From Acidobacteriota bacterium (lineage in GTDB: Bacteria; Acidobacteriota; Vicinamibacteria; Vicinamibacterales; 2-12-FULL-66-21), in NCBI GenBank assembly GCA_003222675.1, contig QHWT01000049.1, positions 41,257 through 105,256 on the forward strand: DNA of 64,000 nt. The letters run 5' to 3'. The translations under genes were made by a program, and so were the position numbers. Numbering within the stretch: position 1 is the first letter of the stretch; every line of letters begins with the position of its first letter. The notes under the pieces were generated by a model. That model was not told where the DNA came from. It worked only from the letters and a program-made list of their open reading frames with translations, and made no database searches. This document shows positions 1 to 64,000 of the stretch, piece by piece.

Positions 1-641
1 AAGTCGTAGTAGGTGGGCGACGCGCCGGTGGCGGCCATGTCAGTCGTGTCGATGCCGTCGACCGACCACTTCGTGTTGCCCGGGCTCGCGCCGCGCGACA
101 CGAAGTTGGACTGCTGCCCTGACATGTTGCCGCCGATGTTCTCGCGGTCCATCGCGATCCCCGCGGTCTGCTGGAGGATGACCCACGGGTCGCGCGCCGA
201 CGGAATGCTCTGGAGCTGTTCGACGGTGAAGGTCGCCTTCGTGCCGGTCGCCTTCGTGTCGACGATCGGGCTCTCGCCCGTCACCGTCACCGTCTCCTGC
301 ACGGTCGAGACGGCCAGCTGCGTGCTGACGTTGGCGCTGAAGCCAACGCTGACGCGAATGCCTTCCTTGATGACGGTCTTGAAGCCGGGGAGCTCGAACT
401 TCACGTTATAGGCGCCGACCTCGAGCCGCGGGAACTGGAAGCTGCCCGTTTCCGAGGAGATCGACGTCAGCGGCTGGAGAAGGCCGGGACCGGACAACGT
501 GACAGTGACGCCGGGCAGCACCGCGCCGGAATCGTCGGTGACCTTGCCGAAGATTTCGCCGGTCTGCGATTGAGCCCGGACCGGCGACACGCTCAGCGCC
601 AGCGCGAGCGCCGCCAGCAAGGCGATGAAACGCAATCTCAT
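1..641 (-). CDS. TonB-dependent receptor, Oar-like (N-terminal part, runs off the window)
   Basis: Not in the ORF track because its stop lies outside the window. Reading the minus strand from 641 gives a signal peptide (MRLRFIALLAALALALSVSP..RAQ), then a carboxypeptidase-regulatory-like beta-sandwich (GEIFGKVTDDSGAVLPGVTV), then the start of a plug domain (VTVTGESPIVDTKATGTKAT; SARDPWVILQQTAGI). This is the arrangement of acidobacterial Oar/SusC-like outer-membrane receptors. GGAGG lies 7 nt upstream of the chosen ATG. About 213 codons are visible; the beta-barrel is missing. It is paralogous to the receptors at 923-3814 and 29997-32846. The substrate cannot be inferred. Confidence 0.9.
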   Translation of the reverse strand, partial: MRLRFIALLAALALALSVSPVRAQSQTGEIFGKVTDDSGAVLPGVTVTLSGPGLLQPLTSISSETGSFQFPRLEVGAYNVKFELPGFKTVIKEGIRVSVGFSANVSTQLAVSTVQETVTVTGESPIVDTKATGTKATFTVEQLQSIPSARDPWVILQQTAGIAMDRENIGGNMSGQQSNFVSRGASPGNTKWSVDGIDTTDMAATGASPTYYD

Positions 642-842
642 CTTCCATCCTCCGTTGTTCACAAGCCGGAAGGGCGCGGAGCGGAGAATAGCAGGAAAAA
701 TGCCACAACCGGACGATCGTTCCGCTGGTGGGATGGACGACGAATGACGAGTTTTGCCAGGAAAACTGCGGAATTAAAGCCCTACGATATCGACCGGTCT
801 ACTGGCGGGATCTGGTTAGATTCAAGCGGTTGGATTGACCAA

Positions 843-915
843 TCCAAGGCCAGCCGCCAGCCGCCAGCCAAAAGCTGGAAGCTGGCAGCTGGAAGCTGGT
901 AGCTGATAGCTGGCA
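843..915. repeat. AGCTGG/CCAGCT repeat cluster
   Basis: A run of near-repeats of CCAGC, AGCTGGAAGCTGGCAGCTGG and GATAGCTGGCAGC lies between the two TonB receptor genes, just past the 3' end of the 923-3814 gene. The units are self-complementary (AGCT), so it could form hairpins. The same family recurs at 48333-48382. Its role is unknown; the position fits a transcription-ending or spacer element. The rest of 642-842 shows nothing recognisable. Confidence 0.6.
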
Positions 916-922
916 GCTTTGT

Positions 923-3814
923 CTAGAAGGTCACTCTGACTCCAAACCGCAGGATGCGCGGGCTCAGGTTCTGCACGAGTTGATTGAACGTCGTTGATCC
1001 GGCGTTGCGGTTTCTCACGAGTTCGGTGTTCGCATTCATCACGTTGAACAGATCCGCGATCCCCTCGATGTTCATCCGATCGAGCCTGAACACCTTCGAT
1101 GCGCGCACATCGAGATCCCACAGATTGTCGAGACGGAACGTGTCGAGCTCCGGCGAGACGAGCACGCGCCGCGTCCCGTCGACGCCGAGCGCGGCATTGC
1201 GATACACCGGGAACGGATAGCCCTGGCGGCCGAACAGGTTGGCCGCGAGGTTCACGCCCCAGGGCGCCTCGTACAGCCCGTTCGCGTTGATCTGCCACTT
1301 CGAGTGGATGAAGATGTCGCCCGAGCCGCTGCCGCCGCTGCGCACCACGAAGGCGCCGCCGTTGACGAGCGGCGTCGTGTCGGTTCGCGTCGGATTGCCC
1401 TGCTCGTTGACCGCCACGTCGTAGTGCTCCCTGGGCGCGTTCCACGCGCCGCCCGCGCGCGCCATCCACCTGTTCGACAGCCGCTTCGTCATCGTGAACT
1501 CGACGCCGTTGTAGTAGCTGTAGTAACCGGGATAGTTCGTCAGCAGCGTGCCGAAGTTCACCGCGCCAACCTTGTTTGCATCCGGGATGAACGTCGGGAC
1601 GTCGTACGTGCTGCCATCGGGCAGCGTGCCGGTCAGCCGCGTCGTGCTCGCCGTATGGTCCGCTGTCGTCAGGCCGATCCAGGGGGTGTAGTAGTTCGTG
1701 AAGTTGCCATTGACGTCCGACGTGCGGGTGTAGGTGTACGACGCCGAGATCGCGAGGTTCGGCATCAGCTCGCGATCGACGCCCGCGACGAACGCGGCCG
1801 TGTGCGGCGCCTTCAGCTTCGGATCGATCCGGTCGACCGACTCCACTGACGTCGGGTTCGCGAGATCGAAACCGCCGCCGACCGTGATGAAGTTGCTGAA
1901 GTCCACCTCCGAGGCCTGTGCCAGGTGATCGCCGTTCGCGTCGATCCACCCGTAATCGGCGAAGCCCGGATTGCTGCTCAAGTTCGAGTAACCCACCACG
2001 GTCGTCTCGAGCTGGCCGGCGGTGCGATTGAAGCTCGCACGCAGGATCGTCTTGCGCGCCTCGTCGAGCGCCCACGTCGCGCCAATGCGCGGCGAGACGT
2101 CTTTCCACGTGAACGGCGCGTCGTACCCGCCGAACGAGATGCCGGGGACGATGTCCGGGAATGCGGCGTTCGCCTTCGTCTCGCTTGGAAGCGCGGAGCC
2201 CCACTGACGGTCGTAGCGCAGCCCCGCGTCGACTGTCAGCCGTCCGCGCGAGATCGTGTCGCCCAGGTACGAGCTGAAGAACTCGAGGCGGTTCGTGCCC
2301 AGGCCCTCGCGATACACGCGCGCGACGTTGTTCGTCGCGGAGTTGTTCAACGCGCGGATCATGTTGCCCGGCCACAGCGTGCCGGTCGTCGCGTCGACAC
2401 GACGATAACCGCCGCCGAACTTGATCTCGTGCGACGCGCCCCACGCGTTGTGGAACGAAGTGCCATCGAGGTTGGCCGTGTGCTGCGGACGGATGTTCAG
2501 GCTCTGCCGCGTCGACCCGAACGACTGCGCGAGCACCTGGCTCTCTCCCGCCTCGGTATCGAGACCTCCCTTCGGCACGAGGCCGAAGCCGGTGTTGTAG
2601 TACGCATAGCGGCCGGAGAGGAACAGGTTCGCGCCGAACACGTGGTTGTCTTCGAACTTCGTCAGCCCCTGCGGGCCGCCGGAGTACGCGCCTCCCTGGT
2701 CCCACGTCGCGCTCGGCGCGTCGCCGGTAATCCCCGACGTGCCCGGGGACCGTCCGAACTTCTCCTTCGCGCCGAGATACCAGAGGACGTTGAGCATGTC
2801 CTTGCTCGTCACCTGCCAGTTGCCCTTCGCGTCGAACGTCTTCAGCACGGTGCGATCGATCAGGTTGCCCGAGCGGCGCGAAAGCCGGATGTCCTGGTTC
2901 GCCCACGATCCGTAGAACCACGCCTTGTCGTGGAGGATCGGTCCGCCGATTTCCGCGGTGTAGTCCGAGATCTGGTTGTTGTGATCCGCGGTCCCGGGCG
3001 TCACGGTCGCCTTCAGTTCATCGGGCACGTTGCTCGCTTCGAGCGCGTCGCTCGTGAAGTAGCCGCGCACGCCGCCGCGCAGCTGGTTCGTGCCGCGCTT
3101 GACGACCATGTTGAGCCCGACGCCGCCGGTCGGCTGCTTCAGATCCTGTCCCGACGTGGACACCTGCACTTCTTCGAAGTTGTCGTAGTTGAAATAGGTC
3201 GGCGAGGCGCCGATCGCCGCCATATCCGTGATCACCACGCCGTCCATCGTCCAGACCGCATCCTGCGGGCGCGTGCCCTTCGACTGGAAGTTGGACTGCT
3301 GGCCGGTCTCGTTGCCCGCGATGTTCACGCGGTCCACCATCACGCCCGGCACGGTGCGCAGCAGCGCCCACGGATCGCGCGACGTGGGGATCTTCTCGAG
3401 CTCGGCACTCGTGAAATTTGTGGCGGTGCCCATCGCCTTCGTGTCGACGATAGGGGAGTCGCCGGTGACGGTGAGGCTCTCCTGGAGCGACGCGACCTTC
3501 ATCGTGATCGGAATGTCGACGTTCGAGCCGACCGTGACGGTGATGCCCTCGCGGATCAGCCGCGAAAATCCCTGCAGATCGGACGTCACCTTGTAGACGC
3601 CGGGCGGCAGATCGAGAAAACGGAACCGCCCGTCGGCTTCGGTGACGAACGTCGCCGAGCGATCCGCACCGGCGAGCGTGACGGTGACGCCGGGCAGCAC
3701 GCCGCCCTGCTCGTCGCGGACGATGCCGGCGATGGTGCCGCTCTGGACCTGCGCGAGGGCGGGGGCCGCGAGCGTCAGGCAGAGCAGGGCAAATGCCAAG
3801 AGCTTTCGATGCAT
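923..3814 (-). CDS. TonB-dependent receptor, Oar-like
   Basis: A 963-aa protein with a signal peptide (cleavage near ..AAPALAQ), a carboxypeptidase-regulatory-like domain at about residues 24-105 (GTIAGIVRDEQGGVLPGVTV), a plug domain at about 115-230 (VTGDSPIVDTKAMGTATNF) and a long beta-barrel. It ends in an aromatic residue (RILRFGVRVTF), as outer-membrane barrels do. The family takes up large substrates (glycans, peptides, metal chelates) with TonB energy. The start is supported by AAGGAG upstream. It lies in the same orientation as the partial paralogue downstream, and the two could be co-transcribed. The long plus-strand ORF over it (1925-3844) is a shadow. Confidence 0.95.
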   Translation of the reverse strand: MHRKLLAFALLCLTLAAPALAQVQSGTIAGIVRDEQGGVLPGVTVTLAGADRSATFVTEADGRFRFLDLPPGVYKVTSDLQGFSRLIREGITVTVGSNVDIPITMKVASLQESLTVTGDSPIVDTKAMGTATNFTSAELEKIPTSRDPWALLRTVPGVMVDRVNIAGNETGQQSNFQSKGTRPQDAVWTMDGVVITDMAAIGASPTYFNYDNFEEVQVSTSGQDLKQPTGGVGLNMVVKRGTNQLRGGVRGYFTSDALEASNVPDELKATVTPGTADHNNQISDYTAEIGGPILHDKAWFYGSWANQDIRLSRRSGNLIDRTVLKTFDAKGNWQVTSKDMLNVLWYLGAKEKFGRSPGTSGITGDAPSATWDQGGAYSGGPQGLTKFEDNHVFGANLFLSGRYAYYNTGFGLVPKGGLDTEAGESQVLAQSFGSTRQSLNIRPQHTANLDGTSFHNAWGASHEIKFGGGYRRVDATTGTLWPGNMIRALNNSATNNVARVYREGLGTNRLEFFSSYLGDTISRGRLTVDAGLRYDRQWGSALPSETKANAAFPDIVPGISFGGYDAPFTWKDVSPRIGATWALDEARKTILRASFNRTAGQLETTVVGYSNLSSNPGFADYGWIDANGDHLAQASEVDFSNFITVGGGFDLANPTSVESVDRIDPKLKAPHTAAFVAGVDRELMPNLAISASYTYTRTSDVNGNFTNYYTPWIGLTTADHTASTTRLTGTLPDGSTYDVPTFIPDANKVGAVNFGTLLTNYPGYYSYYNGVEFTMTKRLSNRWMARAGGAWNAPREHYDVAVNEQGNPTRTDTTPLVNGGAFVVRSGGSGSGDIFIHSKWQINANGLYEAPWGVNLAANLFGRQGYPFPVYRNAALGVDGTRRVLVSPELDTFRLDNLWDLDVRASKVFRLDRMNIEGIADLFNVMNANTELVRNRNAGSTTFNQLVQNLSPRILRFGVRVTF

Positions 3815-3831
3815 GAATGGATGCTCCTTGT

Positions 3832-3945
3832 CAGTGGCCAGTAACCAGTTGCCAGTAACCAGTGGTCAGTAACCAGTCGCCAGAACCGGGAACGCGAACC
3901 GGCAACTGGCAACTGGATACCGGCAACTGACACTGGTAGCCGGCT
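3832..3945. repeat. CCAGTAACCAG / CAACTGG repeat cluster
   Basis: Intergenic run of CCAGTAACCAGTTGCCAGT-like units followed by the complementary form (GGCAACTGGCAACTGG), so the two halves can pair. It lies upstream of the TonB receptor at 923-3814 and shares the CCAG/CTGG theme of the cluster at 843-915. The remainder of the gap, 3946-4180, shows no gene, RNA or recognisable motif. Confidence 0.55.
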
Positions 3946-4180
3946 TCTCTAAGGCACCCGACATGCCAACGGACTTCGCGCGGAAACAGAGCGGGAAACG
4001 GGCAGTGTGACGGACGGTGGGACGGAAGCTTGAAGTGGTCGATCGGACCGCCGCGTCATTGGACGGCGATTCGTGGACGATGAGCGCGCGCTCGTCACGC
4101 GCGCGCGGCAGTCTGCAACTTTCCGGAGGGAGTTCGTTGCCTTGGAGGCCACAGAGCCGATCGACTCAGAGGCCTCCCCC

Positions 4181-5104
4181 TCAATTGAAGCCAGCCACCC
4201 GTCGTCGGAGCGTCTTCACGTGCTCCCAGATCTGGGACGATTCGGACGCCTCTTCCGACTGCCCTCCGGCGGCGTGTTCGTGCTCGGGCACCGGCAGGTC
4301 GGGACGCGGCATCATGCGCAGGTAGGCTTCGAGGTCGCGGAGCGCGGCGGGGAAGTCCTCCATGTGATAGGCGAGCAGCCCGCGATCGCGGAGCTCCGAG
4401 AGCGCGGACGGGTCGACGGCGAGCAGCAGATCCGCGATGAAGCGCGCCTGGGGAAACGATCGCATGCGGACGTAGAGCCGCTTCAGGTTCACCAGCATGC
4501 GCACGACGATCTGCTGGCGCGTGGCGGTGGCGAGGAGCCCGCGATCGAAAGCCGCCTCCTCTCCGACGTGCTGGCGCAGCAGCTGACGGCAGTCCATCTC
4601 CGAGAGCAGCGCGCCGCTGTGAAATGGATCGACGATCAGATCATCGCTGCCGGTTGTTGCGGGGAGCCGGACGAGAAAGTGACCGGGGAAGTTGACGCCT
4701 TCAATCCGCACACCCGCGCGCCGCGCGACCTCGAGGTAAATCACTGCGAGGCTGATCGGGATGCCCGTCCTCCGATCGAGGACTTCGTTCAGAAAGCTGT
4801 TGCGGGGATCGTCGTAGTGCTCGCGGTTGCCGCTGAAGCCGAGCTCCTCGTAAAGGTACGCATTGAGCGTCGAGATCTGGAACGCCCTGTCGCGGCGGCG
4901 GTCGTCGGGGGTGCGCCGCTGCAGCCGTCCGGCGGCCGCCTCGCCCATGCGCTCGATGCGCTGCAGGTAGGGATCGGGATCGAGCGCGGGGTATTCCACA
5001 CGCGCGATCGCAAGCGCCGCCGAGGCGAGCCCCTCGCCTCGCTCGTTCAGCGTGCGCAGCAGCTCGTCGATCGCGCCCGCGACGCGCGTTTGCAGCGATT
5101 GCAC
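4181..5104 (-). CDS. SirB1-family transglutaminase-like/TPR protein
   Basis: 307 aa. Residues about 95-160 carry the hallmark of the SirB1 (transglutaminase-like) family: DPRNSFLNEVLDRRTGIPIS, then a VGVRIEGVNFPGHFLVR-type segment. A C-terminal helical part (ADLLLAVDPSALSELRDRGL, then AALRDLEAYLRMMP) looks like one or two TPRs. The biochemical function is unsettled; homologues are cytosolic. It is the last gene of a minus-strand group with HAD phosphatase and DUF1684 genes, separated from the HAD gene by a GGTTCAC repeat tract. Length is normal for the family. The plus-strand ORF 4073-5350 is a shadow. Confidence 0.88.
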   Translation of the reverse strand: MQSLQTRVAGAIDELLRTLNERGEGLASAALAIARVEYPALDPDPYLQRIERMGEAAAGRLQRRTPDDRRRDRAFQISTLNAYLYEELGFSGNREHYDDPRNSFLNEVLDRRTGIPISLAVIYLEVARRAGVRIEGVNFPGHFLVRLPATTGSDDLIVDPFHSGALLSEMDCRQLLRQHVGEEAAFDRGLLATATRQQIVVRMLVNLKRLYVRMRSFPQARFIADLLLAVDPSALSELRDRGLLAYHMEDFPAALRDLEAYLRMMPRPDLPVPEHEHAAGGQSEEASESSQIWEHVKTLRRRVAGFN

Positions 5105-5116
5105 GAGGCCATTATA

Positions 5117-5265
5117 CGGGGTTCACGGTTCACGGTTCACGGTTCACGGTTCACGGTTCACGGTTCACGGTTCAGGGTTCACGGTTCAGGGTTCACGGTT
5201 CAGGGTTCACGGTTCACGGTTCACGGTTCATGGTTCAGGGTTCACGGTTATGGTTCATGGTTCGT
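5117..5265. repeat. GGTTCAC heptamer tandem tract
   Basis: About 20 consecutive or near-consecutive copies of GGTTCAC with GGTTCAG and GGTTCAT variants fill the gap between the SirB1-like and HAD genes. The first copies abut the SirB1-like start region and the last copies supply the end of the HAD gene (..FTNHEP-stop). The same family occurs at 23570, 26625, 27220, 28110 and 59100. In the GGTTCAC direction the heptamer has no stop codon in any frame; the complement (GTGAACC) has TGA in every frame within 21 nt. Confidence 0.9.
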
Positions 5266-5967
5266 GAACCGGCGAATGAGTTCTGGCGTGATCTCCTCGA
5301 GCGTGTCAACGACGAGGTCGGCGTCGCCGGTCAGCTTTTCGCGCGGGTAGGTGTGGGTGATCGCGATCGTGCGCATGCCGGCGGTGCGCGCGGACTCGAG
5401 GCCCCAGTGCGAATCTTCGATCGCGACGCATGCCGCGGGAGGGACCCCGTGCAATTCGGCCGCGCGCAGATATGGATCCGGCGCCGGCTTCGTGCGGTCG
5501 GTCTCGCCGGCCGCCACGATGAACGTGAACGTGTCGAGGAGCGCCGCGCCGCGGAGCATCAGCTCGATCTCATGACGGAGCGCGCCCGATGCGACGCCCA
5601 CGGGCCAGACGGCGGACAGCGCGCGCGCGCACGCGGCCGCGCCGGGATATAACACGTTCACGCCGGAGACGAGCGCTTCGAACCGCCGCGATTTCTCCCG
5701 CAGGAGCAGCTCGATCTCCTCGTCGCCGAGCATCAGGCCGTTGTCATCGATGATCTGCCGGAATGCCCCCTCGTCATCGAATCCGAGATATCGATCGCAG
5801 TACGTCTTGGTATCGAGCTTCACGCCGTGCGGCTCGAAGATTTCCTGGTAGCTGCGCAGGTGCAGAGGCTCGGAATCGGCGAGCACGCCATCGAAGTCGA
5901 AGACGATGGCTTGCACCGCGACCGCCGGACCTCGGGCCTCGGACCTCGGACCTCGGATCTCATTCAT
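5248..5967 (-). CDS. HAD-superfamily phosphatase, beta-phosphoglucomutase-like
   Basis: 239 aa. Motif I DFDGVLADSEPLH (Asp nucleophile and acid), helical cap, motif II serine in GVASGALRHEIELM, motif III lysine in TKPAPDPYLRAAELHG, and motif IV VAIEDSHWGLESARTAGM are all present, so it should be an active cytosolic sugar-phosphate or small-metabolite phosphatase/mutase. The ATG at 5967 overlaps the DUF1684 stop (ATGA), which supports this start. The first 15 residues (MNEIRGPRSEARGPA) are encoded by a GAGGTCCG repeat, and the last few by a GGTTCAC repeat. A GTG at 5916, directly before the fold, is the alternative start. The substrate is unknown. Confidence 0.88.
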   Translation of the reverse strand: MNEIRGPRSEARGPAVAVQAIVFDFDGVLADSEPLHLRSYQEIFEPHGVKLDTKTYCDRYLGFDDEGAFRQIIDDNGLMLGDEEIELLLREKSRRFEALVSGVNVLYPGAAACARALSAVWPVGVASGALRHEIELMLRGAALLDTFTFIVAAGETDRTKPAPDPYLRAAELHGVPPAACVAIEDSHWGLESARTAGMRTIAITHTYPREKLTGDADLVVDTLEEITPELIRRFTNHEP

Positions 5968-6572
5968 CGGTTCGGCCTGGGCAACCGTTCACCAGCCCGA
6001 ACCGGTACCTTCAATCGATTCTCTGCTGGTGGATAGGGACAGTCGTAGCTGCTGTTGTAGAAGCAGTACGGGTGGTACGCGCGGTTGAAGTCCAGATCGT
6101 AGATGCCGCTGGGCGTGCGATCGAGATCGATGTAGCGGCCGCCCGGATACGTCTCGGTGCCGTTGGTGAGATCGCCGAACGGGACGAACAGCCGCTTCAT
6201 GTCGGTCTCGTTCGCCTCGACGAACGCGCCGAGCGTCATCGGGTGTCCCTTCAACGTGAACGAGAGCGTTCCGACGCGCCGCATCTGCCGGACCTGGCCA
6301 GTGGAGGTCGGCATCGGAACCGGAGCCCCTCCCTGCGCCGGTTCCAACGCTGCTGGGACGCGATACGCTTCATCGATCGCGAAATACGTGATCGGCGGGA
6401 ACGTTGCGCGCTTTTCCACCGGGACGGGCGACTCCGCCGACGTGCGCATGAATTGGTCGTACTCGGCGCGATGCGCGGCGATCTGCTCAGGATACGGCAG
6501 AGGCGCGTTCGTGCAGCGGCCAGGCAGGACACCCAGCAACAGCAATGCGCCGACGTGACGGGCAATCCGCAT
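5964..6572 (-). CDS. DUF1684 domain-containing exported protein
   Basis: The track ORF begins at 6755, but MRIARHVGALLLLGVLPGRC at 6572 gives an N-terminal hydrophobic export signal, so I take that start (202 aa). The body shows the DUF1684 pattern: an early helix (AAHRAEYDQFMR), then GTLSFTLKGHPMTLGAFVE and FVPFGDLTNGTETYPGGRYI, ending in HPYCFYNSSYDCPYPPAENR, the conserved Cys/Pro/Asn-rich end of this family. Function is unknown. It is divergent from the RND adaptor gene with only 25 bp between starts. Its stop overlaps the HAD start by 4 bp, so the pair is probably translationally coupled. Confidence 0.88.
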   Translation of the reverse strand: MRIARHVGALLLLGVLPGRCTNAPLPYPEQIAAHRAEYDQFMRTSAESPVPVEKRATFPPITYFAIDEAYRVPAALEPAQGGAPVPMPTSTGQVRQMRRVGTLSFTLKGHPMTLGAFVEANETDMKRLFVPFGDLTNGTETYPGGRYIDLDRTPSGIYDLDFNRAYHPYCFYNSSYDCPYPPAENRLKVPVRAGERLPRPNR

Positions 6573-6597
6573 CGGTGTGATAGTTATATCTTCTCTC

Positions 6598-7785
6598 ATG
6601 AAGGCCTTCGCCGTTCCCTGCATCCTGGTTCTCATGCTGGCGGGCTGCGCGCGCGATCGGGGCGTGCAGGCGGCCGAACAGCAGAACGCGCGCGCCGTCA
6701 CGACTGAAGCCGCGCAGCCGCGCGACGTCCGCCGAGACATCGACATCGTGGGCACGCTGGCCGCGCGCGAGGAAGTGGTCGTCAGCGCAGAGGTGGCCGG
6801 GCGGGTTGCGCGCCTTGCGCGCGATTTAGGCGATCGCGTGACGGCCGGTGCGCCGCTCGTCGAGCTCGACCAGGAAAAGCTGCGGTATCGCGCCGACGCC
6901 CAGCGCGCTGCGCTCGACCAGGCGCGCGCCCGCTACGGCGCAACCGGTTCCGGCGAGCTGCCCCCGCTCGAACGCGTGCCCGAGGTCGTGAGCACCGCGG
7001 CGAAGCTGTCGGACGCGCAGCAGCGCCTCGATCGGGCGAAGAGCCTGGCCGCGCGCAAGCTGTTGCCGCAGTCCGATCTCGACGCGGCGCAGACGAGCGT
7101 CGATACCGCGCGCGCCGCGCACGAGCAGGCCCTCGCGTCGGCGCGCCAGCTGCGCGCCGACATCGAGGCCCAGGGGTCGTCGCTTCGCCTCGCGGAGCGC
7201 GAGGTGCGCGATGCCACCGTGCGGGCGCCGTTCGAAGGCTATGTGGCGGAGCGGCTCGTTTCCCTCGGCCAGTTCGTGCAGCCGCAGACGCCCGTCATGC
7301 GGATCGTGCGGTTGCACCCGCTCAAGGTCACGGCGGAAGTCCCTGAGAAGTTCGCGCCGTGGATCGAGACCGGCCGCGAGATCGCGCTGAGGGTCGACGC
7401 GTTTCCGGGACAGGTGGTGCACGGACGGGTCGTGCGCGTGAGCCCCGCCGTCAGCCTGAAGTCGCGCGCGTTCGCCATCGAAGGGGAAGTCCCGAATGCG
7501 GACGGTCGTCTGAAGCCCGGCACCTTCGCGCGCGTCCAGATCACGACCGATCACGTCGATCGCGCGATCACGATTCCCGCCGCCGCGGTGCAGAGCCGCT
7601 ACGGCACGAACCGCGTGTTCCTCGTCCAGCAGGGCCGCCTCGCCGGACGCGAAGTGATCCTCGGAGACCGTGTCGGCGATCGCGTCGAAGTCACGCAGGG
7701 ACTCGACGCCGGCGTGACCATCGTCGCGAAGGACGTCGAACAGCTCACGGATGGAATGAAAGTCAAACCGGCTCAGGGCTCATGA
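6598..7785 (+). CDS. RND efflux periplasmic adaptor (membrane fusion protein), lipoprotein
   Basis: 395 aa from the ATG at 6598; the track start (GTG 6577) would precede the lipoprotein signal. Signal MKAFAVPCILVLMLAGC with lipobox LAGC, then a lipoyl-like beta-domain (VVSAEVAGRVARLARDLGDR), a long alpha-helical hairpin at about residues 100-210 (Ala/Arg/Gln-rich), the second lipoyl half (DATVRAPFEGYVAERLVSLG), a beta-barrel and a membrane-proximal domain (IPAAAVQSRYGTNRVFLVQQ). It joins the inner-membrane RND pump at 7964 to an outer-membrane channel not present here. The 178-bp gap to the pump holds two hairpin repeats. The substrate cannot be assigned. Confidence 0.93.
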   Translation: MKAFAVPCILVLMLAGCARDRGVQAAEQQNARAVTTEAAQPRDVRRDIDIVGTLAAREEVVVSAEVAGRVARLARDLGDRVTAGAPLVELDQEKLRYRADAQRAALDQARARYGATGSGELPPLERVPEVVSTAAKLSDAQQRLDRAKSLAARKLLPQSDLDAAQTSVDTARAAHEQALASARQLRADIEAQGSSLRLAEREVRDATVRAPFEGYVAERLVSLGQFVQPQTPVMRIVRLHPLKVTAEVPEKFAPWIETGREIALRVDAFPGQVVHGRVVRVSPAVSLKSRAFAIEGEVPNADGRLKPGTFARVQITTDHVDRAITIPAAAVQSRYGTNRVFLVQQGRLAGREVILGDRVGDRVEVTQGLDAGVTIVAKDVEQLTDGMKVKPAQGS

Positions 7786-7791
7786 CAGAAC

Positions 7792-7901
7792 GGGGACACT
7801 CACACTTTTTCGCGACAATGGGACGAACTGTGAGTGTCCCCCTTCCAGAAACGGGGACACTCACACTTTTTCACGATAATGCGACGAACTGTGAGTGTCC
7901 C
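7792..7901. repeat. Two REP-like hairpins, GGGACACTCACA...TGTGAGTGTCCC
   Basis: Two tandem units (7792-7841 and 7853-7901). Each starts GGGGACACTCACACTTTTTC and ends GAACTGTGAGTGTCCC, so each forms a long imperfect hairpin. They lie between the adaptor and pump genes of one operon. The same sequence family occurs inside the reading frames of the FadN-like gene (24675-24750) and the VWFA gene (35636-35775). Such sequences are often associated with REP-associated tyrosine transposases; none is visible in this window. Confidence 0.85.
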
Positions 7902-7963
7902 GCTTTCAGGCTGCGTGCCTGAGCCAGCATGAGCCGTGCGCCCGTGAGCCATAAGCTCTAGCC

Positions 7964-10900
7964 ATGTCCTTTGCAGCATTTTGCGTCCGTCGCCCGGCCT
8001 TCACGACGATGCTCGTCATGATGTTCGTTGTGACGGGCATCTTCTCGTTCCGCGAGCTGAGCGTCGACCTGCTGCCGAAGGCAGACCCGGCGACGGTGCA
8101 GGTCTCGATCAACCTCCCCGGCGCGAGCCCGGACGAGTTGAACAGCTCGGTCGTCGAGCCGACGGAGCAGTCGCTCAGCAGCATCGCCGGCATCGACGAG
8201 ATGAACGCGCGCATTTTCGAGGGACAGGCGCGGATCATCCTGAAGTTCATCCTCGAGCGCGACATCAACGATGCGGCGCAGGACGTGCGCGAGAAGGTCG
8301 CACAGGCGATCAAGGATCTGCCGCCGGAAGTGGAGCCGCCCGTCATCACGAAAGTCGATCCCGATGCCGATCCGGTGATCAGCTTCGCGCTGTCAGGGCC
8401 GCTGGGGATCCGCGCGCTGACCGAGATTGCCGACAAGCAGATCCGCCGCGGCATCGAAACAGTTGACGGCGTCGGCGAGGTGACAATCTCCGGCGGCCAC
8501 GCGCGCGAGATCCACATCGTCCTCGACATCGGCAAGCTGAACGCGCACGGCCTGACGGTGGACAAAGTGCGCGACGCGATCGTCTCGGAAAACGTGGAAA
8601 TCCCCGGCGGGCGCATTCAGCAGGGAGACGCCGAGCTCACGCTGCGTACGCTCGGCCGCCTCGAATCATCCGAGCAGTTCACCAATGTCGTGGTCGCGAC
8701 GGTGGCGGGGACGCCGATCCGCCTGCGCGATGTGGCCACGGTCGAGGACACGACCGAGGAGGCACGCACGTCCGCCTTCTTCGACGGCGCGCGCACGGTT
8801 GTCATGGATGTTCGCCGGCAGTCGGGTCAGAACACGGTTCAAGTCGTCGAGGCGGTTCGCGACAAGCTCGCGCAGCTCCAGCGCGCGCTGCCGCCGGAGG
8901 TGAAGGTCACCGTCACGCGCGACGACTCGAACTTCATTCACGCGTCGATCTCGTCGCTCGAGGAACACCTGATCCTCGGCAGCCTCCTGGCAAGCCTCGT
9001 CATCATGGCGTTCATCAGGAACCTCCGGGTGGTGTTCGTCGCCTCGCTGGCGATCCCCGCCTCGATTATTGCCAGCTTTGCGCTGGTCCGAGCCGCCGGG
9101 TTCACGCTGAACAGCATGACGCTCCTCGCGCTCACACTCGCCGTCGGCATCGTCATCGACGATGCGATCGTGGTGCTGGAGAACGTCTTCCGTCACATGG
9201 AAGAGGAGGGCACGCCGCCGTTCCAGGCCGCGATCGATGGAACACGCGAAGTCACGCTTGCCGTCGTCGCGACCTCCGTGTCGCTGATCGTCATCTTCCT
9301 GCCGGTCGCGTTCATGACCGGCTACACGCAGCGCTTCATCTACCCATTCGGGTTCACCATGGCGTTCGCCGTCATGGTGTCGCTGCTCGTCAGCCTGACG
9401 CTGACCCCGATGCTGAGCGCGCGCATGCTGCGCAGCGACGGACGCGTGCATCGACATGGAGAAGGATTCTTCGGGCGCGTGGACGCCGTCTACCGGCGCT
9501 GCCTGGAATGGTCGCTCGATCACCGCGCGGTGATCGTCGCGGTGAGCCTGCTGGTGTTCGCGTCGACGTTTGTCTTGAGCCGCATGATCGGGCGATCGTT
9601 CCTGCCCAACGAGGACATGGGCGAGTTCCAGCTGGTGGTCGATTCGCCCGAGGGGACGTCGCTGCAGGGCATGGAGAAGATCGTGCTCGGCCTGACGCCA
9701 AAGCTGCTGGCGCTGCCCGGCGTCGCGCACGTGATGCCGACAATCTTCGAGCGCGTCAATCACTCGCACATCTTCATCGAGCTGCGGCCGCTCGGCGAGC
9801 GCAAGATCACGCAGGACCAAGTTGCGGACAAGGTCCGCACGCTGATGCTCGAGTATCCGAGCTACAAGCCGTCGGTTCTGATCAGGACGCCGCTCGGAGG
9901 CGGTGAGTCCTCGTTCTATCCAATCCAGCTGAATCTGATGGGGCCGGATCTGCGCCAGCTCTCGAACTATTCGCTGCGGGTTCTCGCCGACGTGCAGCGC
10001 ATGCCGTTCATCAGCGACTCGAAGTCGGCGGTGAACCTGAGCAACCCGGAGCTGCGGGTCGCAGTCGATCGCCAGCGCGCGGCGGATCTCGGCGTGCGGA
10101 TCTCGGATCTCGCGCGCGCGCTGCGGCTGATGGTGAGCGGCGAGGATGAAATCTCCAGCTATCGCGAGAACGGCGAGCGCTACCCGGTGAAGATCCGCGT
10201 GCGCGAGGATCAGCGCTCGGATGCGGCAGGTATCGGGAGCCTGATGGTGCCTTCGTCACGCGGCGAACCCGTCCGGGTCGACAATGTTGCCCGGCTCGAA
10301 CGCGGCTTCGGCCCGACCGTCATCCAGCGGTTCAACCGTCAGTTCTCGGTTGCCGTGTTTGCCGACGTGAAGCCGGGTCAGCCGCTCGACGCCGCGCTGC
10401 GCGCCATCACCGCATCCGCCAGCACGCTCGATCTGCCACCCGGCTACTCGTTCAAGCTGACGGGTCAAGCCAAGCTGCTCGACGAGACGACCAACAACAT
10501 GGTGCTCGCGCTGACGCTCGCGAGCATCTTCATTTATATGGTGCTGGCCATGCAGTTCGAGAGCTTCGTGCAGCCGCTGGTGATCATGACGGCGCTGCCG
10601 CTGTCGGTGCCCTTCGCGCTGCTGACGCTCTGGATGACGGGCCGCGTGCTGAACCTGTGGAGCGCGCTCGGCGTGCTCCTGCTGCTCGGGATCGTGAAGA
10701 AGAACTCGATCCTGCAGGTGGACTACACCAACGTCCTGCGGCGGCAGGGGATGCCGCTGCGCGAAGCGCTGGTGCAGGCGTCGGAGACGCGCCTGCGGCC
10801 GATCCTGATGACGACCGCCGCCATCATCGCGGGCCTCATCCCGACGGCGCTGGGCGTCGGCGCCGGCGCCACCGAGCGCGCCGACATCGCCGTGACGATC

Positions 10901-11062
10901 GTCGGGGGCCAGTCGCTGTGCCTGTTCCTGACGCTGCTGCTCGTCCCGGTGAGTTATTCGCTCGCCGAAGAAGGCGTCGAGCGCGGGCGCCATCCCTGGC
11001 GCGCTCGACGCAATCGTCAATCCCTGATCCCTGATCCGGAATCCCTTATCCCAAATCGCTAA
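7964..11062 (+). CDS. RND efflux pump, inner-membrane permease (AcrB/HAE-1-like)
   Basis: 1032 aa, full length for the family. TM1 follows the start (FAAFCVRRPAFTTMLVMMFV). The proton-relay Asp pair is in TM4 (GIVIDDAIVVLENVFRHMEE) and the conserved Lys in TM10 (LLLGIVKKNSILQVDYTN). Two large periplasmic loops lie between TM1-2 and TM7-8. It would work as a trimer driven by proton motive force with the adaptor at 6598. The last residues (RQSLIPDPESLIPNR) are encoded by the start of a GATCCCTGATCC repeat, so the native C-terminus was probably shorter. Confidence 0.95.
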   Translation: MSFAAFCVRRPAFTTMLVMMFVVTGIFSFRELSVDLLPKADPATVQVSINLPGASPDELNSSVVEPTEQSLSSIAGIDEMNARIFEGQARIILKFILERDINDAAQDVREKVAQAIKDLPPEVEPPVITKVDPDADPVISFALSGPLGIRALTEIADKQIRRGIETVDGVGEVTISGGHAREIHIVLDIGKLNAHGLTVDKVRDAIVSENVEIPGGRIQQGDAELTLRTLGRLESSEQFTNVVVATVAGTPIRLRDVATVEDTTEEARTSAFFDGARTVVMDVRRQSGQNTVQVVEAVRDKLAQLQRALPPEVKVTVTRDDSNFIHASISSLEEHLILGSLLASLVIMAFIRNLRVVFVASLAIPASIIASFALVRAAGFTLNSMTLLALTLAVGIVIDDAIVVLENVFRHMEEEGTPPFQAAIDGTREVTLAVVATSVSLIVIFLPVAFMTGYTQRFIYPFGFTMAFAVMVSLLVSLTLTPMLSARMLRSDGRVHRHGEGFFGRVDAVYRRCLEWSLDHRAVIVAVSLLVFASTFVLSRMIGRSFLPNEDMGEFQLVVDSPEGTSLQGMEKIVLGLTPKLLALPGVAHVMPTIFERVNHSHIFIELRPLGERKITQDQVADKVRTLMLEYPSYKPSVLIRTPLGGGESSFYPIQLNLMGPDLRQLSNYSLRVLADVQRMPFISDSKSAVNLSNPELRVAVDRQRAADLGVRISDLARALRLMVSGEDEISSYRENGERYPVKIRVREDQRSDAAGIGSLMVPSSRGEPVRVDNVARLERGFGPTVIQRFNRQFSVAVFADVKPGQPLDAALRAITASASTLDLPPGYSFKLTGQAKLLDETTNNMVLALTLASIFIYMVLAMQFESFVQPLVIMTALPLSVPFALLTLWMTGRVLNLWSALGVLLLLGIVKKNSILQVDYTNVLRRQGMPLREALVQASETRLRPILMTTAAIIAGLIPTALGVGAGATERADIAVTIVGGQSLCLFLTLLLVPVSYSLAEEGVERGRHPWRARRNRQSLIPDPESLIPNR

Positions 11063-11180
11063 TCCCCAATCGACGATCGACGATCCAGGATCTTGATCGA
11101 CGATCCGGGATCACGATCGACGATCGCCGATTCAGGGATAACGATTGAGGATGAGGGATCCCGGATCAGGGATTGACGAT
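11018..11180. repeat. GATCCCTGATCC / CGACGATC degenerate repeat tract
   Basis: Dense GATC-containing near-repeats (TCCCTGATCC, ATCGACGATCGACGATCC, GGGATCACGATCGACGATCG, then AGGGATCCCGGATCAGGGATT) fill the space between the convergent RND pump and 11166-11783 genes and encode the ends of both. The two halves are roughly complementary, so it could fold as a hairpin between convergent genes and act as a terminator (inference). Confidence 0.7.
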
Positions 11181-11783
11181 TGATGTCGTCAATTCGACGC
11201 CGTCGGGCGTCTTCACCGACTTCGCCAGAATCGCCGCTTTGATTTCGAGGTGCTTGACCACATCGGGCGTCAGCCCCGCCGGCCATGAGCCGTCCGCGCT
11301 CACCTGCATTCCGAGCAACGTACGGGCGACCCCAGAGATCGTCACGGTCGCGCCGACGAGCAGCGCCGGCGAGACGCGCAGCGTGGTGCCCCTGGTGAAC
11401 ACCAGAACGCGGGCGCGATTCCCGGTGAGTGGGGGCAGCTCCCTTTGCGAGTCGACAAGAATCACGCTCGGCGCCAACACCCCCACGACGCGGGCATAGG
11501 GCACTTCAACGGACTGTCCCGCAATGGAATCGATATGGTACGCCAGCATTTCCGGACGGACGGCAAGGGGCAATTGTTCAGCGCGCAGCTTCGACGGACG
11601 GCGTTCCCGGCACTCCGGCGGCGCGGGAACTGGCGCGATGACGATACGTGCGTCCTCCGGACGATCGCCCGGGATCACGTGGCCGATGACAATCACGTCG
11701 CACGGGTCCTGTTCAGCGCGCACACGGTCGCCTGGAAGACCGATCAACAACAACGCCGCAATCGCCGGTCCAGGTGATCTCAT
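11166..11783 (-). CDS. Secreted protein of unknown function
   Basis: 205 aa with an export signal (MRSPGPAIAALLLIGLPGDRVRA) and a clear AGGAGG 6-10 nt upstream of the ATG, so the start is firm. The mature part is mostly beta-like (SVEVPYARVVGVLAPSVILV, then ALLVGATVTISGVARTLLGM) with one Cys pair near the N-terminus (DPCD, PPEC). I recognise no family. It is divergent from the barrel gene at 11876 with 92 bp between the starts, so the pair may share a control region. Its end (TTSIVNP) lies in the GATC repeat tract. Confidence 0.7.
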   Translation of the reverse strand: MRSPGPAIAALLLIGLPGDRVRAEQDPCDVIVIGHVIPGDRPEDARIVIAPVPAPPECRERRPSKLRAEQLPLAVRPEMLAYHIDSIAGQSVEVPYARVVGVLAPSVILVDSQRELPPLTGNRARVLVFTRGTTLRVSPALLVGATVTISGVARTLLGMQVSADGSWPAGLTPDVVKHLEIKAAILAKSVKTPDGVELTTSIVNP

Positions 11784-11875
11784 GACGACCTCCTTTGGAC
11801 TTTGCGGTTCATGGGTTCGAACTGCTCAACGCGGTATGATGACTCTCTCGTTGCCGGTGCGAAAGGTGGTTCACC
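11784..11875. promoter_or_regulatory. Divergent promoter region between two secreted-protein genes
   Basis: A 92-bp gap carries Shine-Dalgarno sequences at both ends (AGGAGG for the minus gene, AAGGTGG for the plus gene). A -10-like TATGAT at 11835-11840 is suited to the plus gene. No convincing -35 or operator is visible. Confidence 0.4.
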
Positions 11876-12742
11876 ATGCGTCCGGCCCGGCTCACCCTCT
11901 GTCTGCGTATTGTCACACTGTTGCTGCTTCCGGCGACAGTCAGCGCTCAGGATTGGTCCCAACCCTGGGCTGATCCGCAGGACCGACCGCCACGCGTGGA
12001 CCTCAGTGCATCAGGTGGGTTTCTCGTGCCGACGGGCTGGAGCAACCTCGTGCTCCTCGGATCGATTTCCTCTGCAACGGGCATTCTCGAGCAGGTCCTC
12101 ACGCGCGATCTGCGGGTCGAGCCGAAGACAGAGTTCAACGGTGCCGCGACCTACTGGAGAGGCCGGTACGGATTCCGAACACAAGTCGGCTTTTCACGTT
12201 CGTCTCTCACCATCGGCGGAGCCCCGCTCGGGACAAGCCAGTCGCCGCTGGATGGTACAGCATCGATCGGCATCGAAACCTGGCTCTATGACGTGGGAGG
12301 GTCGATCGGGTTTGTCGACTACCGACCGGAACGGATGGTCTGGCCCTATGGATTCTTTGGGGTCGGGGGTGTGACGTACAACCCGAAAACACCGGTGAGT
12401 CCGCCGCTCACGTTCATCGAACACAGCCCGACGCTGCCTCCGAACACCGTCATCGTCATCAGGGACAGCAGCCGTCAGTTCGTCCTGGCCGTCGATGAAC
12501 TGGGCGTTGAGACCGAGTTCGCGTTCAACTTCGGTGTCGGCACAGACTTCCGGCTGCCGCTCGGCCCCGGAGGTGTCGGATTGCGGCTCGAGATCTCGGA
12601 TCACGTGGCGCCATCGCCGCTGGGGCTGCGCATTCGCGAATTGTCAGCGTTCGGAGGGCTCGGGCCCGACGATAGCGTGCGGTTCGGTCTCGTGCATCAC
12701 CTCAGCGCTACGGCAGGATTCGTCGTGCATATCGGCCGATGA
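11876..12742 (+). CDS. Predicted outer-membrane beta-barrel protein, unknown function
   Basis: 288 aa with a signal peptide (MRPARLTLCLRIVTLLLLPATVSAQ). The body alternates polar and aromatic residues in strand-like runs (SASGGFLVPTGWSNLVLLGS, YWRGRYGFRTQVGFSRSS, MVWPYGFFGVGGVTYNP, then GVGTDFRLPLGPGGVGLRLE), typical of small outer-membrane barrels. No specific family is recognised. AAGGTGG sits before the ATG. Its last 35 bp overlap the end of the convergent RND pump gene at 12708, unusual for two unrelated genes. Confidence 0.75.
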   Translation: MRPARLTLCLRIVTLLLLPATVSAQDWSQPWADPQDRPPRVDLSASGGFLVPTGWSNLVLLGSISSATGILEQVLTRDLRVEPKTEFNGAATYWRGRYGFRTQVGFSRSSLTIGGAPLGTSQSPLDGTASIGIETWLYDVGGSIGFVDYRPERMVWPYGFFGVGGVTYNPKTPVSPPLTFIEHSPTLPPNTVIVIRDSSRQFVLAVDELGVETEFAFNFGVGTDFRLPLGPGGVGLRLEISDHVAPSPLGLRIRELSAFGGLGPDDSVRFGLVHHLSATAGFVVHIGR

Positions 12743-15700
12743 TCCGCACCCGGCATTCGCTCAGCAGGTCGTACACCGATGGAATGACGATCAACGTGAG
12801 GATCGTCGACGTCAGGACCCCGCCAATCGCGACGCGGCCGAGCGGCGCGCGGAAGTCTCCCCCTTCGCCGAGACCGAGTGCCACCGGCACCATGCCTGCC
12901 ATCAGCGCAAATGTCGTCATGAGGATCGGGCGGAGCCGCAGCCGGCCGGCCTCGGCAATGGCGGTCCGTCGATCGACGCCGTTCCGTTCGGCGGTTTTGG
13001 CGAGATCGATCATCAGGATCGCGTTTTTCGCGACGATGCCCATCAGCATGAGCAGACCGATCATGCTCATGATGTTCAACGTCGAGCCGGTCAGCGCCAG
13101 CGCCAGCATCGCGCCGACGAGCGACAGCGGCAGCGAGAGCATGACGGCCAGTGGATCGAGGAACGATCCGAACTGGACCACGTGCACGAAATACATCAGC
13201 ACCACGCCGATCGTCAGCGATATGAGGATGCGGCGGAACACACCGCGCTGATCTTCGCGCTCGCCTCCATGTGACACGTCGTAGCCGCGGGGAAAACGCA
13301 CGGCTCGAGTGCGCTGGTTGAATTCCCCGATCACCGCGCTGAGCGCGCGTCCTTCCGTATTGGCCTGCACGTAGATGACGCGCTCTCGATTGAGATGATC
13401 GATCCGCGCCGGTCCGGTGGCGCGCGCCACGCGCGCGATGTGGCCGAGCGGCATCAATGTCGGCGCGCCCTCGGCGCGCGCGACGTCGATGGGCATCGAC
13501 TCCAGGCTGGCCACGCGCTCGCGCGCCTCGGGATTCAGGCGCACGGTGACGTGGCGGATCTCGCCGATCGGATCGATCCAGTCGCCGGCATCAACACCGG
13601 AAAACGCCGTCCGCAGCGCCCGCCCGACCTGTCCGGCGGTTATGCCGAGCGACCCGGCAAGCGGCCGATCGAGTTGCACGTCGAGCTCGGGCTGTTCTTC
13701 CTTCATCGACAGCCCGACATCGACGGCGCCCGGCACGCTGCACAGGATGTCGCCAAGCTGCCGGCCGATGCGCTGCAGCTCCACTGTGTCCGACCCCCGC
13801 AGCTGAACTTGAATCTGTTTGGCGTTCCGGACGATGTCGGCGCTCACCCATGCCGTCACGCCGCCGACGCGCTGAAGCTCGCCGCGAAGCTCCTGCTCCA
13901 CGGCGCGTTGCTGTCGTTGACGCGCCGTTCTGGGCTTCAGACGAACGTACAGATTGCCCTCGTTCACCGCGGTCGCGTGCGGATCGAATGCGGTGCTGCG
14001 GCCGATCGTCGCGTACGTGTACTCGACCTCCGGCAGCGCACGCACGAGACGTCCGAGCTCCTGCGCCTTCGACTTCGCATACGTCAGGCTCGACCCGGGC
14101 GGCGTCTCGACGACAACGTTGAATTCAGAGATATCGTGCTCGGGCAGGAACGCGGCGCCGATCACGCCGAAGGCGGGCAGCGCCAGCGTCGCGACGAGTG
14201 CGAGCGCGGCAATCGCGATGGTCGACGCGCGATGATCCAGCGCCCACGCGACCAGCGCCCCGTAACGCTCCGCCTGATGGTTGAACCACCCATTGAAGCG
14301 ATCGAGCGTACGGCGCATCCCTCCGCCGGCATCTCTGGGCCGCCGCGGATCCGCCCAATGGGCCGACAGCATCGGATCGACGGAAAACGACACGAAGAGC
14401 GAGACCAGCACCGAGCAGGCAATCGTCAGCGCGAAGGGCGCGAACCACTGCTGCGCCACTCCGCCCATGAACGCAACGGGCACGAATACCGCGATGATCG
14501 CCAAGGTCGTCGCTGCGACGGCGAGTCCGATCTGATTGGTGCCCTGGTGCGCCGCTGTCATCGGATCGGCGCCGGTCTCGAGGTGACGCACGATGTTCTC
14601 CCGCACGACGATCGCGTCGTCTATCAGGATGCCGATCGCAAGAGAGAGCCCGAGCAGTGACATCGTGTTCAGCGTGAATCCGCAGGCCCACACGGCGATG
14701 AACGCGGCCAATACCGAGATCGGCAGCGCCACCGCCGTAATCACCGTCGACCGCGACGAGTTGAGGAAGAGAAACACGACCGCAACCGTAAGGGCCGCCC
14801 CGATAATGAGCGCGAGCTCGACGTCGCGCACCGATCGGTTGACGTGCAGCGAGGCGTCGCGCACGACCCGGAGTTGCACGTCGCCCGGCAAAGTCGTGCG
14901 GATCTGATCGACGGCGCGGCGCACCCGCTCGGCAACGCTCAACGTGCTGGCCTCTTGCGACTTCAGGATGTCGATGCCAACAGCCTGCTCGTCGTTGAAG
15001 AGCGCGCTCGAGCGCGGCTCTTCGGTGCCGTCCCGCACGGTCGCGACCTCACCGAGACGAACGAGCCGGCCTCCCGCCTGTCCAATCGCGAGCTGCGCAA
15101 AATCTTCGGGACGTTCCAGCCGGCCGCGCAGCCGGATGGTGCGTTCTTCCATCGGGCCGGTCAGACGTCCAACCGGTGTCGAGACGTTCTGCGCCTGCAG
15201 TGCCTCGACGACGTGGCCGATGCTCATGCCGGAGGCCTGCAGCGCGTTGGGTCGCAATTCCACCGTGAGCTCCCGCGCGAGGCCGCCGACCACCTGCGCG
15301 GATGCGACGCCGGGAATGCCGCGGAGCTGCCGCACGATCCCTGGATCGACCATCCCGGTCAGCTCCGGCACGCCGCGCGCCGCCGACGACAGCGTCAGCG
15401 ATATCACGGGCAGGTCCGTCGGATCGCCGCGCTTGAGCACCGGCTCTTCCATCTCGGCCGGCAGGTCGCGGCGGATCGGTCCAATCTCGTCGCGAATCCG
15501 CTGCATGGCTGCTTGCACGTCCGTGCCGAAGGCGAACCGGACGATCACAATCGCCTGGCTGTCGAGCGCGGACGAGGTGATCCGCGTGACGCCGCCGATG
15601 CCGGCCATGCGCTCCTCGAAGCGATCGACGATCTCGCGCTCCACGGTTTCCGGCGGCGCGCCTGGATACGCGGCCGTGACGACCACGACCAGCGGTTGCA

Positions 15701-15818
15701 CGTCGGGGAACTCGTCGACGTGGAGTCGCGCCAGCGCCACGATGCCGAAGGAGGCGACCGCCAGCATCGCGACGATGGTGACAATCGGGCGGCGTATCGC
15801 GTAACCGGAGATCAACAT
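12708..15818 (-). CDS. RND efflux pump, inner-membrane permease (AcrB/HAE-1-like), second system
   Basis: The track start at 15863 lies inside the adaptor gene; MLISGYAIRRPIVTIVAMLA at 15818 is the natural start (1036 aa), 4 bp after the adaptor stop. TM1 follows directly. The proton-relay pair is in GILIDDAIVVRENIVRHLE and the TM10 Lys in LLMLMGIVAKNAILMIDLAK. Large periplasmic loops are of normal size. It should form a trimer with the adaptor encoded just upstream. Sequence details differ from the pump at 7964 (GGVTRITSSALDSQAIVIVR porter region), so the two systems are paralogues, not a recent duplication. Confidence 0.95.
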   Translation of the reverse strand: MLISGYAIRRPIVTIVAMLAVASFGIVALARLHVDEFPDVQPLVVVVTAAYPGAPPETVEREIVDRFEERMAGIGGVTRITSSALDSQAIVIVRFAFGTDVQAAMQRIRDEIGPIRRDLPAEMEEPVLKRGDPTDLPVISLTLSSAARGVPELTGMVDPGIVRQLRGIPGVASAQVVGGLARELTVELRPNALQASGMSIGHVVEALQAQNVSTPVGRLTGPMEERTIRLRGRLERPEDFAQLAIGQAGGRLVRLGEVATVRDGTEEPRSSALFNDEQAVGIDILKSQEASTLSVAERVRRAVDQIRTTLPGDVQLRVVRDASLHVNRSVRDVELALIIGAALTVAVVFLFLNSSRSTVITAVALPISVLAAFIAVWACGFTLNTMSLLGLSLAIGILIDDAIVVRENIVRHLETGADPMTAAHQGTNQIGLAVAATTLAIIAVFVPVAFMGGVAQQWFAPFALTIACSVLVSLFVSFSVDPMLSAHWADPRRPRDAGGGMRRTLDRFNGWFNHQAERYGALVAWALDHRASTIAIAALALVATLALPAFGVIGAAFLPEHDISEFNVVVETPPGSSLTYAKSKAQELGRLVRALPEVEYTYATIGRSTAFDPHATAVNEGNLYVRLKPRTARQRQQRAVEQELRGELQRVGGVTAWVSADIVRNAKQIQVQLRGSDTVELQRIGRQLGDILCSVPGAVDVGLSMKEEQPELDVQLDRPLAGSLGITAGQVGRALRTAFSGVDAGDWIDPIGEIRHVTVRLNPEARERVASLESMPIDVARAEGAPTLMPLGHIARVARATGPARIDHLNRERVIYVQANTEGRALSAVIGEFNQRTRAVRFPRGYDVSHGGEREDQRGVFRRILISLTIGVVLMYFVHVVQFGSFLDPLAVMLSLPLSLVGAMLALALTGSTLNIMSMIGLLMLMGIVAKNAILMIDLAKTAERNGVDRRTAIAEAGRLRLRPILMTTFALMAGMVPVALGLGEGGDFRAPLGRVAIGGVLTSTILTLIVIPSVYDLLSECRVRIIGRYARRILP

Positions 15819-15822
15819 GGAG

Positions 15823-16968
15823 TCACCGAAGCGCGGCGGTGCGCGAATCGCGCCGAAGCGCAACCGGCGTGCCCGACGGAATCGTCTGCGCGGGGCCGGT
15901 CAGGATCGAGTCGCCTTCCTCGACACCGAGCCGGATCTCCACGCGCGCGTCGCGCTCGTCGCGCAGTCCGACCGCGACCGGCACCCGCTCGACGCGCCCG
16001 GAGCGAAGCCGCGACACCCAGGCGCCCCGGTCATTCATCTCCACGGCGGTCGAGGGCACGACGAGGCCGTGGCGGCTCGCCGCGTCGATCCGCCCTTCCG
16101 CGAAGAGTCCGGCCACGAGCTGGCGCGACGTGTTCGGAACAGAAACGTAGATTCGCACCTGCCGCGTGACGGGATCGGCCGCCGGCGCGATGCGATCGAT
16201 GCGGCCGGCAAATCGTTGCCCGGAGTCGCCGCTCGTGCGGAACTCGACCGGGGCGCCGCGGCGCACCGCAGACAACGAGTCCGAGGGCACCGACGCCTCG
16301 AACTGCATACTCGAGGGATCGATGATCGTGACGAGCGGCGCGCCGGGCGCGACCACGTCGCCCGCATTTGCGGCGCGCTTGCTGACGACCCCGGAGAGCG
16401 GCGCGCGCACGGTCCGCTTTGCTGACTGATCGCTGCTGGTCGCCTGCCGCGCCTGTGCGTCTGCGAGCCGCGCCCGCGCCTCCTCGACCGACTGGTGCGC
16501 CGTGTCGAGATCCCGCCGAGGCAATAATCCTTCGGCGACGAGCGCCGCGGTTCTCTGCTCTTCGCGTTCAGCGGCGGTCACTCCCTGGCTCGTGGATCGC
16601 ACGCCCACTTCAGCGGATGCAACCGAATCGCGGAGCGCCGGCGCATCGATGCGGCAGAGCACTTGACCGCGCTGCACCGGCTGTCCTTCCTCGACGGTGA
16701 CGTCGTACACCGATCCCGCAACCTCGGCGCGCACGGTTGCCTCGCGCGACGCGCGCAGCTCTCCGGAGACTGCCGGTCCAGTGCTGATCGGCTCGCGGGT
16801 CACCGTCACGACATCGTCCGGTTCGATCGCGGTCGCGGCGGGGGCGGGATCCGTCGCCGGGCGATCCGGCGCGTCGCGGCAGCCGGTTGCCAGCAGAAGG
16901 CCCGCGAGCGACAGCGTGACGAAGACGCGCGCTGCGCCGGCGGTCATCGGAATTGAGATGCGCGTCAT
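15823..16968 (-). CDS. RND efflux periplasmic adaptor, lipoprotein
   Basis: 381 aa from the ATG at 16968, which has AGGAGG upstream; the longer track start (17067) is unlikely. A lipoprotein signal ends LLLATGC. First lipoyl half (TVRAEVAGSVYDVTVEEGQP), helical hairpin rich in Ala/Glu/Arg (SVASAEVGVRSTSQGVTAAE), second lipoyl half (RTVRAPLSGVVSKRAANAGD), then barrel and membrane-proximal domains (VPSTAVEMNDRGAWVSRLRS). It forms an operon with the pump whose start is 4 bp downstream of its stop. The substrate is unknown. Confidence 0.93.
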   Translation of the reverse strand: MTRISIPMTAGAARVFVTLSLAGLLLATGCRDAPDRPATDPAPAATAIEPDDVVTVTREPISTGPAVSGELRASREATVRAEVAGSVYDVTVEEGQPVQRGQVLCRIDAPALRDSVASAEVGVRSTSQGVTAAEREEQRTAALVAEGLLPRRDLDTAHQSVEEARARLADAQARQATSSDQSAKRTVRAPLSGVVSKRAANAGDVVAPGAPLVTIIDPSSMQFEASVPSDSLSAVRRGAPVEFRTSGDSGQRFAGRIDRIAPAADPVTRQVRIYVSVPNTSRQLVAGLFAEGRIDAASRHGLVVPSTAVEMNDRGAWVSRLRSGRVERVPVAVGLRDERDARVEIRLGVEEGDSILTGPAQTIPSGTPVALRRDSRTAALR

Positions 16969-17041
16969 GTGATATGCCTCCTGTTCACAACCGGACGCCC
17001 CACGCCTTGCGCGAAGCGCCCGGCCGTGGACTAATTGCCTG

Positions 17042-18485
17042 TTACTGGCCTCCTCCTCCTGGCCCAACCACGAAGACGTGAGGATTCGCGGTCCCCATGA
17101 TCGTTTCGCTCGGCTGGATGATGCCTCGCGACTGCAGCGCGTCGGTAAGGCTCTTGTTCGCGTAAATCTGGCTGCCCGTCACCCCGACGACCCACTGACT
17201 CGGATCCAGCACGCCGGGCGCCCTGCAGCGCAGACGTGAGATCGTTGGCGTTCAACGCGGCCTGCGGATTCGTGTTCAGCGCCTGCACGAGCAACTGGAT
17301 CTGGTTGTCGTTCAGGATGTCGGAAAGGTTGACAATGACGTCCTGCACGTTGAGGTTCGCCTGCACCTGCACGCTCGCGAGCAGCTGCTGAACGTTCACA
17401 TTGACGAGCCCGCTCAGCAGCGCGTCACCACTGAGGCCGAACTGGTCGAGTGCGGCATTGGTCGTGGTGGTGTTGGATGCGCCCTGCGCGAAGCCGGCCG
17501 GTGGCGTGGATGTCCCGGGCAGGGTTGATGCGGGCATCGGAGACCCGGTCGCGCCAGGCACGGGGGACTGCGTCGATCCGGGCACCGGCGACTGTGTCGA
17601 TCCGGGCACCGGCGGCTGCGTCGCGCCGGGTGCCGGGCGTCCGATCGGGAACGTGATCGTCGGCGGCGTCATGGCGAACGAGCCGCCGAGCGTTGCGCTT
17701 CCGCTGATGCCCGATTGGCCCAGCCCGGCGTTCGCGGTGGTGCTGTTGCTCGGCGCCGTTCCGATGAACCCCGGCGTCGTCGACGTGTTGCTGACGGGTC
17801 GTGCGCCGGCCGCTGTCGTGGTGTTCGGTTTCGTGGCGCTCGGCGCCGTGGCATTCGTCGTCGTGCCGGTCGGCATCATCGCGCCGCTCGGTGCCGTGAC
17901 ACCCGGCGTCGGCGCAGCGCTCGGCGCGGCCGGCCTACGAAGCGCGGCATTGCGGGAGCCGCGCGATTTTCCGGGTCCGCGATCGAGGGCGACGTCCGTG
18001 TTCTTCCCGGGCGCCATTGGCACTCCGGACGCCGCTGGCGCTGCGGATGACGCAGCAGCTGCGGAGCACGTTGGCGCAAGCTGCCGGATGTATCGCACGC
18101 CCAGCTTCGACTTCGTCTTTACATCATGGTCCGCCGCCGCCCGCCGCCCGTGCGATGAGCCGTGCGGCATCACCATCCCGAACACTTCGACCTGCTGGCC
18201 GACATAGTCCTGAAAATCTTCAGGCGGCAAGCCAACAAGGCGCAGCGGTGTACCCGGCGCGACTGCGACGCCGGGTGGCGCCGCGGGATTGTTCCGATCG
18301 TCGATGACGTCGAGGATATATACGCTCGGCTGCGAAGCCGGCGCGACGCAGCCGACGACGGTGACGTCGCGAATCGCGGGGTTGCTCCCTCCGGTCACCG
18401 GAGCCGTCTGCGGTTGCTGGGCGAACACGGCCGCCCGCGTCATCACGCCGGCGGCCAGACACACACTTGTGCACACGGGTCGCAT
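17042..18485 (-). CDS. Secreted low-complexity protein of unknown function, frameshifted near its 3' end
   Basis: Signal-like N-terminus (MRPVCTSVCLAAGVMTRAAVFAQ), a folded segment at about residues 38-140 (IRDVTVVGCVAPASQPSVYI, VGQQVEVFGMVMPHG), then a long Ala/Pro/Thr/Ser-rich stretch with tandem SPVPGSTQ units, then a helical Asn/Leu-rich part (NVNVQQLLASVQVQANLNVQ, DILNDNQIQLLVQALNTNP). As printed, the frame then turns into Arg-rich shadow text. Dropping one G near 17218-17223 restores VLDPSQWVVGVTGSQIYANK ... PHVFVVGPGGGGQ, ending at 17042. A single indel is therefore likely. The family is not recognised; the first domain may be an OB-like fold. Confidence 0.65.
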
Positions 18486-18903
18486 GTTCGTTTCCCTCCT
18501 TGCTCCAGCGCGCGTCTGGCGCGGCCCGGATAGGCTGCGCGTGGGTCAGCGCGCGCGTTCGATGTTCAGTGGTGCAAGGCGGCGGCCGGCATGCATAAGC
18601 GTTCTAGCATGCACAATCAGAGGGCATGCTGAAGCGCTTTAGGATCGGCGGCCTTGGGCCGCGAATTTCCCGCGAGTCACCGCAATCGGGAGCAGGTGCG
18701 TATGCGGACGGAAACAGCGGGCACGCAGAAAAGTTCAGCGCTGGTTTGGCTGTGTCACCTATCCAGTCATCGATGCAAAAAATCTTACGTTGGTAGAAGT
18801 AGCCGGGTCTGAAGCCGGGCCCTGCACCATCCGGCGGGTCTAAAGACCCGCCCTCAGGTTGTGGAGTGATTGTAGGGCGCCTGTTCAGAGGCGCCGCCGG
18901 ACC
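18486..18903. other. Intergenic region with three GCATGC sites and a GGCGGGTC hairpin
   Basis: A 418-bp gap between the secreted protein (start at 18485) and the 3' end of the acyl-CoA dehydrogenase gene. GCATGC occurs at 18589, 18607 and 18624 (spacings 18 and 17 bp), upstream of the minus-strand gene. GGCGGGTC-TAAA-GACCCGCC at 18833-18852 is a perfect 8-bp stem and belongs to the dispersed GGGTCTTTAGACCC family. No ORF in this gap looks genuine. Confidence 0.5.
18833..18852. terminator. Hairpin GGCGGGTC-TAAA-GACCCGCC downstream of the acyl-CoA dehydrogenase gene
   Basis: Perfect 8-bp stem with a TAAA loop, 52 bp past the acyl-CoA dehydrogenase stop. It lacks a T-run, so intrinsic termination is uncertain. 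The same palindrome sits exactly between convergent genes at 34882-34898 and twice at 49547-49612. Confidence 0.45.
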
Positions 18904-20646
18904 TCAAAAAACGTACGCCTTCCTGTCCACGACGGCATCCGCGAGCTGGCGGCGGAGCGCAATGGTATTCACCGGGATGACCTTCAGCAACCGCCGCAGC
19001 GCGGCGAGCAGCGTGCGCAATGTGTCACCCTCGGCCATGCCCGCCAGCGCGGTCTTTGCCGCCTGCTCGACCCGTCCGGCGGCGTCGCTGATGTAGGTCC
19101 GTGCCGCGGCGGAGTGCAACGCCCCGCCGTCCTGCCGCGCGCGCAGGAGCGCGCTTTCCGATCCGTAGACGTCGATCATGATGTCCGCGACCGCGATCAG
19201 GACTTCCTGTTCGTCCGCGAGCTTCTCTCCGTAGGTCTGCAGCGCCGTGCCGAGGACCATCAACCCGACCTTCTTCATCGCGCCGACGGCGCGTCGCTCC
19301 GCTTCGAGCGGCGCATCCGACGGCGGTTCCATCAAGGGTGGCGCGAGGATCTCGTCCATCAGCTTCTTCGCCGCCGGAATCAGCGGCAGCCCGCCCTTCA
19401 GCGCGCGCCGCACCAGCATGCCCGGAATCAGCAGCCGGTTGATCTCGTTGGTCCCCTCGAAGATGCGATTGACGCGCGCGTCGCGGTAGTGACGCTCCGC
19501 CGGGTAATCGCGGACGAAGCCGTTGCCGCCGTGGATCTGGACGTTCTCGTCGAGGATGAAGTCGAGCGTCTCGCTGCTCGCGACCTTCAGGATCGACGAT
19601 TCGATCGCGAACTCCTCCAGCGTCGCCAGCACCTGCGCGGCGTCGTGCGGCGGCGGGAGCATCGCATCGATGAGCCCCGACGTGCGATAGAGCATCGCCT
19701 CGACCGCGTACTGACGCGCGACCATGTCCCCCAGCTTCTGTTTGATGGCGCCGAAGCTCGCGATCGGCTTCCCGAACTGTTTCCGTTGCGCGGCGTACTT
19801 CGCCGCTTCACCGATGGCCATCCGCGCGCCGCCGCTGCACATCGCGCTGAGCTTCAGCCGGCCGTAGTTGAGCGTGTTGAACGCGATCTTGTGTCCCTTG
19901 CCGATCTCGCCGAGCAGGTTCTCCGCCGGGACCGTCGCGTCCTGCAGGATCAGCGGACATGTTGACGATCCGAGCAGTCCGAGCTTGTGCTCTTCCTTGC
20001 CGGTGCTGACGCCGGAGAACCCGCGCTCGACGATGAACGCGGAGAAGTCTTCACCATTGAGCTTCGCGAACACGATGTACACATCCGCGAACCCGCCGTT
20101 GGTGATCCACATCTTTTCGCCGTTCAGGACGAAGCTGCCGTCCGCCTGACGCGTGGCGCGCGCCCTCGCGCCCAGCGCGTCCGATCCGGATCCGGACTCG
20201 CTCAGCGCGTATGCGCCGACGGACTCGCCGCTGACGAGGCCAGGCAGGTACTTCTTCTTCTGCGCCTCGGTGCCGAAGCAGACGAGCGGCGTGATTGCGA
20301 GTCCCACCTGCGCGCCGAGTGCCGTGGCGAACGAGGCGCAGCGGCCGACCACTTCGCCAACGACGACCGACGACACCTTGTCGACGTCGATGCCGCCGTA
20401 GGCCTCGGGGACGTCGGTGGCCAGGAGGCCGAGCTCTCCGCAGCGCCGCACCAGCGCGCGCGCCTTCGTCCAGTCCTTCCCTTCGAGCTGTTCGATGGCC
20501 GGCGCGACCTCGTGCTCGATGAACTCCTCGGCGGTCTGGCCGATCATCCGTTGCTCGTCGTTCAGGCGTTCGCGTGTGAAGACACTGTTGTCGGCCGCAT
20601 CCTCGATCAGCCACGATCCGCCGCGCGTCAAAATGTCGGTCGTCAT
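18904..20646 (-). CDS. fadE: Acyl-CoA dehydrogenase (FadE-type)
   Basis: 580 aa from MTTDIL at 20646, with GGAG upstream; the 20706 track start is less likely. N-terminal helical domain, then the FAD/substrate beta-domain (YALSESGSGSDALGARARAT, NGEKMWITNGGFADVYIVF), then the C-terminal helical domain (YAAQRKQFGKPIASFGAIKQ; EILAPPL). The motif ..YRDARVNRIFEGTNEINR near residue 430 is typical for bacterial FadE-like enzymes of about 580-600 aa that carry an extra C-terminal helical region. It catalyses the first oxidation of beta-oxidation. It is the last gene of the operon with thiolase, hydrolases, FadN-like and TetR genes. Confidence 0.93.
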   Translation of the reverse strand: MTTDILTRGGSWLIEDAADNSVFTRERLNDEQRMIGQTAEEFIEHEVAPAIEQLEGKDWTKARALVRRCGELGLLATDVPEAYGGIDVDKVSSVVVGEVVGRCASFATALGAQVGLAITPLVCFGTEAQKKKYLPGLVSGESVGAYALSESGSGSDALGARARATRQADGSFVLNGEKMWITNGGFADVYIVFAKLNGEDFSAFIVERGFSGVSTGKEEHKLGLLGSSTCPLILQDATVPAENLLGEIGKGHKIAFNTLNYGRLKLSAMCSGGARMAIGEAAKYAAQRKQFGKPIASFGAIKQKLGDMVARQYAVEAMLYRTSGLIDAMLPPPHDAAQVLATLEEFAIESSILKVASSETLDFILDENVQIHGGNGFVRDYPAERHYRDARVNRIFEGTNEINRLLIPGMLVRRALKGGLPLIPAAKKLMDEILAPPLMEPPSDAPLEAERRAVGAMKKVGLMVLGTALQTYGEKLADEQEVLIAVADIMIDVYGSESALLRARQDGGALHSAAARTYISDAAGRVEQAAKTALAGMAEGDTLRTLLAALRRLLKVIPVNTIALRRQLADAVVDRKAYVF

Positions 20647-20659
20647 GTCCCGCTCCGTT

Positions 20660-20710
20660 TTAGGTTCGTTCGAAGATTCCGGCCGCGCCCATTCCTCCGC
20701 CCACACACAT
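20660..20710 (-). pseudogene. Remnant of a second thiolase C-terminus
   Basis: Between the thiolase and acyl-CoA dehydrogenase genes the minus strand reads [16 protein letters not shown]-stop. This matches the last residues of the intact thiolase just upstream ([16 protein letters not shown]) apart from the final residue. Codon differences show it is an older or diverged copy, not an assembly echo. Upstream of the Met codon homology stops at once. The likely origin is a deletion between two tandem thiolase genes or decay of a paralogue. Confidence 0.75.
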
Positions 20711-20794
20711 CTTTCAGCGCTCGCGGGGCCCCACCCCCGCTCGCTCGCAGGCGCTGTATCTTTTCTTGATTGTGACGCTGTGCTCCGGCGGCGA

Positions 20795-22057
20795 TTAGAG
20801 CCGCTCGAAGATCCCGGCGGCTCCCATCCCGCCGCCTACGCACATCGTCACTAACCCGTACCGTGCCTTGCGCCGCTGCATCTCGTAGAGCAGCGTCGTC
20901 GTCAGCTTCGCGCCGGTGCAGCCGAGCGGGTGCCCCAGCGCGATCGCGCCGCCGTTGACGTTCAGTCGATCCGGATCGATCGGCAGCTCGCGCAGGCACG
21001 CGAGCACCTGCGCGGCGAACGCCTCGTTCAGCTCCACGAGATCCATCTGATCGAGCGTCAGCCCGGTCTGCTTGAGCACCTTCTTGATCGCGGGTACGGG
21101 ACCGATGCCGAATCGTTCGGGCTCGACGCCCGCGGTCGCGAAGCCGACGAAGCGTCCGAGCGGCGTGAGTCCAAGCTCTCGCGCGCGGTCGCCGCTCATC
21201 ACGATCACCGCCGAGGCGCCGTCGCTCGTCTGCGACGAGTTCCCCGCCGTCACCGTGCCCTTGACGTGGAACGCCGGCTTCAGCTTCGCGAGCGCCTCGA
21301 TGGACGTGTCGCGCCGCGGCCCCTCGTCTACCCCGAAAGTACGTAAACCGCCGTCCGGGGTCTGACCCCGGACGGGGGAACGACCGGGGTCAGACCCCGG
21401 TTGGACCGCTTCCACGAACGGGGCTGATACCGCCCCCGATGTACGTAAACCAGCGTCCGGGGTCTGACCCCACAGCGGCAGCGCGACGATTTCGTCGACG
21501 AAGCGACCGCCGTCGATGGCAGAAACTGCGCGCTGATGACTCCTGAAGGCAAACGCGTCCTGCTCCTCGCGCGAAATCCCGGACTCGCGCGCGTGGTTCT
21601 CCGCCACGAGACCCGTCGTCAGATACACGTCCGGATAGCTGTCGACGAGCGCCGGATTCGGCGCAATCTTGTTGCCCCCCATCGGCACGAGGCTCATCGA
21701 CTCGGTGCCTCCGGCCACGATCGCCGTCGCGCCACCCGCGATGATCCGCTCCGCGCCATACGCAATCGCCTGCAGGCCTGACGAGCAGAACCGGTTGACC
21801 GTCACCGCGGACGCGGTGATCGGCACGCCCGCGCGCAGGCTCGCGATGCGCGCGACGTTGAGGCCCTGCTCCGCCTCCGGCATCGCGCACCCGAGAATGA
21901 CGTCGTCGATCTCCGCGGGATCGAGACCCGGCGTGCGGCCGAGCGCTTCCTTGATGACGAGCGCGCCCATCTCGTCGGGACGTGTGTTGCGCAGCGATCC
22001 GTTCGGCGCTTTGCCGACCGGAGTCCTCACGGCGGAGACGATGACGGCTTCTTTCAT
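20795..22057 (-). CDS. fadA: Acetyl-CoA acyltransferase (thiolase)
   Basis: 420 aa from [20 protein letters not shown] at 22057, overlapping the upstream hydrolase stop by 4 bp. Catalytic Cys91 in [10 protein letters not shown], His in [16 protein letters not shown] and the second Cys in TMCVGGGMG are all present. It cleaves 3-ketoacyl-CoA to acetyl-CoA in the last step of beta-oxidation. The enzyme is about 30-45 residues longer than usual. The extra part (about residues 196-242, ..[16 protein letters not shown].., [19 protein letters not shown]) is encoded by GGGGTCTGACCCCG palindromes lying in frame inside the gene. Confidence 0.93.
21331..21472. repeat. GGGGTCTGACCCC palindromes inserted in the thiolase reading frame
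   Basis: Three copies of a palindrome core (CGGGGTCTGACCCCGG at about 21357, ACCGGGGTCAGACCCCGG at about 21391, CGGGGTCTGACCCCAC at about 21457) with GTACGTAAACC spacers lie inside the thiolase gene and keep its frame. GGGGTCAGACCCC elements are widely seen as REP-type sequences linked to IS200/REP tyrosine transposases. No transposase is present in the window. Confidence 0.85.
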
Positions 22058-22737
22058 TTGTCGGTACCCGAAAGGCGGGATGCGGGATGCGGCACGCGAG
22101 ATCCCGGATCCGAGTAGTCCGCAAGTAAATCTTCGAGCGCTTCGCCCACTTCTGACGCGTGACCATCGAACAGGTGATCGGCCGCGTCGATGACGACCAG
22201 TTCTTTTGGCTCGGGAAGTTGGCCGTAGTACTTCCACATGTCCTGGACCGGGCAGATGTCGTCCGCCTCACCCTGCACGAAGAACTTCGCTTTCGTGCTC
22301 TTCAGCGTGTTCGTGAAGTCGTACCCGAGCTTCGTCCACGGCGGTGCGATGCCGATCAAAACGGAGACGCGATCGTCGGTCGCGCCAATTTCGAGCGCAA
22401 CGGACGATCCAAACGAGAAGCCGGCCGCCCACAACGGCAGATTCGGATACCTCGCCGCCATGTAATCGAGCGCCGACCGGAAATCCTCCTTCTCGCCATC
22501 GCCTCCCGTGAAGGTCCCGTCGCTGCGACCGACGCCGCGGAAATTGAACCGGAGCACCGCACACCCCGCGCGCACGAGCCCCTTCGCTCCCTGATACACG
22601 ACCTTCGTGTGCATCGTCCCGCCATGCGTCGGCAGAGGATGTGCGAACACGACGGCCGCCTTCGGCGCGCTCGACGGCTCGTCGAGCAATGCCTCGAGAT
22701 GGCCGGCGGACCCGCGCAGGTCATGAACGGCTGGCAA
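22054..22737 (-). CDS. Alpha/beta hydrolase (dienelactone-hydrolase/KANL-like)
   Basis: 227 aa. Nucleophile elbow GFSFGS (about residues 108-113), acid Asp in [11 protein letters not shown], His in [10 protein letters not shown]. The [20 protein letters not shown] start and [13 protein letters not shown] motif match the small hydrolase group often annotated as CocE/DLH-like. It may act on an acyl-thioester or ester in the fatty-acid operon, but nothing fixes the substrate. It overlaps the other hydrolase by 17 bp and thiolase by 4 bp. The C-terminal [18 protein letters not shown] is encoded by a GCGGGATGCGG-type repeat. Confidence 0.85.
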
Positions 22738-23503
22738 GGAACTCCTTCAGGATCCCGGCGAATCGATCGGGCTGCGTCAGCATCCCCAGATGGCCGGTGC
22801 GATCCATCACTGCGTACTGCGCCCCCGGAATCAATTGCAGATATTCCCTCGTCGAGGCGACGGGAACCACGAGGTCCAGCGATTCGTCGCCGGTGACGAC
22901 GAGAGTGGGCGCGACGATGCATTGGCAGTCGGGGTGGAACGGCGTCTCCTGCTGAAGGCGGACACGACGTGCCATCAAGCCTGGAAACGTCGGCGCCGTC
23001 ACCGCGTCTCCGACGTACGCGAGCGTGAAACCGATGCGCGCTCGCCAGTCGGGCAGCGCCGTCCGGAGCTCCCTGCTGAGACGATCGAGCGCGGTGACAC
23101 AAAAGACCGGCAGCGACAGCCACGGCTTCGCAATATAACGCGCCTGTCGCGCGTTCGGCCGCCAGCCGGGACCCGGCGTCGAGGTGAGGATCAGCGCCGA
23201 CACGCGCTCGGGCCGGACTGCTGCGTAACGCACCGCAATGAGTCCTCCATACGACACGCCACAGATCGCCGCGCGGTCCACGCGCGCTTCATCGAGCACC
23301 GCGTCGATCTGCTTGACGAACACGTCGAACCCCAGCGCGGGATCCATCGTCATGCCCGACCCGAGGTCGCCGGGGAGCGTGAAACTGATCACACGTCGAT
23401 CGCGCGCCAGCGCGCGCAGCGCCGGACGCATCCATTCCCACCGGCCCTGAATGCCGGGGATCACCACGAGCGGGTCGCCGGAGCCTTGGTCAAACATTGT
23501 CAC
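22721..23503 (-). CDS. Alpha/beta hydrolase
   Basis: 260 aa with the canonical fold: oxyanion strand LVVIPGIQGRWEWMRPALRA, nucleophile elbow CGVSYGGLIAVRYAAVRPERV (Ser near residue 97), acid Asp in LVVTGDESLDLVVP and His in MDRTGHLGMLTQPDRF. Cytosolic; substrate unknown. Its end overlaps the next hydrolase by 17 bp, so the two are translationally coupled. Upstream, about 190 bp of repeats separate it from the FadN-like gene. Its place in the operon suggests acyl-ester or acyl-CoA hydrolysis (inference). Confidence 0.86.
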   Translation of the reverse strand: MTMFDQGSGDPLVVIPGIQGRWEWMRPALRALARDRRVISFTLPGDLGSGMTMDPALGFDVFVKQIDAVLDEARVDRAAICGVSYGGLIAVRYAAVRPERVSALILTSTPGPGWRPNARQARYIAKPWLSLPVFCVTALDRLSRELRTALPDWRARIGFTLAYVGDAVTAPTFPGLMARRVRLQQETPFHPDCQCIVAPTLVVTGDESLDLVVPVASTREYLQLIPGAQYAVMDRTGHLGMLTQPDRFAGILKEFLASRS

Positions 23504-23516
23504 TTCGCCGAGATCG

Positions 23517-23697
23517 AGCGCCGAGGGCCGAGGGCCGAGGGCCGAGGTCCGACGCGCACGGCGTACAACCTATCCCTGAACACGTGAACCCTGAACCGTG
23601 AACCCTGAACCGTGAACACGTGAACCCTGAACCGTGAACCGTGAACCGTGAACCATGAACCATGAACCATGAACCGTGAACCGTGAACCGTGAACCA
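23517..23697. repeat. GAGGGCC and GTGAACC repeat tracts
   Basis: First a short run of GAGGGCCGAGGGCCGAGG (23517-23550), then about 17 copies of GAACCGTGAACC-type units (23570-23697), directly after the FadN-like stop. Both families recur elsewhere in the window. On the minus (transcribed) strand the tract reads as GGTTCAC, the stop-free direction. Confidence 0.85.
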
Positions 23698-25917
23698 CTA
23701 GTTTCTGAGCGCCTTCCCTGTTTTCAACATGTGTCCAATACGCTCGAGTGTTTTGCGTTCGCCGCAGAGACTGAGGAACGCTTCGCGCTCGAGATCGAGC
23801 AGCTGCTGTTCCGTCATCGTCCCGGCGGCCTTCGTGTTGCCGCCTGAAAGAATCCACGCCAGCTTGCGTCCGATGAGCGCGTCGTGATCGCTGATACGGC
23901 CCGCACGCGACGCGAGGTGCACGCCGAGCTTCAGCGCGGCATAGACGCCTTCGCCGCCGACGCGGATCGCCTGGCGGGGATGATCCGGCTTATATCCGCT
24001 GCGGGCGAGACCGAGCGCGTGGTCCTTCGCGTCGGCGAGCAGGCGATCGCGGTTCATCGTGATCGCGTCGCCGTCGCGCAGGTAGCCGATGCGCATTGCA
24101 TCGGGACCGCTCGTCGATACCTTTGCGAACCCGATCGTTTCGAACACGCGCTGGACGTGCGGCAGCAGATCGGCGCCGGCCGGCAGATGCTCGACGGCGC
24201 GCGCGAGCATCTCCTTCGTGCCGCCTCCGGCGGGAATCAGCCCGACGCCAACCTCGACGAGGCCCATGTATGTTTCGGCCGCCGCCTGCACGCGCGCGCC
24301 GTGGAGCGCGATCTCGCATCCGCCCCCCAGCGTCATCCCCGCGGGGGCGACGACAACCGGCACGTCGGCGTACCTCAACGCCAGCGTCGCGCCCTGGAAC
24401 GCGCGGACCATCATGTCCACCTCGTCCCAGTTGCCTTCCTGCGCCTCGAGCAGGAGCAGCATGACGTTGGCGCCGACGGAGAAGTTCGCGGCATCGTTGC
24501 CGACGACGAGGGCGGCGAAATTTGCCGATGCTTCTTTGACGCCGGCGTGCAGCATCTGGATGGTGTCGCCGCCGATCGCGTTCATCTTGGAGTGGAACTC
24601 GACGCCCAGCACGCCGTCGCCCAGGTCCATGAGGCTGGCGCCCGCGTTCATCCTGACGACCCGGGCGCCGCGCAGCACAGAAACCGGGACACTCACAGTT
24701 CCGGGAACGGTGACTGTCACACTTTCCGGAACTGTGACTGTCACCGTTTCTGATCCCCCACGGCCGAGGGCGCGCAGCGTTTCGAACGGGCCCAGATCCC
24801 AGCCGAAGCCCCATCGCATCGCATTGTCGATGTCGTCGGTCGAGTACGCGATGTCGGGGGCAATCCGCGCGGCGTACTCCAGCGTGGGGACGAGCGTGTC
24901 GCGCAGGAACGCCCCAACCTTGTCCTTGCCATTGACCAGCGTCGCGATGCGTGCCGGCGTGGACTCGATCGACCGTGCGGCGTCGAGCGACGGAAATTTC
25001 GCGGATCGCCGTTCGCGATACTCGAGCGTCTTCGGATCGAGCGTAAGAATCTGCTCGCCTTCCTTCTTGTAGAACCCTCGCCCGGCCTTCGCGCCCGTCA
25101 TGCTGCGCGCGACCATCCGTTCGACGAACTCGGGCAGCACGAACGCCGTGCGCTCCGTGGGGTCCTGAAGCTGCTCCGCCAGATTGCGCGCCACGTGCGC
25201 CAGCACATCAACGCCCGCAATATCCAGCGTCCGGAACGTCGCGCTCTTTGGACGCCCGATCGCGGGACCCGTGATCGCGTCGATCTCTTCGATCGTGAAG
25301 TCGCCGGAGGCAAGCGCCCGGAACACCTGCATGACGCCGAACAACGCGATGCGGTTACCGATGAAGTTCGGCGTGTCCTTCGCGACGACGATCCCTTTGC
25401 CGAGGCGCACGTCCCCGAACTCGGCAACGGTCTCGAGCACGCGCGGGTCGGTCTCGGGCGTCGGGATCAGCTCGAGGAGCCGAAGATAGCGCGGCGGGTT
25501 GAAAAAATGCGTCCCGAGCCAGCGACGGCGAAACGCGTCGGACCGTCCCTCGGCGATCGACGCGAGAGGGATCCCGGACGTGTTGGAGCTGACGATCGCG
25601 TCGGTCCGCCTGTGCTGGTCGACACGCGCGAGCAGCGCCTGCTTGATGTCCAGGCGTTCGACGACCGCTTCGAGAATCCAGTCGGCGTCGCGAATCGCCG
25701 CGAGGTCCTCGTCGAACGAGCCGGTCTTGATCAGCGTGACGGCATCGGGCGTGAAGAACGGGTCCGGCTTCAGCGCGCGTGCGCGTTTCAAGCCCTCAGC
25801 GCCGGCCTCCCGCGTGACGTCGAGCATCAGGACCGTCAGACCCGCATTCGCGAAATGCGCGGCGATTTGCGCGCCCATCACGCCTGCGCCCAACACGGCG
25901 GCCGATCGGATTTTCAC
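23698..25917 (-). CDS. fadN: 3-hydroxyacyl-CoA dehydrogenase / enoyl-CoA hydratase fusion (FadN type)
   Basis: 739 aa. The dehydrogenase comes first: NAD site VLGAGVMGAQIAAHFANAG, catalytic segment VSSNTSGIPLASIAEG and GTHFFNPPRYLRLLELIP, and C-terminal dehydrogenase domain DTPNFIGNRIALFGVMQ. The crotonase domain follows (about 430-600: NFSVGANVMLLLLEAQEGNW; GGGCEIALHGARVQAAAETY; GLVEVGVGLIPAGGGTKEM). This order matches Bacillus FadN, not E. coli FadB. It ends with EREAFLSLCGERKTLERIGH. The interdomain linker (about 387-415) contains VTVTVPESVTVTVPGTVSVP encoded by an inserted REP element. It supplies the second and third steps of beta-oxidation in this operon. Confidence 0.93.
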   Translation of the reverse strand: MKIRSAAVLGAGVMGAQIAAHFANAGLTVLMLDVTREAGAEGLKRARALKPDPFFTPDAVTLIKTGSFDEDLAAIRDADWILEAVVERLDIKQALLARVDQHRRTDAIVSSNTSGIPLASIAEGRSDAFRRRWLGTHFFNPPRYLRLLELIPTPETDPRVLETVAEFGDVRLGKGIVVAKDTPNFIGNRIALFGVMQVFRALASGDFTIEEIDAITGPAIGRPKSATFRTLDIAGVDVLAHVARNLAEQLQDPTERTAFVLPEFVERMVARSMTGAKAGRGFYKKEGEQILTLDPKTLEYRERRSAKFPSLDAARSIESTPARIATLVNGKDKVGAFLRDTLVPTLEYAARIAPDIAYSTDDIDNAMRWGFGWDLGPFETLRALGRGGSETVTVTVPESVTVTVPGTVSVPVSVLRGARVVRMNAGASLMDLGDGVLGVEFHSKMNAIGGDTIQMLHAGVKEASANFAALVVGNDAANFSVGANVMLLLLEAQEGNWDEVDMMVRAFQGATLALRYADVPVVVAPAGMTLGGGCEIALHGARVQAAAETYMGLVEVGVGLIPAGGGTKEMLARAVEHLPAGADLLPHVQRVFETIGFAKVSTSGPDAMRIGYLRDGDAITMNRDRLLADAKDHALGLARSGYKPDHPRQAIRVGGEGVYAALKLGVHLASRAGRISDHDALIGRKLAWILSGGNTKAAGTMTEQQLLDLEREAFLSLCGERKTLERIGHMLKTGKALRN
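24675..24750. repeat. REP-like GGGACACTCACAGTT / AACTGTGACTGTCAC inside fadN
   Basis: Within the FadN-like gene the plus strand reads CGGGACACTCACAGTTCCGG, GGTGACTGTCACACTTTCCG and GGAACTGTGACTGTCACCG: three alternating-orientation copies of the element seen at 7792-7901. They are in frame and encode a Val/Thr/Pro linker between the dehydrogenase and hydratase domains, where an insertion would be tolerated. Confidence 0.85.
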
Positions 25918-26591
25918 GGCCGCCTCGCTTTCCGGGGCGTGGGGCGCGGGATCCGGGATGCGGCGGTTCTCACGTTCGCGACGCCGCGGACGAACATCTC
26001 TATGATGGCATCTACGTCATTCACGGGCGCGTAACGACGGGCGCTGAGGATCCAGTTGGTGGCCATCTCGTCCAGTCCGCCGAAGAACAGCTTGGCGGCC
26101 AATGTCGGATTGATCTCGCGCCGGAAAGCGCCCGTGGCCTGCCCCTCGACGATGACCTCGCGGATGATGCCGAGGTACTCGCGCAGCGCCGTCGCCGAGA
26201 ACCGCTCCATGAATTTCGTGGACTGCCGCAACTCGACCTGGAACACGACCGCGAGGCTGCGGTCACGCCCCATGCGACCGAGATGAACGCGGGCGATCGC
26301 ACGGAGACGCTCGACCGGATCCTTTATCGGGGCCACCGATGCGCGTCCCTCCTCGATCCATTCGCGCATCGTCCGGTCGAAGATCGAAACGAGCAGGTCG
26401 TCCTTGCTGCGGAAATACAGGTAGACGGTGCCGGCCGCGACGCCGGCCGCCCGCGCGACGTCCGCGACCTGCGCGTTGAAGAACCCGCGGCTCGCGAACA
26501 CGTCGGTCGCGGCGCGCAGGATGGCGTCGCGCTTGTCGCCTCTTTCGAGCAGGGGGCGGGCGGTGGCGGTGGTCACTGAATGAATGGTCAT
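25914..26591 (-). CDS. TetR-family regulator, FadR-like
   Basis: 225 aa. N-terminal TetR helix-turn-helix at about residues 20-65 (RDAILRAATDVFASRGFFNA; VADVARAAGVAAGTVYLYFR; SKDDLLVSIFD). The all-helical ligand domain resembles Bacillus FadR-type acyl-CoA sensors (LAVVFQVELRQSTKFMERFS; INPTLAAKLFFGGLDEMATN). It overlaps fadN by 4 bp and heads the beta-oxidation operon, so it is probably its acyl-CoA-responsive repressor. A TGAATGA-N4-TCATTCA palindrome overlaps its start codon. The C-terminal RIPRPTPRKARRP comes from a GGGATCCGGGATGCGG-type repeat. A GTG at 26576 is an alternative start. Confidence 0.9.
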   Translation of the reverse strand: MTIHSVTTATARPLLERGDKRDAILRAATDVFASRGFFNAQVADVARAAGVAAGTVYLYFRSKDDLLVSIFDRTMREWIEEGRASVAPIKDPVERLRAIARVHLGRMGRDRSLAVVFQVELRQSTKFMERFSATALREYLGIIREVIVEGQATGAFRREINPTLAAKLFFGGLDEMATNWILSARRYAPVNDVDAIIEMFVRGVANVRTAASRIPRPTPRKARRP

Positions 26592-26594
26592 TCA
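26577..26594. promoter_or_regulatory. Putative FadR-type operator TGAATGAATGGTCATTCA
   Basis: A perfect 7+7 bp palindrome with a 4-bp centre, overlapping the ATG of the tetR gene (26589-26591). It closely matches my recollection of the Bacillus FadR box (TGAATGAMTANTCATTCA), with one mismatch in the centre. A further half-site TCATTCA lies at 26615-26621. Binding here would block the whole fad operon and the regulator itself. Confidence 0.65.
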
Positions 26595-26618
26595 TTTCGG
26601 GTTGGATTGTCAAGTCAT

Positions 26619-26712
26619 TCACGGCTCACGGTTCACGGTTCACGGTTCACGGTTCTGGTTCCTGGTTCCGGGTTCCGGGTTCCGATTCCGGGTTCAGAGT
26701 TCCAGGTTCGGG
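26619..26712. repeat. GGTTCAC / GGTTCCGGG repeat tract
   Basis: Copies of GGTTCACGGTTCACGG pass into GGTTCCTGGTTCCGGGTTCCGG-like units and AGAGTTCCAGGTTCGGG. The tract lies between the divergently read tetR upstream region and the 3' end of the four-helix-bundle gene and encodes that gene's last roughly 25 residues. Confidence 0.75.
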
Positions 26713-27186
26713 TGGTGCGCCCGAACCGTTGTTTCTGGGAGGTCCTTCGTCTTCGACGCGTTTGCGAGGGCTTGACTCAAAGGGCGGCGCGTCGCCATGT
26801 GCATAGTCCGGATAATTGTCGCCGCACTTTATGAGATATTCGTGGAGCCGTGTCGTCGCGCCGAACGCGCGTCTGGACAGGCGCCACAGGCGATTGAATT
26901 CCTCTTCGTTGACGTAGTTTTTCGTGAGCGCCTTTTGTAAGTGATTTTGCGTTTCACCGAGCTCGCCGAGAGCGTCCCGTAACCGCTGCGCAAATGGTTT
27001 CGGTCGGTACCGCGCGAACCCTTCTGCGATGTTCGCCGGGGCGCTGCTCGTGGAATCCCGAATTTGATCGCAGAATCCGAAATCCCTCGAAACGAGTGGC
27101 TTCGCAAGTATTGCTTCCACTCCCAGTCGAAGTTCCTCTGAAAGCCGCCAACAATCGAGTTGTTCGTGATGTCGTGCTATTGCCAT
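26647..27186 (-). CDS. Four-helix-bundle protein (23S rRNA intervening-sequence/S23 family)
   Basis: 179 aa from the ATG at 27186 (ATG 27204 is also possible). Residues 1-125 carry the S23/four-helix signature: LDCWRLSEELRLGVEAILAK, ..FGFCDQIRDSTSSAPANIAE, GFARYRPKPFAQRLRDALGE, LGETQNHLQKALTKNYVNEE, then a last helix ending HEYLIKCG. The family is found inside rRNA insertions and as free genes; its molecular role is unclear. The remaining C-terminal part (NGSGAPPEPGTLNPESEPGT) is translated repeat DNA and unlikely to fold. The track ORF start (27651) lies in the neighbouring ABC permease and is wrong. Confidence 0.8.
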   Translation of the reverse strand: MAIARHHEQLDCWRLSEELRLGVEAILAKPLVSRDFGFCDQIRDSTSSAPANIAEGFARYRPKPFAQRLRDALGELGETQNHLQKALTKNYVNEEEFNRLWRLSRRAFGATTRLHEYLIKCGDNYPDYAHGDAPPFESSPRKRVEDEGPPRNNGSGAPPEPGTLNPESEPGTRNQEPEP

Positions 27187-27219
27187 GCTCAGGCCGAAGC
27201 ACATTCCATGCCGAACCAC

Positions 27220-27297
27220 GCACCATGAACCATGAACCATGAACCATGAACCGTGAACCGTGAACCGTGAACCGTGAACCGTGAACCGTGAACCTAC
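27220..27297. repeat. GAACCATGAACCGTGAACC heptamer tract
   Basis: About ten copies of GAACCRT/GAACCGT between the four-helix-bundle gene and the end of the ABC permease gene. Same family as 5117-5265 and 23570-23697, in the orientation that reads GGTTCAC on the minus strand. Confidence 0.85.
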
Positions 27298-28106
27298 TTC
27301 CACCTCGTAAGAATCGTCTCCCGTTCGAACAGCGCTTCGCTGAGCCAAATCAGGAAGATCCAAGTTACCGCCAAGGCGAGCGCGAGGAGCAGCAGCAGCG
27401 GCGTCGTGACGATGAACGCGCCGGCAATCTGGCCGATCAGCATCAGCACGAGCGGCAGGACGATGAGCACGGCAATCTGTTGTGCGCTCCGCGCGTCGTT
27501 CACGCGCGACGAGACCGCAATCGTCATCTGCAGTGCCGTCAGCGACGCGAAGGGTCCGACGAGACCCAGAAGGATCACGCTCCGCACGCTGACGAGCGTC
27601 GCGGTGACGCCGGGCAATGCCGTCGCGCCCACGAGCAGCACGTAGATGCACACCCCCGCGAGCTCGATTGCCAATGACGGCAGGAACGACGCCAGCACCT
27701 TCGCCAGCAGGATCTCTGAGGTCGACATCGGCGACGTCAGCAGCGGCTCCAGCGTGCGTCCCTGCTTTTCTCCGACGACGCTGTAGGCCGCGAGGGAGAC
27801 GGCGCCGAAGATCGGCGCGACGAGGAAAAGAAGGAGGAACTGTTGAAACAGAAACGCCTGGGCCGCCGCGTCGGGCGGGAGCCTGCCGAGACCGGGCACG
27901 CGCCCGCGCGCGAGCGAGACGACGTGTTGAAGGACTCGATCGGACGTGATCGACTGACCCGTCATGCGCGGAATGCCGATGACGACCACGAACGGCAGCA
28001 CCGTGCAGACGACAACGAGCAGGATCACCGGAGCGATCGCCGCGGGGCTCGAGCGGAACTCGCGGAGCTCCTTGCCCATCAGGACAACGATGCGATCCGC
28101 CTTCAC
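27294..28106 (-). CDS. ABC-2 type transporter permease
   Basis: 270 aa. N-terminal cytosolic stretch (KADRIVVLMGKELREFRSSP), TM1 (AIAPVILLVVVCTVLPFVVV), an extracytosolic loop with a Leu/Phe-rich helix, the conserved cytosolic EKQGRTLEPLLTSPMSTSEILLAK element typical of ABC-2 exporters, and four further TMs (FLPSLAIELAGVCIYVLLVG; LLLLLALALAVTWIFLIWLS). It starts with GTG and overlaps the ATPase stop by GTGA. It pairs with the ATPase at 28103 as an exporter. The substrate is unknown. Confidence 0.9.
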   Translation of the reverse strand: MKADRIVVLMGKELREFRSSPAAIAPVILLVVVCTVLPFVVVIGIPRMTGQSITSDRVLQHVVSLARGRVPGLGRLPPDAAAQAFLFQQFLLLFLVAPIFGAVSLAAYSVVGEKQGRTLEPLLTSPMSTSEILLAKVLASFLPSLAIELAGVCIYVLLVGATALPGVTATLVSVRSVILLGLVGPFASLTALQMTIAVSSRVNDARSAQQIAVLIVLPLVLMLIGQIAGAFIVTTPLLLLLALALAVTWIFLIWLSEALFERETILTRWK

Positions 28107-29182
28107 GAACCGTGAACCCCTGAACCGTGAACCCCTGAACCGTGAACCGATGAACCGTGAACCGATGAACCGTGAACCGATGAACCGTGAACCGATGAAC
28201 CGTGAACCGATGAACCGTGAACCGATGAACCGTGAACCGATGAACCGTGAACCGGTGAACCGTGAACCGGTGAACCGAGAAGCTTCAGATAAACCTCTTC
28301 TAATGGCGGCTCTTCATCAAACGCTTCGCGGATCTCCGCTCCCGCATCGACCAGCGACCGGATGACGACCGGCGTCATCCGATCCGGCGCTTCGAGCACC
28401 ATCGACAGATCCGTTCCGTGGATCTGCACGTCCTGTCCGCCGGCCCGCGCGGCGACGGCGGCAAGCGCCGGCAGCGGCGGATATGACGTCAGCATGCGCA
28501 CGCGCAGGCGGCGCCCGAACAAATCACGGCGCAACGCGGCAGGCTCGCCGACGGCGACCAGCGTGCGGCTCACCAGGCCCACGCGATCGGCGACGCGCTC
28601 GACCTCGTCGAGATTGTGCGTGGAGACGACGACGGTGCGCCCCTGGTGCCGCAGATCGCGGAGGAGATCGCGAACGGTGCGCGACATCTCGGGATCGAGA
28701 TTCGCCGTCGGCTCGTCGAGCAGGACGACCTCCGGGTCGTGCACGAGCGCGCGGCCCAGCGCAAGCTTCTGCTTCATGCCCTTCGAAAGGAGCGCCACGC
28801 GATCCGCCCGGCGATCCCACAGCTCGAACAGTCGCAGGATGCGCTCGACGGCGAGCGCCGCGCCGCGAACGCGGAAGAGGCGCGCGTACACCAGCAGGTT
28901 CTCGTCGACGGTAAGGAGATCCCACAGGCCCGGCGTTTCCGTCATGAAGCCGATACGCGCGCGAAGTGCCGCGCCCGACGCGCGCGTGAACGTCTCGCCA
29001 TCGATTGCCACGCGGCCCGATGAAGGAGGGATCAGCCCGCCAATCATCCTCAGTATCGTCGTCTTTCCCGCGCCATTCGGGCCGACGAGGCCGAAGACCT
29101 CGCCCGGACGGACCTCGAACGTCACGTTGTCGACGGCGCTCCGGTCGCCGAAGCGGCGGGTCACGTTGGTGACGGAGACCAC
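28103..29182 (-). CDS. ABC transporter ATP-binding protein with a VHGSS-repeat tail
   Basis: 359 aa from the GTG at 29182, the first start after the upstream repeat; the track start (29440) would be repeat-encoded. Walker A GPNGAGKTT, signature LSKGMKQKLALGRAL, Walker B VVLLDEPTANLDPE and switch STHNLDEVERVADRV are intact, so it is an active ABC-2 exporter ATPase. After ..EVYLKLLG, about residue 305, the protein continues as about eleven copies of VHGSS/VHGSP/VHGSG encoded by a 15-bp tandem repeat and stops only at the permease start codon. No good Shine-Dalgarno precedes the GTG. Confidence 0.88.
   Translation of the reverse strand: MVSVTNVTRRFGDRSAVDNVTFEVRPGEVFGLVGPNGAGKTTILRMIGGLIPPSSGRVAIDGETFTRASGAALRARIGFMTETPGLWDLLTVDENLLVYARLFRVRGAALAVERILRLFELWDRRADRVALLSKGMKQKLALGRALVHDPEVVLLDEPTANLDPEMSRTVRDLLRDLRHQGRTVVVSTHNLDEVERVADRVGLVSRTLVAVGEPAALRRDLFGRRLRVRMLTSYPPLPALAAVAARAGGQDVQIHGTDLSMVLEAPDRMTPVVIRSLVDAGAEIREAFDEEPPLEEVYLKLLGSPVHGSPVHGSSVHGSSVHGSSVHGSSVHGSSVHGSSVHGSSVHGSGVHGSGVHGS
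28110..28279. repeat. 15-bp tandem repeat (AACCGATGAACCGTG), in frame in the ABC ATPase gene
   Basis: Roughly eleven units, mostly AACCGATGAACCGTG, flanked by AACCCCTGAACCGTG and AACCGGTGAACCGTG variants. The unit is 7+8 bp derived from the GAACCGT heptamer family, giving a period divisible by three. Read on the minus strand it encodes V-H-G-S-S. The last units contain AGGGG 4-8 nt before the permease GTG and could serve as its Shine-Dalgarno. Confidence 0.9.
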
Positions 29183-29199
29183 GAGTGAATGGTAATCGT

Positions 29200-29438
29200 T
29201 GTCGGGATGCGGGGTGCGGGATCCGGCGTGCGGGGTGCGGGATCCGGGGTGCGGGGTGCGGAGTGCGTCGCGAGTGTTGACTTCCGCATCCCGGTCTGCC
29301 GACGCGCATACTGTGAGCGAAGCCGCGCCGCACCCCGCGTCCCAAACCGCGCACCCCGCACCCCGCGTCCCGCACCCCGCACCCCGCACCCCGCACCCCG
29401 CGCCCCGCACCCCGCACCCCGCACCCCGCGTGAGTAGC
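29200..29438. repeat. GCGGGGTGCGGG / CACCCCGCACCCCG tracts
   Basis: Two blocks in opposite orientation (GCGGGGTGCGGGATCCGG at 29208-29265; CCGCACCCCGCACCCCGC at 29325-29430) around a 60-bp spacer, able to form a long stem. The block lies between the divergent ABC ATPase and CsoR-like genes. The same family occurs at 40573-40665. Confidence 0.85.
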
Positions 29439-29513
29439 ACTTTCGGCGTATGGCGACCCGAAGCGCATCAGGGGTATAGTTCCGCCAGCCCCCCGAGCTA
29501 CGAGCAGGACCCC

Positions 29514-29789
29514 ATGTTGGATGAATCGCAGCAGCAGGCGATCGTCACGCGCTTGAATCGAATCGAAGGGCAGGTGAGAGGAATCCGGCGAATGGTGCAG
29601 GAGCCGCGCCTGTGCGTCGAGATCCTGCAGCAGCTCTCGGCGGCCGAAGCCGCATTGAATCGCATCAGCCTCGCGGTCTTCAAGTTTCACGTGGAGAGGT
29701 GCGTCCCCGAAGGCATCGGCAAGGGGGAGCCGGAGCGCGGAAAGCAGCTCACAGAACTCGTCGATATCTTCGATCGATTCGCGAAATAA
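29514..29789 (+). CDS. CsoR/RcnR-family metal-sensing transcriptional regulator
   Basis: 91 aa from the ATG at 29514. It carries the family signature RLNRIEGQVRGIRRMVQEPR with Cys34, His59 (FKFHVERC) and Cys63, the Cys-His-Cys pattern that binds Cu(I) in CsoR, so copper sensing is most likely; an RcnR-type nickel/cobalt sensor would use other ligands. All-helical cytosolic tetramer. Just upstream lies a GGGGTATAG...CCCCCC tract of the kind bound by this family, but no clear operator. No copper transporter lies next to it; the neighbours are a TonB receptor and an ABC exporter. Confidence 0.88.
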   Translation: MLDESQQQAIVTRLNRIEGQVRGIRRMVQEPRLCVEILQQLSAAEAALNRISLAVFKFHVERCVPEGIGKGEPERGKQLTELVDIFDRFAK

Positions 29790-29996
29790 TAGTGACCGGA
29801 TCCGGACAATTGAAGTCCGCCCAGGTTTTCTGGATTCGCTCTCGAGCCCCCAGCTGCAGATCGGCCTGAAAACGGCCAAAATCCGCCGTATATAGCGCTT
29901 GCAAAAGTGGCAAGGCTGCTTGCATAGTGTCCTGTCCGGTATCGTACACTGTCCGAAACCGCTATCCGCTTCGGGTCTTCTTCTGGGAGGATGGAG

Positions 29997-32846
29997 ATGA
30001 GAGTTGGAATAGCCAGGCTGACGGCGATCTGCGCCCTCATGCTGGCACTCGGCGCAGCACCGTCATTAGCGCAGGTCTCGACGGGGCGCATCGACGCCAC
30101 CGTCGCAGACACCACCGGCGCCGTACTTCCGGGGGTCGCCGTCGACATCAGCGGGCCGCAGAGCCACTCGGCGGTCACCGATGCGATGGGGGAAGTCCAC
30201 TTCCTGAACCTTGCTCCCGGCACCTACACCGTCAGCGCGAAGATCTCCGGCTTCAGCGATTACCTCAATAAGAACATCGCGGTCGGGACCGGCGCGAGCG
30301 TGCCGCTCCGAATCGCGTTGTCGGTTGCGGGCGTCGCGACGCAGGTCACCGTGACCGGCGAATCACCGGTGGTCGACACGAAGAAGACCACGACGTCCAC
30401 GAACGTGACCGTCGAGGAGCTTCAGAACATCCCGTCCTCGCGCGATCCCTGGGTCGTCCTGCAGACCGTGCCGGGCGTCATCGTCGATCGTGTGAACGTC
30501 GGCGGCGCCGAATCGGGGCAGCAGTCCGCGTACCAAGCGAAGGGCGCCAGCGGCGGCGAGAACACGTGGAACATGGACGGCGTGGCGATCACCGACATGG
30601 CCGCGCTCGGATCGACGCCGACCTATTACGACTTCGACATGTTCCAGGAGATGCAGGTCACGACGGGTGGCGCCGACGTGTCGAGCCCGACGCCAGGCGT
30701 GCAGTTGAACATGGTGCTCAAAAGCGGTAGCAACACGCCGCACGGATCCTCGCGAATCTATTTCGAGAACGAAGGCATGCAGTCAAAGAACCTGTCCGCC
30801 GACCTCGCCGCCGCTATCGGCGGCACCACGGGCAAGGGCAGCCGCATGCATCAGTACAAGGACTATGGCTTCGAGCTGGGTGGGCCCATCCTCCGAAATC
30901 GCGTGTGGGCGTGGGGAGCTGCGGGAAAGACGCACGTCGATCTGATTACCCTCGCAGGATCACACGATCGCACGGAACTGCAGGACACCTCCTTCAAGGG
31001 AACCGGCCAGGTCACGAGCGGCCTGCGCACGAACTTCACCTTCTTCCGTGGGAATAAGGAAAAATTCGGCCGCGGCGCGGGCCCGACGGTGTCTGATGAA
31101 TCGTCTTACAACCAGACCGGACCGACGAGTCTCTACAAAGGCGAAGGCAATCTGGTCATCGGCAACAGCCTGTTTCTCTCGGCCAAGGCGTCGCACGTGA
31201 AGGGCGGGTTCCAGCTCGCGGCACGCGGCGGTCCGACGACGCAGATGTATATCGACGACGGCGGCGTGACCCACGGCTCTGCCGACACGTATAAGACCAG
31301 ACGTCCGCAGAACAACTTCTCGATCGATGGCAATACGTTCCGCGGCCATCACGAGCTGAAGTTTGGCTTTGGCTGGCGCAAGGCGTCGGTTGATTCCAGC
31401 GACGTGTACCCGGGAAATGGAGTAATCACGCAATTCAATGGGTATCCCGACCTGATCGCGAAAATCACCAGGCCAGGGCACTTTCTGACCGATACGGTGT
31501 ACTCGAGCGCCTACGGCGGCGACACGATGACATGGGATCGGCTGACGCTGAACCTCGGCCTGCGGTGGGATCGTCAGGCCGCATCGCTGGGCGCTGCATC
31601 CGTGCCCGGCAGTTCCGTCCTCCCGTCGCTGCTTCCAGCCTTGACGGCGACGCCCGCGAAAAACGCGGTCGTCTGGAACGCGGTGACGCCTCGCATCGGT
31701 GTCAACATTGCGCTGGACGAGAACCGGAAATCGCTGGTGCGCGCCAGTTATGCGATGTTCGCATCGCAGCTTGGCGCGACGGCCGCAGGTACGATTTCCG
31801 CGATTCAGTATTCGGCGATTTACTACTACGCGACCGATTTGAACGGGAATAAGATTGCCGACCCGAACGAAATCGAGTTCGGTCTTGGCAACATCGGGTA
31901 CTACGGGTTCGATCCGACCGACCCGTCACGTCTCACGACGATCAATCAGATCGGCAAGTACAAAACGCCGCTTACCCATGAAGTGCTGCTCGGCGCGGAC
32001 CACGAACTGCTGACGAATTTTGGGATCAGCGGCACGGTCACGTGGCGGTACTTCCAGAACTTCAACTGGAGTCCACTGATTGGCGTGACTTCGGCGAACT
32101 ACCACCAGACGGGCACTCTCACGGCCAACGCGGATCCGATCGGCTCTTTCAGCGTGCCCTTCTTTGCAATTGACTCGTCGGCTGTTCCGCCAGGCGGCGG
32201 TCATAGCTACGAGGAGCACAAGGGCTATCACCAGCGGTTCCTCGGCTTCGAGGCGAGCGCCACGAAGCGGATGTCAAATCGCTGGATGGCGAGATTCGGA
32301 TTCTCCACGAACGATCATCGGGAGTACTTCAACGGGGCGAATGCGCTCCAGGACCCGACCCCGGGGCCAGCGTCTCCGAATATAGACGGTGGCGTCGTCG
32401 TTACTCGAACCGGCGGTAGCGGCAAGAGCAACATCTACATGGTGCTGCCCAAGTACCAGCTCGTGGCGAACGGCATGTATCAGGCGGTGTGGGGCATCAA
32501 CCTCGGGGCCAACTGGGTGGTGCGGCAGGGCTACGCGATGCCATACTTCCGTAGCAACGTGGCGACGACTGATCCTTTGTCGAATTTCAAGAGCGTACTC
32601 GTCGTGGACGACGTCACGCGCTTCCGGCTGCCGAGGGTGAGCTCGCTGGATGTGCGGCTCGAGAAAGAGTTCAGGATCGGCCGCGCGCACATGATGGGTG
32701 ATCTCGACGTGTTCAATGTGACGAACAGCGCGACGGTGCTGGGCCGTCAATTCGACCTCCGGCGCACGGGCGCCACCGGGTTCAACAAGGTGCTTGAGAT
32801 CATGAACCCGCGCATCCTGCGCGTCGGCGCACGGATCAACTTCTAG
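29997..32846 (+). CDS. TonB-dependent receptor, Oar-like
   Basis: 949 aa. GGGAGG ends 6 nt before the ATG at 29997, so that start is preferred over 29991. Signal peptide (RLTAICALMLALGAAPSLAQ), carboxypeptidase-regulatory-like domain (GRIDATVADTTGAVLPGVAV), plug domain (VTGESPVVDTKKTTTSTNVT; SSRDPWVVLQTVPGVIVDRV), barrel, aromatic C-terminus (RILRVGARINF). It is the same paralogous family as 1-641 and 923-3814. It is monocistronic: a strong terminator follows. The 29790-29996 gap before it shows no gene. Confidence 0.95.
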   Translation: MRVGIARLTAICALMLALGAAPSLAQVSTGRIDATVADTTGAVLPGVAVDISGPQSHSAVTDAMGEVHFLNLAPGTYTVSAKISGFSDYLNKNIAVGTGASVPLRIALSVAGVATQVTVTGESPVVDTKKTTTSTNVTVEELQNIPSSRDPWVVLQTVPGVIVDRVNVGGAESGQQSAYQAKGASGGENTWNMDGVAITDMAALGSTPTYYDFDMFQEMQVTTGGADVSSPTPGVQLNMVLKSGSNTPHGSSRIYFENEGMQSKNLSADLAAAIGGTTGKGSRMHQYKDYGFELGGPILRNRVWAWGAAGKTHVDLITLAGSHDRTELQDTSFKGTGQVTSGLRTNFTFFRGNKEKFGRGAGPTVSDESSYNQTGPTSLYKGEGNLVIGNSLFLSAKASHVKGGFQLAARGGPTTQMYIDDGGVTHGSADTYKTRRPQNNFSIDGNTFRGHHELKFGFGWRKASVDSSDVYPGNGVITQFNGYPDLIAKITRPGHFLTDTVYSSAYGGDTMTWDRLTLNLGLRWDRQAASLGAASVPGSSVLPSLLPALTATPAKNAVVWNAVTPRIGVNIALDENRKSLVRASYAMFASQLGATAAGTISAIQYSAIYYYATDLNGNKIADPNEIEFGLGNIGYYGFDPTDPSRLTTINQIGKYKTPLTHEVLLGADHELLTNFGISGTVTWRYFQNFNWSPLIGVTSANYHQTGTLTANADPIGSFSVPFFAIDSSAVPPGGGHSYEEHKGYHQRFLGFEASATKRMSNRWMARFGFSTNDHREYFNGANALQDPTPGPASPNIDGGVVVTRTGGSGKSNIYMVLPKYQLVANGMYQAVWGINLGANWVVRQGYAMPYFRSNVATTDPLSNFKSVLVVDDVTRFRLPRVSSLDVRLEKEFRIGRAHMMGDLDVFNVTNSATVLGRQFDLRRTGATGFNKVLEIMNPRILRVGARINF

Positions 32847-32849
32847 GCA

Positions 32850-32985
32850 CGAATCACACGGATCGCACGGATCCGAGTCACAATCGCGGTAACCTGGAAC
32901 CCCGGGGCTTCTTAAAGGAGCCCCGGGGTTTTTTATCCGCGGAAGCCACGGATCTCACGGATCACAACCGCGAATCATGCGAATC
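32850..32985. repeat. CACGGATC(ACA/TCA)CGGATC short repeats
   Basis: GAATCACACGGATCGCACGGATCC before the terminator and CCACGGATCTCACGGATCAC after it. They belong to the ACGGATCACACGGAT family that also makes up part of the 151-bp array at 62350-63100. Confidence 0.6.
32898..32934 (+). terminator. Rho-independent terminator
   Basis: AACCCCGGGGCT, a nine-base loop (TCTTAAAGG), AGCCCCGGGGTT, then a T-run. A 12-bp GC-rich stem plus T-tract, 52 bp after the TonB receptor stop. This is the clearest intrinsic terminator in the window. Confidence 0.93.
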
Positions 32986-33017
32986 TAATGATGCCGGCGT
33001 CGTTGGAGGTTCGCGTC

Positions 33018-34877
33018 ATGGGCCGCACGAAGGCAGTCATCCTTGCGTCAGTCGTCGCTCTTGTTGTCGCCGCGTGCGGCGGCAGCAGCGGCAACGGCGG
33101 AACCACGCCGCCACCGTCTGGTGGCGGCACCGGGTCCGCGAATCCGTGCTCGACCGCGGCCGCGGAGGAGGCGGAGCTCGGACCCGTGGGCCTCGTTGCC
33201 GGCGGACAGGCGACCGCCGTCACGAACAAGAAGATCCTCGTCGACGGCAATCCGCGCGGACGCGCGGTCGAAGGCCTGTGGCTGCACGATGCGGCGGAGA
33301 AGCAGCGACAAGAGCGGTCTCGTGGCCTGCGCCTTCAGGCGGGTGCTCCACAAGAAAGCGCGCTTACCAGTCCCGCGCCGGTCGGGGAAGACGTCGGGGA
33401 TATCGCGGTCCTGCAGGACCAGGGGGATCTCATCGCCCCGGCGAACCAGCTCGATATCGGGAGCACGGGGCTGCGCTTCACCCGCAATGGATCCAACGGC
33501 TATACCGTCAGCAAGATCGATGCGACCTTTCGCAGCACGCTCGGCACCCGGCTGACGCTCACCGACGACGACAGCGCGGAACAGGATCTGCGGTTTCCGT
33601 TTCCGTTTTACGGCGGCACCCAGACGACCGCGTTCGTGAACTCCGACGGCAACATCACCTTCGGAGAGGCGGACCATGCGAGCACCGAGCGCAGCGTCTC
33701 GCGCCTGCTGACGGGCCCGCCGCGAGTGTCCCCGTTTCTCTCGGATCTCGATCCAACGACCGGCACGGGCAAGATCTTCGTGAACGCCGCGACCGATCAG
33801 TACACGGTCACGTGGTGCACGGTGCGCGCTTTCGATTCGACCCGCGCCGTCACCGTCCAGGCGACGCTCCTCCCTGACGGCAGCGTCGAGTTCAAATATG
33901 AAACGGTTTCGGTCACCGACGCAGTGGTTGGCCTCTCGCCCGGCCAGACGGGTGCGTTCACGACGATCAACCTGAATGTGCCGACCCCGACGTCAGGGAC
34001 GGGAGCACTCGGCGAGAGCTTCGCGGCGGCCTCCACGCTCGACACCGTGGCGATCGCCAAGAGGTTCTTCGAGACGCATCCCGACAACTACGATCAGATT
34101 CTGATCTGGACCGACCAGCGGCTGATTCGCAACGCATTCGCGTTCGAAATCACGGTGGCTAACGAAATCCGCGGGCTCGGCGTCGACATCTACGATCTGT
34201 CGCACGATTATGGCAGCGGCGGCCGCCTTCGATCCGTGGTCGTCATGGACTTCGTGGGAAAGTTTCCGGACGATCCGAATCAGAAGTTCCTCGGCGAGAA
34301 CAACACGCTGAGCGTCATGGGGCAGGAGGTGGGCCACCGCTGGCTCGCATATATGAACTTCCGCGATCGCACCGGCGCCTCGTCGGATGTGCTCCTCGGG
34401 CGCGACCTGGCGCACTGGAGCTTCTTCTTCGATTCCGACGCGTCAGTGATGGAGGGGAACGACATCGAGGATCTCGGCGGCGGCCAGTTCCGGACGACCG
34501 ACGCGGTCAGGCGCTACAGCCGTCTCGATCAGTACGCGATGGGGCTCGTGCCGCCGAGCGCGGTGCCGCCGTTCTTCTTCGTCGAGAGCCCGGTCTCGCC
34601 GCACGCGCGCGAGGACGCGCCGCAGGTCGGGGTCACCTTCAGCGGCACGCGCCGCGATGTGCTGATCGACGACGTGATCGCGGCCGAGGGACAACGGAGT
34701 CCAACTTCGTCAGATGCTCCGAAGGTGCACCGGCAGGCGTTCCTCCTGCTCGTCAGCTCGGGGCGATCGCCCGATGCGGCACAGATGGCGAAGGTCGATG
34801 GCATCCGCCGCGCGTGGGAGCCCTTCTTCTTCCAGGCGACCGAACAACGCATGACAGCGATCACGAGACTGCGCTGA
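33018..34877 (+). CDS. Large lipoprotein with metallopeptidase-like QEVGH motif, unknown function
   Basis: 619 aa from the ATG at 33018 with GGAGG 8 nt upstream (the track start 32988 precedes this). Lipoprotein signal ending VVALVVAACGG, then a Gly/Pro/Ser linker. Residues about 180-330 form a beta-rich module (RFPFPFYGGTQTTAFVNSDG) resembling nidogen-like or propeptide folds. About residues 430-490 carry MGQEVGHRWLAYMNF and, further on, LAHWSFFFDSDASVMEGND. QEVGH resembles the HExxH zinc motif with Gln for the first His, so it may be a diverged or inactive peptidase. It converges on the VWFA gene with only 24 bp between. Confidence 0.75.
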   Translation: MGRTKAVILASVVALVVAACGGSSGNGGTTPPPSGGGTGSANPCSTAAAEEAELGPVGLVAGGQATAVTNKKILVDGNPRGRAVEGLWLHDAAEKQRQERSRGLRLQAGAPQESALTSPAPVGEDVGDIAVLQDQGDLIAPANQLDIGSTGLRFTRNGSNGYTVSKIDATFRSTLGTRLTLTDDDSAEQDLRFPFPFYGGTQTTAFVNSDGNITFGEADHASTERSVSRLLTGPPRVSPFLSDLDPTTGTGKIFVNAATDQYTVTWCTVRAFDSTRAVTVQATLLPDGSVEFKYETVSVTDAVVGLSPGQTGAFTTINLNVPTPTSGTGALGESFAAASTLDTVAIAKRFFETHPDNYDQILIWTDQRLIRNAFAFEITVANEIRGLGVDIYDLSHDYGSGGRLRSVVVMDFVGKFPDDPNQKFLGENNTLSVMGQEVGHRWLAYMNFRDRTGASSDVLLGRDLAHWSFFFDSDASVMEGNDIEDLGGGQFRTTDAVRRYSRLDQYAMGLVPPSAVPPFFFVESPVSPHAREDAPQVGVTFSGTRRDVLIDDVIAAEGQRSPTSSDAPKVHRQAFLLLVSSGRSPDAAQMAKVDGIRRAWEPFFFQATEQRMTAITRLR

Positions 34878-34881
34878 ACGC

Positions 34882-34898
34882 CGGGTCTTTAGACCCGC
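34882..34898. terminator. Palindrome CGGGTC-TTTA-GACCCG between convergent genes
   Basis: The 24-bp gap between two convergent stop codons consists almost entirely of GCCGGGTCTTTAGACCCGCC. It is symmetric, so it could end transcription from both sides. Same family as 18833-18852 and 49544-49616. No T-run. Confidence 0.5.
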
Positions 34899-34901
34899 CG
34901 T

Positions 34902-37001
34902 CTACTTCCACGCCAGTGACGCGAGCGCCTCTTTCGCTTGCGGCACGTACGGGCCTCCCAGCTGCACGTACTTCTCGAAGCTCGCGATCGCGCGGCGGCG
35001 ATCGTGCTCGCCGCCGGCCCACTTCTGCGTTTCACGGACGTAGCGCTGCGACTTCATCATGCGCATCTGCAGCGCGCGGCCGAGATTGAAGTAGCCCAGC
35101 GCGTCCCCGGGAGCGATCGTCGTCGCGCGCTCGAACGAGTCGACGGCCGCGTCGAGCGCGCCGCGGCGGACCTGGATCACGCCGATCGCATTGGCGACCT
35201 CGGGGTCGGTGGTCCAACGCTTCTCCGCGTCGCGCAGTATGCCAATCGCGGCGCCTTCCTCGCGCTGCAGCAGGTAGGCGTCCGCCAGGTTGAAGTAGAC
35301 GGGCTCGAACTCCGGGACTGCGGCGCGGACGCGCTCCCACGATTGCGCGGCGTCGCGATAGCGCTGCAGTGCCAGGTGCGAGAGTCCCAGCGCGTAATGG
35401 ACCCAGGGTCGCGCGTCAGGTGATCGGGCCGCCTCGATGAACTCGCGCGACGCGGACTCGACGTCGCCGCGCTGATAGGCGGCCCAGCCTCTGGCGGCCG
35501 CCGTCGTCGGCGCGTCGTCATCGGTCCCGCGCAGCTGCTGGACGATCCGTCCCGACTCGATCTTCGACCGGATTGCGTTCGCCGCGGTGGTGGCTCCCTC
35601 GACAGCCGTCCCAGGGACGGACAGTGGCGGCTTCGGAACGGTGACAGTCACACTTTCCGTCGGAACTGTGAGTGTCCCCCTTTCTGAAACGGGGACACTC
35701 ACACTTTCGGGGGCCGGAACTGTGACTGTCCCGCTTTCCGTGCTCGGAACTGTGACTGTCACGCTTTCGGGCCGCGGGACCAGCAGCTTCGCCGGCTCGA
35801 GCGCAAGATAGCCGCGCCGGGCGCGGACGCGGACGCCGGGGCGCGTCACCTTCACCGAGATGCTGCGGTACTTGCCGTCAAGCTTGTCGTTCGTCGGGCT
35901 GTAGGCGAGCACGTAGTACGTCGCGGCGTCGCGCTGGATCGTGTCCAGCGCGCGGCCGAAGTTGTTTTCGTTCCGCATCGCCATGCCGCCAGTGTCGACT
36001 GCGAGGCTGTTCGTGCCATCTTCCTGCATGTCGAACCGCGCGGTCCCGCCTGCGGGGTCATCGGCCAGCTTCTGATCAATCAGATCCGATGTCGTGCCCT
36101 TGTTCAGCCCCCGCGCGTCGACGGTGTAGAAGTGCGCACCCGCGCGCGCGGCCTGGCCTACGGCGAGCCGCACCTCCGCATCCATGTTCTGCAGCACGAA
36201 CCCCTCGGACAGGAAGACCACGGTCTTCGCGCCCGGCATGCGCGCAAGCCCGCGCGACAGCGCCTCGACTACTGCAAGCGTTTCGTGGGTTGCCGTGCGG
36301 TACTGCGCGACCACGCGGTTCGCCTTCTCGCGGACCTGCAGGTCCGGTGGTGCCGCCCTGCACATGTCCGGCTCCTCGGAGCACGCGCGGATGATCGCGG
36401 TGTCGAGCGCGTCCTTCTCGTTATTGGCAATCCGAAACGCCTCGAACACATCGCGCAGGCGCGGCCACTCGCGCAGGTCGAGCTGACGAGATCGCATGTC
36501 GCCGGCGAACTTCGCGTTCGCAGCCGCTTTCCGCAGTTCCTCGCGATCGGACGTCAGGCGGTTGTTTGCCATCTTCCCGTCGACGACAACGCCGCCAATG
36601 TCTTCCGGACGGAATTTCTCAGCGATGAACTTCACCACGGCGTCGCGGGTGCGCTGAAGCCCCCCGGGCGACAGGTGCGTCGTGTCGAAAACGAACAGCC
36701 AGACCTCCGGCGGCGCGGAAGGCGCGGGCGGCGCGACAGGTGCGGAAGGTACTGTGGCTGCGGAAGGCGGTATCGGGCCAGAGGATGCCGCGTCAGCACC
36801 GATCAACGTGACGTGGAGGATCTTCTGCGCGACGCCGTCCTCTTCGAGCTGGAAATCGGCGGCCGACAGTCCCGTGACGAAGTGGCCGTTCTTGTCGGCG
36901 ACGCGCACATCGACTTCGACGAGCTCGGTGGCCGAGCGGAACGTCTGCCGCGGATCCTGCGCGGCGGCGATCAGCAGCAGAGCGAGGATGCCTGCCCGCA
37001 T
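34902..37001 (-). CDS. VWFA-related acidobacterial protein with TPR tail
   Basis: 699 aa. Signal peptide (MRAGILALLLIAAAQ), beta-sandwich start (TELVEVDVRVADKNGHFVTG; LSAADFQLEEDGVAQKILHV), VWFA-like domain (VWLFVFDTTHLSPGGLQRTR ... GAKTVVFLSEGFVLQNMDAE ... YYVLAYSPTNDKLDGKYRSI), then after about residue 500 tetratricopeptide repeats (AAYQRGDVESASREFIEAAR; YFNLADAYLLQREEGAAIGI; LGYFNLGRALQMRM). The family is expanded in Acidobacteria; its role is unknown. Between the VWFA and TPR parts (about 409-455) lies a VTVTVPSTESGTVTVPAPES-type stretch encoded by REP elements. Confidence 0.88.
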   Translation of the reverse strand: MRAGILALLLIAAAQDPRQTFRSATELVEVDVRVADKNGHFVTGLSAADFQLEEDGVAQKILHVTLIGADAASSGPIPPSAATVPSAPVAPPAPSAPPEVWLFVFDTTHLSPGGLQRTRDAVVKFIAEKFRPEDIGGVVVDGKMANNRLTSDREELRKAAANAKFAGDMRSRQLDLREWPRLRDVFEAFRIANNEKDALDTAIIRACSEEPDMCRAAPPDLQVREKANRVVAQYRTATHETLAVVEALSRGLARMPGAKTVVFLSEGFVLQNMDAEVRLAVGQAARAGAHFYTVDARGLNKGTTSDLIDQKLADDPAGGTARFDMQEDGTNSLAVDTGGMAMRNENNFGRALDTIQRDAATYYVLAYSPTNDKLDGKYRSISVKVTRPGVRVRARRGYLALEPAKLLVPRPESVTVTVPSTESGTVTVPAPESVSVPVSERGTLTVPTESVTVTVPKPPLSVPGTAVEGATTAANAIRSKIESGRIVQQLRGTDDDAPTTAAARGWAAYQRGDVESASREFIEAARSPDARPWVHYALGLSHLALQRYRDAAQSWERVRAAVPEFEPVYFNLADAYLLQREEGAAIGILRDAEKRWTTDPEVANAIGVIQVRRGALDAAVDSFERATTIAPGDALGYFNLGRALQMRMMKSQRYVRETQKWAGGEHDRRRAIASFEKYVQLGGPYVPQAKEALASLAWK
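35636..35775. repeat. REP-like AACTGTGAGTGTCCC elements inside the VWFA gene
   Basis: Five to six copies of GGAACTGTGACTGTCACAC / GGGGACACTCACACTTTC in both orientations, in frame in the VWFA gene and encoding a Val/Thr/Pro-rich linker before the TPRs. This is the largest of the three clusters of this family (others at 7792-7901 and 24675-24750). Confidence 0.88.
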
Positions 37002-37117
37002 GGTGTCTTTGACAATCGAAGGAGTCGAAGGTCTATCGAGGAGCTCGAAGGATCGTCAGAAAATTCTGTTGAAGATCCTTCAACTCTTCGCGCTTCTTCG
37101 ATTGCTTCGATTGTAAA

Positions 37118-37879
37118 TTACTGCGCGACAGGCAGGATGCACAGCTCGTACTTATTTTTGCCGACGTGCTGCAGGTACGCGATCTTCGTCGCGTCGGGAG
37201 ACCAGGCTGGCAGCAGGACGGCCTTCGTGCCGGCCACTTCGCGCTTGTTGCCCTGCTGGTCCATGATCGCGAGACGTCCTTGTTCATCGCCGTAAGCGAT
37301 CATCCCGCCGCGCGGCGCCCAGCCGAACGTGTAGCCGGGCAGGAACTGCTGGTTGATGAACTGGCCGACGATCTCGTTCTTGAGGCGCAGTGTGATCACC
37401 CGCTGCTTCTGCATCTGCTGCGCGCGCATCATCGCTTCATCCACCGTGGTACCGCTATTTGGGTCCACGGCGCCGCCCCGCGCGAGCGCGCCACCCATCG
37501 GTGAGGCCGTAGCGGTCGCCATCTTCTGCTCCTCGGTGATGTCGATCTCGAACGAGCCCACGCCAGGGGCCGACTTGTGCGCTTTCCATCCCCAATATTC
37601 GGAGACCCAATCGGGCGCGACTTTCACCGCCTCGGGCTTGCCGTCTGCCGCGGACATCATGTAGTAGCGGGGGGACTTGATCATGCCGAGGCTGTCGCGC
37701 TCGGAGGTCTGGAGAAACAGCGATGTGCCGTCGGGCGACCACGCGAGCTCGGTCGGTTCACCCTTCAACTTGCCCGTGTCTATCTGCCCGACGGAGGCCG
37801 GCGCCGCCAGCTGCAGCGCCTTGGCATCATGATCCATCACGAGTGGGACGAGAGACAACGCGAGCAGCGCAATCAACAT
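37118..37879 (-). CDS. Secreted PD40/beta-propeller-like protein
   Basis: 253 aa from MLIALLALSLVPLV at 37879 (GGAGG upstream; the track start 37906 is less likely). After the signal there are WD40/PD40-type blades: TELAWSPDGTSLFLQTSERD, FGWAPRGGMIAYGDEQGRLA, and LPAWSPDATKIAYLQHVGKN. The middle (EEQKMATATASPMGGALARG) looks like a flexible loop. TolB-like propellers bind proteins or sense ligands in the periplasm; a specific role is not evident. It lies between two VWFA genes in the same orientation, with about 115-150 bp gaps on each side that carry no gene. Confidence 0.78.
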   Translation of the reverse strand: MLIALLALSLVPLVMDHDAKALQLAAPASVGQIDTGKLKGEPTELAWSPDGTSLFLQTSERDSLGMIKSPRYYMMSAADGKPEAVKVAPDWVSEYWGWKAHKSAPGVGSFEIDITEEQKMATATASPMGGALARGGAVDPNSGTTVDEAMMRAQQMQKQRVITLRLKNEIVGQFINQQFLPGYTFGWAPRGGMIAYGDEQGRLAIMDQQGNKREVAGTKAVLLPAWSPDATKIAYLQHVGKNKYELCILPVAQ

Positions 37880-38031
37880 GGGCCCTCCGGGATGCGAAAC
37901 GTACACCAGTTAAGTTCTTTGCGCGCTCTGCGCGCTCCGCGTGGTTACGTCGGTGGCACGCCACCGCAGTCACGTACGATTTCATGCGGAGGCCGCGGAG
38001 GACGCAGACAATATCTTGTCGACGTACTCGA

Positions 38032-40524
38032 TTACCGCCTGCTACTGATTTCCGCCAGCTTGGCCTGCAATTCCACTGAGTCGGGCAACGCCGCCAGTCC
38101 CGCGCGTAGTGCCTGGGCCGCAAGCGCGGGCTCCGAGATGCGCAGATATCCGTCGGCAAGGGCCAGGTGCGCGGGCACGAGCTTCGGATCGATGACTGCG
38201 GCCGCTCGCCAGGCGCCGATCGCCTGGCGATGATCGCCGGCGCCTTCGTAGGCCCAGCCCAGAACGAAGGCGATTGCGGCGCTGGACTGGTCCATCCTGA
38301 GCGCCTCGCTCAGCTCTGTGGCGGAAGCGGCGTATTCGCGCCGCGCGAACAAATCGAGTCCCTTCAGCGCACGCGCCGCGGCCGGGCTGTTCGATTCATG
38401 TAGCGCCATGCGCGCACGCGTGACGTAATCACCGTCGAGCACATCGGCCGGACGGAACACGGCCGTCGCGGGCAAGGGAACGTGCGGAGCGGCGCCGGCA
38501 CGCACGTCCACTTCGCGCGTGAGGTCAGCAATCGGCTCGGTCCCCGCGGTCACGCGCACCCGGGCAAGATACGATCCGGGCGCGATATCTTTCAGCGGCA
38601 AGGCGAACGATGCGCGCCGCATCACGCCACCGCCAGCGGGCTGCGAATCGGTGAGCGCTGCATCCGTCTTCGCCGCCGGTTCGTTGCTGCCCGCGGGCAC
38701 GAGGGTCGCGGTCACCGTGAGCGCGCGCAGTTGGTCCGGCGCACGTCCGTAGGTTTCGACCATGCCCGACAACCCGTCTTCCGCGAAGGCGGTGGCGCGC
38801 ACGGGCAGTGCGCCGGTCGCCGATCCAAGCACGAGATCGCTGACGGTCATCTCGGGTCCCGAGAAGGCGCGCACGTCGATCTTGCGATCGGCGCTCCCGA
38901 CGAGCCCTCCCGGCTCGCGGACCACGGTACGCATGATGTAGGAGCCGGGCTGGAGCTCGAACTGCACGTGATAGGCACCGACGCCGGTCGACGAATGATC
39001 GCTCGGCGCCTTCGGAAGGGGCATGGTATCGGTGCCGCTCGCCGCGACGCGGCCGTCCTGGACGTCGCGGACGACGAACACGACGTCCGCCGTCAGGTTG
39101 CGCTCATCTCTGACGGGAAGGTCCGCTTCGAGCGAGAGCACGACGCGCGCACGTCCCGTCGTCTCGGATCGAAGCGCATACGTCGTGTACTCGACGCGCA
39201 GCGCCTGCTGAACAAATGGCGCCGACAGGGCCGAATCAATCGCGCGCCGGCGATCGAGTGGCGCGGAAGACGGCGCGGCGTAACCAGTCCGCGCGCTCAC
39301 CTTCGCGCCTGGACGCGTAACGCGGACGGACACGCGCCGATACTGGCCGCGGCTGGCGAGCGCCGCGTCACTGGGTGTGAAGCCGACGAGATAGTAGTCC
39401 TGCGACTGATCGGCGATCCGGTCGAGCGCCGCATCGAGGTGCGACGCGGCGTCGGTCACGAGGACGCCGTCCGTTTCCGCCGCAAGGCTGCCGAGCGGCT
39501 CGACCCGCGCCTGGATCTCGGACGCCTGCGTCGTCGTCGCCGGCTGCATCTCCTGCAGATCGTTTCCGCGGCGGTTCAGATCGAATGCGTAGAAGACGGC
39601 GTAGCTCTGCGCCGCAGCTGCGGCGACCTGCTCGAGCTCGCGCGTGAGGTTCTGCTGGTGGAAGCCCTCAGAGAAAAACACCACCGTCTTTCTGCCCTCG
39701 ATGGCGCGGTACTGCTCGATCAAGTCCGCGACGCGCTGCAGCGACTGCCGCGTGTCGCTGTCGGCGGTCGCGACGAAGGTCCGGGCGTTCTCGATCACGA
39801 GACGGCGCGTCACCGCGGCGTCTTCGTTCGCGCGCGTCTGCGCTCGGGCGGAGAGCGCGGCGATGTCAGAGTTCGCGTCGCTCGAGATGCGCTCGAGCAC
39901 GTCGACGGTCACGCGATCGTTGCCGTTCGCGATCTCGTACGCCTCCTGCTGCGACAAGCGCCCCAGTGGCGTCGTCATATTGCGCTCGAGCGCGCCGCGC
40001 ACCTTCTGCAGTTCGGCGACGGCGCGTGTCCGGTCCGCGGTGAATCCAAGCTGGGGGCCGGGACCAGGCAATCCGAACACCGCGACGCGATCCGAGGGAC
40101 GGACGCGTTTGGCGATGAAGGCTTCCGCCGCGCGCCGCGCGATCTGCTCGTTGCCCGGTGTGATGTGATGCTGATCGAAGACGAGGATGTAGAGGTGCCC
40201 GCGCGGCATCCCCTGGTTGCTCGAGACCTCCGCCGACACGGCGCGCAGCGCCGCCTCGCGGTAGACGCCTGCGGGTTCCTGCACGTGCTGGAACAGCAGC
40301 ACGGGAAGCGGCCGCCCGTCCTCGACGATCTGGATCTCGTCCGGCTTCAGATCCGTGATGGCCTTTCCGGACCCGTCGGTCACGCGGACGTCGAAGCGCA
40401 CGACGTCCACGCCCGACCGGAACACCCCCTGCGAACGCTTCTGTGCGTGCGCCGACACGCCGGCCACGACAGCAATCAGGAGTAGTGCCGTGAACGTGAA
40501 CCGCCGCCGGTCAATATTCAGCAT
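38032..40524 (-). CDS. VWFA-related acidobacterial protein with TPR tail
   Basis: 830 aa. Signal peptide (FTFTALLLIAVVAGVSAHAQ), beta-sandwich (VVRFDVRVTDGSGKAITDLK; PDEIQIVEDGRPLPVLLFQH), VWFA core (LYILVFDQHHITPGNEQIAR ... RKTVVFFSEGFHQQNLTREL ... YYLVGFTPSDAALASRGQYR), a second beta-rich region (SYIMRTVVREPGGLVGSADR), and a C-terminal TPR block (LSEALRMDQSSAAIAFVLGW; PAHLALADGYLRISEPALAA). Paralogue of 34902-37001. The large plus-strand ORF 38482-40485 is a shadow. Confidence 0.9.
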   Translation of the reverse strand: MLNIDRRRFTFTALLLIAVVAGVSAHAQKRSQGVFRSGVDVVRFDVRVTDGSGKAITDLKPDEIQIVEDGRPLPVLLFQHVQEPAGVYREAALRAVSAEVSSNQGMPRGHLYILVFDQHHITPGNEQIARRAAEAFIAKRVRPSDRVAVFGLPGPGPQLGFTADRTRAVAELQKVRGALERNMTTPLGRLSQQEAYEIANGNDRVTVDVLERISSDANSDIAALSARAQTRANEDAAVTRRLVIENARTFVATADSDTRQSLQRVADLIEQYRAIEGRKTVVFFSEGFHQQNLTRELEQVAAAAAQSYAVFYAFDLNRRGNDLQEMQPATTTQASEIQARVEPLGSLAAETDGVLVTDAASHLDAALDRIADQSQDYYLVGFTPSDAALASRGQYRRVSVRVTRPGAKVSARTGYAAPSSAPLDRRRAIDSALSAPFVQQALRVEYTTYALRSETTGRARVVLSLEADLPVRDERNLTADVVFVVRDVQDGRVAASGTDTMPLPKAPSDHSSTGVGAYHVQFELQPGSYIMRTVVREPGGLVGSADRKIDVRAFSGPEMTVSDLVLGSATGALPVRATAFAEDGLSGMVETYGRAPDQLRALTVTATLVPAGSNEPAAKTDAALTDSQPAGGGVMRRASFALPLKDIAPGSYLARVRVTAGTEPIADLTREVDVRAGAAPHVPLPATAVFRPADVLDGDYVTRARMALHESNSPAAARALKGLDLFARREYAASATELSEALRMDQSSAAIAFVLGWAYEGAGDHRQAIGAWRAAAVIDPKLVPAHLALADGYLRISEPALAAQALRAGLAALPDSVELQAKLAEISSRR

Positions 40525-40572
40525 TCAGCTTCTTCCGCCTGAAGGCGGAAGCCACATGGAGTCCAGAGACCG

Positions 40573-40668
40573 CCCCCCGCACCCCGCACCCCGACGCAGC
40601 CCGCACCCCGCACCCCGCACCCCGCGCCCCGCACCCCGACGCACCCCGCACCCCGCACCCCGTCCATT
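40573..40668. repeat. CCCCGCACCCCGCACCCCGACGC tract
   Basis: About nine copies of CGCACCCCG with GACG interruptions fill the gap between the VWFA gene start and the sulfatase-TPR stop. Same family as 29200-29438. Confidence 0.88.
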
Positions 40669-42859
40669 ATGACCCCGAGCCCTTGCGAACCGCAGCCGCC
40701 TTCTCCGGCTCGCCGAACATCGTCCACAGCTGCACGGCGAGTCTTCGGCCCTCGGTCGTCGGCGATATCCGCAGCAGCTCATCGATCGCGCGCTCGGATT
40801 CCGCATCCCGCCCCATCGCGCGGTACAACATCGCCAGGCCGGCGCGCGCGCGGGTGTTGTGCGGGAACACCTTGATCTCGTCGAGCAGGTAAGGTTCCGC
40901 TTCCGCGTACCGTTCGAGGCGCGCGAGCGAATCCCCTATGTAGTAGTTGAGGTCGTTCATCTGCAGCGTGCGCCCCTGCAACTGCTGGCGCGCGCGCATC
41001 AGCGGACCGAGCGCCTCGGCATAACGCCCCTCGTTGTAGGCGAGGAGTCCTTCGACGTAGAGCGGCATCGGCAGGGTCGGGTCCGCCTCCTGCGCCAGCT
41101 TCGCTTCGCCGAGCGCGGTTGGACGATCGTGTCGCGCGAGCGCCACCTTCGCGAGCAGCTCGTGCGCGGCCGCGGGCGTCACGCTCAAGGCGAGCTCCGC
41201 GTGCTTGCGCGCTTCCTCAATTCTGCCCATGCGGAGAAGACCGGACGCGGCGCCAATCAGGCTCCCCGCGTCCTTCGGATTGCGCTTGATGACTTCCTGA
41301 TACGCGTGCACCGCGTCTTCCGTCAGTCCCTGCCGCACGAGCACCTGCGCGAGCTGGAGCCACACGTCGCTCATCTCGGGATCGTCGGCGAGCAGTTCGC
41401 GATAGAGGACCGTCGCTTCCGCGTACTTCAAACCACCTGCGAGATCCGACGCGCGGCGGTACTTCTCGAGCACGTGGACCTTGTCCTTCGGATCGGGCAG
41501 ACGATCGCCCGGGAGCGACAAGGATTCGGCGCTGCCGCTGCCGACGTAGCCAAGCGCCGCCAGCCGCTGGCGATCCTCATCCGAGACGGCGGACGGCGCG
41601 GCGATCGACGTGCTCGAGATCAGCGATTCGATTGCCGTGCGCATCGCCTGCTTCACCTGCGGCCGCTCCGCGGCGATCGACGTGGTCTCTCTCGGATCGC
41701 GCGCCAGATCGTAGAGCTCGTCGCGCGGCGCTCTGATCAGCCGGTAGCGCGAGTCGGTCAGCGCATACAGCTCGCTCCAGCCGAAGTGATAGCGCGAATA
41801 CAGCGCTTCCGAGTAGATGCCCGTGTCCGGCAGCGTGCCCGTGCCTTCGAGCAGCGGCCGGAGCGATCGTCCGTGCAGTGCGGCGCGCGGCGGCATGCCG
41901 ACGAGGTCGAGGATCGTCGGCACCACGTCGATGTGCTGCACCGGCGTCGCCACGCGGCGCCCGGAATGACGGCCCGGCAGCTTGACCATCAACGGCACGT
42001 GCGTCGTCTCGCGGTAGAGAAACATGCCGTGCTCCTGCTCGCCGTGATCGCCGAGCCCCTCGCCGTGGTCCGCGAGCAGCACGATGGTCGATCGATCGTA
42101 GAGCTTCGCCGTGCGAAGGCGATCGAACAGGCGGCCGACGAGCTCGTCGGCATACGCGATCTCGCCGTCGTACGGATCGTATTGCGCGAAACGCTCGGGC
42201 GGCGCATACGGCTTGTGCGGCTCGTAGAAATGCAGAAAGAGAAAAAACGGTTTCGAACCCTGACCGTCGAGCCATTTCTCGGCCGCGGCGAGCGTCTGCG
42301 ATCCATCGCGCTGCACCTGTCCGATCGATAGTTCAGGGGAGGCAGCCGGGAGATCGCTGTCGAACGTGTCGAAGCCCTGGTTGATGCCGGTGGCACTGCG
42401 CAGCACGTACGCCGAGACGAAGCCGCCGGTCGGCCACCCACGCTCGTGCAGCGCGCGCTGCACGAACCACTGGCCCGGCTTGACCGTGAAGCCGATGTTG
42501 TCGCGGACGCCGTGATCGAACGGAAGCTGGCCCGAGAGGATGCTCGTGTGCGCCGGCAGCGTCTGCGGCGAATGCGAGTAGGCCTGCTCGAAAAGTGTCG
42601 CGGCCGCGGCAAGCGCGTCGATGTTCGGAGTCCGCACGCGCGTGTAGCCGTACGCGGGCAGATGGTCCGCTCGCAGCGTGTCGATTGAAATAAGAATGAT
42701 TGGGCCGTCCGCAGGCGCAGGTGCCACTGCCCATCGAGCTCGAAACACGGCCCACGCGCCGATCACGAAGATCACAAAAACCACGAAAATCACGAACAGG
42801 CTTTGTGGTCTGTCTAATTTCGTGACTCTGGTGAGTGCGCCGTTCTTCGCGGTTTTCAC
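40667..42859 (-). CDS. Membrane-anchored sulfatase-like protein with TPR tail
   Basis: 730 aa. One N-terminal TM (LFVIFVVFVIFVIGAWAVFR), then an alkaline-phosphatase-superfamily/sulfatase domain in the periplasm: metal-binding IDTLRADHLPAYGY, nucleophile region SHSPQTLPAHTSILSGQLP, and the second metal site LLADHGEGLGDHGEQEHGMF. At the sulfatase C/S-x-P-x-R position it reads T-L-P-A-H, so it lacks the formylglycine Cys/Ser and Arg. From about residue 480 there are TPRs (VWLQLAQVLVRQGLTEDAVH; PLYVEGLLAYNEGRYAEALG). A phospho- or other ester transferase role is possible. It overlaps the next sulfatase gene by 4 bp. Confidence 0.9.
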   Translation of the reverse strand: MKTAKNGALTRVTKLDRPQSLFVIFVVFVIFVIGAWAVFRARWAVAPAPADGPIILISIDTLRADHLPAYGYTRVRTPNIDALAAAATLFEQAYSHSPQTLPAHTSILSGQLPFDHGVRDNIGFTVKPGQWFVQRALHERGWPTGGFVSAYVLRSATGINQGFDTFDSDLPAASPELSIGQVQRDGSQTLAAAEKWLDGQGSKPFFLFLHFYEPHKPYAPPERFAQYDPYDGEIAYADELVGRLFDRLRTAKLYDRSTIVLLADHGEGLGDHGEQEHGMFLYRETTHVPLMVKLPGRHSGRRVATPVQHIDVVPTILDLVGMPPRAALHGRSLRPLLEGTGTLPDTGIYSEALYSRYHFGWSELYALTDSRYRLIRAPRDELYDLARDPRETTSIAAERPQVKQAMRTAIESLISSTSIAAPSAVSDEDRQRLAALGYVGSGSAESLSLPGDRLPDPKDKVHVLEKYRRASDLAGGLKYAEATVLYRELLADDPEMSDVWLQLAQVLVRQGLTEDAVHAYQEVIKRNPKDAGSLIGAASGLLRMGRIEEARKHAELALSVTPAAAHELLAKVALARHDRPTALGEAKLAQEADPTLPMPLYVEGLLAYNEGRYAEALGPLMRARQQLQGRTLQMNDLNYYIGDSLARLERYAEAEPYLLDEIKVFPHNTRARAGLAMLYRAMGRDAESERAIDELLRISPTTEGRRLAVQLWTMFGEPEKAAAVRKGSGS

Positions 42860-44955
42860 TGGCCCAGGATCCTTTTCACCCGCGCGATGTCCGGCGCGTA
42901 CTGGGCGGCCGGCGCCTCGCGTGCGAACCGTTCCAGGTAAGGCCGTGCGTCCTCGCGGCGGCCTGCGCTCTCCAGCTCGGTGGCGAGGTTATAGAGCGCG
43001 TCGTAGTCCTGCGGCGCAAGCTCCACGGCGCGTTTCCAGTGCTCGAACGCGGCGTCGCGTCGGTTCGTCTTCATCGCGATGACGCCGAGGCCGTTCTGGG
43101 CGCGTGCCGATTTGGGATCGAGCGATGCCGCCTGTTGGAGCACACGTTCGGCCGCGCCCAGATCGCCCCGCTGCAGTTCGAGCGTCCCGATGTTCTCGAG
43201 GGCCTGAACGTTCTCCGGATTCTCGCGCAGCGCGCGGCCAAAGGTCGCGGACGACTTGTCCGTGTTCCCCGCGCGCGCGTACGCGATGCCGAGCGCGTTC
43301 AGCGCGTCAGGATCGGCAGGCGCCTCGCTCACCAGCGGCTGCAGCAGGGCAATCGCATCCGACGGCCGTCCCGCCTCCGCCAGGTACGACCCGAGCTGCG
43401 TCGTCATGCCCGGTTCGATCGCGTCGGCCTGGAACGCACGCTCGAGCGTGCGAATTGCTCCCTGCGCGTCCCCGCTCTGCCACTGCAGCAACGCCATGTT
43501 GCGATAGCCGATGGCCATGGACGGCCGTCGCTGGATGATGCGCTCGTAGATGCCGAGCGCCTCCGCATGCCGGCCGTGTTGCCAGGCCTCGATACCCTGC
43601 TGGATCCACTGATCGAGCTCGATCAGGTTCTTGGGGTCGTCCTGCTCGGTGTACCGCGCCTTGCGCGGCGCGCTGCCGGACGTGTAGCCAAGCGACTGCA
43701 GCGTCGCGGCCACCTCGGGGGATTCCGCGAAGCGTTCGCCCGGCGGCGCCGCATGAAACTCCCGAAGGCGCGCATCGAGCGCGCGGCGGCGATCGGCCCG
43801 GCGCTCAATGAGGTTCGACTGTTCACGCGCATCGGCGGCGAGGTCGTAGAGCTCCGGTTGCGGCAGATCGATGAGCTTCTCGCGTCCGCCGATGACCCCC
43901 TGCAGCGGCGCCCACCCGCGATTCAGCATCGCTGACATCGCTTCGAAGTACGACGACACGTCGCTCGCGGCGGGCTGCGGACGATCGGGCAGGAGCGATC
44001 GGCCCTGAAGACCAGCCGGCGCCGGCACGTCGACCGCGTCGAGCAGTGTCGGCAGCACGTCGATGTGGCGCGCGGGCACGTGCGACACCGTGCCGCGCGG
44101 CCTGCGATCCGACAGCTGCGCGAGGATCAGCGGCACGCGCAGCGTCGATTCGTAGGCGAACAACCCGTGCGTCAGCTCACCGTGATCGCCGAGCCCCTCG
44201 CCGTGATCGGACGTGACCAGGACGAGCGTCGGACGCGAGGCGGCGCGGACGGTGTCGAGCAATGGGCGGAGCGCCTGGTCCACGTACGCCACCTCCCCGA
44301 GGTAAGGCTTCCGGGCGTACTCGCGGTCGAACGGCGGCGGCGGCGTGTAAGGCGCATGCGGATCGAAAAGGTGCACCCAGGCGAACCAGCGTCCCTGCTG
44401 CGTACGAATCCATTCGAGCGCCGGCGCGATGACCTCGCCGGCAGGGCGTTCGGCCAGCGAGAAGTCCGAGCTGTTCCCGGTCCGCCCGAACCGATCGTCG
44501 TAGACATCGAAGCCCTCGCCGAGGCCGAATCGCTTTGCAACGGGCACGCCGCCGACGAACGCGCCGGTCGCGAACCCGTGCTGTTTCAGGATCGTCGCGA
44601 CGGTCGGCGTTCCCGCTTTCAGGCGATAGCCGCTGTGGTCGCGGACGCCGTGTTGATACGGATACAGACCGGTGAGGATGGTGGTGTGCGACGGCCGCGT
44701 CAGCACTGCGTGCGCGTGCGCGAAGTCGAACCGGAGTCCTCCGGCGGCGAGCTCGTCGAGGTTCGGCGTGAGCGCCTGGCCGCCGTACGAGCCGAGCGCG
44801 TCCGCGCGGAGCGTGTCGATCGTGATGAGGAGGATGTTCTGATCCGCGCGATGCTCGAACGAGACGGAGCGGCCGGCATAGTAAACCCACCCAAGCCCGG
44901 CGAGCGCGACCAGTGTCGCGCCGGCTGCAATCGCCCGTTTACTTTTTGTTCTCAC
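42856..44955 (-). CDS. Membrane-anchored sulfatase-like protein with TPR tail
   Basis: 699 aa from the GTG at 44955 (the track start 45000 would lengthen it by 15 residues). N-terminal TM (AIAAGATLVALAGLGWVYYA), sulfatase-like fold with ITIDTLRADALGSYGGQALT, nucleophile region AHAVLTRPSHTTILTGLYPY and LVTSDHGEGLGDHGELTHGL. Again T-R-P-S-H stands where C-x-P-S-R is expected. The C-terminal half is TPRs (YRNMALLQWQSGDAQGAIRT; DALNALGIAYARAGNTDKSS; DYDALYNLATELESAGRRED). It is a paralogue of the next gene, and the two are coupled by a 4-bp overlap. Its start overlaps the upstream gene by 17 bp. Confidence 0.9.
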   Translation of the reverse strand: MRTKSKRAIAAGATLVALAGLGWVYYAGRSVSFEHRADQNILLITIDTLRADALGSYGGQALTPNLDELAAGGLRFDFAHAHAVLTRPSHTTILTGLYPYQHGVRDHSGYRLKAGTPTVATILKQHGFATGAFVGGVPVAKRFGLGEGFDVYDDRFGRTGNSSDFSLAERPAGEVIAPALEWIRTQQGRWFAWVHLFDPHAPYTPPPPFDREYARKPYLGEVAYVDQALRPLLDTVRAASRPTLVLVTSDHGEGLGDHGELTHGLFAYESTLRVPLILAQLSDRRPRGTVSHVPARHIDVLPTLLDAVDVPAPAGLQGRSLLPDRPQPAASDVSSYFEAMSAMLNRGWAPLQGVIGGREKLIDLPQPELYDLAADAREQSNLIERRADRRRALDARLREFHAAPPGERFAESPEVAATLQSLGYTSGSAPRKARYTEQDDPKNLIELDQWIQQGIEAWQHGRHAEALGIYERIIQRRPSMAIGYRNMALLQWQSGDAQGAIRTLERAFQADAIEPGMTTQLGSYLAEAGRPSDAIALLQPLVSEAPADPDALNALGIAYARAGNTDKSSATFGRALRENPENVQALENIGTLELQRGDLGAAERVLQQAASLDPKSARAQNGLGVIAMKTNRRDAAFEHWKRAVELAPQDYDALYNLATELESAGRREDARPYLERFAREAPAAQYAPDIARVKRILGQ

Positions 44956-45691
44956 GCGTCGCCTGCCGCAGCCCTGTGCGCTTACCTTGTGGCAAGACAC
45001 GAGCGGTCTGCTGCGGCTCTTTGCCCTTACCTTGCGGCGCGAGCCGCTCGAGCGCCGCGCGAGCCTTCGCGTTGGTAGGCTCGCTCTTCAGCACGAGTTG
45101 GTATTCGGCTGTCGCCGCGGCGACATCCTGTTTGCGCTCGTGCAGCACGCCAAGCTGCAAGTGCACCATCGTCAGGGCCGGAAGTCTCGTCGCGATCTCG
45201 CGGTAGATCGCGATTGCCTCGTCGATCTTCCCCGCGCGCTCGTGGGCGGCCGCATCATCGAGCCGCTGATGCAGGGCCGCGACGTCCACGTTCGCGAGCG
45301 GGCCGCTCGGCGGCAGTTCAGAGATCGCGCGCAGCACCACGTCGAGCGACGGATTGGACCCGAGAAGGCGGACGATCAACTTCGTTGTCGACGACTCGTA
45401 TCCGGGGACGTCGACCGTGAACGTCCACTCGCCCTTGCCGAGTGCGAGGAATGAGAAGCGCCCCTTCGCATCGCTGGTCGCGGTGCGGGTCGAAGGCGCC
45501 GCAGCAGGATTGTTGCCGGTGATCGTCGCGCCTTTCAGCGGCTGGCCGTCCTGGTTGCGCACCGACCCCGCGACCCGCGCTTGTGCCAGCGCGCTCGTTG
45601 CAAAGAGCAGCAGGGTTGCGACAAGACAGAGCAAACCGAGATCACGAAGACGTACGATCTCACGCCGAGCGCGCGGAGGCGCAGAGAACAC
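44939..45691 (-). CDS. Secreted carboxypeptidase-regulatory-like/TPR protein
   Basis: The reading frame is certain, the start is not. ATGs at 45853 and 45811 lie in repeat-like DNA; GTG 45691 gives MFSAPPRARREIVRLRDLGLL, then a good signal sequence ending FATSALAQA. TTG 45634 is also possible. The mature protein has a carboxypeptidase-regulatory-like beta-sandwich (GSVRNQDGQPLKGATITGNN; GRFSFLALGKGEWTFTVDVP) and two to three TPRs (ERAGKIDEAIAIYREIATRL; VHLQLGVLHERKQDVAAATA). It leads the three-gene group with the two sulfatase-TPR genes, overlapping the next by 17 bp, and is divergent from the hydrolase/NamZ gene. Confidence 0.78.
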   Translation of the reverse strand: MFSAPPRARREIVRLRDLGLLCLVATLLLFATSALAQARVAGSVRNQDGQPLKGATITGNNPAAAPSTRTATSDAKGRFSFLALGKGEWTFTVDVPGYESSTTKLIVRLLGSNPSLDVVLRAISELPPSGPLANVDVAALHQRLDDAAAHERAGKIDEAIAIYREIATRLPALTMVHLQLGVLHERKQDVAAATAEYQLVLKSEPTNAKARAALERLAPQGKGKEPQQTARVLPQGKRTGLRQATRENKK

Positions 45692-45907
45692 CTCGGGTGG
45701 ACCAACGCGGATTGATGCGGATTGAGGATGCCGCGGATTGACACGGATTAACGGCGATCCCGCAGCAGCGTCCCGCGTGCCGGCCGAAGGCCGGCACCGG
45801 CGGACGCGCATAGGGCGTGCTCCGCGCCTCGGCGCCTCTGCGTGAAATCGCATTTTCTGATCCCCGTGAATCCGCGCAATCCGCGGCCGCCCGTATTTCT
45901 TGAAAAG

Positions 45908-45913
45908 TATAAT
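45908..45913 (+). promoter_or_regulatory. -10-like TATAAT before the serine hydrolase/NamZ gene
   Basis: A perfect TATAAT lies 9 nt before the ATG at 45923, in an AT-rich patch (TGAAAAGTATAATT) unlike the surrounding DNA. If used, the transcript would start almost at the start codon (leaderless). No -35 is recognisable at the right distance. Confidence 0.45.
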
Positions 45914-45922
45914 TCAGCCCTG

Positions 45923-48328
<2,406 letters not shown>

Positions 48329-48332
48329 CTGG

Positions 48333-48382
48333 AAGCCGCCAGCTACCAGCCGCCAGCTGATAGCTGGAAGCTGGCAGCTGAC
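48333..48382. repeat. AGCTGGAAGCCGCCAGCTACCAGC repeat
   Basis: Short run of AGCTGG/CCAGCT near-repeats between the convergent hydrolase/NamZ and GGDEF genes; same family as 843-915. It could form a hairpin between the two stops. Confidence 0.6.
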
Positions 48383-49230
48383 TACCGTCCCCGCTTCTTG
48401 TTTGCATACATCCGCTCGTCCGCTGCCTCAATCAGCGGCAGCACGTCGGCAACGTCGGGCGGGACCTCCACCGCGCCGACGCTGAGGGCGACGCCCGCCG
48501 GAAGCTCCTCGAGTTCAGGGGATGCGGCGAACGCGGCCTGGAGCGCCGTGGCACGCTGCAACGCCTCTGCCTCCGTGCACGTGATCAGCACGAGAAACTC
48601 GTCGCCTCCCCACCGGAACACGTAGTCCGCTTCGCGAATGTGGCGGAGCAGGAAGCCGGCGACGTCGCGCAGCACGCGGTCGCCGGTTTCGTGCCCCAGC
48701 GTGTCGTTGATCGTCTTGAACCGATCGATGTCGATGAACACGATCGACAGCGGCGAGCGGTAGCGGCTGTGGCGCTGCAGCTCGCGGCCGATGATCTCGT
48801 CGAAGAAGCGGCGGTTGCGGCAGCCGGTGAGCGGATCCGTGATCACGAGCTCGCGGAGATCGCTTTGCGCGGTTTCGAGCCGACGGTTCGTCCGCTGCAG
48901 CTCGTCGGTCATGTCCTCGAACGTCATGAGCTGCATCCCGAGCGCGGTAACCAGGAACACGACCGACATGCTGAAGAAGGTCGGGCGCATGCCCGCCGCG
49001 TCTGGTGCACTGAGTGCCGCGGCCATCCAGAGATTCATGCCCGCGAGCACGAACAGCATGATGCCGACAATCAGCGCGCCGAGCAGACGCACGTCGCGCA
49101 CGAGCAGCAGGTAGGCGACGCCGGCAGCCGCCAGCGCGCCTCCAATCAGCACGTGCCCCGGCGCAAAGACGGACCAGACCTTGAGCGCCGCCGGCGCCAG
49201 GCTGAACCAGATCGCGACCGGCAGCAGCAA
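48382..49230 (-). CDS. GGDEF diguanylate cyclase, C-terminal part (frame downstream of an indel)
   Basis: 282 aa in this frame. Three TM helices (VLIGGALAAAGVAYLLLVRD; LLGALIVGIMLFVLAGMNLW; FFSMSVVFLVTALGMQLMTF), a short coiled-coil linker (ELQRTNRRLETAQSDLRELV), then a GGDEF domain at about residues 125-282 with DPLTGCRNRRFFDEIIGREL and active site FRWGGDEFLVLI. It makes cyclic di-GMP from GTP. The natural gene starts at 49531; a one-base shift near 49240-49256 separates the two parts, so as printed this ORF starts inside the membrane region. Confidence 0.8.
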   Translation of the reverse strand: MLLPVAIWFSLAPAALKVWSVFAPGHVLIGGALAAAGVAYLLLVRDVRLLGALIVGIMLFVLAGMNLWMAAALSAPDAAGMRPTFFSMSVVFLVTALGMQLMTFEDMTDELQRTNRRLETAQSDLRELVITDPLTGCRNRRFFDEIIGRELQRHSRYRSPLSIVFIDIDRFKTINDTLGHETGDRVLRDVAGFLLRHIREADYVFRWGGDEFLVLITCTEAEALQRATALQAAFAASPELEELPAGVALSVGAVEVPPDVADVLPLIEAADERMYANKKRGR

Positions 49231-49531
49231 CCGGCCGATGACGGTAGGCGTCCGCGGCGACGACGAACGACAGAGAGCCGATGAGCGTCAGGAACTGCGA
49301 GATGCCGAACGCCATCCGTCCGAGCGGCGTGTCGCTGTACAAGCGGACCGTCAGGAACATGGACGAAGCGAGCAGGATCCAGGCGGCGATCCAATAAAGG
49401 ATGAAGGGCCGGCGCCGGTAGAAGTAAAGAAGCAGGAGCAGCGCCGCGACCACGAGTGCCGTCGTGCCCGAAAGCAGGCGCGGGTTCACGAGCGCCGCAT
49501 CGGGCGCGGATGTCGAAGCGGGAAATTGCAC
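49231..49531 (-). pseudogene. GGDEF diguanylate cyclase, N-terminal part (before the indel)
   Basis: Frame 49531 downward reads MQFPASTSAPDAALVNPRLL, then TM helices (ALVVAALLLLLYFYRRRPFI; LYWIAAWILLASSMFLTVRL; FLTLIGSLSFVVAADAYR) and then degenerates into Arg-rich shadow text. The other frame resumes with VIGRLLLPVAIWFSLAPAAL. Removing one nucleotide near 49240-49256 fuses the two into one membrane protein of about 384 aa with six TMs and a GGDEF domain. Either the gene is inactivated or the sequence has a one-base error. Confidence 0.7.
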
Positions 49532-49543
49532 GTGATCTCATTG

Positions 49544-49616
49544 TAGGCCGGGTCTTTAGACCCGGCGCGCCGGCCGGAACCTGAAGGTCGTAGCCGGGTC
49601 TAAAGACCCGGCCTAC
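49544..49616. repeat. Paired GCCGGGTC-TTTA-GACCCGGC palindromes
   Basis: GTAGGCCGGGTCTTTAGACCCGGC at 49544-49566 and GCCGGGTCTAAAGACCCGGCCTAC at 49593-49616, themselves inverted to each other, so the 73-bp block is a palindrome of palindromes. It begins right at the left edge of the mobile element and would lie directly downstream of the pre-integration DUF420 stop. Likely a terminator or REP-like element. Confidence 0.7.
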
Positions 49617-49620
49617 ATCT

Positions 49621-49631
49621 GATAGAGCATC
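49621..49631. other. attL core (GATAGAGCATC)
   Basis: 11-bp direct repeat with 57665-57675; ACA is also matched 6 bp before it on both sides. Reading outward on the minus strand, the sequence beyond this copy continues CAGATGTAG, which would be the pre-integration end of the DUF420 gene (..Met-Leu-Tyr-Gln-Met-stop). Confidence 0.75.
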
Positions 49632-50049
49632 AATGGTGCTCGGAGGTTTTTGGGTGTGTATTTGCGCATTCCGTCCACCAAGGGAGCACCAAGGTAACGA
49701 GCAGGATCGACTTCGACGCGTTACGCGCTCAGCGACCGCCAGCGCGCAGCCGCTGAACCGCAGACAACAAAATCGCGGATCGCGGTCAGCCTTCGCCAGT
49801 ACGGCGCGGATTCCGAGTCATTACCCGACCCCGGCTGCGACCACGGTAGTACACGCGAGCTAACGAGCATCGTTTTTCATGATGCCGGCTTGGCGCGAGA
49901 TCGCGATCGTTCGCGGGTCCCATCCGGTAGCGGTACCCGCGCTCTGGTTTGTGGCCCGCCACGCGTCGCGGGTCCCATCAGTACCAGACTCCACACTTCA
50001 ACAGGTTCCATCAGCGCGCGACGTTTACGATCGTGCGTCAGGTCCAATC
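49632..50049. other. Left end of the element, no convincing gene
   Basis: Contains tandem CACCAAGGGAG/CACCAAGGTAAC (about 49677-49699), candidate integrase arm sites. It also has four GGTCCCATC-like motifs at 49917, 49971, 50004 and 50041, the last directly before the ATG of the next gene. The track ORF 49633-49863 has no recognisable features and is probably not coding. Confidence 0.5.
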
Positions 50050-51252
50050 ATGTCCGAACTCACAAAACGCATCCGCGCGAAGTATCCGAACGCGTACAAC
50101 GACCTCAGCGACGACGAGCTAGAGCAAAAGGTCCTGGCCAAGCACCCACAGTATGCGGACTTGGCTGATCCGAAAGACCAGCAGCCGTCCGTCCGCGTTC
50201 ACATGCCTGACGGACGCGTCATCAACTTTCCGGCGACGATGAGCCACGATGAGATCACGAAGGCGATCGATCAGGACTTCCGCCCAAACGGCGCGCCGTC
50301 GCGTCCTGCGCTCAGCCGTGAGCAGTACAACGCCGTACGCCAACGTGTGATCAACACTGCGCCTGACGGCCTCACGCGCGATCAGTTCAGCGCGCTGATG
50401 GACAGCGAACTCACGAAGGCTAAGACCGCACAGGCCGAGAGCGCGGTGGAGCACACCGAGGGCAAGCCCGATTACAACGGGGTGGACAATCCGATTTACG
50501 GTGGGGCGTATCGCGTCGTGCGTGGGTTGTACCACTACGCCAAAGATCATCCGGCTGCAGCTGGCGCAATGGCCGGCAGCGCGCTCGCTGCGCCCCTGAC
50601 TGGCGGCATGTCGGTCCCTGCCGCAATGGCAGCCGTGGGCGTTGGCGGTGCAGGCGGGGCAGCGTACGGTCAGCTCGCGAAAGGCGCAGCGACTGACGAT
50701 TACGGCACACCAGGCGGGAACGCCAGAGAGATTGCGACGGAGGGCGGGCTGTCGGCACTCGGCGAAGGCAGCGCGCGTGCTGTGGGTGCTGGCGCTCGGC
50801 GTATCGGACCGATCCTGCGAGATCAGGCAGTGTCGGCGTATTCCCGGATGCTCAAGCCCACCAAGGACGCGATCCAGTCGATGACGCAGTACGGCGCGAC
50901 GCTGCCAGAGCGAGCCCACAACGTAGCCGCTGCGATTCTCGATGAAGGCGTCAACATCACACAGGCCGGCGCTCGGAAGATCCACGATCGGATCTCCCAG
51001 TTGGCAGACCGGGCAAGCTCAATCATCGCGAACTCGGATAAGCGTGCGTCAACGTCGTACATCACCGACGCGCTCGGCGAAGCTCGCGATCGGGCTGCAC
51101 AGCAGCTCGCTCCAGGAGCAGACGTTGCGGCCGTTGATGCCGTGGAGAACTCGGTCAGGGCAAATCCGCAGATCACGAAACGTGTTCGCGGCAGAAAGCT
51201 GTTGGACACTGGCGTACTAGACGCGTCTGGTCAGCCGGTGATGAAGCGGTAA
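50050..51252 (+). CDS. Phage-type large structural/injection-like protein, N-terminal part (frameshifted)
   Basis: Begins MSELTKRIRAKYPNAYNDLS at 50050; the upstream 57 codons in the track are non-coding in character. The short N-terminal module (DDELEQKVLAKHPQYADLAD, then VRVHMPDGRVINFPATMSHD) resembles N-termini of long phage virion or ejection proteins. A glycine/alanine-rich, membrane-like stretch follows (AAAGAMAGSALAAPLTGGMS; AAVGVGGAGGAAYGQLAKGA), then helical Ala/Arg-rich repeats. The frame stops at 51252 after ..ASGQPVMKR; a -1 shift at about 51249 continues as VTLDSGQRVLLPTATVQKLD. The assignment rests on overall character, not on a strong motif. Confidence 0.55.
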   Translation: MSELTKRIRAKYPNAYNDLSDDELEQKVLAKHPQYADLADPKDQQPSVRVHMPDGRVINFPATMSHDEITKAIDQDFRPNGAPSRPALSREQYNAVRQRVINTAPDGLTRDQFSALMDSELTKAKTAQAESAVEHTEGKPDYNGVDNPIYGGAYRVVRGLYHYAKDHPAAAGAMAGSALAAPLTGGMSVPAAMAAVGVGGAGGAAYGQLAKGAATDDYGTPGGNAREIATEGGLSALGEGSARAVGAGARRIGPILRDQAVSAYSRMLKPTKDAIQSMTQYGATLPERAHNVAAAILDEGVNITQAGARKIHDRISQLADRASSIIANSDKRASTSYITDALGEARDRAAQQLAPGADVAAVDAVENSVRANPQITKRVRGRKLLDTGVLDASGQPVMKR

Positions 51253-51746
51253 CGCTCGACTCAGGGCAGCGCGTGCTGTTGCCGACAGCGACGGTTCAGA
51301 AGCTGGACGCGCTCAAGAGGGGCACGTACCGGGCGATCGGGGATCGTGCGTACGGTGAGACGCAGGGCGCAGCCATAGAGGCAGAGAAGGCTGCGGCACG
51401 CGGGGCACGTCAGGCGATTGAATCCGTTGAACCGACAGTCGGACCGATCCATCAGGCCGAGTCGAAGCTGATCGACGCGTCAGGGGTTCTCGATGATGCC
51501 GTGTTCCGATCCGGCAAGCATAACCCGTTCGGACTGACCGAGGGGATCGCGCTCGCGGGGCACCGTCCGATCTGGGCACTGCCGGCGCTGTTGAACCGTC
51601 CGGGTATCGGGTCCCCTGTCGCGCGTGCCGTGAACGCCGTAGGGCGGAAGCTGGCAACCGCCGAACCTCCGGCCAATCTGGTACGGGCTGCGCTGCTCGC
51701 GCTGATGGGGCAGGACCAGGAACCGGAACAACCGGAACAGCGGTAA
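51249..51746 (+). pseudogene. Phage-type large protein, C-terminal part in the -1 frame
   Basis: The ORF track lists this from GTG 51273, but the same frame is open back to the stop of the previous ORF. Its first residues (VTLDSGQRVLLPTATVQKLD; YRAIGDRAYGETQGAAIEAE) carry on the helical style of the N-terminal part. The end (AALLALMGQDQEPEQPEQR) is acidic and flexible. Together the two parts would make a protein of about 560 aa. A programmed -1 shift is conceivable, but no canonical slippery heptamer is seen (AAGCGGTAA). Confidence 0.6.
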
Positions 51747-51979
51747 GTCAGTCAGCACCGGGCGCGCAGCGACGCGTGTATCGTCTCCGCCATAGCCCGA
51801 CTCGCGTGGAGCTGTCATTGGTCTGAGCGTGCCGCAGGACCTTGGTACCTGCTACAATCACGTTGACGGTTCGGCGGACCCGAGGTGTTTGGAACGTTGT
51901 GGTTCGCAGCCTCTACCGTTCCACTCTGCGACCTCTCGCGGCCACCAGAAGGTCCGTCGAGCCCTTCCATACTTCGATT

Positions 51980-52222
51980 ATGCTGTGGTTTTTTCAACGA
52001 GACGATGAGTACCTGCGGATAGAGACCACGCACGACCGGGAGACTGGAGCTTTTGCACTCACGGTCGATAGAGCTGATGGCCCGCCAGAGACGGAAGTAT
52101 TCGTGGACCAAGCCGCGTTTGAGTCGCGGCTCGAAGCACTAGAGCAACAACTCGCAGCCGATCACTGGACTCCGAAAGGCTCAGCACTGTTGCCCACGCA
52201 ACCTCCGCAACGGCCGCACTAG
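51980..52222 (+). CDS. Small conserved-looking protein, unknown function
   Basis: 80 aa from MLWFFQRDDEYLRIETTHDR at 51980; the 46 codons before it in the track are non-coding in style. The sequence has a beta-hairpin-like start (YLRIETTHDRETGAFALTVD) and a helix (QAAFESRLEALEQQLAADHW). Similar small acidic proteins with an MLW..RGDE..EIETRYD opening are familiar to me from acidobacterial genomes, but I know no function. A -10-like TACAAT lies at 51853-51858. Confidence 0.6.
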   Translation: MLWFFQRDDEYLRIETTHDRETGAFALTVDRADGPPETEVFVDQAAFESRLEALEQQLAADHWTPKGSALLPTQPPQRPH

Positions 52223-52239
52223 GTCGGGCGTCGATCGAC

Positions 52240-52431
52240 GTGAAGAAGTGTCCCCTGTGTGTAGTGCTCGTCCCGGATACCGCCCTCAAGTGCCCCAACT
52301 GTCTCGGCCGGTTGATGGCGGTGAAGCCAGCCGAGCACCGGAGGCATAAATCGTCCCCGTGGTTGCTGCTGACAGTCGTCGGACTATTGGTTTTTGCGTG
52401 GGCGATCTGGCGGCGCATTTCGCACGTGTGA
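52240..52431 (+). CDS. Zinc-ribbon, single-TM small protein
   Basis: 63 aa starting with GTG. Two CxxC pairs at the N-terminus (KKCPLC, LKCPNC) form a zinc-ribbon-like knuckle. A basic stretch follows (KPAEHRRHKSSP), then one TM helix (WLLLTVVGLLVFAWAIWRRI). No known function. It follows the 80-aa gene by 17 bp and may be co-transcribed. Confidence 0.55.
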   Translation: MKKCPLCVVLVPDTALKCPNCLGRLMAVKPAEHRRHKSSPWLLLTVVGLLVFAWAIWRRISHV

Positions 52432-52462
52432 TGGTCGGACCGCGAATCGGACCTCGCGCTCG

Positions 52463-52843
52463 TTAGGATCGCAGTCCCTGGGCTCCAGACGCGAGACACC
52501 GGCCCACCACGTCTACGAGATCGTCGGGCAGCACGGGCTTCGTCAGCACGCACGCAACCTTGAGATGGTCATGGCTCCCAGGCTGCGCCGTCACCACAAT
52601 CACCGGAATATCGCGTGTCTGGGCCTGGGCCGCGATTTCCTGCCGCACAACCTGGCCGCTGATTAGGGGCAAGCCGAGATCGAGCACGACCGCATGCGGC
52701 GGCTGGCCATCAATCAGACGTAACGCCTCGAGTCCGTCGCCCGCCTGCTGCACATCATATCCGGCGAATTTCAGCCAAGTCGCAAACATCTGACGCAGGT
52801 CCACGTCGTCTTCCACGATGAGGATTCGGCGACGGCCCGGCAC
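52463..52843 (-). CDS. Stand-alone response-regulator receiver domain
   Basis: 126 aa, a single receiver domain (CheY/Spo0F size). Acidic pocket ILIVEDDVDLRQMFATWLKF, phosphoacceptor Asp in HAVVLDLGLPLISGQ, Thr in VIVVTAQPGS, and Lys in CVLTKPVLPDD. No output domain and no adjacent kinase. Cargo of the mobile element, read opposite to its neighbours. A CAACGTTAC sequence lies just upstream of its start (52857-52868), also part of the motif before alpA and int. Confidence 0.88.
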   Translation of the reverse strand: MPGRRRILIVEDDVDLRQMFATWLKFAGYDVQQAGDGLEALRLIDGQPPHAVVLDLGLPLISGQVVRQEIAAQAQTRDIPVIVVTAQPGSHDHLKVACVLTKPVLPDDLVDVVGRCLASGAQGLRS

Positions 52844-52864
52844 GAAGTTGATCGTACAACAACG

Positions 52865-53023
52865 TTACGATTCTTCGGCGTTCCCGGCGGCTCGGCAGGG
52901 CGCAGCACACCGGGCCGGCCCGGCGCGCTGGCCGTCTGGTTCGTCGGAGTTCGGATGCGGCCACGGTTGATCAGGGTGCTGCTCGCAGATCCACGCGTCG
53001 GCGGGGAGGTCGTCAATCCGCAA
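52865..53023 (-). CDS. Possible 52-aa Cys/Trp/His-rich small protein
   Basis: Not in the ORF track (too short). Reading from TTG 53023, the minus strand gives RIDDLPADAWICEQHPDQPW, then PHPNSDEPDG..ARCAAPCRAAG. The WICEQHPDQPWPH pattern followed by spaced Cys resembles a small zinc-binding protein seen in phage and mobile DNA. The TTG start and absence of a clear Shine-Dalgarno make it tentative. Confidence 0.35.
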   Translation of the reverse strand: MRIDDLPADAWICEQHPDQPWPHPNSDEPDGQRAGPARCAAPCRAAGNAEES

Positions 53024-53632
53024 TATCTACTGCCGGCCTTTCGTCTGCATGGCGGCCTTCCACTGAATCGTGCGGGGCGTCACCGTCGCTCCCCTCCCTG
53101 GCGCGTGCCAGCAACTGCTTAGGATGCCGATTCCGTCTCCAGATTTGACCGTAGGGCAACGCACGGCAGGCGGATCATCAAACGTGACGGGCGGAGCCGC
53201 CGCGCTCCTCCTGGGTCAAATTTGCAGCTCACAAGTTCCACTGAAACCAATCGGCGGCTGGGTCCATCAGGGGCAGCCGCCTTTTGTACGTACGTACCAT
53301 GCGCATGCTACGGGGCATGGCCTTGCACAGTACAGGGCCATGCGCATGTACAGAGGGAATAGGGAATAGGGATCGGGGATTAAGGATCACTCAACAGAGA
53401 TCACAAATGCTGTAGATCACTGAGTACAGATTTAGAACTGACGTACTGATCTGTCCCTGTACCATGCGCATTGCCTGTACTGGGCAATGCCTGTGGACTG
53501 GGACCCCCGATTGGCGGATCGATCAACGCGCTGATGGACGACGGTAGCGCGCTGTCACGGAACGGCCAGATCGACCCGATTTTGACCAATAAATCCGGGC
53601 ACTTTAGTGTGACAAACAGGGGGGTCGCTACC
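53024..53632. other. Non-coding stretch with nested inverted repeats
   Basis: About 600 bp without a convincing gene. It contains ACGTACGTACCATGCGCATG at about 53290-53309, CCATGCGCATGTAC at about 53341-53354, ACCATGCGCATTGCC and a GCATTGCC-TGTACTG-GGCAATGC stem at about 53468-53491, plus GGGAATAGGGAATAGGGATC. The CATGCGCATG palindromes and the stem suggest a site recognised by a protein (origin, transfer or excision site). No iteron array is evident. Confidence 0.45.
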
Positions 53633-53857
53633 CTACCCTTCTGTCACGCTTCGCGTTTCACGTTCGCTGCTGTTCCCGCGCTCCTGTCTGGCCCAGCGTG
53701 CCGTGCTCTCAGCGACGAAGGCATCAGCCACGGCGAACGCCCACGAGACCAGCGTCTCAGGATCGTCGCCGTGATCGTGCAGCCCCATCGTGTACGCGGC
53801 TGCCTTGAGCGCGTCCAGGGCAACGAGATCGCGGCCGGTGAACGGTGACGGACTCAT
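53633..53857 (-). CDS. Small helical protein, unknown function
   Basis: 74 aa (MSPSPFTGRDLVALDALKAA; TLVSWAFAVADAFVAESTAR). It is amphipathic-helical, like many short phage or mobile-element proteins, with no recognised family. The coding sense is plausible, but support is limited to composition and the absence of better frames. Confidence 0.45.
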   Translation of the reverse strand: MSPSPFTGRDLVALDALKAAAYTMGLHDHGDDPETLVSWAFAVADAFVAESTARWARQERGNSSERETRSVTEG

Positions 53858-53979
53858 CGTCCTGATGTACCACGCCTGACGCGCGTTGTCGCTGCCTAAG
53901 TGATCACGTCAGCGCCTGTGGCTCGTTACAACCGCCTGTGCTGGTGGACCACGATGGCACGCGATGAACGTACCTGAAC

Positions 53980-53996
53980 ACAACGTTACACAGGTT
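53980..53996 (+). promoter_or_regulatory. 17-bp motif ACAACGTTACACAGGTT upstream of alpA
   Basis: Exact 17-nt match to 57493-57477 on the other strand, where it stands upstream of the integrase gene in the same orientation relative to the gene (64 nt before alpA, 47 nt before int). Likely an operator or shared promoter element controlling both recombination genes. Confidence 0.65.
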
Positions 53997-54060
53997 GCAA
54001 CGGCCAGCCGTCGTCATACTGAGATCAGGGCTGAATTGCTTTCCCCCTTTGGAGTACCAG

Positions 54061-54261
54061 ATGCGAGTGTTACGAATCAACGAAGTGATCGAAAAGACCG
54101 GCCTGTCGCGTTCGACAATTTGGAGACAGGAGATCAACGGCACGTTTCCCGCGCGTCGGCAGCTGTCCGCGTACTCGTCCGGCTGGATCGAGAGCGAGAT
54201 CGATCAGTGGATCGTGGATCGACCGACGGGAACGTACACGCGTAAGCAGACCGTAGCCTAA
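54061..54261 (+). CDS. AlpA/excisionase-like DNA-binding protein
   Basis: 66 aa from the ATG at 54061 with GGAG 6-9 nt upstream. The winged-helix signature of the AlpA family is clear: LRINEVIEKTGLSRSTIWRQ, then FPARRQLSAYSSGWIESEID, then QWIVDRPTG. AlpA-like proteins activate integrase genes or act as recombination directionality factors in P4-like elements. The shared 17-bp motif upstream of both this gene and int fits that role. Confidence 0.9.
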   Translation: MRVLRINEVIEKTGLSRSTIWRQEINGTFPARRQLSAYSSGWIESEIDQWIVDRPTGTYTRKQTVA

Positions 54262-54309
54262 CAAACCCGTCAGACCAATCGGCCAGGGGATCGGCCAAGA
54301 GGGGCAGCA

Positions 54310-54498
54310 TTGAAAACCGGCAATCGCGAGCTTTTGATCTACGTACCTCATGCGGTGTGGCCTGATATTGACTCCATCTCGCGTGCGAACAACACGAGTG
54401 TTCCACAAGTTCTTCGGCGGCTGGTGATAGAGGCTCTAGCGCACCGTAGGGCGCTCCCGCAGTACCAGGCTGAGCGCGGTCTCACGGAGGCAGCGTGA
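54310..54498 (+). CDS. Ribbon-helix-helix-like small protein
   Basis: 62 aa starting with TTG. A beta-strand-like start (NRELLIYVPHAVWPDIDSIS) and two helices (RANNTSVPQVLRRLVIEALA; HRRALPQYQAERGL) fit a ribbon-helix-helix DNA-binding fold. It lies 48 bp after alpA, and its stop overlaps the next start (GTGA), so it is probably in an operon with both. It may be a regulator of the element. Confidence 0.6.
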   Translation: MKTGNRELLIYVPHAVWPDIDSISRANNTSVPQVLRRLVIEALAHRRALPQYQAERGLTEAA

Positions 54499-54737
54499 TC
54501 GAGCTGCGCACCGACAGCGGAGCACTGGCCAGCCGATGGCGGACCAAGGGGTACAGCGTTGAGCACGTCGAACGGGATCGGCAATGGCGTGCGGTAGCGC
54601 CTGATGGGGCTGTGTCGCTGCGTACCCTCGTGAACGGCACGATGCCTCAACGGGACAGCAGACCGCGCGTACCGAGTCGGCCGCGTCAGCCTCGGATCTC
54701 GAAATGGGGAATGCGGCGATCGGGTACCGACATTTAA
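54495..54737 (+). CDS. Hypothetical protein
   Basis: 80 aa, GTG start overlapping the previous stop by 4 bp. Residues 1-45 look folded (IELRTDSGALASRWRTKGYS; VEHVERDRQWRAVAPDGAVS); the rest is Arg/Pro-rich. No family recognised. The tight coupling supports it as a real gene. Confidence 0.5.
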   Translation: MIELRTDSGALASRWRTKGYSVEHVERDRQWRAVAPDGAVSLRTLVNGTMPQRDSRPRVPSRPRQPRISKWGMRRSGTDI

Positions 54738-54790
54738 TTCTGCACTGTTACGATGTACGAGTTGTCATTGCATGAGACGGTGAGGAAACG

Positions 54791-55174
54791 GTGCATCCAT
54801 TAGACGGCGCTCGGCTACGATTCGAGAGGGCAGATCGCCACCTTGCGGAAGCGGACGATCTGATCAGGCAGTGGTCAGTGAGTTGCAAGGATGGGGTTGT
54901 CAGTGATCACGAGGGCAAAATTTCGTTCCCGAATGGCTGGCCATCCATTCCGCGCACCTTGCCAGTCGTCATTAGTGACGCTATCCACAACCTGCGAGCC
55001 GCCCTCGACTACGTCGTTTACGAACTCGCCATACTCGATACTGGCCAAGAGCAAGATCGAACGCAGTTCATCATTGAGGATGTCAAGGCTGATCCCCGAG
55101 ATCCACAGCGCGGGTTCGATCCACGGAGCAAGCGACACCTCAGAGGACTGAGCGCGGCACACGTCGGCCATTGA
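54791..55174 (+). CDS. Hypothetical HEPN-like helical protein, N-terminal part (frameshifted)
   Basis: GTG start with GAGGA upstream. Begins MHPLDGARLRFERADRHLAE and includes VVISDAIHNLRAALDYVVYE, a helix pattern common in small cytosolic proteins of mobile DNA. The frame ends at 55174 (..LSAAHVGH). Skipping one base at about 55166 continues as AIERYQPYNGIEWTKILRDI, SNKDKHRQLTVLSYQGRKMP, to 55505. The complete protein would be about 237 aa. Function unknown. Confidence 0.65.
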   Translation: MHPLDGARLRFERADRHLAEADDLIRQWSVSCKDGVVSDHEGKISFPNGWPSIPRTLPVVISDAIHNLRAALDYVVYELAILDTGQEQDRTQFIIEDVKADPRDPQRGFDPRSKRHLRGLSAAHVGH

Positions 55175-55505
55175 GCGGTACCAGCCGTACAACGGAATAG
55201 AGTGGACGAAAATCCTTCGCGACATTTCCAACAAAGATAAACATCGCCAACTCACAGTCCTGAGCTATCAGGGGCGAAAGATGCCGGTCACGATCAGGCA
55301 CACAGAAACCGGGCAGTTCGCAGGCGGCTTCAAACTCACACCAGAGGGCGGCCCGGCAATTGACCGTTTCGATCTTGAATTTGATGGTCACTACGCGATC
55401 ACGGAAGCGCCGGCAGACTCCATCAAAGCGCCAATTATGAGCACGCTCCGTGACGTTGAGCTTGGCGTGTGTGCCGTGATTGAAACGTTCAGCCCTGAGT
55501 TCTAG
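55167..55505 (+). pseudogene. Hypothetical protein, C-terminal part after a one-base shift
   Basis: The ORF track shows only 55281-55505 (MPVTIRHTETGQFAGGFKLT), but the frame is open from 55167 and reads AIERYQPYNGIEWTKILRDI, which joins naturally to the previous ORF. HNLRAALDYVVYE plus WTKILRDISNKDKHRQL is one conserved-looking unit. One extra base at 55165-55167 explains the break. Confidence 0.65.
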
Positions 55506-55512
55506 ACCCCAA

Positions 55513-55971
55513 ATGAAAAGCGATGCAATGCAACCGGGATTTAAGCGACGGCGAGGACCGGGGCGAGGCTCCACAACGACTCCGGCAGAGCGGACGGCAA
55601 TTCAGGCGCTGGCGATCAGTGGCATGAGTGCAGCTGCGATCGCACGGCACCAAGGACGCAGCCGGAAAACGATCACGCGCGTACTGACGGGCGAAGAGTT
55701 CGATAATGCGCGCGAGATGGCCCGATCGGCACTCGCGCTCAACGCCGAAAATTTTGCACAGGACTGGGTAACGGCGAGTCGTGTTGCAGCTCGGAATGGT
55801 CGGCACGATGCTGCGCGAGATGCGTTGCTCGGCATCAAAGCGATTGAGCCTCCGACGGCACGCGCGCAGCAGGGCGGATTCACCGTTCAGATCGGCGTGC
55901 TGCTGCCTGGCTTGGGACCGCAGGCGTCAACGACAGCCGAAGTGATCGACGCGGACTCAGTGACGGAATGA
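55513..55971 (+). CDS. Helix-turn-helix protein, possibly terminase-small-subunit-like
   Basis: 152 aa from the ATG at 55513. Basic N-terminus (FKRRRGPGRGSTTTPAERTA), then a helix-turn-helix of the resolvase/transposase type (IQALAISGMSAAAIARHQGR; SRKTITRVLTG), then a helical region (MARSALALNAENFAQDWVTA; RNGRHDAARDALLGIKAIEP). Phage small terminases and packaging or replication factors often have this layout, but the assignment is only suggestive. Its stop abuts the stop of the minus-strand membrane protein. Confidence 0.6.
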   Translation: MKSDAMQPGFKRRRGPGRGSTTTPAERTAIQALAISGMSAAAIARHQGRSRKTITRVLTGEEFDNAREMARSALALNAENFAQDWVTASRVAARNGRHDAARDALLGIKAIEPPTARAQQGGFTVQIGVLLPGLGPQASTTAEVIDADSVTE

Positions 55972-56145
55972 TCAGGCTTCGCCGGCCTTCTCTGCCTCTC
56001 GATACAGCCAGCCGGCAAGCCTCGTTAAGGTCGTCGTCGCGAGCAGCCAGAAGATCGCTCGGACGGGATCGCCGTTCCAGTACTGCCAGACGGTTGCCCC
56101 CGTCGCTGCGAGCGCGGCCAGTCCGGCAGTTGCGAACAGAATCAT
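55972..56145 (-). CDS. 57-aa membrane protein, unknown function
   Basis: Too short for the ORF track. Reads MILFATAGLAALAATGATVW..YWNGDPVRAIFWLLATTTLTRL..GWLYREAEKAGEA: two hydrophobic helices separated by a short polar turn, ending in a charged tail. GAGGGG lies 6-10 nt upstream of the ATG. It sits 18 bp downstream of the integrase stop on the same strand and may be co-transcribed with it. The two-TM layout is holin-like in size, but no family is recognised. Confidence 0.55.
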   Translation of the reverse strand: MILFATAGLAALAATGATVWQYWNGDPVRAIFWLLATTTLTRLAGWLYREAEKAGEA

Positions 56146-56163
56146 CAGCTATCCCCTCTGGTG

Positions 56164-57429
56164 CTACGCGGTTTTGGGAAACGCCAGTACCTTGGCGCTC
56201 GCATCGTGACCGGCAAGGATGCCGTTGTAGATCCGCTCCAGCGCGATCACCATGTCCACCTTTTCGTCTGCGTAGTCGTACTTCTGGTACGTCGCTGTGA
56301 CCTTCTTTCGACCGTGGATATGATTCTGTAGCCGGTCGATCAGGAACTCGGTAAACCGGCCCGTCTCTCCCAGCTTGGTTGCTGCTGTCCGTCGCAGATC
56401 GTGCGGATTGAAGTCTGCGATACCGGACGCCTCGCGTAGACGGTCCTTGTATTTCTGCAGCGCCATCGGCGAGTACGGCCGATTGGTGAACCGGGGTGAC
56501 GGGAATACGCAGTCGGACCGTCGCGCCTCGATGTACGAACGCAGGAGCTTTACAGCCGTCGCCGAGAGAGGCACGCGGTTCGCCTTCTTGTTTTTCGCGT
56601 GCTCGGCCGGCACAGTCCACCAGATCGTTTCGTCGCTGTTGGAGTCCAGAGCGCCAGCGGGAATCTGCAGGTCACTGAACCGCATCCGCCGGATCTCGCC
56701 GCCGCGCTGGGCCGTCAGCAGCTCTAGGCGCAACATCGTGGCGAGATCCTGGTTCTTGTCGGCGGTAGCAGCCGCGTCGATCTTGCGTAGCTCGTCATGG
56801 CTCAGGACGCGCTCACGCACCCTGCTGCCGCCGACGCGTTGAATTCGAGCACAGGGACTCGCGTCCATCCAGCCACGGCTAACCGCGAAATTGAAAACGG
56901 TGCTGACCAGCGCCTGTATGTGGCGGACGGTGCTCTCACCACGGCCGACCAGCCCATCGAGCAGATCGCGAACGTCAGCGCGGCTAATGTCCTTCGCCTT
57001 ACGCGTGCCCCAAAGTGGAATCACGTCCTTGTTGAGCATCCGCTGATCTTCTTTCCACGATCGCTTTGTTGGCTTCGCATGCCTCTCGATGTACTCGTCA
57101 GCGAGTGTCGCGAAGGTTCCGGCAGCGCGATCGGCATCGCGTGTGACAGCAGGATCGTTGCCCTTCGCAACGTCTCCCAGCGCCTGAAGCGCGAGCGTGT
57201 AGGCATCGCGCAGCGGCATCTCCGGGTATCGGCCGATCTTCAGGCGTTTCTGAACGCCACGGAATCGGTACAGCAGATTGAAGCTTTTAATCACAGCGCC
57301 TGGCTTGCCGCTGACGCGCACGCCGAATCCCCGCGCTGATGGACGTGTGTCCCACCAATCGATCTGTTTGCCTGAGGGATCAGCCTTCAACCCCTTCAGT
57401 GCTCGGTCCGTGAGTCGCTTCTGCGGCAT
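56164..57429 (-). CDS. int: Tyrosine integrase, P4 type (DUF4102 N-terminus)
   Basis: 421 aa. The DUF4102 arm-binding domain (LTDRALKGLKADPSGKQIDW; RFRGVQKRLKIGRYPEMPLR), SAM-like core-binding domain (TFATLADEYIERHAKPTKRS; VRHIQALVSTVFNFAVSRGW) and catalytic domain are all present. The first Arg is in LRLELLTAQRGGEIRRMRFS, then FNPHDLRRTAATKLGE (His-x-x-Arg) and HIHGRKKVTATYQKYDY (His/Tyr). All catalytic residues are there, so it should be active. It mediates integration and excision between the GATAGAGCATC copies. Its promoter region holds CCAAGGTAAC tandem sites and the 17-bp motif shared with alpA. Confidence 0.95.
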   Translation of the reverse strand: MPQKRLTDRALKGLKADPSGKQIDWWDTRPSARGFGVRVSGKPGAVIKSFNLLYRFRGVQKRLKIGRYPEMPLRDAYTLALQALGDVAKGNDPAVTRDADRAAGTFATLADEYIERHAKPTKRSWKEDQRMLNKDVIPLWGTRKAKDISRADVRDLLDGLVGRGESTVRHIQALVSTVFNFAVSRGWMDASPCARIQRVGGSRVRERVLSHDELRKIDAAATADKNQDLATMLRLELLTAQRGGEIRRMRFSDLQIPAGALDSNSDETIWWTVPAEHAKNKKANRVPLSATAVKLLRSYIEARRSDCVFPSPRFTNRPYSPMALQKYKDRLREASGIADFNPHDLRRTAATKLGETGRFTEFLIDRLQNHIHGRKKVTATYQKYDYADEKVDMVIALERIYNGILAGHDASAKVLAFPKTA

Positions 57430-57476
57430 GGTCGTGTCCCTTGGTTAGCGGTTCGACTATGGCAGGGCACGCGTTG

Positions 57477-57493
57477 AACCTGTGTAACGTTGT
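57477..57493 (-). promoter_or_regulatory. 17-bp motif ACAACGTTACACAGGTT upstream of int
   Basis: Exact match, same gene-relative orientation, to the site upstream of alpA at 53980-53996. Confidence 0.65.
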
Positions 57494-57501
57494 CCACTGC
57501 C

Positions 57502-57522
57502 GCCAAGGTAACACCAAGGTAA
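57502..57522. other. Candidate integrase arm sites (CCAAGGTAACA x2)
   Basis: CCAAGGTAACACCAAGGTAAC: two tandem 11-bp units, about 140 bp inside the right core repeat. The matching units at the left end are CACCAAGGGAG and CACCAAGGTAAC (about 49677-49699). Short tandem direct repeats inside both ends are what the N-terminal domain of P4-like integrases usually binds. Confidence 0.6.
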
Positions 57523-57653
57523 CAGAAACGCTGACGCAGTACAAGACCCCCTGAACGCGGTAGACGCGTCCTGAACAGCAGGAATGCCTATAAAAATCAC
57601 GGAATTGTAAGGGTAACCCGTTCAACGCGGGTCACTGAATGTCGGCCCGTTTC

Positions 57654-58070
57654 CTAGTACAACCGATAGAGCATCCAATACACGATGACGCCGGTCACCG
57701 AGACGTACAACCAGATCGGCAGCGTCACGCGCGCGATCGCGCGGTGACGATCGAAGCGCGCGGACAACGCGCGCGACAACGTGACGAGCACCAGCGGCAC
57801 GATCAGGACGGCAAGAACCGTGTGAGTGAGGAGAATCGTGAGATAGATGGTTCGGACCGCCCCCTGCCCGGGAAAATGTTTCGAGCCGACGTTCGCGTGA
57901 TAGACGAGGTACGAAATCAGGAAGAGGACCGAGGCGGTGAACGCGGCGAGCATCACCTTGCGGTGGGTTTCGATGCGTCCCTTGCGGATGAGCACGTATC
58001 CGATCGACAGCAGCACCGCGGCGGTTGCGTTGAGCGTCGCATTGAGCGCCGGCAGGTCCGCGACGCCCAC
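57654..58070 (-). CDS. DUF420 family membrane protein; integration target of the element
   Basis: 138 aa, four TM helices (TAAVLLSIGYVLIRKGRIET; VMLAAFTASVLFLISYLVYH; TIYLTILLTHTVLAVLIVPL; LPIWLYVSVTGVIVYWMLY), with His in ..RKGRIETHRK, LVYHAN, LTHTVLA and RFDRHRAIARVT as in DUF420 (YozB-like) proteins encoded near cytochrome oxidase genes. It lies downstream of heme O synthase. Its last codons come from the mobile element: the core repeat GATAGAGCATC covers the Met-Leu-Tyr codons, and RLY-stop is element sequence. Confidence 0.9.
   Translation of the reverse strand: MGVADLPALNATLNATAAVLLSIGYVLIRKGRIETHRKVMLAAFTASVLFLISYLVYHANVGSKHFPGQGAVRTIYLTILLTHTVLAVLIVPLVLVTLSRALSARFDRHRAIARVTLPIWLYVSVTGVIVYWMLYRLY
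57665..57675. other. attR core (GATAGAGCATC)
   Basis: Right copy of the 11-bp direct repeat, inside the 3' end of the DUF420 gene. See the integrative element and the attL entry. Confidence 0.75.
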
Positions 58071-58164
58071 GTCATCCTGACTGGGGCTTCGCCCCGGACC
58101 CCGGCTCGGCGCCGCCGTTATGCGACAACGATGGAAAGATGGTCGTCAGGCGCCGCACAATGGC

Positions 58165-59052
58165 CTACAGCTTGTTGGCGATCATCACGATCCAGAGGAT
58201 GGGCAGGTAGATGATCGAGCCAAAGAACAGTAAGCGCGCGTCACGCACGGACCGCGTGCGCGCGAAGCGGAAGGTCAGATAGAGAAACGCCAGCCCGAGG
58301 GTCAGCGCGCCGGCAAAATACAGTCGCCCGGCAAGACCGATCAGCGTGGGCGCGAGGCTGAGCGGCACCAGCGCGGCGGCGTAGGCGATCGATTGGTGGC
58401 CGGTGCTCAGGCCATCGGGTTCGATGACCGGCAGCATTGGGAATCCCGCGCGAGCGTAGTCCTCGCGGAAGATCCACGCGATCGCGAGGAAGTGCGGAAG
58501 CTGCCAGAGGAACATGATCCCGAACAGCACCCACGCCTCGCTCGACAGCGCGCCGCGGCTGGCGGCCCATCCGATGACCGGCGGAAGCGCGCCGGGAATC
58601 GCGCCAATCACCGTGGCAAACGACGAGCGCCGCTTCAGGGGCGTGTAGACCACGACGTACGACAGCAGCGTTGCCAGCGCGACACTTGCGGCCAGCAGGT
58701 TCGCGGACGCGGCGAGCATCAACAGGCCCGTGAGCGAAATCGCGGCGCCAAAGACGATCCCTTCCGCCGCCAGCAGCCGCTGATCCGGCAGCGGCCGCAT
58801 GCGCGTGCGCCGCATCAACGCGTCGGCGTCCCGCTCGACCACCTGGTTGAACGCAGACGCGCCGCCGGCCACCAGACCGGTGCCGAGCAGCATTCCGATC
58901 ACGCGCACCGGGCCGAGACTGTCTCCATCCGCCATCGCATAGCCGGCGGCGGTCGACGCGACCACGAGCAGGTTCAGGCGCGGCTTGGCAAGCGCGAGGA
59001 AGTCGGCGGCGCGGGTCCGCGTGCTCGCGAGCGCAACGGCCTCGGACCTCAA
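58165..59052 (-). CDS. ctaB: Heme O synthase (protoheme IX farnesyltransferase)
   Basis: 295 aa, about nine TM helices. The first Asp-rich prenyl motif NQVVERDADALMRRTRMRPL and the second region (YTPLKRRSSFATVIGAIPGA) are intact, with EDYARAGFPMLPVIEPDG after it. It transfers a farnesyl group to heme b to make heme O in the inner membrane. Its start overlaps the heme A synthase stop by 4 bp (59049-59052), giving a ctaA-ctaB pair for terminal oxidase assembly; the oxidase genes are not in the window. The 58071-58164 gap to DUF420 holds a GGGGCTTCGCCCC hairpin. Confidence 0.95.
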   Translation of the reverse strand: MRSEAVALASTRTRAADFLALAKPRLNLLVVASTAAGYAMADGDSLGPVRVIGMLLGTGLVAGGASAFNQVVERDADALMRRTRMRPLPDQRLLAAEGIVFGAAISLTGLLMLAASANLLAASVALATLLSYVVVYTPLKRRSSFATVIGAIPGALPPVIGWAASRGALSSEAWVLFGIMFLWQLPHFLAIAWIFREDYARAGFPMLPVIEPDGLSTGHQSIAYAAALVPLSLAPTLIGLAGRLYFAGALTLGLAFLYLTFRFARTRSVRDARLLFFGSIIYLPILWIVMIANKL

Positions 59053-60032
59053 GGCCTCGCCTCCGCCTCATTGAAGCCGCGAACCGGCGAACCTGTGAAG
59101 CCTGAACCGTGAACCGTGTACCGTGAACCCGTGAACCGGTATGCGCGGAGCGTGAGGACAAGCGACGCGCCCAGGACCAGCGCGCCGTTGACCACGTGCG
59201 CTGTGTTGACGACCGGGTTCATCCCTGTCAGCACGACGAACGCGCCAAGCGTGACCTGCGAGCAGACGAACGCCAGCAGCAGGATTGACGGACCGACGAG
59301 CTCACGACGATCGCGATGATGAACGAAGACGTGACCCGCCGTCGCGAGGATGGCGAGCGTGACCACGAGCGCGCCGACGCGATGCGCATAGTGAATGGCA
59401 ATCTGCGGCGTCCACGCCGGCGGCACGAGATGGCCGAACGCAAGCGGGAATGTCGGGATTGCCAGCCCCGCGTCGGTATGCCTCATCGTCGCGCCCAGGA
59501 TGATCTGGATGTACACAGCGGCCGTCGTGAGCGTTGCGACACGGGGCAGCATCGAGTCCCGGGTCGCAAGTCCCGAGTCGCGAGTCGCGGGCGCGCGCCA
59601 TCCCGGCGACGTCGCCAGCGCAAGCGTCAGCGTGAGGCAGAAGAAAATCTGCGCCAGCCCCGCATGGCCGATTGACACCGCCGGCGGGAGCAACAGCAAG
59701 ACCGTGAGGCCACCGAGCACGCCCTGGAGAATCACGGCGCCGAGGCACAGGAAGCCGAGCGTCCGCACCCACCGCCGGGGCTCGACGCGCCAGGTCCAGA
59801 GCGCGAGGATGATCGTCAGGAAGCCGACCGTGCTGGCGATCAACCGATGCGTGTGCTCGTAACGAATCCCGCCCACCCATTTGCTCAGCGGAAACGTAAA
59901 CATGTTCCACCCATACGTCGTCGGCCAGTCCGGCACGGAGAGGCCGGACCCGGTGCTCGTGACCATGCCGCCTGCCGCGATCAGCAGGACGGTGGAGAGG
60001 GCCACGAGTTTCGCGTAGCGATGGAGCCACAT
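59049..60032 (-). CDS. ctaA: Heme A synthase (COX15/CtaA)
   Basis: 327 aa from MWLHRYAKLVALSTVLLIAA at 60032; the track start 60356 is in the neighbour. The four conserved His positions of heme A synthases are visible: RYEHTHRLIASTVG, VSIGHAGLAQIF, HYAHRVGALVVT and VVNTAHVVNGALV, with two pseudo-symmetric four-TM halves. It oxidises heme O to heme A. The loop between the halves has APATRDSGLATRDSMLP, encoded by an in-frame GAGTCGCGAGTCGCGG repeat (59546-59590). The C-terminus after ..LTLRAYRFTG is GGTTCAC-family repeat. Operon with ctaB. Confidence 0.94.
   Translation of the reverse strand: MWLHRYAKLVALSTVLLIAAGGMVTSTGSGLSVPDWPTTYGWNMFTFPLSKWVGGIRYEHTHRLIASTVGFLTIILALWTWRVEPRRWVRTLGFLCLGAVILQGVLGGLTVLLLLPPAVSIGHAGLAQIFFCLTLTLALATSPGWRAPATRDSGLATRDSMLPRVATLTTAAVYIQIILGATMRHTDAGLAIPTFPLAFGHLVPPAWTPQIAIHYAHRVGALVVTLAILATAGHVFVHHRDRRELVGPSILLLAFVCSQVTLGAFVVLTGMNPVVNTAHVVNGALVLGASLVLTLRAYRFTGSRYTVHGSGFTGSPVRGFNEAEARP
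59100..59143. repeat. GAACCGTGAACCGTGTACCGTGAACC repeat at the end of ctaA
   Basis: Short GAACCGT-family tract encoding the last residues of heme A synthase (GSRYTVHGSGFTGSPV), in the orientation that is stop-free on the transcribed strand. Confidence 0.7.
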
Positions 60033-60122
60033 AAGTCGAGGTCCGAGGTCCGAGGTCCGAGGGTCGAGGTCCGAAGTCCGAGGTCCGCCGTCCGAGATTC
60101 GAGGTTCGAGATCCGAGGTCCG
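60033..60122. repeat. GAGGTCCGAGGTCCGAGG tract
   Basis: About ten GAGGTCCGA-type units between ctaA and the upstream lipoprotein gene; same family as 5929-5962 (HAD gene N-terminus) and 23517-23550. Confidence 0.85.
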
Positions 60123-60124
60123 GA

Positions 60125-60919
60125 CTAATGAGTTGCGGTAGCCGGAGCCTTGAAGGTGAAGGTAATCTCCTTGGTTTCTTTCTCGCCGAGCGTCACGGAC
60201 TGCGTCTGAGTGCCGAGCTTTTCGTGCCACGCTTCGATCGTGTATGTGCCGGCGGGAACGGTGCGCAGATCGAACTTGCCGCCCTGCCCGGTGACCGCGA
60301 AGTACGGATGATCGAGCACACCAATGTACGAGTGCATCCACGAGTGCACGTCGCACTTGAACGGAATCATCACTTCCTTCGTGGTGAACGTGACGCTGCT
60401 CGTCATCGGCACCGGCTGGCTGAAATTGAATTCCTGGTTCGCCTTCGGCATGCCGTGCACGTTGTGCATCGTGCTGTCGGCGTTGACGACCTGCAGCGGC
60501 TGCGCGACGCGGATGCCGAGCACGTGCGGCACGTAGTGGCAGCCCTTCTGCTCCATCTTCACGGGATTGGTCGGCGTATCGAACAAGTACTTATTGCCGA
60601 TGCCATCCTTTATGTAGACGAACACGTTCTGAAGGCCGCCGTCCGATGCGGCATAGGTTTCCTGCGCTGCGCCTCCCTTGTTCTCGGCCTCGCAGGCTGG
60701 ATCGGAGGACATCTGAATCGCCGCATTCTGCGGCAACGCGCCGTCGACGACCACCTTGCCGCTGATCGAGCCGGCCTTCGCCTCGTCGACTTTCTTCGCG
60801 TCCGGCGCGGCCGCGGGAGATGCGGGCTGGGGAGACTTGCTTTGATCCGATCCGCCGCAGCCGACGACGATCGTCATCGCCGCGATGAGCGGCGCCATCC
60901 ATTTCGTGGCACGAGGCAT
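60125..60919 (-). CDS. Cupredoxin-like/carboxypeptidase-regulatory lipoprotein
   Basis: 264 aa. Lipoprotein signal ending MTIVVGCGG, Pro/Ala linker, then a beta-rich domain with STMHNVHGMPKANQEFNFSQ and MIPFKCDVHSWMHSYIGVLD. His, Cys, His and Met in the spacing of a blue-copper-like site (HNVH; C-x2-H-x2-M) suggest copper or electron-transfer chemistry. It finishes with a carboxypeptidase-regulatory-like strand set (GKFDLRTVPAGTYTIEAWHE). Located directly upstream of ctaA-ctaB, so a role near the respiratory chain is reasonable (inference). No strong Shine-Dalgarno. Confidence 0.8.
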   Translation of the reverse strand: MPRATKWMAPLIAAMTIVVGCGGSDQSKSPQPASPAAAPDAKKVDEAKAGSISGKVVVDGALPQNAAIQMSSDPACEAENKGGAAQETYAASDGGLQNVFVYIKDGIGNKYLFDTPTNPVKMEQKGCHYVPHVLGIRVAQPLQVVNADSTMHNVHGMPKANQEFNFSQPVPMTSSVTFTTKEVMIPFKCDVHSWMHSYIGVLDHPYFAVTGQGGKFDLRTVPAGTYTIEAWHEKLGTQTQSVTLGEKETKEITFTFKAPATATH

Positions 60920-60955
60920 AACGCACCATGAATATCACAGGGATCGACGATTGCG

Positions 60956-62332
60956 TCAGCTCCCGCTCGCTTCCTTGAGCTTTCTGATGATCCGATCCTG
61001 GATCCAGTGCCGATCCCACCACTCGACCGGATTCACCATCTGCCCGTTGACGAGCATGGTGAAATGCAGGTGGTCTCCGCCCGCAAGCCCGGTTTGTCCG
61101 CTGCGGCCGAGCTCCTGTTCCTTCGCCACCTCCTGGCCAGGCTGCACGCCGATCGACGAGAGGTGCGCGTAGAGCGATTGCACGCCCATCCCGTGATCGA
61201 CGATGACGCAGTTGCCGTAGATGCCGAGCGGCGCCGCGTACACCACCTTGCCTTTGTTCGCCGAGACGACGGGCGAGTTCACCACCTTGGCGAGGTCGAA
61301 GCCGAGATGCACCTGGCGATCGACCTCCTTGCCTTGATAGATGTATGTGCGCTGATCGGCAAAGGCGGCTTCCACGGCGCTGCTCGTGAACGGATGGAAG
61401 ACGACGCCGGCCCACAGCATTTCCGGAGATGACTGCCTCGCGAAACTCGCGATCTTCTCCGCGTTCTTGCGCCGCAGCTCGCCGTTGATCACGAGGAACT
61501 TCTGCAGCGTGTCTCCCTCGGGCTTTACCTCTGTTGTCGTCTCGAGAACGGCAGGGACGACGCGATTGAGGAAGCTGTCGTTCAGCTCGATGCGGCTTCG
61601 CTTGAACGGCTTCGGGAATGTCAGCTTGTCGAAGTCCGCGCGCGCGCTGTTGCCCGCTTCGTCCCTGGCGTATGCATACATCGGCGTGTTGACGTCCTGG
61701 TCGAAGCGCAAGGCGAAGAAGGCGATCTTCACCGCCGGATCACTGATGTGGACCCCTTCGAGCTTCGCGCCGCTGGCGGGATAACCCGGATACGTGAGGT
61801 CGCCGACCTGGATGCCCGACTCTATGTCGCCGGGCATTGCGCGGTACACCACCATCTCCGAGCCGCCAAGGTTCACGTAATGCTTCGTCGAGAGGACGGC
61901 TATCGTCGGCTTCTCGAGCCGGACCTGTACATCGCGCGTCGCAATCGTTTGTCTCTTCCGCATCGCGCGCAGGACCGGGCGCGTGGCCGTGACGATGATG
62001 CGTGCGGGACCGGTCTTGAGGTCGGGAACCGCCTCGCGATCAATCGTGCGCGTGACGCGCACCTTGTCGACGGATTCCTGTTTCACCTCGGCGGACCCGG
62101 GAGAAGCCAGCGAGAAGAGCGGCGTCTGCCTGCCGTTCTGCTCGAACGCGATCGTGATCGTGTCCACCTTCGCGCCTGGCGTGGAGATCTCGACCTCAAC
62201 GGGAGTGGACTGGCCGACGTACTTGGTGGGCTTGGCGATCTCAACCACGGGTCCGGGGAGCCGTCCCGCGTAAACGAACACGCCGCCTGCCACGAGCGCG
62301 GCGATAAGTACCAGAGCCAGCAGATAACGCAT
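60956..62332 (-). CDS. M23-family metallopeptidase
   Basis: 458 aa. N-terminal TM anchor (LLALVLIAALVAGGVFVYAG), a long beta-rich middle, then an M23 (lysostaphin/LytM-type) domain at about residues 330-440 with zinc ligands in QVHLGFDLAKV (H-x3-D) and GGDHLHFTMLVNG (H-x-H), plus SLYAHLSSIGVQPGQ. Active site complete. It acts on peptidoglycan cross-links in the periplasm. Its 5' side faces the tandem array. Confidence 0.92.
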   Translation of the reverse strand: MRYLLALVLIAALVAGGVFVYAGRLPGPVVEIAKPTKYVGQSTPVEVEISTPGAKVDTITIAFEQNGRQTPLFSLASPGSAEVKQESVDKVRVTRTIDREAVPDLKTGPARIIVTATRPVLRAMRKRQTIATRDVQVRLEKPTIAVLSTKHYVNLGGSEMVVYRAMPGDIESGIQVGDLTYPGYPASGAKLEGVHISDPAVKIAFFALRFDQDVNTPMYAYARDEAGNSARADFDKLTFPKPFKRSRIELNDSFLNRVVPAVLETTTEVKPEGDTLQKFLVINGELRRKNAEKIASFARQSSPEMLWAGVVFHPFTSSAVEAAFADQRTYIYQGKEVDRQVHLGFDLAKVVNSPVVSANKGKVVYAAPLGIYGNCVIVDHGMGVQSLYAHLSSIGVQPGQEVAKEQELGRSGQTGLAGGDHLHFTMLVNGQMVNPVEWWDRHWIQDRIIRKLKEASGS

Positions 62333-62349
62333 ATCTCACGATGATAACA

Positions 62350-63100
62350 GCCACGGATGGCGCGGATACCGTTGGAGCCACGGATCACACGGACAACACG
62401 GATCAAAGAACATTAAAAAATTGAGATCCGTGAGATCCGTGAGATCCGTGGCCTCGCGTTGACCGAGTGGGTGTGGTTGCCAGAATCAGTGGTTCAACCG
62501 CCACGGATGGCGCGGATACCGTTGGAGCCACGGATTACACGGACCACACGGATCAAAGAACATCAAAAAATTCTGATCCCGGGAGATCCGTGAGATCCGT
62601 GGCCTCGCGGTTGACCGAGTGGGTGTGGTTGCCAGAATCAGTGGTTCAACCGCCACGGGTGGCGCGGATACCGTTGGAGCCACGGATCACCCGGACAACA
62701 CGGATCAAAGAACATTAAAAAATTCCGATCCGTGAGATCCGTGAGATCCGTGGCCTCGTGGTTGACGATGGGGCGTGGTTGCCAGAATCAGTGGTTCAAC
62801 CGCCACGGGTGGCGCGGATACCGTTGGAGCCGCGGATTACACGGACCACACGGATCAAAGAACATTAGAAAATTGAGATCCGTGAGATCCGTGAGATCCG
62901 TGGCCTCGTGGTTGACCGAGTGGGCGTGGTTGCCAGAATCAGTGGTTCAACCGCCACGGATGGCGCGGATACCGTTGGAGCCGCGGATCACACGGACCAC
63001 ACGGATCAAAGAACATTAGAAAATTGAGATCCATGAGACCCGTGAGATCCGTGGCCTCGCGGTTGACCGAGTGGGCGTGTGTTGCTACAATCAGTGGTTC
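62350..63100. repeat. 151-bp tandem array, about five units, upstream of tRNA-Glu
   Basis: Units repeat every 150-152 bp (anchor GGTTC at 62491, 62643, 62793, 62944, 63096). Each contains CCACGGATGGCGCGGATACC, GGATCACACGGACAACACGG, an A/T-rich AACATTAAAAAATT, GAGATCCGTGAGATCCGTGG, TTGACCGAGTGGGTGTGG and CCAGAATCAGTGGTTCAACC. The last unit runs into the tRNA-Glu promoter. This is not a CRISPR: units are near-identical with no distinct spacers. Confidence 0.93.
63063..63091 (+). promoter_or_regulatory. tRNA-Glu promoter TTGACC-N17-TACAAT
   Basis: A sigma70-type -35 (TTGACC, 63063-63068) and -10 (TACAAT, 63086-63091) with 17-bp spacing, ending 11 bp before the tRNA. In the four upstream array units the same place reads TTGACC-N17-CAGAAT (one copy TTGACG), so only the last unit has a good -10. 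Confidence 0.8.
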
Positions 63101-63102
63101 GA

Positions 63103-63177
63103 GCCGCTATCGTCTAGGGGTCAGGACACGTGGTTCTCAGCCACGGGACCGGGGTTCGAATCCCCGTAGCGGTACCA
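63103..63177 (+). tRNA. tRNA-Glu (CTC)
   Basis: Cloverleaf by eye: acceptor GCCGCTA with TAGCGGT, D-arm with AGGGGTCAGG, anticodon stem-loop CGTGG-TTCTCAG-CCACG (anticodon CTC), T-arm CCGGGGTTCGAATCCCCG and encoded ACCA end. Anticodon CTC reads GAG. No other RNA gene was found in the window. Confidence 0.93.
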
Positions 63178-63243
63178 ACTCTCGCCACGCCCCTCCTGAA
63201 CGTCGCCTGTTCGGCCTGTCTCCTGACGCGCGGGGATTCGTTG

Positions 63244-64000
63244 ATGCTGACACGACGAACGATGATGATGCAGCTGCTCGCCGGCGCACTGCCGGTTGCC
63301 TGTCTGCCGCGCTGGGGCGGTGTGTTCCGCGACTCGGCATCTCAGCCGTCAGGCCACACGATTGCCGCGGGGCCGTTTCGACCGTCGTGGGATTCGCTCA
63401 AGCAGTACCGCGCGCCCGATTGGTTCCGCGACGCGAAGTTTGGCATCTGGGCGCACTGGACTGCGCAGTGCGTTCCGGAGCAAGGCGACTGGTACGCGCG
63501 CCGGATGTACCTCCAGGGTGATGCGGCCCACACCTTTCACGTGCGGACCTACGGGCATCCTTCCGAGTTCGGATTCATGGAGATCGACAACCTCTGGAAG
63601 GCCGAGAACTGGAATCCAGCGGCGCTGATGGATCTCTACATCAAAGCGGGAGCGAAGTACTTCGTCGCCCTGGCAAACCATCACGACAATTTCGACGCCT
63701 ACGATTCGACGCACCATGCGTGGAACTCAACCCGCATCGGGCCGAAGAAGGACATCGTCGGCACCTGGGCGAGGCTCGCGCGTCAGCATGGGCTGCGTTT
63801 TGGCGTCACCAATCACTCTGCGCACGCGTGGCACTGGTTCCAGCCCGCGTACGGTTACGACCCGGAAGGCGACCGCGCAGGCGTGCGCTACGACGCGTTC
63901 AGGCTCAGGAAGGAAGACGGCAAGGGCACATGGTGGGAGGGGCTCGATCCGCAGGAGTTGTACACCGGCCCGAACATGGTCATGCCCGACGGCATAAGGA
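63244..64000 (+). CDS. Alpha-L-fucosidase, GH29 (5' part, runs off the window)
   Basis: Open from the ATG at 63244 to the window end, so absent from the ORF track. It begins MLTRRTMMMQLLAGALPVAC, a twin-arginine-like/Sec signal. The mature part shows GH29 features: WFRDAKFGIWAHWTAQCVPE, GAKYFVALANHHDNFDAYDS, STRIGPKKDIVGTWARLARQ and GLRFGVTNHSAHAWHWF. It would release L-fucose from glycans in the periplasm or outside the cell. 252 codons are visible; the catalytic acid/base region is beyond the end. Confidence 0.9.
   Translation, partial: MLTRRTMMMQLLAGALPVACLPRWGGVFRDSASQPSGHTIAAGPFRPSWDSLKQYRAPDWFRDAKFGIWAHWTAQCVPEQGDWYARRMYLQGDAAHTFHVRTYGHPSEFGFMEIDNLWKAENWNPAALMDLYIKAGAKYFVALANHHDNFDAYDSTHHAWNSTRIGPKKDIVGTWARLARQHGLRFGVTNHSAHAWHWFQPAYGYDPEGDRAGVRYDAFRLRKEDGKGTWWEGLDPQELYTGPNMVMPDGIR

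Follow-up and report, generated by a model that had tools for sequence, protein, structure and literature searches.

Why should the promoter of a single tRNA gene stand at the end of a row of close copies, and where did the rest of each copy come from? In the 64,000-nucleotide stretch of Acidobacteriota DNA that we analysed (the window, from contig QHWT01000049.1), five tandem units of about 151 bp lie directly upstream of a tRNA-Glu gene. A preliminary description took them for amplified tRNA promoter DNA and offered three origins: slippage, scars of repeated integration at the tRNA gene, or a bank of weak or decoy promoters. We consider it likely that the array is a lineage-specific chimeric satellite, in which a hairpin repeat and the adjoining gene edge were duplicated together, the upstream promoters decayed and the one that was needed was kept.

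Results

TRF reported a period of 151 bp in 5.0 copies at window positions 62346-63100 (93% matches, score 1282). By alignment the array spans 62350-63102, with units starting at 62350, 62500, 62652, 62802 and 62953, unit lengths of 150, 152, 150, 151 and 150 bp and pairwise identities of 87.6-94.8%. The five units are non-coding and run head to tail, and their period exceeds 30 bp and is not a multiple of 3. Unit 5 abuts a tRNA-Glu gene with anticodon CTC (63103-63177, plus strand; ARAGORN; Rfam RF00005, 58.2 bits), and the coordinates first proposed for array and gene together, 62350-63177, hold. On the other side lies a divergent Peptidase_M23 gene (60956-62332, minus strand; PF01551, 3e-27), the conserved neighbour that we used for finding orthologous loci. 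An alpha-L-fucosidase-like gene follows the tRNA gene and runs off the window (63244-64000, plus strand; PF01120, 6e-52).

Each unit consists of a leader of ~27 bp, a hairpin of 76-77 bp and ~48 bp of tRNA promoter. The leader opens with two 9-mer-like words (it begins GCCACGGATGGCGCGG in unit 1), and the hairpin has 9-mer arms (GCCACGGATCACACGGAC.../...GATCCGTGAGATCCGTGGC) around an A-rich loop. All units are on the plus strand, and the hairpins occupy 62377-62452 in unit 1 (62350-62499), 62527-62603 in unit 2 (62500-62651), 62679-62754 in unit 3 (62652-62801), 62829-62904 in unit 4 (62802-62952) and 62980-63055 in unit 5 (62953-63102). The promoter part runs from CTCGCGGTTGACC to GTTC and stops just before the mature tRNA 5' end. 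The suggestion that the array was built from DNA upstream of tRNA-Glu was thus right in that promoter DNA has been amplified, but only the last ~48 bp of each unit are tRNA promoter; ~100 of the 151 bp, about two thirds, belong to a dispersed hairpin repeat of ATCCGTG type.

Neither the tRNA body nor its 3' end is repeated in any of the five units. This bears on the idea that repeated integration of a mobile element left scars here. Transfer RNA genes are common attachment sites, which speaks for it, but the copies are 5' of the gene and carry no tRNA 3' end, the flanking genes are those for M23 and fucosidase, and the M23-tRNA order is common to relatives; we regard integration scars as contradicted and barely credible.

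To place the array in its lineage we turned to 40 genomes, our own included, from which 30 loci were fetched; ARAGORN found tRNA-Glu in 23 of these. One locus (L038) was left out because its tRNA lies in the other orientation, leaving our own and 21 others. These relatives have in common a divergent M23 gene next to tRNA-Glu(CTC), but none of the 21 orthologous intergenic regions (20 and that of G001, a different species of the same genus) holds a promoter array. The G001 intergenic region measures 194 bp and has a single promoter, TAGAAT. Self-repeats occur in two of the 21 (L032 and L046), in both cases short repeats of other families.

The promoters of the five units are unequal. Degraded versions read TTGACC-N16-CAGAAT in units 1 (62459-62486), 2 (62611-62638) and 4 (62912-62939) and TTGACG-N15-CAGAAT in unit 3 (62762-62788), whereas unit 5 has an intact TTGACC-N17-TACAAT (63063-63091). 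Units 1-4 end in CAGAAT..CAGTGGTTCAACC and unit 5 ends in TACAAT followed by the leader CAGTGGTTCGA. The preliminary description had correctly seen that the real gene has TTGACC-N17-TACAAT and that the -10 is altered in every unit but the last; it had assigned a 17-bp spacer to the altered copies as well, where we count 16 bp or, in unit 3, 15. With a simple sigma70 score, whose base frequencies come from general knowledge and already weight the first two -10 positions towards T and A, unit 5 reached 14.44 and units 1-4 reached 9.46, 9.46, 7.96 and 9.46, compared with a mean of 6.97 and a 95th percentile of 11.12 for shuffled unit DNA. In 18 of the 21 relatives a site scoring 10.97-15.59 lies upstream of tRNA-Glu (in L041, L045 and L048 it is 84-92 bp from the tRNA), and its -10 begins with TA in all 18; the best scores of the other three were 0.52, 6.61 and 9.28.

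Because units 1-4 score below unit 5 and those 18 relatives, yet units 1, 2 and 4 match 9 of the 12 sigma70 consensus bases and keep TG before the -10, we predict that their promoters are weak or dead, with some transcription possible from units 1, 2 and 4. A bank of weak or decoy promoters, in which units 1-4 would bind RNA polymerase and thereby add pre-tRNA transcripts with long leaders or hold polymerase near the gene, could draw on this residual match and on the four sigma70-like sites in the array region, where shuffles lead one to expect 0.3. Set against it are the loss from units 1-4 of a -10 T that all 18 scored relatives possess, the shortened spacers and the lack of an array in any of the 21 relatives. 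Among units 1-4, moreover, variable columns occur at a similar density in the promoter (6 of 49) and hairpin (10 of 77) parts, and this gives no sign of constraint, at low power. Decoy promoters are possible in principle and unsupported, and we think them improbable; units 1-4 are presumably close to inert and selectively near-neutral.

Two further observations concern the tRNA-Glu promoter region. A GGTTC-like word right after the -10 is kept in all five units and also ahead of tRNA-Glu in most of the 21 relatives, and is perhaps the transcription start. The tRNA-Glu intergenic region of G003 (L030 1374-1500) is just 52 bp long and has heptamer-like repeats, no recognisable promoter and an intact tRNA.

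The differences between units record part of the history of the array. The units differ from one another at 25 alignment columns and in length. At eight alignment columns unit 5 alone stands apart, and both -10 changes and the spacer base are among the eight, so the damage either became fixed in a single ancestor of units 1-4 or passed between these copies. Other variants are mosaic, with some states common to units 1 and 3, different ones to units 2 and 4 and yet others to units 4 and 5; in a four-gamete test 17 of the 28 pairs formed by eight informative two-state columns fail. Since variants are shuffled between units, the copies probably exchanged sequence, by unequal exchange or conversion; with only five copies, repeated mutation is a possible source of the mosaic instead. 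The same differences bear on whether the array is an artefact of assembly. The genome is a draft in 152 contigs, and copy number could be miscounted in a short-read assembly, but the units differ in sequence and length and the array lies inside a contig of 262 kb, which makes an artefact very unlikely.

We also considered that the hairpins might act as RNA, in the manner of rtT, with transcription across the array yielding processed hairpin RNAs. Unit 5 has a stable predicted fold (-60.5 kcal/mol, z -3.55), which would suit such a role. The fold, however, results from the inverted 9-mer arms and needs no RNA role; none of the 47 predicted pairs shows a compensatory change across the five units, and several are broken in single units. 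With Rfam at a permissive threshold, the tRNA alone exceeded its gathering score in the array region. We rate hairpin RNAs as highly improbable. The same search returned weak microRNA models, which we took as chance matches to any long hairpin.

The hairpin part of the unit belongs to a family that is dispersed through the genome. The pattern CCACGGATNACACGGAT, with at most two mismatches, matched 112 times on the forward and 112 times on the reverse strand, as against 0 and 0 for the reversed pattern used as control. A 528-bp query from the array matched the genome 46 times; beyond the array itself the matches were leader and hairpin pieces, mostly 25-70 bp of hairpin arm, or once a tRNA. The family is patchy across 100 genomes of the order, with forward/reverse counts of 112/112 in our own genome, 105/85 in G003, 30/29 in G011, 23/25 in G095, 22/16 in G010, 15/13 in G004 and 1/2 in the same-genus G001. 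Other repeats exist too, since a few genomes abound in the reversed control pattern instead.

Had the 151-bp unit been an independent repeat family, it should have occurred far from any tRNA gene. The whole unit was not found in this way, but its larger, hairpin part was: none of the 44 other element loci taken from the matches listed lies within about 1.5 kb of a tRNA gene (a stretch of about 3 kb), so the element has no preference for tRNA genes. Nor is a transposase implicated in amplification of the hairpin repeat. The genome has two Y1 transposase (Y1_Tnp) genes, neither with the hairpin element within about 1.5 kb, and the one on contig C9 is flanked by GGGGACACTCAC palindromes, a family other than the ATCCGTG hairpin.

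Other repeats occur in the window. At 7789-7909 and 35637-35738, palindromes GGGGACACTCACAC..GTGAGTGTCCCC form tandem pairs; one of the two Y1 transposase genes (L181) has these words on its flanks, so they look like that transposase's own repeats. Short-period arrays, many with a 7-bp period (GGTTCAC, TGAACCG, ACCGTGA, CCGCACC, CGAGGTC), lie at 5120-5263, 23577-23696, 27213-27294, 28107-28281, 29328-29429, 40570-40662 and 60037-60122, and arrays of such kinds turn up in control stretches too.

A second gene edge has been amplified together with the hairpin. On contig C139 (L092 1434-2320) there are three tandem units of ~298 bp, each made up of the final 47 codons of a response-regulator/HD-domain gene (Pfam PF00072 and PF13487/PF01966), then the hairpin, then a short tail. 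This is the anatomy of the tRNA array: a gene edge plus the hairpin, in tandem and absent from a relative. In G001 and G010 the orthologous gene has no such repeat and the next gene, which from its start we take to be gatB, follows closely. One 8-bp word, ATGACCCG, opens the repeated stretch of the gene and recurs where the last unit ends; the original duplication at C139 may have used it as a substrate. Relatives bear hairpins or short-repeat runs of other kinds at the same edges, upstream of tRNA-Glu and downstream of the HD gene (L032, L046, L167, L168), as if such gene edges gathered repeats of whatever family the genome has.

The chimeric HD-tail unit is found without the gene on contigs C79 (L088 1335-1934, two units) and C9 (L081 1443-1891, one and a half units), so that this gene-edge chimera has been both amplified, at its C139 source, and dispersed. 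At the C9 site, the match to G001 breaks off at L081 1433 and resumes at 2053, and the ~208 bp that G001 has in between hold neither hairpin element nor gene tail; at the C79 site, a G001 contig matches one flank only. By reading, the units fall into subtypes A and B, arranged A-B-B at the source and B-A (C79) or half B-A (C9) at the new sites, which fits excised multimers. These features could be taken to mean that ATCCGTG hairpins form a capture-and-amplify system without a transposase, in which a hairpin at a gene edge duplicates along with the edge and units leave the array, for example as circles that recombine elsewhere, carrying gene fragments. We treat so general a system as a tentative and rather unlikely reading.

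Finally, we compared the 44 element loci (134 kb, from the matches listed) with 400 kb of control sequence, scoring as tandem any sequence that matched itself over 60 bp or more with an offset of 60-700 bp and leaving L124 out of all counts. The element loci held nine tandem arrays, five of them on the element and two of these five with an offset of at least 100 bp (C79 and C139); the array on C9 was missed by this criterion, and L115 has a 118-bp array away from its element. In the control there were four arrays, with shortest offsets all of 63-65 and none on the element, and the one control stretch that bears the element (L161) has no array. Because C139, C79 and C9 represent one event, the link of the element to long-period tandem arrays rests on two independent events, including the tRNA array given at the outset, and is suggestive only.

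Discussion

On the satellite reading that we favour, one copy of the dispersed hairpin repeat (with 9-mer arms such as CACGGATCA / ATCCGTGAG) would have sat directly upstream of the tRNA-Glu -35. The block from the outer edge of the hairpin to GTTC, short of the mature tRNA, would then have been duplicated head to tail, and further unequal exchange or slippage would have brought it to five copies and mixed variants among them. The copy next to the tRNA would have retained the working promoter. One upstream copy may have lost the first T of the -10 and one spacer base before it multiplied, or exchange may have spread the damage; either would explain why units 1-4 share it. We infer this order of events as well as the motor, in all likelihood ordinary duplication through slippage or unequal recombination around the hairpin, with exchange between copies afterwards. 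Of the three origins first proposed, slippage (or unequal exchange) is the best. The junction CAGTGGTTC-AACC-GCC has no clear microhomology from which the first duplication could be explained in detail. The spread of the HD-tail unit would require more, perhaps excised circles.

Known repeats at tRNA genes differ from the array described here. The scar of an integrative element's attachment consists of direct repeats of a tRNA 3' end, whereas no tRNA body is repeated here. The tyrT/rtT repeats of Escherichia coli, 150-180 bp in length, lie in tandem beside a tRNA gene and, like our units, hold a piece of the tRNA locus; they are on the 3' side and carry tRNA 3' sequence, whereas the units here are on the 5' side, combine promoter with a dispersed hairpin, lack the tRNA 3' end and, apart from the tRNA, match no Rfam family at its gathering score. 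Minisatellite or VNTR loci evolve by unequal exchange, and the mosaic sharing of variants between copies is a likeness to them.

REP/BIME palindromes with RAYT transposases (PMC3733652) are likewise dispersed intergenic hairpins in many copies. They are palindromes of 20-40 bp with a GTAG tag at one end, and the Y1 transposase gene is flanked by the repeat; the hairpin here measures 76-77 bp and has long 9-mer arms, units 1-5 contain no GTAG tag by reading, and neither Y1 gene has an ATCCGTG copy beside it. The available passages of the literature on tRNA-side tandem repeats, rtT and repeats in Acidobacteria (including PMC3733652, PMC3174227 and PMC6749651) describe neither the array nor the ATCCGTG family.

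The array illustrates how the regulatory DNA of a conserved tRNA gene can be remodelled by a short hairpin repeat, which multiplies the promoter while one copy stays intact. Taken with the array at the HD-domain gene, it suggests that repeats of this kind may duplicate and relocate parts of adjacent genes although no transposase is evident, and the main interest lies in the dispersed HD-tail chimera. A close comparison is with prokaryotic intergenic satellites: in the set of Subirana and Messeguer 2019 (PMC6749651), so far as the accessible part of that paper goes, transposed non-coding long-repeat satellites were detected only in Leptospira interrogans and Methanocella conradii. Our array resembles the satellites described there in its non-coding tandem units of more than 30 bp, a period that is not a multiple of 3 and its occurrence in one lineage; it differs in that each unit joins a hairpin repeat to a gene edge, and in that one such chimera has been dispersed.
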